NCBI GenBank assembly: GCA_002338605.1
Contig: DDIP01000264.1
Span: forward strand, 1 to 17,861
Direction of reading: 5' to 3'
Length of the DNA: 17,861 nt
Source: Proteobacteria bacterium UBA1847
GTDB lineage: Bacteria > Pseudomonadota > Gammaproteobacteria > Steroidobacterales > Woeseiaceae
Position 1 is the stretch's first letter. Each line of letters begins with the position of its first letter. The notes below the pieces were generated by a model. It did not search any database and had not been told where the DNA came from. It saw only the letters and a program-made list of their open reading frames with translations. The position numbers and the translations under genes are program-made. Below are positions 1-17,861 of the stretch, piece by piece.

Positions 1-1001
1 CGTAGCAGCCATTGGAGCCCGTCGTCCAGGTCGCTGCCGTAGAACGTTTCGAGTTCCCGGTACCGTTCTTCGCGCTGTTCCACGCTGAATCGTTCGTCCG
101 CATTTTTCGCATCGATGAAGCGCCTGTCGCTGGCGATGACGTCATCGATCTGCTGCGGTGACAAACCAAGCTGCAAATACTCATTGACCGCGCGAAGGGC
201 TTCCAGCGGCTGTCGAATGAGACTTTCGCCGTACAGCGACGCCATCTCATTGCTCGTGGAGAAGCCTTCAAGCGCCGCTTTCGCCTGCTCGATCTGCAGT
301 CGCCACAGGGTCATGATGACCCGCAAATCGGTCATATGAATCGTATGCGTCAACTGCAGGTTGGCGAGGTGAGCGAAGTCACAGCGCAGCAAATCAAACA
401 TCGAGCGCACAGTTTGTTTTCCGCCCTCGCCTTTTCTTAGCGTTGACAGCACGAAGTTCCGGGCATCGGTAAACAGCATCAGCGACCTGCTTGAGTCGCT
501 GGCCTTCAACAGTTCAGGAATGATGTTATTGACACAGTTGATGGGTTTGATCACCAGTTTCTCGGTCTCCGTGGCGTGCTTTCGCAACAGTTTCACGGCC
601 AGTTCCGGCAAGTGACTGAAATTCAGTTCAGTCGATCGCGAGCGCCATTGCAGTCGCTTCGCATTTGCCGCGTCGAGCATAATCTGTGGCTCGCGCAGGC
701 TGACGCTGACACCGTCGACATCCAGGCAACGCGACAAAAACGTCGACGCACAGTAGGCGGTGTGAAAAATAAATCGCGGCGCGGCGCCGGTCGGGCCGGG
801 ATCCGGGGAATCCAGCAGTGCGGCAACCTTGGCGAGTGGCACCGCCTGTAGCGTCCTGGCTGTATCGAAACTCCCCCGCTTCAGGCTGGGGACCTTGCGT
901 ATCTCGTCGCGGTCGACCGGCAGGAATTCTACATTCTCGGTTTCGAAATTTAACTTGTACGCCAGGAAACCGGGGTCATTTAGCAGGTCTTCGTCCTTCA
1001 T
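1..1001 (-). CDS. Sulfotransferase-like P-loop protein (3' end cut by window edge)
   Basis: Reverse-strand reading from ATG at 1001-999 stays open for 333 codons to the left edge, so the C-terminus lies outside the window. Residues 77-94 (FIFHTAYCASTFLSRCLD) look like the 5'-phosphosulfate-binding loop of sulfotransferases: a strand, then a turn with S86-T87, then a helix. LREP follows at about 102-105. A later segment, LMLFTDARNFVLSTLR, resembles the second nucleotide-binding motif (Arg, then Ser seven or so residues on). These matches are by eye, so the fold call is tentative and the substrate unknown; the turn has Cys84 rather than the usual glycine-rich form. No signal peptide is visible, so it is probably cytoplasmic. 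It lies 6 bp after the DUF4826 stop, in the same frame, with no clear ribosome site of its own, which suggests translational coupling. A P-loop kinase-like protein is the main alternative. Confidence 0.75.
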   Translation of the reverse strand, partial: MKDEDLLNDPGFLAYKLNFETENVEFLPVDRDEIRKVPSLKRGSFDTARTLQAVPLAKVAALLDSPDPGPTGAAPRFIFHTAYCASTFLSRCLDVDGVSVSLREPQIMLDAANAKRLQWRSRSTELNFSHLPELAVKLLRKHATETEKLVIKPINCVNNIIPELLKASDSSRSLMLFTDARNFVLSTLRKGEGGKQTVRSMFDLLRCDFAHLANLQLTHTIHMTDLRVIMTLWRLQIEQAKAALEGFSTSNEMASLYGESLIRQPLEALRAVNEYLQLGLSPQQIDDVIASDRRFIDAKNADERFSVEQREERYRELETFYGSDLDDGLQWLL

Positions 1002-1007
1002 TTGTGC

Positions 1008-1472
1008 TCAATCGACAAGCGGCTGCAACTCCTGCCAGGCATCGTCACGTTCGGCGAGATCGTAAAGCGTTTCGGCGTACCGAATCAGTTTTTTCGCATA
1101 GGCCTGCATGCTGTTCTCGGCGCTGGCGACGGGTGCTTTCACGGTCTCCAGGCTGGCAATTCGATCGGCATCCATTTGCCACTTGAGGGAAAAATGCCGT
1201 GCGACTTCCCGCGGCGATTTCGCCAGCGAGCCTGCAACGTAGTCCGCAATTAACTTGTCAACAGAAATGGTCCAGACGAAGTCCGCTTCATTATCCATTC
1301 CCCAGACTTTGGCAATGAGAATGTCGTGAGGAACCATCCAGGCCGGGCTCGCCTGAACAGCCACGCCGCCGACTGCCTTGATGCGGATCATTTCCTTCAC
1401 TACCTGATCCATCAAGGGCTTGTACCAGGCTTCCAACGCCTCCTTGTCAGCGTTTGCCTTTGAATCCGCCAT
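1008..1472 (-). CDS. DUF4826 family protein
   Basis: A 154-residue protein, apparently cytoplasmic, without signal peptide or membrane segment. The central part, with PAWMVP at 43-48, an aromatic strand with W67 and then DYVAG and SPREVARHFSLKW at 86-98, matches my memory of DUF4826 proteins, where PAWxVAPYVSIW is followed by DYxxA and HPREAMRxIAxRW. The family has no function I know of. Start choice is good: GAGGACGAGG lies just upstream of ATG 1472. The 156 bp between it and the adaptor gene upstream leave room for its own promoter, though I see no convincing -35/-10 pair or terminator there. It is followed after 6 bp by the sulfotransferase-like gene in the same frame, so the two are likely cotranscribed. 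Family assignment is by recognition of motifs only. Confidence 0.8.
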   Translation of the reverse strand: MADSKANADKEALEAWYKPLMDQVVKEMIRIKAVGGVAVQASPAWMVPHDILIAKVWGMDNEADFVWTISVDKLIADYVAGSLAKSPREVARHFSLKWQMDADRIASLETVKAPVASAENSMQAYAKKLIRYAETLYDLAERDDAWQELQPLVD

Positions 1473-1628
1473 TTGCCTCGTCCTCGCAGTACCCGTTTTT
1501 TTGAGGCGCTAAAGTAACATCCGCATCTCCTGTGTACTAGTGCCGGACAGCGGTGATTCGCTACCGAAAGGCAGCGGCAATCGCTTATGCCGTGGTGATT
1601 GCAGGACCAGCGACAGGTCGTGTGGCCG

Positions 1629-2735
1629 TCAGCCTTCTGACGCGGATGGTTGTGGCGCCGCGCTCTGCGCGGAAATCATGACCTTCACGTCAGAACCCTC
1701 ACGCAGGTTCTCGGCTCCGCGAATGGCAACGCGATCGCCCTCCAGCAGTGAGCCGGCCACGGCAACCAGTGTGCCGGACGAGTCGCCGATCTCAACCTTG
1801 ATTCGCTCGGCCTTGTTCTCGCTATTGATGCGAAACACGAAGGAGCCCTCACTTCGGAGAACCAGCGCATCTCGCGGCACCGTTAACGACAATTCCCTTT
1901 GCTTGATTGGAATCGCCACACTGACAAGCTGTCCGACCGTCCAGTCTTGGGCCGCACCCGGTGGCAGGTCGATTCGTGCCTCAAATGTTTGCGAACGCAC
2001 ATCGCCGGTTGGCACCAACGCCCGAATACGGCCGAAATAATTCGCATTGGATGCGAATATCTCGATCGTGTCACCGAGCGTTGTTCGCGGGAGATGCTTG
2101 AGCGGAACAAAAGCGCGAACTTCCATATTCCGGATGTCGGTCATTTGTCCCAGCACTTCGCCCCGCGCAACATCTTCTCCGGCGTTGCGCATGCGACTGA
2201 TCACGACACCCGCGAACGGAGCGCGAATATTGGCTCGCTGTATCTGATCATCGATTTGCCGGATACGAACGCGGGTAATATTGGCATCGCTGATGGCGAG
2301 ATCCCGGTTCGCTTCGGTCTGCTCAATTTCGAATTCGGAGACGAGATTCGATCCACCGAGTTCGCGCTGGCGGCGCAACTGGCTTTCGAGTTGTCTGACG
2401 TTGATCTCGGCGCGTTCCAACAGTGCTTCCTGCTCAGCGCGTTGTAACAGCAGCGGGCGACTGTCGATTCGGGCAATGGTCTGGCCTTTCTCGACGTAAG
2501 TGCCGGGTTCGGCGACCTCAAGCAGCTGACCGGCGACGCCGGCCGTGACCTGCAGGTCGTTGCGGCTGAAAACCGTGCCCGGAACTGCAACCGTCGGTGC
2601 AAGCTCTGTTCGCGACACATGGGCAACCTGGACGACGCTGGCGGGTGCCGATTGCTGCGCGAGTGCGGGCAGCGCAAAAACGAGCGAGAGCAGCAGTAGC
2701 GGTGAAATATTCAGGGTATTGGCTGTTCTAGGCAT
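1629..2735 (-). CDS. RND efflux periplasmic adaptor (membrane fusion protein, HlyD/AcrA type)
   Basis: A 368-residue adaptor linking an inner-membrane RND pump to an outer-membrane channel. Residues 1-26 form a signal peptide (hydrophobic run SPLLLLSLVFALPALA, likely cut before QQ); no lipobox Cys is seen, so it is probably not lipidated. Two half-lipoyl segments, about 60-92 (GVAGQLLEVAEPGTYVEKGQ) and 168-200 (ANIRAPFAGVVISRMRNAG), flank an alpha-hairpin rich in Glu, Gln and Arg at about 95-167; beta-barrel and membrane-proximal domains follow. I chose ATG at 2735 because CGGAG lies 9 bases upstream; ATG at 2756 would add 7 residues but has only an A-run before it. The chosen start overlaps the pump gene's stop (ATGCCTAG, 8 bp), implying coupling. 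Adaptors usually precede their pump; here the pump comes first. No outer-membrane factor is in the window, so an unlinked TolC is presumably used. Confidence 0.92.
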   Translation of the reverse strand: MPRTANTLNISPLLLLSLVFALPALAQQSAPASVVQVAHVSRTELAPTVAVPGTVFSRNDLQVTAGVAGQLLEVAEPGTYVEKGQTIARIDSRPLLLQRAEQEALLERAEINVRQLESQLRRQRELGGSNLVSEFEIEQTEANRDLAISDANITRVRIRQIDDQIQRANIRAPFAGVVISRMRNAGEDVARGEVLGQMTDIRNMEVRAFVPLKHLPRTTLGDTIEIFASNANYFGRIRALVPTGDVRSQTFEARIDLPPGAAQDWTVGQLVSVAIPIKQRELSLTVPRDALVLRSEGSFVFRINSENKAERIKVEIGDSSGTLVAVAGSLLEGDRVAIRGAENLREGSDVKVMISAQSAAPQPSASEG

Positions 2736-5700
2736 CGGCGGTTGCTCCGGGTACATTTTTTGGAACCGGGCGTTTTTGGAACAGACCGGTTGTCGACAGG
2801 GGCGGTAGCCGCAGGATGCTTGGCATCAGGATAAGCGTAAACAGGGCGCTGACAAACATACCGCCGATGATGACAGTCGCGAGGCCGCGATAGATCTGTG
2901 AGCCCACGCCGGGCACGAGCATCAGCGGCATCATGCCGAAAATACTGGTCAGCGTACTCATATATATAGGCCGTGCCCTGATACGCACGGCATCGGCGAC
3001 TGCTTCATGGCGGTCGAGGCCGCTTTTTTCGCCACTGCGGGTTTGCATCACCAACAGGATGGCGTTGTTGACGACCAGCCCGAGCAGAATCAGAAACCCG
3101 ATGGTTGTCAGCAAGTCCATCGGCTGGCGACTGAAGACATTGAGAATTCTAAGCGCGACTACTCCGCCGGCAATCGCAAGCGGCATGGCCAGCATGACGA
3201 GCAATGCATCCCAGACAGAACGGAACATCGCCGCGAGTATCATGAGCAGCACAATGGCCGCAATTGCGAGGTTCGCCTGCATCGTCGCAAACGCGGATTC
3301 CAGCCGATCGGCAGTTCCGCTGTAGGCAATGCTGACGCCGTCCGGCAGCATCTTGCCAAGCTCCGGTCCGGCGATATTGCGCAGCGTATCCAGGGCTTCC
3401 TCGACGGTCATATCGGCAGGCGGCGTCACTGACAAGGTCAGCGTACGCTGGCCGTTTACGCGCCGGAGCTGCGTTGGCCCAACCGTGCGCCGAATCTCGG
3501 TCAGTTCGCCGATCGTCTGGATTCCCGCCAGCGGCGTTGCGATCGGTATCGCGGCGAGTTCCTCGGGTGAGTTCCAGGTCGGCCCGCGAAGAATCATGTC
3601 CATGCGGTCATTACCATCAAAGTACTCACCAACAAACGTGCCGCTCGTCATGGCGCGCACGATGTTGGCGACAGTGCCGCGGTCGAGGCCGGCGGATGTA
3701 ATGCGTCGGTCGTTCGGAACCAGCTGCAGTTCGGGTTCGGCGATCGCGAGGCCCGGTATCGGTCGAACCTGCGCCCCCGGCATGGCCTCGTTGATAATAC
3801 CCATGCCGGATACGGCGAGTTCGGAGAGAACGTTGATGTCAGGGCCCTGCAAATCGACATTGATGCTGCCGCCTCCATTGAAACCGAAATTCAGCAATGA
3901 CGAGCGTTGTACGAATGCCTGTGTATCCGGCAGGTCGACCAACACCTGGTTTTGCACGATGTCGATCATTTCCTCAATGCGGTCCGGATCCTGCGGATAA
4001 ATGAACAAGGCATTGAACGTGCCGAAGGCCGACAGGTTGTAGCCGCGAATATAGGGCTGTTGTTCATGGTCCATGTAGGGCTTAAGTCGCTCGACGATGG
4101 TGCCGGCAATTTCGGTCTCCATCATTTCGACGGTGCCGCCGGGCGGCATGCTGAAGAACGCATTCAGTGAGTCGGACGGCGCCTGCGGCAACAGGTTGGC
4201 CTGCGGAACCAGCAGGATCACGGCAAGGATCGATGAACCGAGGATACCGGCGATCCAGGCACTGCAGCGCGCCGGAGTACGGGTCAGCTTCATGACAAAG
4301 CTGGAAATCGCTGTCCACCAGTGTTTGCAGGGGTCGCTGTCTTCGTCCCTCAGCATGAAATTGGCCGCGACCGGAAGGACGGTGATCGCGATGAGGAATG
4401 AGGCCGATACGGCGACGGCAATCGTCAGTGCCAGGTCCTGGAACAGCTGGCCTTCCATGCCTTCCATGAATAATACGGGTACGAAGATCGCGACACTGGT
4501 AACCGTCGATGCAAACAGGGCGCCGGTGATCTGTTTCGTTCCGGTCTGGACAGCCTTTTTAAGGCTCGCGCCTCCCTGTCGAACGCGCACGATATTTTCA
4601 AGCGTCACGATCGCCGCGTCCATGACAAGTCCGACGGCGAAGGCAAGCCCGGCCAGCGAAATAACGTTCAGTGACTTGTCAAACAGTCGCAATGCGACAA
4701 ATGCAACAAGTATCGACAATGGAACTGTTGCCGTGACAAGGAATGTCGCGCGGCGACTGCGCATCAGAAAATACAACACGGCGATGGCGAGCAGCAGGCC
4801 GAGGCCAAGGTTGCCCTGGACCAGTGAAATCGCGCGACGTATGTGAACTGATGCATCAAAACTCAGGTCGATTGCGAGGCCGGCTGCGGCGAGCGGGCCT
4901 TCATTGAGCTCGACGATGACCTTGTTGATTTCGTCGAGGATCGTGACCGTGTTGGCATCGAAATCGCGTTGTACGGTGATGTAGTAAGAAGGGTAGCCGT
5001 TTCGTAAGGTAAAACCGTCTTGCTTGCGCGGTACGATTTCGACGTCGGCGATTTCGCTCAGGTAAATGGGTCTGTCGTTGCTCCAGCCGACGATCTGCTG
5101 GTTGAGTTCATCTGGATCAAACTGACCAACAAAGCGAACGGTGTACTGCCGACGGCCGACATCGGCGAAGCCGCCGGATGAGTCCGTACCGCGCGATACG
5201 GTCGCAATGATGTCGTTGACCTGGATACCCAGCGCCGCAGCGCGGTAAGAGTCGAAGGTGATATGCAATTCCCGCGGCTGCTCGCCGGCCAGAAATACCT
5301 GCGAGACACCAGGAATACGCGCGAGTCTTGGCTCAACTTCATCCTCAATCAGCTTCTGGTAGTTGGCCAGCTCGCGGTCCGGGTTGCCGGGAAGTACCCG
5401 CACCAGCAGTGAAGCAGCACCCGGCGTCTGGGGTCCGCCGCCTTCGCTGACCTGCGGCTCGATCGCATCGGCCGGGCGCGGCGGTGCCTGATTCAGGTTA
5501 TTGATGACATCGAGCTTGGCGGTCTGCATGTCGGTGCCGACTGCAAAGGTGAGATTCACGAACCCCGAGCCGCGCCCGATGAAGGAACTGATATCGGTCA
5601 GTCCCGGTGTGTTGCGCAACACATTTTCCTGGGGCTCGATGATGTTCGCTTCCATTTCTTCGGGAGCCGCTGCGCGCCAGAAATTGGCGACCGATATTTG

Positions 5701-5829
5701 CGGTTCCTCGATATTGGGAAGTAACTGGATCGGCAAAGACGAAATCGAGGTCAGCCCGAACAAGGCGACCAGCGCGACAGCAACGGCCACTGAGGGCCAC
5801 TGCCGGGTACTCAGTTCTGTCAGGTTCAT
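2728..5829 (-). CDS. RND efflux permease (AcrB/MexB superfamily)
   Basis: At 1033 residues it has the usual RND length and layout: TM1 near 12-33, a large periplasmic porter loop, TM2-6, a short cytoplasmic link, TM7, a second porter loop, TM8-12. It exports small molecules using the proton gradient as part of a tripartite complex with the adaptor downstream. The TM4 proton-relay motif reads GLVMDAAIVTLEN, with D404 at the first of the two AcrB aspartates and A405 at the second. The TM10 segment reads GLVVNNAILLV, with N921 where AcrB has its lysine. These changes are shared by RND groups other than classical HAE1 pumps, so it is probably functional but not a close AcrB orthologue. Substrate cannot be told from sequence. 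The 108-bp gap from DUF885 upstream shows no strong promoter. Confidence 0.95.
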   Translation of the reverse strand: MNLTELSTRQWPSVAVAVALVALFGLTSISSLPIQLLPNIEEPQISVANFWRAAAPEEMEANIIEPQENVLRNTPGLTDISSFIGRGSGFVNLTFAVGTDMQTAKLDVINNLNQAPPRPADAIEPQVSEGGGPQTPGAASLLVRVLPGNPDRELANYQKLIEDEVEPRLARIPGVSQVFLAGEQPRELHITFDSYRAAALGIQVNDIIATVSRGTDSSGGFADVGRRQYTVRFVGQFDPDELNQQIVGWSNDRPIYLSEIADVEIVPRKQDGFTLRNGYPSYYITVQRDFDANTVTILDEINKVIVELNEGPLAAAGLAIDLSFDASVHIRRAISLVQGNLGLGLLLAIAVLYFLMRSRRATFLVTATVPLSILVAFVALRLFDKSLNVISLAGLAFAVGLVMDAAIVTLENIVRVRQGGASLKKAVQTGTKQITGALFASTVTSVAIFVPVLFMEGMEGQLFQDLALTIAVAVSASFLIAITVLPVAANFMLRDEDSDPCKHWWTAISSFVMKLTRTPARCSAWIAGILGSSILAVILLVPQANLLPQAPSDSLNAFFSMPPGGTVEMMETEIAGTIVERLKPYMDHEQQPYIRGYNLSAFGTFNALFIYPQDPDRIEEMIDIVQNQVLVDLPDTQAFVQRSSLLNFGFNGGGSINVDLQGPDINVLSELAVSGMGIINEAMPGAQVRPIPGLAIAEPELQLVPNDRRITSAGLDRGTVANIVRAMTSGTFVGEYFDGNDRMDMILRGPTWNSPEELAAIPIATPLAGIQTIGELTEIRRTVGPTQLRRVNGQRTLTLSVTPPADMTVEEALDTLRNIAGPELGKMLPDGVSIAYSGTADRLESAFATMQANLAIAAIVLLMILAAMFRSVWDALLVMLAMPLAIAGGVVALRILNVFSRQPMDLLTTIGFLILLGLVVNNAILLVMQTRSGEKSGLDRHEAVADAVRIRARPIYMSTLTSIFGMMPLMLVPGVGSQIYRGLATVIIGGMFVSALFTLILMPSILRLPPLSTTGLFQKRPVPKNVPGATADA

Positions 5830-5937
5830 GGGTTTTAGATGCGAAGGCGAGGATTTTCGTTGCAGCCAAACCGCGCCGAAGCCATCCGGCTTTATGCCGC
5901 TTTGGAATATGTTGCCCGCGCTGGAGGAAACCGGCCG

Positions 5938-7698
5938 TCAGCGCGGAATTGGCTCGTCCAGCATCAGCGCTCGCACGTACTTAACCGGCGGCGAACCGTA
6001 GCTTAAGGCCTGGTCGTGGTAGCGCCTTAGCGTAAATTTGTCACCCCAGGCTTTTTCAACGGCGGCGCGCATCTCAAGGTGCTCCTGATAGCCGACGAAA
6101 TAGGTCGACAATTGTGCAGAACTGAGTTGCGCGCGTACCCATTTGCCAGCCGCCTCGCGCTCTTCCTGGAAGCCGCCCTCGACCATCAGCCTCATGGCCG
6201 CTTCGCGCGTCATGCCATCCACATGTATTGCAGAATCGATAATCGCGTTGGTCACGGCACGCAAGTACCATTTCAGATTGATCAGTTTCATCAACGGATC
6301 GTTGTCGAGGTAGCCCTCGGAAATCATCATTTGTTCGGCGTATACCCCCCAGCCTTCGACAAACGGTCCCGAGTAAAGCACGGCACGCAGTGTCGACGGA
6401 TAACGGTTGCTCAAGGCGAGTTGCAGGTAATGCCCGGGCACACCCTCGTGGATCGTCAGGTCCTGAATGGAATAAAGGTTGTACTCGCGAAGAAAAGATT
6501 GCACCTGTTCTTCGTTCCAGTCAGAGGGCAACGGCGCGACCGCGTAAAACGCCGCCTGGCCACGGTCGAGCGGGCCGGGCGGATCAAGATAGGCGACGGA
6601 CACGCCGCGCTGAAACTCCGGCATGATAATGATCTCGACCGGCTCTTCCGGCATCGTGACAATGTTTTTCTCAATGACGAAATCGATGGCCTGTTGCAGC
6701 TGTTGTTTTGCAACGTCGACGATGCCATCCCGAGGAGGCAGTTCGTGGTAAGCCTCTTCGAGTGCTGCACGGATAATTGCCTGCTTGTAAGGCTCGCTCG
6801 GGATATCGGGAAATGAAGTGAACGGGTGAATGCCGAGATACACGGTCTTTGCGACTTCATACATTTCATTGCGTACGTTTTCGTATTCCTGTTCCGCCCG
6901 CGCCGTAATCTCCTTGCGACTCATCGGGGAGTTCAGGGCAAACGCCAGTTTCCTGTCGAAGAGTTGCGGGCCAATACGAAAATCGCCGGCAGCGCGCGGC
7001 AGCAAATCCTGTTCCAGCCAGGTCTGATGCTTGGCAACGGCATCCCTGGCGAGATCGATCGCCTTGTTGAGCTCAGCCTGATCCGCATCCGACAGTACGC
7101 CCATTTCAGGAATGATCATCGTGTCGATTATCGACACGAGTCCAGGGTTCTGCCGAATGGCGGTTTCGGCATGAATCTTTGGTACGCGCTCGGGCTGGAT
7201 TGCTGCTCGGGACTGCCTGAGGAATCGGGGTATTTGCCGCAGGCGGGCGGTTGCGCTTTTCAGTCGGTTCTCCAGTGGGGCAAAGTCCCGCGCGACCAGC
7301 CCGTAAATCGCGCTGCCCGCCATTCCGACGTAGTTCAATGGGTTCCAGGCCCATTCCTGAAGCGTGTCGAGAGACCACAGGTCCGATTGCAGCTGGTTTG
7401 ACAGCAAAGCGGCATCGATCTGGTTGGCACGGGACAGGGCATCCGTATCAATCGCCTTGAGCGCTTTGATGTACTCGAGCAGTAACGCCCTATAACGGGC
7501 ACGGCCGGCTGCATCGACCTGATCAAGTTTGTGGTCTGCGCTGTGGTCGCCAATCAGTGTCGCGCTCACCGGGGAGAAATTGGCCAGGTCACTGATGTAC
7601 TCGTCGGCAAGGTTACGAAATGCCTGATCGGTCGCTTCGTCAGCCATTGAAGGTGCCGCAAGCAGGAGAAAAGTGACGACTGAAAGGACTAGTTTCAC
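5938..7698 (-). CDS. DUF885 family secreted metallopeptidase-like protein
   Basis: A 586-residue DUF885 protein. Residues 1-19 form a signal peptide (VLSVVTFLLLAAPSMA, cut before DE), so it is exported to the periplasm. The zinc-type motif HEGVPGH is at 417-423 (H417, E418, H423), followed by EGWGVYAE from 448, where the glutamate would be the third ligand. This is the gluzincin-like arrangement of the family, and members are generally taken to be peptidases or carboxypeptidases; the substrate is not known. The C-terminal part (SYGSPPVKYVRALMLDEPIPR region) matches the typical family end, so the gene looks full length. The start is GTG at 7698 with GAGG 7 bases upstream. It is transcribed away from the L,D-transpeptidase gene and precedes the RND pump by 108 bp, possibly in one transcript. 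Confidence 0.92.
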   Translation of the reverse strand: MKLVLSVVTFLLLAAPSMADEATDQAFRNLADEYISDLANFSPVSATLIGDHSADHKLDQVDAAGRARYRALLLEYIKALKAIDTDALSRANQIDAALLSNQLQSDLWSLDTLQEWAWNPLNYVGMAGSAIYGLVARDFAPLENRLKSATARLRQIPRFLRQSRAAIQPERVPKIHAETAIRQNPGLVSIIDTMIIPEMGVLSDADQAELNKAIDLARDAVAKHQTWLEQDLLPRAAGDFRIGPQLFDRKLAFALNSPMSRKEITARAEQEYENVRNEMYEVAKTVYLGIHPFTSFPDIPSEPYKQAIIRAALEEAYHELPPRDGIVDVAKQQLQQAIDFVIEKNIVTMPEEPVEIIIMPEFQRGVSVAYLDPPGPLDRGQAAFYAVAPLPSDWNEEQVQSFLREYNLYSIQDLTIHEGVPGHYLQLALSNRYPSTLRAVLYSGPFVEGWGVYAEQMMISEGYLDNDPLMKLINLKWYLRAVTNAIIDSAIHVDGMTREAAMRLMVEGGFQEEREAAGKWVRAQLSSAQLSTYFVGYQEHLEMRAAVEKAWGDKFTLRRYHDQALSYGSPPVKYVRALMLDEPIPR

Positions 7699-7769
7699 GG
7701 CAGTGCCTCATGCTGAATTGCTCTTCGCCAGACCTTAGCACGCCCGCCGATTGGCTGTAATATCGGCAG
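7699..7769. promoter_or_regulatory. Divergent promoter region, DUF885 / L,D-transpeptidase
   Basis: Both genes start outward from this 71-bp gap, so it must hold two 5' regions. Leftward, TTACAG and TGC-TAAGGT with 17-bp spacing form only a weak candidate promoter for DUF885. No good rightward promoter or ribosome site is visible before ATG 7770. The region is assigned by gene orientation rather than by motif strength. Confidence 0.4.
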
Positions 7770-8672
7770 ATGCATTGCTTTCGATTTTTCCTTGCACTAA
7801 TCCTGAGTGGGAGCCCGCAGCTCGCACCGGCCGAGGCCGAAATGCTGCCCGCCGCGCTGATTCGAATTCCGGATTCGGTTTCCAGCGTCTTTGTTGCGGA
7901 TGTGTCAACGGGCCGGTTTCATCGTTTCGCCTACGCGGATGGCGAAATTGCCGATAGCGGTTCTGTTTATATGTCGATTGGGCAGGCCGGAGTCGGCAAA
8001 CAGCGATCGGGTGACAGGCGCACACCCATCGGTGTCTATTTCGTCACCGAGAAGCTTGATACCACTCGGTTGCACGAAAAATACGGTGTCAGCGCCTTTG
8101 TGCTCGATTATCCAAACACCTGGGACGAGCGAGAGGATCGCAGCGGTGACGGTATCTGGGTTCACGGGGTTGACCCCGGCGGCGGGAAACGACCGCGACA
8201 AGATACGGACGGCTGTATTGCATTGCCAAACGAGGAATTGCTCGCGTTGATTCCCGAATTCGAGGCCAACGTGACGCCCGTTGTCGTCACTCGTGATGTT
8301 TCCTGGGTTGCCGCTACGGAAAACGACGCGCTGCGCCTGGAACTCGAAGAAGCAGTTGCAGCGTGGGCGGACAGCCAGGTCGAAGGTGATCTGTACGCCT
8401 ACCTCAAAAGCTACGACGAGGGCTTTCAGCGTTGGGGACTTTCCAGGGCCGAATGGTCATTGCTCAAAGTCAGGGCGAACAAACGAGCGCCGGATGCGTT
8501 GCGTGTCAGCGACCTGTTACTGGTTCGATACCCGGACGAGGGCGAGATCTATCTCAGCCGCTTTCGACTGCAACGAGTCGGGGGCGGGACGATCATCGAG
8601 ATGATGAAACGACTGTATTGGCACCGAACCGAGTCCGGCGCGCTAAGGATAATCGCGGAAAACGACGGCTAA
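7770..8672 (+). CDS. Secreted L,D-transpeptidase (YkuD domain) with C-terminal extension
   Basis: A 300-residue exported protein; residues 1-23 look like a signal peptide ending near PAEA. The YkuD catalytic domain spans about 38-170. It opens with VFVADVSTGRFHRF and contains RRTPIGVYFV, IWVHGVD with H132, and TDGCIAL with the catalytic C149, which is the HxxG/TDGC layout of L,D-transpeptidases. Such enzymes form meso-DAP cross-links in peptidoglycan or attach proteins to it. The domain is followed by about 120 residues containing DLYAYLKSYDEGFQRWGLSR and WSLLKVRANK. These resemble the accessory C-terminal domain seen in some murein L,D-transpeptidases, perhaps NTF2-like, but I cannot confirm the fold. 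Its stop is only 6 bp from the stop of the DsbA gene on the other strand. The ATG has a poor ribosome site. Confidence 0.9.
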   Translation: MHCFRFFLALILSGSPQLAPAEAEMLPAALIRIPDSVSSVFVADVSTGRFHRFAYADGEIADSGSVYMSIGQAGVGKQRSGDRRTPIGVYFVTEKLDTTRLHEKYGVSAFVLDYPNTWDEREDRSGDGIWVHGVDPGGGKRPRQDTDGCIALPNEELLALIPEFEANVTPVVVTRDVSWVAATENDALRLELEEAVAAWADSQVEGDLYAYLKSYDEGFQRWGLSRAEWSLLKVRANKRAPDALRVSDLLLVRYPDEGEIYLSRFRLQRVGGGTIIEMMKRLYWHRTESGALRIIAENDG

Positions 8673-8678
8673 TACCTG

Positions 8679-9512
8679 CTAGCGGAGACCTTCGCGAACC
8701 GTCAGTTCGTCAATCAGCTCGATCAGCTGTGGATAGCCGCCAGCCATAGCGGTGTCCGTGCGGTACTTGCCGTTGACGATAATCGTCGGGACGCTCTGTA
8801 TGTTATAGCGACGCGTCAGGTCGGCGGCTACTCGCAGCGCCTGGTTTACCTCAAACGAGTTCCAGGTCCGGTTGAAATCTTCGGCACTGACACCCGCACG
8901 TTCGAAAACTTTCTGAATCACTGCCTGAGACGCCAGGCGGTTGCCACGGTCGTGAAACTCCTGGAATACCATGTTCCGGAACGCATTCTGGTTCTTCAGC
9001 GCACCGCTCCTGGCAAGAAAGACTTCGGTGTAGTAGAGCTGTGCATGCAATTGGGCAAGCTGATTGAAGGAGGCGGGAATGCGCACGAATCGCACACCTG
9101 GATCCTTGTTTTCTTCCCAGCGATTGATATGGGCTTCAAGATCATAACAATGCGGGCAGCTGTACATAAAGACCTCCGCAACCTCGATCTTGTCGGCACC
9201 GCCAACTGTCGGTTGTGTCGGAATAATGCGTGTGAAATTCTTGCCTTCCTTGAATTGCCAGTTTCGAACACTCGCAGCCGCATCGTCGGCGCGCGCGAGA
9301 ACAATTGCCTTGTCCTCAGGCTCGACCTCCGCTGCCGATTCCTCAACGACTTCGAGCGACTCGGTGTCTGGTACCGAACTCTCGGCGATTTGTTCCGCAG
9401 TCTCGACCGCCGGTTCCTCGATGGCCACGGTTTCTTCGGCCGGTACTGTTTCTTCCTTGCTGCAGCCGGCAACGATGAGTGCCAGCAAAAATAATGTGAT
9501 TAACTGTTTCAT
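8679..9512 (-). CDS. dsbA: DsbA-like thiol:disulfide oxidoreductase, predicted lipoprotein
   Basis: A 277-residue protein that introduces disulfide bonds into exported proteins. The thioredoxin fold has the active site C119-P-H-C122 in VFMYSCPHCYDLEAH, an inserted helical domain, and the cis-proline loop SVPTIIV with P242. Unlike classical soluble DsbA, the N-terminus is a lipoprotein signal with lipobox VAGC at 14-17; Ser18 after the Cys argues against inner-membrane retention, so outer-membrane anchoring is predicted. Residues 19-70 form a Glu-rich linker with alternating Ala and Val, probably disordered, and the fold starts near 75. It follows cytochrome c4 by 2 bp and is probably cotranscribed. 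The c4-dsbA pairing next to engB and polA is common in gammaproteobacteria. Function is confident, anchoring moderately so. Confidence 0.93.
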   Translation of the reverse strand: MKQLITLFLLALIVAGCSKEETVPAEETVAIEEPAVETAEQIAESSVPDTESLEVVEESAAEVEPEDKAIVLARADDAAASVRNWQFKEGKNFTRIIPTQPTVGGADKIEVAEVFMYSCPHCYDLEAHINRWEENKDPGVRFVRIPASFNQLAQLHAQLYYTEVFLARSGALKNQNAFRNMVFQEFHDRGNRLASQAVIQKVFERAGVSAEDFNRTWNSFEVNQALRVAADLTRRYNIQSVPTIIVNGKYRTDTAMAGGYPQLIELIDELTVREGLR

Positions 9513-9514
9513 GC

Positions 9515-10144
9515 TTACTTGAGGCCCTGTACATAGGAAGAAAGTGCGGCGATGTCATCTTTGTTCAGCCGCGCCGCGATGTCGCGCATCATGCGGGTCT
9601 TGCCGTCGGTGGTTCTGTCGGCGTTCTTGTAGTCGTTCAACTGTTTGGCCGTATAGGCCGCATGCTGTCCGCGCAATGCCGGATATTCTGCGGCCGGGTT
9701 GCCGCGTCCACTGGGACCGTGACAGGCAAGGCAGGCTGATGTCCTGTCTTCCAGGTTGCCACCGCGGTACAGCGACTCACCACGATCAAGCAGTTCCGGG
9801 TCGGCAATCGCCTGCGCTGCCGCTGGCAGGCTCTCGAAATAGACAGCGAGGTTCGCGATTTCTTCATCGGTCAGCATCATTGCCTGCGCGCTCATCAGCG
9901 GATCGCTGCGAGTACCGTCTTTGAATGCCTTCAATTGCGCGGCAAGATACGGCGCGTTCTGGCCGGCCAGGTTGGGCCATAACGGGCTCTGGCTGTTGCC
10001 CTCAACGCCGTGGCAGGCGTTGCAGGTGATGGCCCGGGCTTTGCCGTCTTCAATGGATCCGTCGACAAGGCTTTCAGCCCAGATCTGGGTGCTTGCCAGG
10101 CTGAGTCCTGCTACTGCGAATAGCGTCCTGAATTTGATAGTCAT
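9515..10144 (-). CDS. Diheme cytochrome c4
   Basis: A 209-residue periplasmic electron carrier. Residues 1-23 form a signal peptide (FAVAGLSLASTQIWA). Two class I cytochrome c domains follow, each with a CXXCH haem site: C41-N-A-C44-H45 and C138-L-A-C141-H142. Likely sixth ligands are methionines in DPLMSAQ (M84) and KTRMMRD (M185 or M186), by position relative to the conserved LTDEEIANLAVYF and LNKDDIAALSSYV helices. Length and twofold internal similarity fit cytochrome c4, which passes electrons from the bc1 complex to terminal oxidases. It is transcribed away from engB across a 205-bp gap and is followed by the DsbA-like gene. The start at ATG 10144 places the signal peptide correctly. Confidence 0.95.
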   Translation of the reverse strand: MTIKFRTLFAVAGLSLASTQIWAESLVDGSIEDGKARAITCNACHGVEGNSQSPLWPNLAGQNAPYLAAQLKAFKDGTRSDPLMSAQAMMLTDEEIANLAVYFESLPAAAQAIADPELLDRGESLYRGGNLEDRTSACLACHGPSGRGNPAAEYPALRGQHAAYTAKQLNDYKNADRTTDGKTRMMRDIAARLNKDDIAALSSYVQGLK

Positions 10145-10349
10145 ATCTTCTAACCGTTACTTCCCTGCGGTGGCATGTGCCATCGCCCAATGGTGGTCAT
10201 TTATTGTTTGCACTGAACCGTGGCAGAGGGCCCTGATTCCAAGACTAGCTAAACTGCCTTGCTGCGTGTCACTGAACCCGTCACACTTGCCAACCGGTCC
10301 TGTCCGCAGCAGCGCCAAATTATACACATTATCCGCAGGCCGTACCCCC
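10145..10349. promoter_or_regulatory. Divergent intergenic region, cytochrome c4 / engB
   Basis: This 205-bp gap must carry promoters for both neighbours. On the minus strand, TATAAT at 10324-10319 is a perfect -10 box for the c4 transcript, but nothing like TTGACA sits 16-18 bp upstream. It overlaps TTATACACA at 10320-10328 on the plus strand, a match to the DnaA-box consensus TTWTNCACA; a single box may be chance. A short inverted repeat, TGGCA-TG-TGCCA, lies near 10170-10185. No clear engB promoter was found. Confidence 0.4.
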
Positions 10350-10961
10350 ATGTCGCAGTACCCTGAAGCCCATTTCATCAAGAGTGCCAATGCCGCCAGC
10401 CAGTTCGTCGATGACACAGGCGCCGAGGTGGCAGTTGCGGGCCGCTCGAATGCCGGCAAGTCCAGTGCGATCAATATTATTGTCAACCGGCGGCAATTCG
10501 CGCGCACCAGCAAGACCCCCGGCCGAACCCAGCTGGTCAATTTCTTTGCGCTTAGGGCCGGTGAGCGGCTGGTTGACCTGCCTGGCTACGGTTTCGCCAA
10601 GGTATCCACCCGGATGCGAGCGCACTGGCGCGATCTGATCGCGAATTATTTTGAATCGAGAAAAAGCCTGGCCGGCCTGTTTCTTATCGTTGACATTCGT
10701 CGACAGATCACGGCGTTTGATACACAGATGCTGGGGTTCGCCGAGATGGTTTCGCTGCCCACGCACGTGCTGTTGACCAAGGCGGACAAGCTGAAGCGGG
10801 GACAGGCCGCTACTGCCATGCTGAACGTGCGGCGTGAGTTGCGGGGTATCGCGACGGTACAGCAGTTTTCGGCGCTGACTCGCGCGGGAGAAGACGAGGC
10901 ACGTGCGAGGCTCGATCAATTCCTGACGGAACCGCTGCAGAATAAAACAACCCCGAAGTAA
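10350..10961 (+). CDS. engB: Ribosome biogenesis GTP-binding protein EngB (YihA/YsxC)
   Basis: A 203-residue cytoplasmic GTPase of the TrmE-Era-EngA-EngB group, needed for large ribosomal subunit assembly. The GTPase motifs are in order: G1 GRSNAGKSS at 31-39, G2 region TPGRTQ at 57-61, G3 DLPGYG at 76-81, G4 TKAD at 143-146, G5 SAL at 174-176. The frame is open for a further 143 codons upstream, but that stretch runs across the c4 gene on the other strand. Homologues begin just before the PEAHFIKSA segment, so ATG 10350 is chosen; its ribosome site is weak. It converges on polA, as in many gammaproteobacteria. Its last seven codons overlap the terminator of the minus-strand small RNA, which may explain the C-terminal tail NKTTPK. 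Confidence 0.95.
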   Translation: MSQYPEAHFIKSANAASQFVDDTGAEVAVAGRSNAGKSSAINIIVNRRQFARTSKTPGRTQLVNFFALRAGERLVDLPGYGFAKVSTRMRAHWRDLIANYFESRKSLAGLFLIVDIRRQITAFDTQMLGFAEMVSLPTHVLLTKADKLKRGQAATAMLNVRRELRGIATVQQFSALTRAGEDEARARLDQFLTEPLQNKTTPK

Positions 10962-10984
10962 CGACATGTGTCGCTACCCCGGGG
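10941..10984 (-). terminator. Rho-independent terminator (leftward) overlapping the engB 3' end
   Basis: Plus-strand arms 10951-10965 and 10970-10984 form a 15-bp stem with a 4-base loop. Read leftwards, the stem is followed at once by TTGTTTTATT (10950-10941). Three of the 15 pairs are G-U in the minus-strand RNA and would be A-C mismatches in a plus-strand RNA, and no T-tract follows on the plus strand, so this terminator works leftwards. It ends either the small RNA or polA read-through transcription. Confidence 0.85.
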
Positions 10985-11112
10985 CCAGAAGAAGCAGGCG
11001 GCTTGGGGTAACCGCCCGCGCGCCTGTTTAGGGAGGTAAACAGGCGAGTGACTCATGCACTCGAAAAGATTAGAACGAAACCTGGGGAATCAGTTCCACG
11101 ATATTTTTATCT
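10941..11112 (-). ncRNA. Putative sX13/Spot 42-position small RNA with C-rich hairpin loops
   Basis: Between the convergent genes polA and engB, the minus strand folds by eye into a chain of hairpins. H1 is 11097-11077 (7 bp with one bulge, loop AUUCCC). H2 is 11063-11045 (up to 6 bp). H3 is 11046-11021 (10 perfect pairs, loop CCUCCC). H4 is 11019-10994 (10 pairs, loop ACCCCA). A 15-bp terminator with a U-rich tail follows. Single-stranded U-rich stretches (11076-11064 and 10993-10985) could bind Hfq. H2 and H3 compete for two bases. The 5' end is not fixed; candidate promoter spacing puts it between about 11112 and 11097, giving about 157-172 nt. From family knowledge, Spot 42, ErsA and sX13 are encoded in this same interval, and sX13 acts by C-rich loops on G-rich mRNA sites, so an sX13-like regulator is inferred. 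A structured polA 3' UTR is the alternative. Confidence 0.7.
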
Positions 11113-11118
11113 TATTGA

Positions 11119-11146
11119 AATATATATAAAAATGGATTAGACACAA
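11119..11146 (-). promoter_or_regulatory. Candidate promoter of the polA-engB small RNA
   Basis: Leftward TTGTGT (11146-11141) and TATATT (11124-11119) are separated by 16 bp; the -10 matches 5 of 6 consensus bases and the -35 only 3. Transcription would begin near 11112. The surrounding 50 bp are very AT-rich compared with the window. A second choice, TAAAAA at 11109-11104, would start the RNA right at the first hairpin. Confidence 0.3.
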
Positions 11147-11163
11147 TCTAAATAACGGTCAGG

Positions 11164-13854
11164 CTAGTGTGCCTCGTCCCAGTTCTTGCCGACGCCGGCC
11201 TCGACCTTCAGCGGCACCGACAACTCAGCCGCCGCACTCATCAATTCGACCACGCGATCACGTACGGCCTCGACCTGGTCCCTCGCAACCTCGAAAACCA
11301 GTTCGTCATGGACCTGCATGATCATACGGGCATCAGCCTTGTCCCGATTCAGCCAGGCGTGAACGGCAATCATCGCACGCTTGATAATATCGGCCGCCGT
11401 GCCCTGCATCGGCGCATTGATCGCAGTACGCTCGGCGTACTGTCGCCGATTCGCATTGCGGGCATTGATTTCGGGCAGGTACAGTCGGCGCCCGAACACG
11501 GTCTCGACGAAGCCGTCGGCGCTTGCCCTTTCGCGAATGTTGTCCATGAATGCTTTCACACCCGGGTAACGGTCGAAGTAAAGATTCACATATTCCTGCG
11601 CTTCGCCGCGTGAAATCCCCAGCTGTTTTGCAAGGCCAAATGCGGACATGCCGTACATGAGGCCGAAATTGATCGCCTTGGCCGACCGGCGCTGATCCGC
11701 TGTAACGTCTTCGAGCTCAAGGCCGAAGACCTCGGCTGCCGTCGCGCGATGCACATCAAGCCCCCTGGAAAAGGCCTCGACCAGTCCCGCGTCTGCCGAC
11801 AGGTGCGCCATGATCCTGAGTTCAATCTGTGAATAGTCGGCCGCCAGCAGAACCTGGCCTTCCGGCGCAACAAACGCCTGGCGAATGCGGCGACCCTCGG
11901 GAGTGCGGATTGGAATATTCTGCAGGTTGGGATCTGTCGATGAGAGTCGGCCGGTCGCGGCTACCGCCTGGTGATACGAGGTATGAATGCGGCCCGTTCT
12001 CTCGGCAATTTGCAGCGGTAGTTTGTCCGTGTAGGTGCTTTTCAGTTTGCTGACGCTGCGGTACTCAATGATCACCGCGGGCAATTCATAGTCGGCGGCA
12101 AGCTCGACCAGCACATCCTCGGCGGTCGAGGGTTGCCCCTTGGGTGTCTTGCGAATGACCGGCAGACCCTGTTGTTCGAACAGTATTTCCTGCAGTTGCT
12201 TTGGCGATCCGAGGTTGAACGGGCCGCCAGCCAACTCATGTGCCCTGGCCTCCAGTTCTCTCATTTTTTTCGCCAGTTCGCCGCTCTGCGTCGTCAGCAT
12301 TTTTCGGTCGACAAGAACACCGGTTTCTTCCATTTTGAGCAGAATCGGTACCAGGGGTTGTTCAATTTCTTCGTAGACTTTTCGAAGCGACCCGTGCTGC
12401 CCTAGTTGCTCCCACAATACCTTGTGCAACTCGAGCGTGATGTCGGCATCTTCACAGGCATAGGGTGCTGCGATTTCGAGGTCGATCTGGTTGAACGTCA
12501 ATTGCCTGGCACCCTTTCCAGCGACATCTTCATAGTGAATCGTTTGGCGGCCGAGATATTGCCGCGCAACAGAATCCATGTCGTGACGGGTTGCAACACT
12601 GTTCAGGACATAGGATTCGAGCATCGAGTCGAACTGCATGCCGCCGAGGGCGATATCGTATCGAGCGAGGATGTGGGCATCGTATTTCAGATGATGCCCG
12701 ACTTTTTTCTGCTGGTCGTCCTGGAGCCAGCCGCGAAGCTTTTTCAGCACTTCGTCGCGCGGCAACTGGTCGGGGGCACCAGGATAGTCGTGCGCTAACG
12801 GGATGTAAGCCGCTTCTCCCGACCTGACGGACAGTGACAGGCCGACGATCTCCGCCTGCATGTAGTTGATGCTGGTCGTTTCCGTATCGAATGCCGTGAG
12901 CTCGGCCATTTCGATTTTTTCAAGCCATCGCTCGAACGCCTTCCAGTCGAGAACGGTTTCGTATGCCATATCGTCGCTTGTTTCGACTGCCGCGGCCGCT
13001 GCGTCGTTTTCGTCGTCAAGCTGGCCCAACATCGTACGCAGGTCGAACCGCCCATACAGTTCTCTCAAACGCGGAGTGTCGGCGTGGCCTGGCTTGAGGT
13101 CATCAACGCTGATGTCAAGATCGACATCATCCCGAATCGCCGCGAGCTCGTGAGACAACCGAAGCGACTCGACGTTTGCGCGCAAGCTGTCGCCAACCTT
13201 GCCTTTGATGTCGTCGGCGTTTTCGATAATTCCGGCCGCGCTCGAATACTGGTTGAGCCACTTGGAGGCCGTTTTGGGACCGACTTTCGGAACACCGGGG
13301 ATATTGTCCGAGGTGTCGCCAACCAGGGCCAGGTAGTCGACGATCTGTTCGGGATAAACGTCAAACCTGGCCTTGACGCCGTCGCGATCGAGGCGCGAAT
13401 CATTCATTGTGTTGATCAGGGTCACATTATCATTGACGAGCTGCGCGAGGTCCTTGTCACCGGTCGATACGAGGACACTCAAGTCACGGCTGGCCGCCTG
13501 TTTGCACAAGGTACCGATGACGTCGTCGGCTTCCACGCCCGGTACGCGGAGCAACGGCAGGCCCATCGCCTCGACGGCATCGAGTATGGGTTGTACCTGC
13601 GAGCGAAGTTCATCCGGCATTGGGGGTCGGGTCGCTTTGTAATCTTCGTATAACTCGTCGCGAAAGGTTTTGCCGGGCGCGTCGAATACGACGGCGACGT
13701 ACTCGGGGTGCTCTTCGCGAATGAGCTTCTGGATCATCGTCAGCACACCGTGCAGCGCGCCGGTTGGTTCGCCTTTCGAGTTGGTCAGGGGCGGCAGCGC
13801 GTGAAAGGCGCGGTACAGATACGATGACCCGTCGATCAGAACAAGGTCAGTCAT
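11164..13854 (-). CDS. polA: DNA polymerase I
   Basis: An 896-residue family A DNA polymerase for Okazaki-fragment processing and repair, close to the 928 residues of E. coli PolA. Residues 1 to about 285 form the 5'-3' nuclease, opening with DGSSYLYRAFHALPP. The 3'-5' exonuclease spans about 295-490; its metal-binding motif FDTETTS is intact with D323 and E325, so proofreading is probably active. The polymerase domain holds motif A (ADYSQIELRIMAHLS, D673), motif B (RRSAKAINFGLMYG) and motif C (MQVHDELVFEV, D850). A stretch rich in Asp and Ala near 275-290 links the first two domains. ATG 13854 lies 2 bp after the lptM stop with no clear ribosome site, suggesting coupled translation. The gene converges on engB, with the small RNA just downstream. 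Confidence 0.98.
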   Translation of the reverse strand: MTDLVLIDGSSYLYRAFHALPPLTNSKGEPTGALHGVLTMIQKLIREEHPEYVAVVFDAPGKTFRDELYEDYKATRPPMPDELRSQVQPILDAVEAMGLPLLRVPGVEADDVIGTLCKQAASRDLSVLVSTGDKDLAQLVNDNVTLINTMNDSRLDRDGVKARFDVYPEQIVDYLALVGDTSDNIPGVPKVGPKTASKWLNQYSSAAGIIENADDIKGKVGDSLRANVESLRLSHELAAIRDDVDLDISVDDLKPGHADTPRLRELYGRFDLRTMLGQLDDENDAAAAAVETSDDMAYETVLDWKAFERWLEKIEMAELTAFDTETTSINYMQAEIVGLSLSVRSGEAAYIPLAHDYPGAPDQLPRDEVLKKLRGWLQDDQQKKVGHHLKYDAHILARYDIALGGMQFDSMLESYVLNSVATRHDMDSVARQYLGRQTIHYEDVAGKGARQLTFNQIDLEIAAPYACEDADITLELHKVLWEQLGQHGSLRKVYEEIEQPLVPILLKMEETGVLVDRKMLTTQSGELAKKMRELEARAHELAGGPFNLGSPKQLQEILFEQQGLPVIRKTPKGQPSTAEDVLVELAADYELPAVIIEYRSVSKLKSTYTDKLPLQIAERTGRIHTSYHQAVAATGRLSSTDPNLQNIPIRTPEGRRIRQAFVAPEGQVLLAADYSQIELRIMAHLSADAGLVEAFSRGLDVHRATAAEVFGLELEDVTADQRRSAKAINFGLMYGMSAFGLAKQLGISRGEAQEYVNLYFDRYPGVKAFMDNIRERASADGFVETVFGRRLYLPEINARNANRRQYAERTAINAPMQGTAADIIKRAMIAVHAWLNRDKADARMIMQVHDELVFEVARDQVEAVRDRVVELMSAAAELSVPLKVEAGVGKNWDEAH

Positions 13855-13856
13855 TG

Positions 13857-14045
13857 TTAGTCAGATTCTGACGAATCGCCCCCGTCATCCTGTTCGTCCT
13901 GCTCATCGTTTTCGGCGTTGCTCGTCGATGGAGGAACGGCCATCGTGCTCGGGTTGCCCGGAACGTACAGCGGACCGCTCTGGCCACAGCCGGTGAAAAG
14001 GAACAGCAAAGAGCTTGCGGCCATCGGGATCATCAGGCGTTTCAT
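13857..14045 (-). CDS. lptM: LptM (YifL-type) small lipoprotein
   Basis: A 62-residue lipoprotein. The signal peptide, with hydrophobic run MAASSLLFLFTGC, ends in a lipobox at TGC (Cys20), followed directly by GQSGPLYVPGNPS. That GCGxxGPLYxP signature is typical of LptM/YifL, which in E. coli assists assembly of the LptD-LptE lipopolysaccharide translocon in the outer membrane. The tail from residue 43 is almost all Glu, Asp, Gln, Ser and Gly and is probably disordered. LptM genes often sit beside lysA or dapF; here the gene lies between argH and polA. It stands 67 bp after argH, with a possible promoter between, and 2 bp before polA. Confidence 0.88.
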   Translation of the reverse strand: MKRLMIPMAASSLLFLFTGCGQSGPLYVPGNPSTMAVPPSTSNAENDEQDEQDDGGDSSESD

Positions 14046-14082
14046 GTCGTCGACCCTTTTTCAGAAAATTCAGCGAGTCACC

Positions 14083-14088
14083 AGTATA
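14083..14088 (-). promoter_or_regulatory. Possible -10 element for lptM-polA
   Basis: In the 67-bp argH-lptM gap the minus strand carries TATACT at 14088-14083, a 5-of-6 match to the -10 consensus, 38 bp before the lptM start. No good -35 hexamer is present at 16-18 bp. No terminator follows argH, so read-through from the arg genes is also possible. Confidence 0.3.
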
Positions 14089-14112
14089 GAGCGACGGGTG
14101 ATGAAACGGGCA

Positions 14113-15297
14113 TCATTTTGCGTATCGTTTTGCCACCTGGCGGTAGGCGTCACGAAACGGGATCCCTTCCGCGCGCACCAGTCGGTAGGCCTCGGCTGTT
14201 GCGAATATGCCCTCGTCGAGCGTGATGTTTTCGGGCCGGAATTCGAGTCCTTGCAGCAGGTAGGCCATGATATCGACGCTGTCGATTGCCAGGTCGATAC
14301 CGCGAAATAACGGCGCTTTCAGGCGTTGCAGGTCGCGATGATAGCCAGAGGGCAGTTTGGCCGTGATCATCAGGGATTCATTCAGTGCAGCATGCGCCGT
14401 TGCGGAACTTGCGCGCAACAGCTCGAGTACGTCGGGATTGCGCTTTTGCGGCATGATGGATGAACCGGTAGTAACTTCAGCCGCCAGGCTGATATAGGCG
14501 AACTCCTGTGTATAGAACAGCAACAGGTCGCTGGCCATTCGGCCAAGGTCCTGCATCAACAGCGTGATTTCGAACAGCAGCGCGCTCTCGGCCTTGCCGC
14601 GCGATAATTGCACCGCGGTTACCGGCTCCTGGGTGGATTCAAAGTTCAACTTCGCTGTTGTGGCGTCACGGTCCAGCGGCAACCCGGGTGTGCCATAGCC
14701 GGCAGCGCTCCCAAGCGGGTTCTTGTTGAAACGCTTCTGAACGCCGTGCAAGCCGTGCTCGGCGTCGGCGAAACCCTCGTCGAAGCCACCACACCACAAG
14801 GCCACCGACGATGGCATCGCGTGTTGCATGTGCGTGTAGCCTGGCAATTCGACGTCACCTTGTCGCTCAATGAGCGCATTGATCGATGCTCGCAGTCCAA
14901 AGACCCGGTCCGCCAGGTCAGCCGCTGCGTCGCGCAGGTAAAGTCGCAGCGCGGTCAGCACCTGGTCATTGCGTGAGCGTCCAAGATGCAGTCGGCCACC
15001 GGTAGCACCGATTGCATCGGTCAGGCGAGTTTCGAGTGCAGTATGTGCGTCCTCGTCTTCAAGGTGAATGTGCCAGTCGCCGGCTGCGAAACTGTCAGCC
15101 AGCGTGCGCAGGCCGGCGCATATCGAGGCACAATCCTCATCGCTGATCAGCTTCTGCTCCGCAAGCATTTCTGTATGTGCGATTGAGCCGAGTACGTCGT
15201 AGTGCACGAGTCGTGCATCAAGTTGGTGATCTTCGCCCGCCGTGTACCGCAGTACGCGCTCATCCAGTGGCAGGCCTTTGTCCCAAAGTCTGCTCAT
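14113..15297 (-). CDS. argH: Argininosuccinate lyase
   Basis: A 394-residue enzyme of the fumarase/aspartase superfamily that splits argininosuccinate to arginine and fumarate, the last step of arginine synthesis. Conserved regions are present: LGRSRNDQV at 105-113, GYTHMQHAMP from 153 with the catalytic-region H156, and the family signature GSSIMPQKRNPD at 278-289 carrying the catalytic serine loop. It is about 60 residues shorter than the common form of about 460; the missing part is the C-terminal helical region. The segment at about 195-235 (GSAAGYGTPGLPLDRD to VQLSRGKAES) also departs from the usual LAGTTYPIDR and SDRDF forms. This suggests the divergent ArgH type found with acylornithine carbamoyltransferases. 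Its ATG overlaps the argB stop by 4 bp (ATGA). Confidence 0.95.
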   Translation of the reverse strand: MSRLWDKGLPLDERVLRYTAGEDHQLDARLVHYDVLGSIAHTEMLAEQKLISDEDCASICAGLRTLADSFAAGDWHIHLEDEDAHTALETRLTDAIGATGGRLHLGRSRNDQVLTALRLYLRDAAADLADRVFGLRASINALIERQGDVELPGYTHMQHAMPSSVALWCGGFDEGFADAEHGLHGVQKRFNKNPLGSAAGYGTPGLPLDRDATTAKLNFESTQEPVTAVQLSRGKAESALLFEITLLMQDLGRMASDLLLFYTQEFAYISLAAEVTTGSSIMPQKRNPDVLELLRASSATAHAALNESLMITAKLPSGYHRDLQRLKAPLFRGIDLAIDSVDIMAYLLQGLEFRPENITLDEGIFATAEAYRLVRAEGIPFRDAYRQVAKRYAK

Positions 15298-16223
15298 GGC
15301 GAATGAGTCTGTTCAGCCGGCGAAAGCGCGGCAATATCGTCGACGACCAGCGTGCCTGTACCCTCGTTAGTGAATATCTCGAGCAGTATGCTGTCGGGAG
15401 CCTTGCTGGAGATGACGTGGACGCGCTGCACGCCGTTCGCAATTGCCCAGTCGATTGCCGCCGCTTTCGGAATCATGCCATCCGCGAGTTTGCCGGAGTC
15501 ACGCAGCGTCTGCAGGGCGGACCGGTCGATGTAGGAAATCAGGGAACCGGGGTCGTTGATGTCCTCGAAAATGCCGGCAGCTCCGGTGGCAAGTACCAGT
15601 TTTTCCGCCTTGAGTTCAGCGGCAATGGCCGCCGCAACGGTGTCCGCATTGATGTTCAGGATATTGCCTGATTCGTCGCAGGAGAGCGGGCTGACGACCG
15701 GCATCAGGCCGTTGTCCAGTTGCTTTCGCAGGATGTCGGCATCAACGGCATCGATATCGCCGACGAAGCCATAATCGACCGGTGCCTCACCGGCGCGTTC
15801 GACGGGAGGACGCTTGTGCGCCCGGATCAGGCCCGCATCGACACCGCTGATGCCCACCGCCGGAATTTGCAGGTCACGGCAGGTCGCGAGGATGCGCGTG
15901 TTGATCTGGCCATTGAGTACCATCGTCGCGACACTCAGGGAACCGCCATCCGTCACCCGGCGCCCGTCGATAAACGTGGTGTCATGCCCGAGTGCTTTGG
16001 CGAGTTCCGTGGACTGCGGTCCGCCGCCATGAACCAGCACCACCCGAACACCGACCTGGTGCAATATCCCGACCTGTTCCATCAGGGCTTTGGTTTTTTC
16101 GACATCGACGAAAACTTCGCCGCCAGCCTTGATTACGAACACCTTGCCTTTGAAAAGTCGAATGTAGGGTGCAGCATGCTTGAGCGCCGAGACGACAATA
16201 GCGCGGTCCTTGTTTGCAATCAT
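15294..16223 (-). CDS. argB: Acetylglutamate kinase (N-acylglutamate kinase)
   Basis: A 309-residue amino acid kinase phosphorylating the gamma-carboxylate of N-acylglutamate, the second step of arginine synthesis. Residues match the family: VIKAGG at 30-35 with K32, VHGGGPQ at 64-70, GRRVTDGG at 87-94, NINADTVAAAI at 190-200 and MIPKA at 250-254 with K253. The end, EIFTNEGTGTLV, is typical. The N-terminal SALKHAAPYIRLFKGKVFVI is reminiscent of the kinase-like domain of N-acetylglutamate synthase ArgA. Some relatives, including Xanthomonas, fuse the kinase to an acetyltransferase; here the protein stops after the kinase with no GNAT domain. The gene overlaps argF' and argH by 4 bp each. Whether its substrate is acetyl- or succinyl-glutamate cannot be told. 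Confidence 0.94.
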   Translation of the reverse strand: MIANKDRAIVVSALKHAAPYIRLFKGKVFVIKAGGEVFVDVEKTKALMEQVGILHQVGVRVVLVHGGGPQSTELAKALGHDTTFIDGRRVTDGGSLSVATMVLNGQINTRILATCRDLQIPAVGISGVDAGLIRAHKRPPVERAGEAPVDYGFVGDIDAVDADILRKQLDNGLMPVVSPLSCDESGNILNINADTVAAAIAAELKAEKLVLATGAAGIFEDINDPGSLISYIDRSALQTLRDSGKLADGMIPKAAAIDWAIANGVQRVHVISSKAPDSILLEIFTNEGTGTLVVDDIAALSPAEQTHSP

Positions 16224-17227
16224 GATGGCTTCCCCAGCATCTGGTGCAACACAGCCATTTGCGCGAGCATGCGATTGCGCGCTTCGGGGATAACAATACT
16301 CCGGGGACCGTCAAGGATCTCGTCAGCAACGACAACCCCGCGACGTACCGGCAGGCAGTGCATGAAACGGCAATCGTCTTTTGCCGTCTGGAACCAGGTT
16401 TCGTCAACACACCAATCCAGGTACTGCTCGCGAAGTTTCTGGTCGTCGAGTTTCTTGCCGTAGTGACGCGTCGATGACCACGACTTGGCATAAATAATAT
16501 GCGCGCCTTCAACGGCCTCAGCACGCTGGTCGGTTTCGGTGACCGATCCGCCGGACGCTTGTGCTGCTGCTGTCGCTTTTTTCATCAACTGGTCGGGTAG
16601 CTCGAAGCCTTCCGGTCTCAGCACGGTGACGTCCATACCGCGCATCGCAGCCATGTGCAGTGTCGCTGCCGGAACTGCCAATGGCAGTGCGCGGGGGTGA
16701 TAGGCCCAGCTTAAAACGAACTTGCCACCGTTTGCAGGGACGGAAAAATCATCCATGGTTTTCCAGTCCGCGAGACTCTGGCAGGGGTGATTCATGGCCG
16801 ATTCCATATTGATATACGGCTTGTCAGCAAGGCCGGTCATCGTCTTGAATTCCGTCTCGGCCAGGTCGGCTTCAATGCTCTTGCGCTCTGCAAATGCGCG
16901 GATTCCTATCGCATCGCCGTAGGACGCGATGACCGGAATCGCTTCACGGATGTGTTCGGCCGCTGCTCCATCCATGACGATTCCAGGCCGTGATTCAATG
17001 CCATGAATCGACATATCCGGTGAGATGACAAACGATCCTCCACCCAGTCGGACCATCGCTGCCTGGAATGATGCAAGTGTTCGCAATGACGGGCTCAGGA
17101 ACAGCAACGCCAAAACCTTTCCTTTCAGGGCGTCAGGCTCGGGCCTCGCATCGAGACGATTGGCCAGGTCGAGCAGAGTCCGGATTTCTTCACCTGAAAA
17201 GTCTGCCAGGTCATTAAACGCTTTCAT
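16220..17227 (-). CDS. argF': N-acylornithine carbamoyltransferase (acetyl- or succinyl-ornithine type)
   Basis: A 335-residue aspartate/ornithine transcarbamylase-family enzyme. The carbamoyl phosphate site is SPSLRTLASF at 45-54, with R49 kept but Leu51 where the usual SxRTR has a second Arg. Other motifs are HPCQSLAD at 147-154, SWAYHPRALP at 173-182, YAKSW at 246-250, VDE at 274-276 and FMHCLPVRR at 288-296. HPRALPLAVP, YAKSW and FMHCLPVRR mark acylornithine enzymes rather than ordinary ornithine carbamoyltransferase. Compared from memory with the Bacteroides fragilis succinylornithine enzyme and the Xanthomonas acetylornithine enzyme, it is nearer the former (EHIREAIPVIASYGDAIGIRAFAE). 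The specificity residue, Pro in the succinyl and Glu in the acetyl enzyme, is Ala90 here. The start has AAGGA 6 bases upstream and abuts the aminotransferase TGA. Confidence 0.9.
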   Translation of the reverse strand: MKAFNDLADFSGEEIRTLLDLANRLDARPEPDALKGKVLALLFLSPSLRTLASFQAAMVRLGGGSFVISPDMSIHGIESRPGIVMDGAAAEHIREAIPVIASYGDAIGIRAFAERKSIEADLAETEFKTMTGLADKPYINMESAMNHPCQSLADWKTMDDFSVPANGGKFVLSWAYHPRALPLAVPAATLHMAAMRGMDVTVLRPEGFELPDQLMKKATAAAQASGGSVTETDQRAEAVEGAHIIYAKSWSSTRHYGKKLDDQKLREQYLDWCVDETWFQTAKDDCRFMHCLPVRRGVVVADEILDGPRSIVIPEARNRMLAQMAVLHQMLGKPS

Positions 17228-17861
17228 TCATAGTCCTTTGTTGGTATCTGGCGCAATGACGCTGAGCGCCCCTGCAAGATGGTCGATGTGCCCGGGTTCC
17301 AGAACGAGCGGCGCCAGGATCCTGAGGATCTCCGGATCACTGCTGGTGCCGGTGAGAATATCGTGTTCGAGTAGCGCGTTCCTGATTTCAACTGCCGGCT
17401 GGTTGCAAACCAGGCCGAGCAACAGCCCCATCCCCTGGATGCGCAAGACCGGTCCGACCAGGCACTGCTCCCTGATTGCAATTTCCGAACGACGAACGTT
17501 CTCGAGCAAATTTTCACTTTCGATGGCGTCAATGACGGCGACAATCGCGGCCGCCGCCACCGGACCGCCGCCAAAAGTTGAGCCCAGGTCGCCGCTGCCA
17601 AATTGCGATGCGATCGCGTGGCTGCAAAGTACAGCGCCGCAGGGGATGCCACCGCCGAGTGCCTTGGCGCTGGTCAGCAAGTCCGGCTCGATGCCGTGTA
17701 CCTGGACCGCGAAGAACTGGCCGCACCGACCGATGCCGGACTGAACTTCGTCCGCGATGAGCAATGCGCCATGTTTTGTCGTTTCCACTCGTAGCGCCTG
17801 CACGAACTCGGGTGACAGGTCGTAGGCACCGGCAACACCCTGCACTGGCTCGAAGATCACG
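17228..17861 (-). CDS. argD: Class III aminotransferase, acylornithine aminotransferase (5' end beyond window)
   Basis: The C-terminal 210 residues of a class III pyridoxal-phosphate aminotransferase; the reading frame runs off the right edge, so roughly the first half (families of about 400) is missing. Visible motifs: FEPVQGVAG, the aspartate strand LLIADEVQSGIGRCG, PDLLTSAKALGGGIPCGA with the PLP-binding Lys in SAKAL, and the GSTFGGGPVAAAA loop. This pattern fits acetylornithine aminotransferase and the related succinylornithine enzyme AstC. Its position directly before the acylornithine carbamoyltransferase argues for the biosynthetic step that makes N-acylornithine. The leftmost in-window codon is GTG and is not a start. 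Confidence 0.9.
   Translation of the reverse strand, partial: VIFEPVQGVAGAYDLSPEFVQALRVETTKHGALLIADEVQSGIGRCGQFFAVQVHGIEPDLLTSAKALGGGIPCGAVLCSHAIASQFGSGDLGSTFGGGPVAAAAIVAVIDAIESENLLENVRRSEIAIREQCLVGPVLRIQGMGLLLGLVCNQPAVEIRNALLEHDILTGTSSDPEILRILAPLVLEPGHIDHLAGALSVIAPDTNKGL

Follow-up and report, generated by a model that had tools for sequence, protein, structure and literature searches.

A predicted small RNA with C-rich loops and an RpoE-type promoter in the polA-engB gap of Woeseiaceae, most likely a branch of a gammaproteobacterial RNA family

Results

The polA-engB gap and its sRNA gene

The window analyzed here is a 17,861-nt stretch of contig DDIP01000264.1 from Proteobacteria bacterium UBA1847 (GCA_002338605.1), a MAG of 467 contigs that is 82.9% complete. 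Its polA gene lies on the minus strand (11164..13854; NF004397, 1217.5 bits) and converges with engB, encoding the YihA/YsxC GTPase, on the plus strand (10350..10961, start codon inferred; TIGR03598, 214.3 bits); the engB stop codon is the TAA at 10959-10961. The named genomes closest in PolA are two Woeseiaceae MAGs, at 87% and 84%, and the genus-level relatives are therefore called Woeseiaceae. Upstream of polA, at 14113-17227, lyase, amino-acid kinase and carbamoyltransferase genes stand in a row, as in an arginine-pathway cluster.

Between the two genes the minus strand holds an sRNA gene (10943..11062) with a predicted product of about 120 nt and with polA as its upstream neighbor on the same strand. 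The 5' end was placed from promoter spacing and conservation, and the 3' end from the U-tract, which may carry the RNA on to 10941. The segment 10943-11062 folds at z -8.49, and the longer stretch picked out by an earlier, sequence-only reading of this DNA (10941..11112) folds at z -7.86; in each case none of 200 shuffles folded as well. With this fold and 24 genus-level copies, the sRNA gene is real and its transcription is predicted. The search of the whole MAG found this single copy. From its 5' end the predicted RNA is made up of a hairpin GAGUGC...CACUC, predicted in the fold and conserved in the genus (11046..11062, minus strand, as for all parts of the RNA); a hairpin with a 9-bp stem and the loop CCUCCC, which is complementary to a Shine-Dalgarno core (11022..11045, loop at 11031-11036); a hairpin with a 10-bp stem and the loop ACCCCA, present in the predicted fold and in alignments A1-A3 described below (10994..11019, loop at 11004-11009); a linker UUCUUCU, unpaired in the fold (10987..10993); and an intrinsic terminator (10943..10986) with a U-rich tail and a 17-bp stem that overlaps the engB stop codon.

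The sequence-only reading had proposed an RNA of 150-175 nt with three C-rich loops, AUUCCC, CCUCCC and ACCCCA. The latter two loops and the terminator are indeed on the minus strand, and the ACCCCA stem has the 10 bp given for it; the CCUCCC stem has 9 bp in the predicted fold against the 10 claimed. The AUUCCC hairpin had to be dropped from the sRNA. It sits in the promoter, and 11063-11112 folds at z -0.91, with 37 of 200 shuffles as good. Among 24 genus-level upstream stretches, a loop with CCC was predicted in only one, and the GAAC[TC] box had at least 4 of its 5 bases paired downstream in only three, the window's included. Since these 50 nt (11063-11112) carry a conserved two-box promoter, they are most likely not transcribed, and promoter spacing, conservation and the U-tract give about 120 nt instead of the greater length. 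A C-rich terminator loop, the usual third in the wider family, is likewise lacking in nearly all of the genus, CCC being found there in just 1 of 25 genus-level rows, so that two C-rich loops are left. The promoter and the 5' hairpin had no place in the earlier reading.

Just past the polA stop, the palindrome TTAGA-N5-TCTAA (11137-11151) leads into a T-rich run, perhaps a weak polA terminator. As a candidate conserved site between polA and the promoter it was rejected, its strict form occurring in only 6 of 24 upstream stretches. Long palindromic-looking repeats were seen by eye in the gap just after polA at L008, L013, L016, L017 and L018.

Conservation and covariation in the genus

A search for PolA covered 60 genomes, that of the window plus 59 relatives, and loci were returned for 30 of the matches (L002-L031, L002 being the window's own), all from the genus. 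The sRNA follows polA in 25 of the 30 loci, with 24 clean sequences and one, at L006, containing a run of N. At L009 the sRNA is cut by the contig end, the sequences of L014, L018 and L022 end too early to cover the site, and at L030 no match was found within 1.5 kb after polA. At L033, a named Woeseiaceae locus, there was no match within 433 nt after polA.

Alignment A1 is made of 24 copies from the genus, with that of the window among them. None of its 24 rows departs from the letters ACCTCCCT; the loop CCUCCC is identical in all 24 and together with its flanks forms the longest invariant stretch. Of the 33 stem pairs, 13 have double changes in A1, 31 in A2 (51 rows) and all 33 in A3 (105 rows), and the proportions of paired cells are 94.9%, 94.1% and 91.5%, versus 32-44%, 37-48% and 32-51% when the structure is slid; A2 and A3, which come from the wider searches below, were aligned to a structure, which favors that structure. 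In the CCUCCC hairpin all 9 stem pairs show double changes in A2, and likewise in A3. The 5' hairpin covaries in A2 and A3 and is without double changes inside the genus. In A3 the first loop has CUCCC in 97 of 105 rows, the second has CCCC in 96, and the terminator loop has CCC in 80. The earlier reading had asked for an alignment of relatives, naming stems that were not kept by compensating changes as grounds for giving it up; in A1, A2 and A3 compensating changes keep them. Its central claim, of a structured sRNA at polA-engB with C-rich loops complementary to the Shine-Dalgarno sequence, is borne out by the fold score, the invariant loop and the covariation.

An RpoE-type promoter

Upstream of the RNA, the minus strand carries a -35 box, GGAACT (11092..11097), read in the sequence and like those of rpoE genes' own promoters, and 17 nt after it a -10 box, TCTAA (11070..11074). 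In the genus the boxes read [GT]GAAC[TC] and mostly TC[TC]AA, and, counted from the RNA start, 23 of 24 copies have the first base of GAAC[TC] at -33 or -34. The two-box pattern, chosen after the sequences had been seen, lies in a region outside the RNA models R1 and R2 described below. It was found in 23 of 24 genus copies, 17 of 25 named copies and 81 of 104 class RNAs (the other 8 named copies and 23 class RNAs are without it), as compared to 196 of 20000 random windows (1%) from the same loci. The sole miss in the genus is L012, from G011, with a decayed -35 box.

For the promoters of rpoE itself, a first expression gave no consistent site (28 loci). Of 18 rpoE upstream stretches then read, all 16 genus loci (16 of the 20 genus rpoE loci were used) have AGAACT-N16-GTCTAT; a similar form was seen by eye in L142, and none by eye in L144. 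Given this rpoE form, the -10 boxes of the sRNA and rpoE promoters are alike, not identical. With a matrix made from the 16 rpoE promoters, the 99th percentile of random windows was exceeded by 2 of 24 copies in the genus, 10 of 25 named copies and, in the class, 36 of 83 copies at the locus and 8 of 22 others; the matrix was too strict as a test of the sRNA promoters, and the plainer two-box count was used instead.

Of the 22 genus relatives searched, 20 have RpoE over cut-off; it was missing in G004 and G011, 1.5 Mb genomes that keep the sRNA (L010 and L012); in the window's own, 82.9% complete MAG it was not found over cut-off. Among the 369 class genomes RpoE was over cut-off in 266, namely in 162 of 168 genomes with an R2 match and 104 of 201 without (Fisher p 1.7e-24, uncorrected for kinship or genome size). 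Genomes were assigned to these two groups by best tabulated E-value, a split that reproduces the RpoE total of 266. The promoter boxes and the co-occurrence suggest that the sRNA is most likely driven by RpoE.

Related RNAs across the class

Model R1 was built from A1 only and was run over 85 sources (783 kb). The window sRNA scores 118 bits against it by construction, being among the 24 building copies. Outside the Woeseiaceae, R1 gave 25 matches in 23 loci up to E 0.01, all downstream of polA on the polA strand and, except for L101, about 3 kb away, within 600 bases of polA. Two of the loci matched by R1 are Rfam sX13 loci, L088 (E 3.5e-5) and L092 (E 2.7e-6), which upholds the earlier suggestion of kinship with sX13. 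The wider model R2 was made from 51 R1 matches (A2), L088 and L092 among them, and because it contains both sX13 loci it cannot serve as independent evidence on sX13. When R2 was run on 55 further named loci (514 kb), four weak matches came out at E 1 or below, each directly behind polA: L080 (E 5e-4), L095, which is ErsA (0.03), L063 (0.42) and L083 (0.71).

At E 0.001, R2 matched in 168 of the 369 class genomes. From the better-scoring part of this list, 89 loci with 105 RNAs were studied (29 returned and 60 fetched stretches), PolA and EngB of the window being used as tblastn queries to call their neighbors. PolA is upstream on the same strand in 49 of the 89, convergent EngB is downstream in 57, and at least one of the two is so placed in 70. 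In five further loci (L126, L174, L179, L194, L209) the sRNA is turned round between polA and engB; four of these copies clearly have the promoter boxes, and in L179 the spacing is off. Counting the reversed orientation, polA and/or engB lie beside the sRNA in 75 of 89 loci. The remaining 14 have neither gene in the stretch at hand, being away from both or at contig ends. In 13 of these, one or two large ORFs were scanned, giving an M48 peptidase in three, a radical-SAM/TRAM protein in two, an RlmL-like protein in two, and some other Pfam match or none in the rest. The copies next to the M48 peptidase gene, which we take to be BepA-like, are L198, L199 and L206, and they have RpoE-type promoter boxes. 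Tandem arrays of 2-4 sRNA copies were seen at L138 (G229), L190 (G336), L037 and L231 (G079), many of the copies with RpoE-type promoter boxes of their own.

In its locus, RpoE-type promoter, C-rich loops and match to R1 and R2 (a match by construction), the window sRNA has the features that define this family. It is most likely a new branch of a class-wide family of C-rich-loop RNAs at polA-engB.

Relation to sX13, ErsA, anti-hemB and Spot 42

No Rfam model scored above cut-off over the window. The earlier reading had named sX13, Spot 42 and ErsA as the families to search for; in 10700-11300 none of the three gave a match at E 10 or below. Of the Rfam models, anti-hemB (RF02837) came closest, at 30.8 bits and E 2.8e-5, with a gathering score of 49.5. 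Membership in any of these four families by Rfam score was therefore rejected, and the window sRNA, being below the Rfam cut-offs tested, was not filed under any named family.

sX13 (RF02232, Xanthomonadaceae) resembles the window sRNA in lying downstream of polA and in carrying C-rich loops on stems, three such stems in sX13 versus two C-rich loops here. The over-cut-off sX13 copies (L232-L234) have GAACC and a TATA-like box and no clean RpoE promoter, which tells against a uniform picture. According to the sX13 study, sX13 lies downstream of polA and acts via its C-rich loops; G-rich motifs close to the start of translation are overrepresented in the mRNAs that it represses, and experiments are reported in which mRNAs with such motifs close to their ribosome-binding sites are repressed in a loop-dependent way (PMC3771888). 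The level of the RNA is there said to go up under high salt, at 37 C or in minimal medium, and not under H2O2 or at 4 C; sX13 is described as exclusive to the Xanthomonadaceae, and other polA loci are raised as a question (PMC3771888). ErsA (Pseudomon-1, RF01719, Pseudomonas) lies after polA in L095 and is weakly matched by R2 there (E 0.03) and in L247 (0.026). The L247 copy has the boxes GAACTT...GTCATAG, and the window sRNA likewise has an RpoE/AlgU-type promoter, a likeness at the level of sequence. ErsA is reported to be driven by sigma-22, an RpoE homologue (PMC5819304).

The third family, anti-hemB ("Burkholderia RNA 7"), is named after Burkholderia and hemB, not polA or RpoE. Its model matched in 167 of 369 class genomes, 20 of them over cut-off; polA and/or engB lie beside 15 of the 20 over-cut-off loci and beside 8 of 10 further loci below cut-off. 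Among Burkholderia RNAs it is listed once as expressed (PMC5688073) and once as predicted (PMC3521395). The Rfam sX13 model matched in 15 of 369 class genomes (3 over cut-off) and the ErsA model in 13 (1 over cut-off). Of these Rfam-matched places, 10 of the 15 for sX13 and 10 of the 13 for ErsA also have an R2 match at E 1e-3 or better, most of these being below the Rfam cut-offs. G229 has an array of four copies, of which the sX13 model matches one and the ErsA model another, while anti-hemB and R2 match all four. The weak sX13/ErsA matches at L243 and L245, with no R2 match, and at L257, with R2 at only E 0.035, look unrelated. Judging by these model matches and the shared locus, sX13, ErsA and anti-hemB probably also belong to the gammaproteobacterial polA-engB family.

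Spot 42 (RF00021) is CRP-controlled. It has the same locus as the window sRNA in E. coli, as the sX13 study notes (PMC3771888), and a Pseudomonas RNA next to engB has been listed as a putative Spot 42 in conserved context (PMC3349714). In Arsukibacterium a Spot 42-like RNA was seen at the polA-engB locus (L100:6889-7020), at 50.8 bits with an Rfam cut-off of 80; this copy gave no R2 match.

Searches for targets

The loop-1 complement, as AGGGAGGT-N4-9-ATG, gave 8 matches in G015, G028 and G010, equal to the 8 of the permuted control AGGAGGGT, and the backward-pattern controls of the two gave 5 and 4. The 8 loop-1-complement matches showed no common orthologue by eye in the three genomes; the permuted control matched a 333-aa ORF, RpoA-like by eye, in all three. 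What this test disfavors is only that the three genomes commonly carry exact 8-base complements immediately ahead of ATG. hfq, an sX13 target, was also considered as a conserved target. Of 30 hfq loci returned, 21 were from the genus, and 16 were read; GGGAGG was absent from all 16 genus starts and GGGG was present in one, about 40 nt upstream of the start codon, and hfq was rejected.

Discussion

We regard the window sRNA as probably a trans-acting RNA of about 120 nt with its own RpoE (sigma-E/AlgU)-type promoter, a C-rich-loop repressor that forms the Woeseiaceae branch of the polA-engB family. In this proposal, envelope stress would lead RpoE to transcribe the sRNA leftward from the promoter between polA and engB; two rigid hairpins would expose the loops CCUCCC and ACCCCA, whose pairing with G-rich ribosome-binding sites would block translation. 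The sequence CCUCCC resembles the anti-Shine-Dalgarno end of 16S rRNA. The structure, covariation, invariant loop, locus, promoter boxes and co-occurrence with RpoE are computed observations; from them we infer transcription by RpoE, pairing with ribosome-binding sites and repression. By analogy, the loop mechanism of sX13 and the sigma-22 control of ErsA would carry over to the window sRNA. Weighing against the proposal are the absence of an over-cut-off RpoE from the window's MAG and from G004 and G011, the copies without the two-box pattern or below the stricter matrix, the sX13 copies L232-L234, the 14 loci away from polA-engB or at contig ends, and the negative outcome of both target searches. 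An RNA of this kind would share with MicA, RybB and MicL of the enterobacteria the part of an RpoE-driven repressor in the envelope response; those RNAs lie at other loci and use Hfq-dependent linear seeds, not C-rich loops.

As to descent, we lean somewhat towards a single origin, in which sX13, ErsA, anti-hemB and the Woeseiaceae sRNA would be one ancestral gammaproteobacterial family: the class's original RpoE-driven envelope-stress sRNA, covering Shine-Dalgarno sequences by loops like the anti-Shine-Dalgarno, duplicated in tandem in some lineages and replaced by Spot 42 in others. The other account of the same data keeps the window sRNA real and RpoE-driven and makes the four RNAs separate inventions that converged on C-rich loops at a favored sRNA site. 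Spot 42 and the alpha-r7 RNAs do suggest such a favored place, Spot 42 standing at this locus in L100 (50.8 bits, cut-off 80) where R2 finds nothing. Up to E 10 the window is matched by neither the sX13 nor the ErsA model of Rfam, R2 reaches ErsA only at E 0.03 and 0.026, a model of GC hairpins and a terminator can match by composition, and below cut-off the anti-hemB model also matches E. coli, Caulobacter and Deinobacterium. Nevertheless, R1 reaches two Rfam sX13 loci from genus sequences only, R2 falls on 10 of 15 sX13 and 10 of 13 ErsA places (with two sX13 loci built into it), and in the G229 array the sX13 and ErsA models match different copies of one R2/anti-hemB RNA. On balance we consider convergence unlikely. 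Among the papers listed in the literature search none was seen to join the sX13, ErsA and anti-hemB families, and no paper in the library searched has both "sX13" and "ErsA" as whole words, most subscription papers being outside its scope.

Three further readings concern what the hairpins do. CsrA needs GGA in a loop, and no loop of the predicted fold has one, which argues against CsrA titration. Action mainly by binding Hfq would fit the U-rich linker and tail and the Hfq matches in 22 of 23 genus genomes (the match in G009 is partial and below cut-off); on the other side, the longest invariant stretch is CCUCCC with its flanks, and sX13 is reported to act without Hfq (PMC3771888). Protein binding in place of pairing through the loops is thus improbable. 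We give still less credence to hairpins that only terminate and insulate the converging transcripts of polA and engB, with no action in trans. The gap is convergent and the terminator overlaps the engB stop codon, as such a device would have it, but it would need no invariant loop stretch, fixed-distance promoter or tandem copies. Nor does it account for the five loci with the sRNA turned round in the gap, four clearly with promoter boxes, or for copies with such boxes away from polA-engB. That the stretch codes for a small protein is hardly credible and was rejected. All 24 copies have a GTG at RNA position 3, and in 12 of them, the window's included, a 10-codon frame starts there; the window RNA also has an ATG at position 7. 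The GTG frame, however, is cut off at the third codon in 7 copies and differs in length (7 to 38) in 5, and the ATG is in none of the 23 other copies. With the predicted RNA start, the GTG has just 2 nt before it, too few for a ribosome-binding site.

In sum, the preferred reading, a C-rich-loop repressor under RpoE, places the window sRNA among matching RNAs in 168 of 369 class genomes, with polA and/or engB at 75 of the 89 loci studied, and the RpoE-type promoter on most copies opens its control to direct test. Should this reading hold, three RNA families that now have separate names would be united, and there would be a first guess at the role of anti-hemB and of the unannotated copies.
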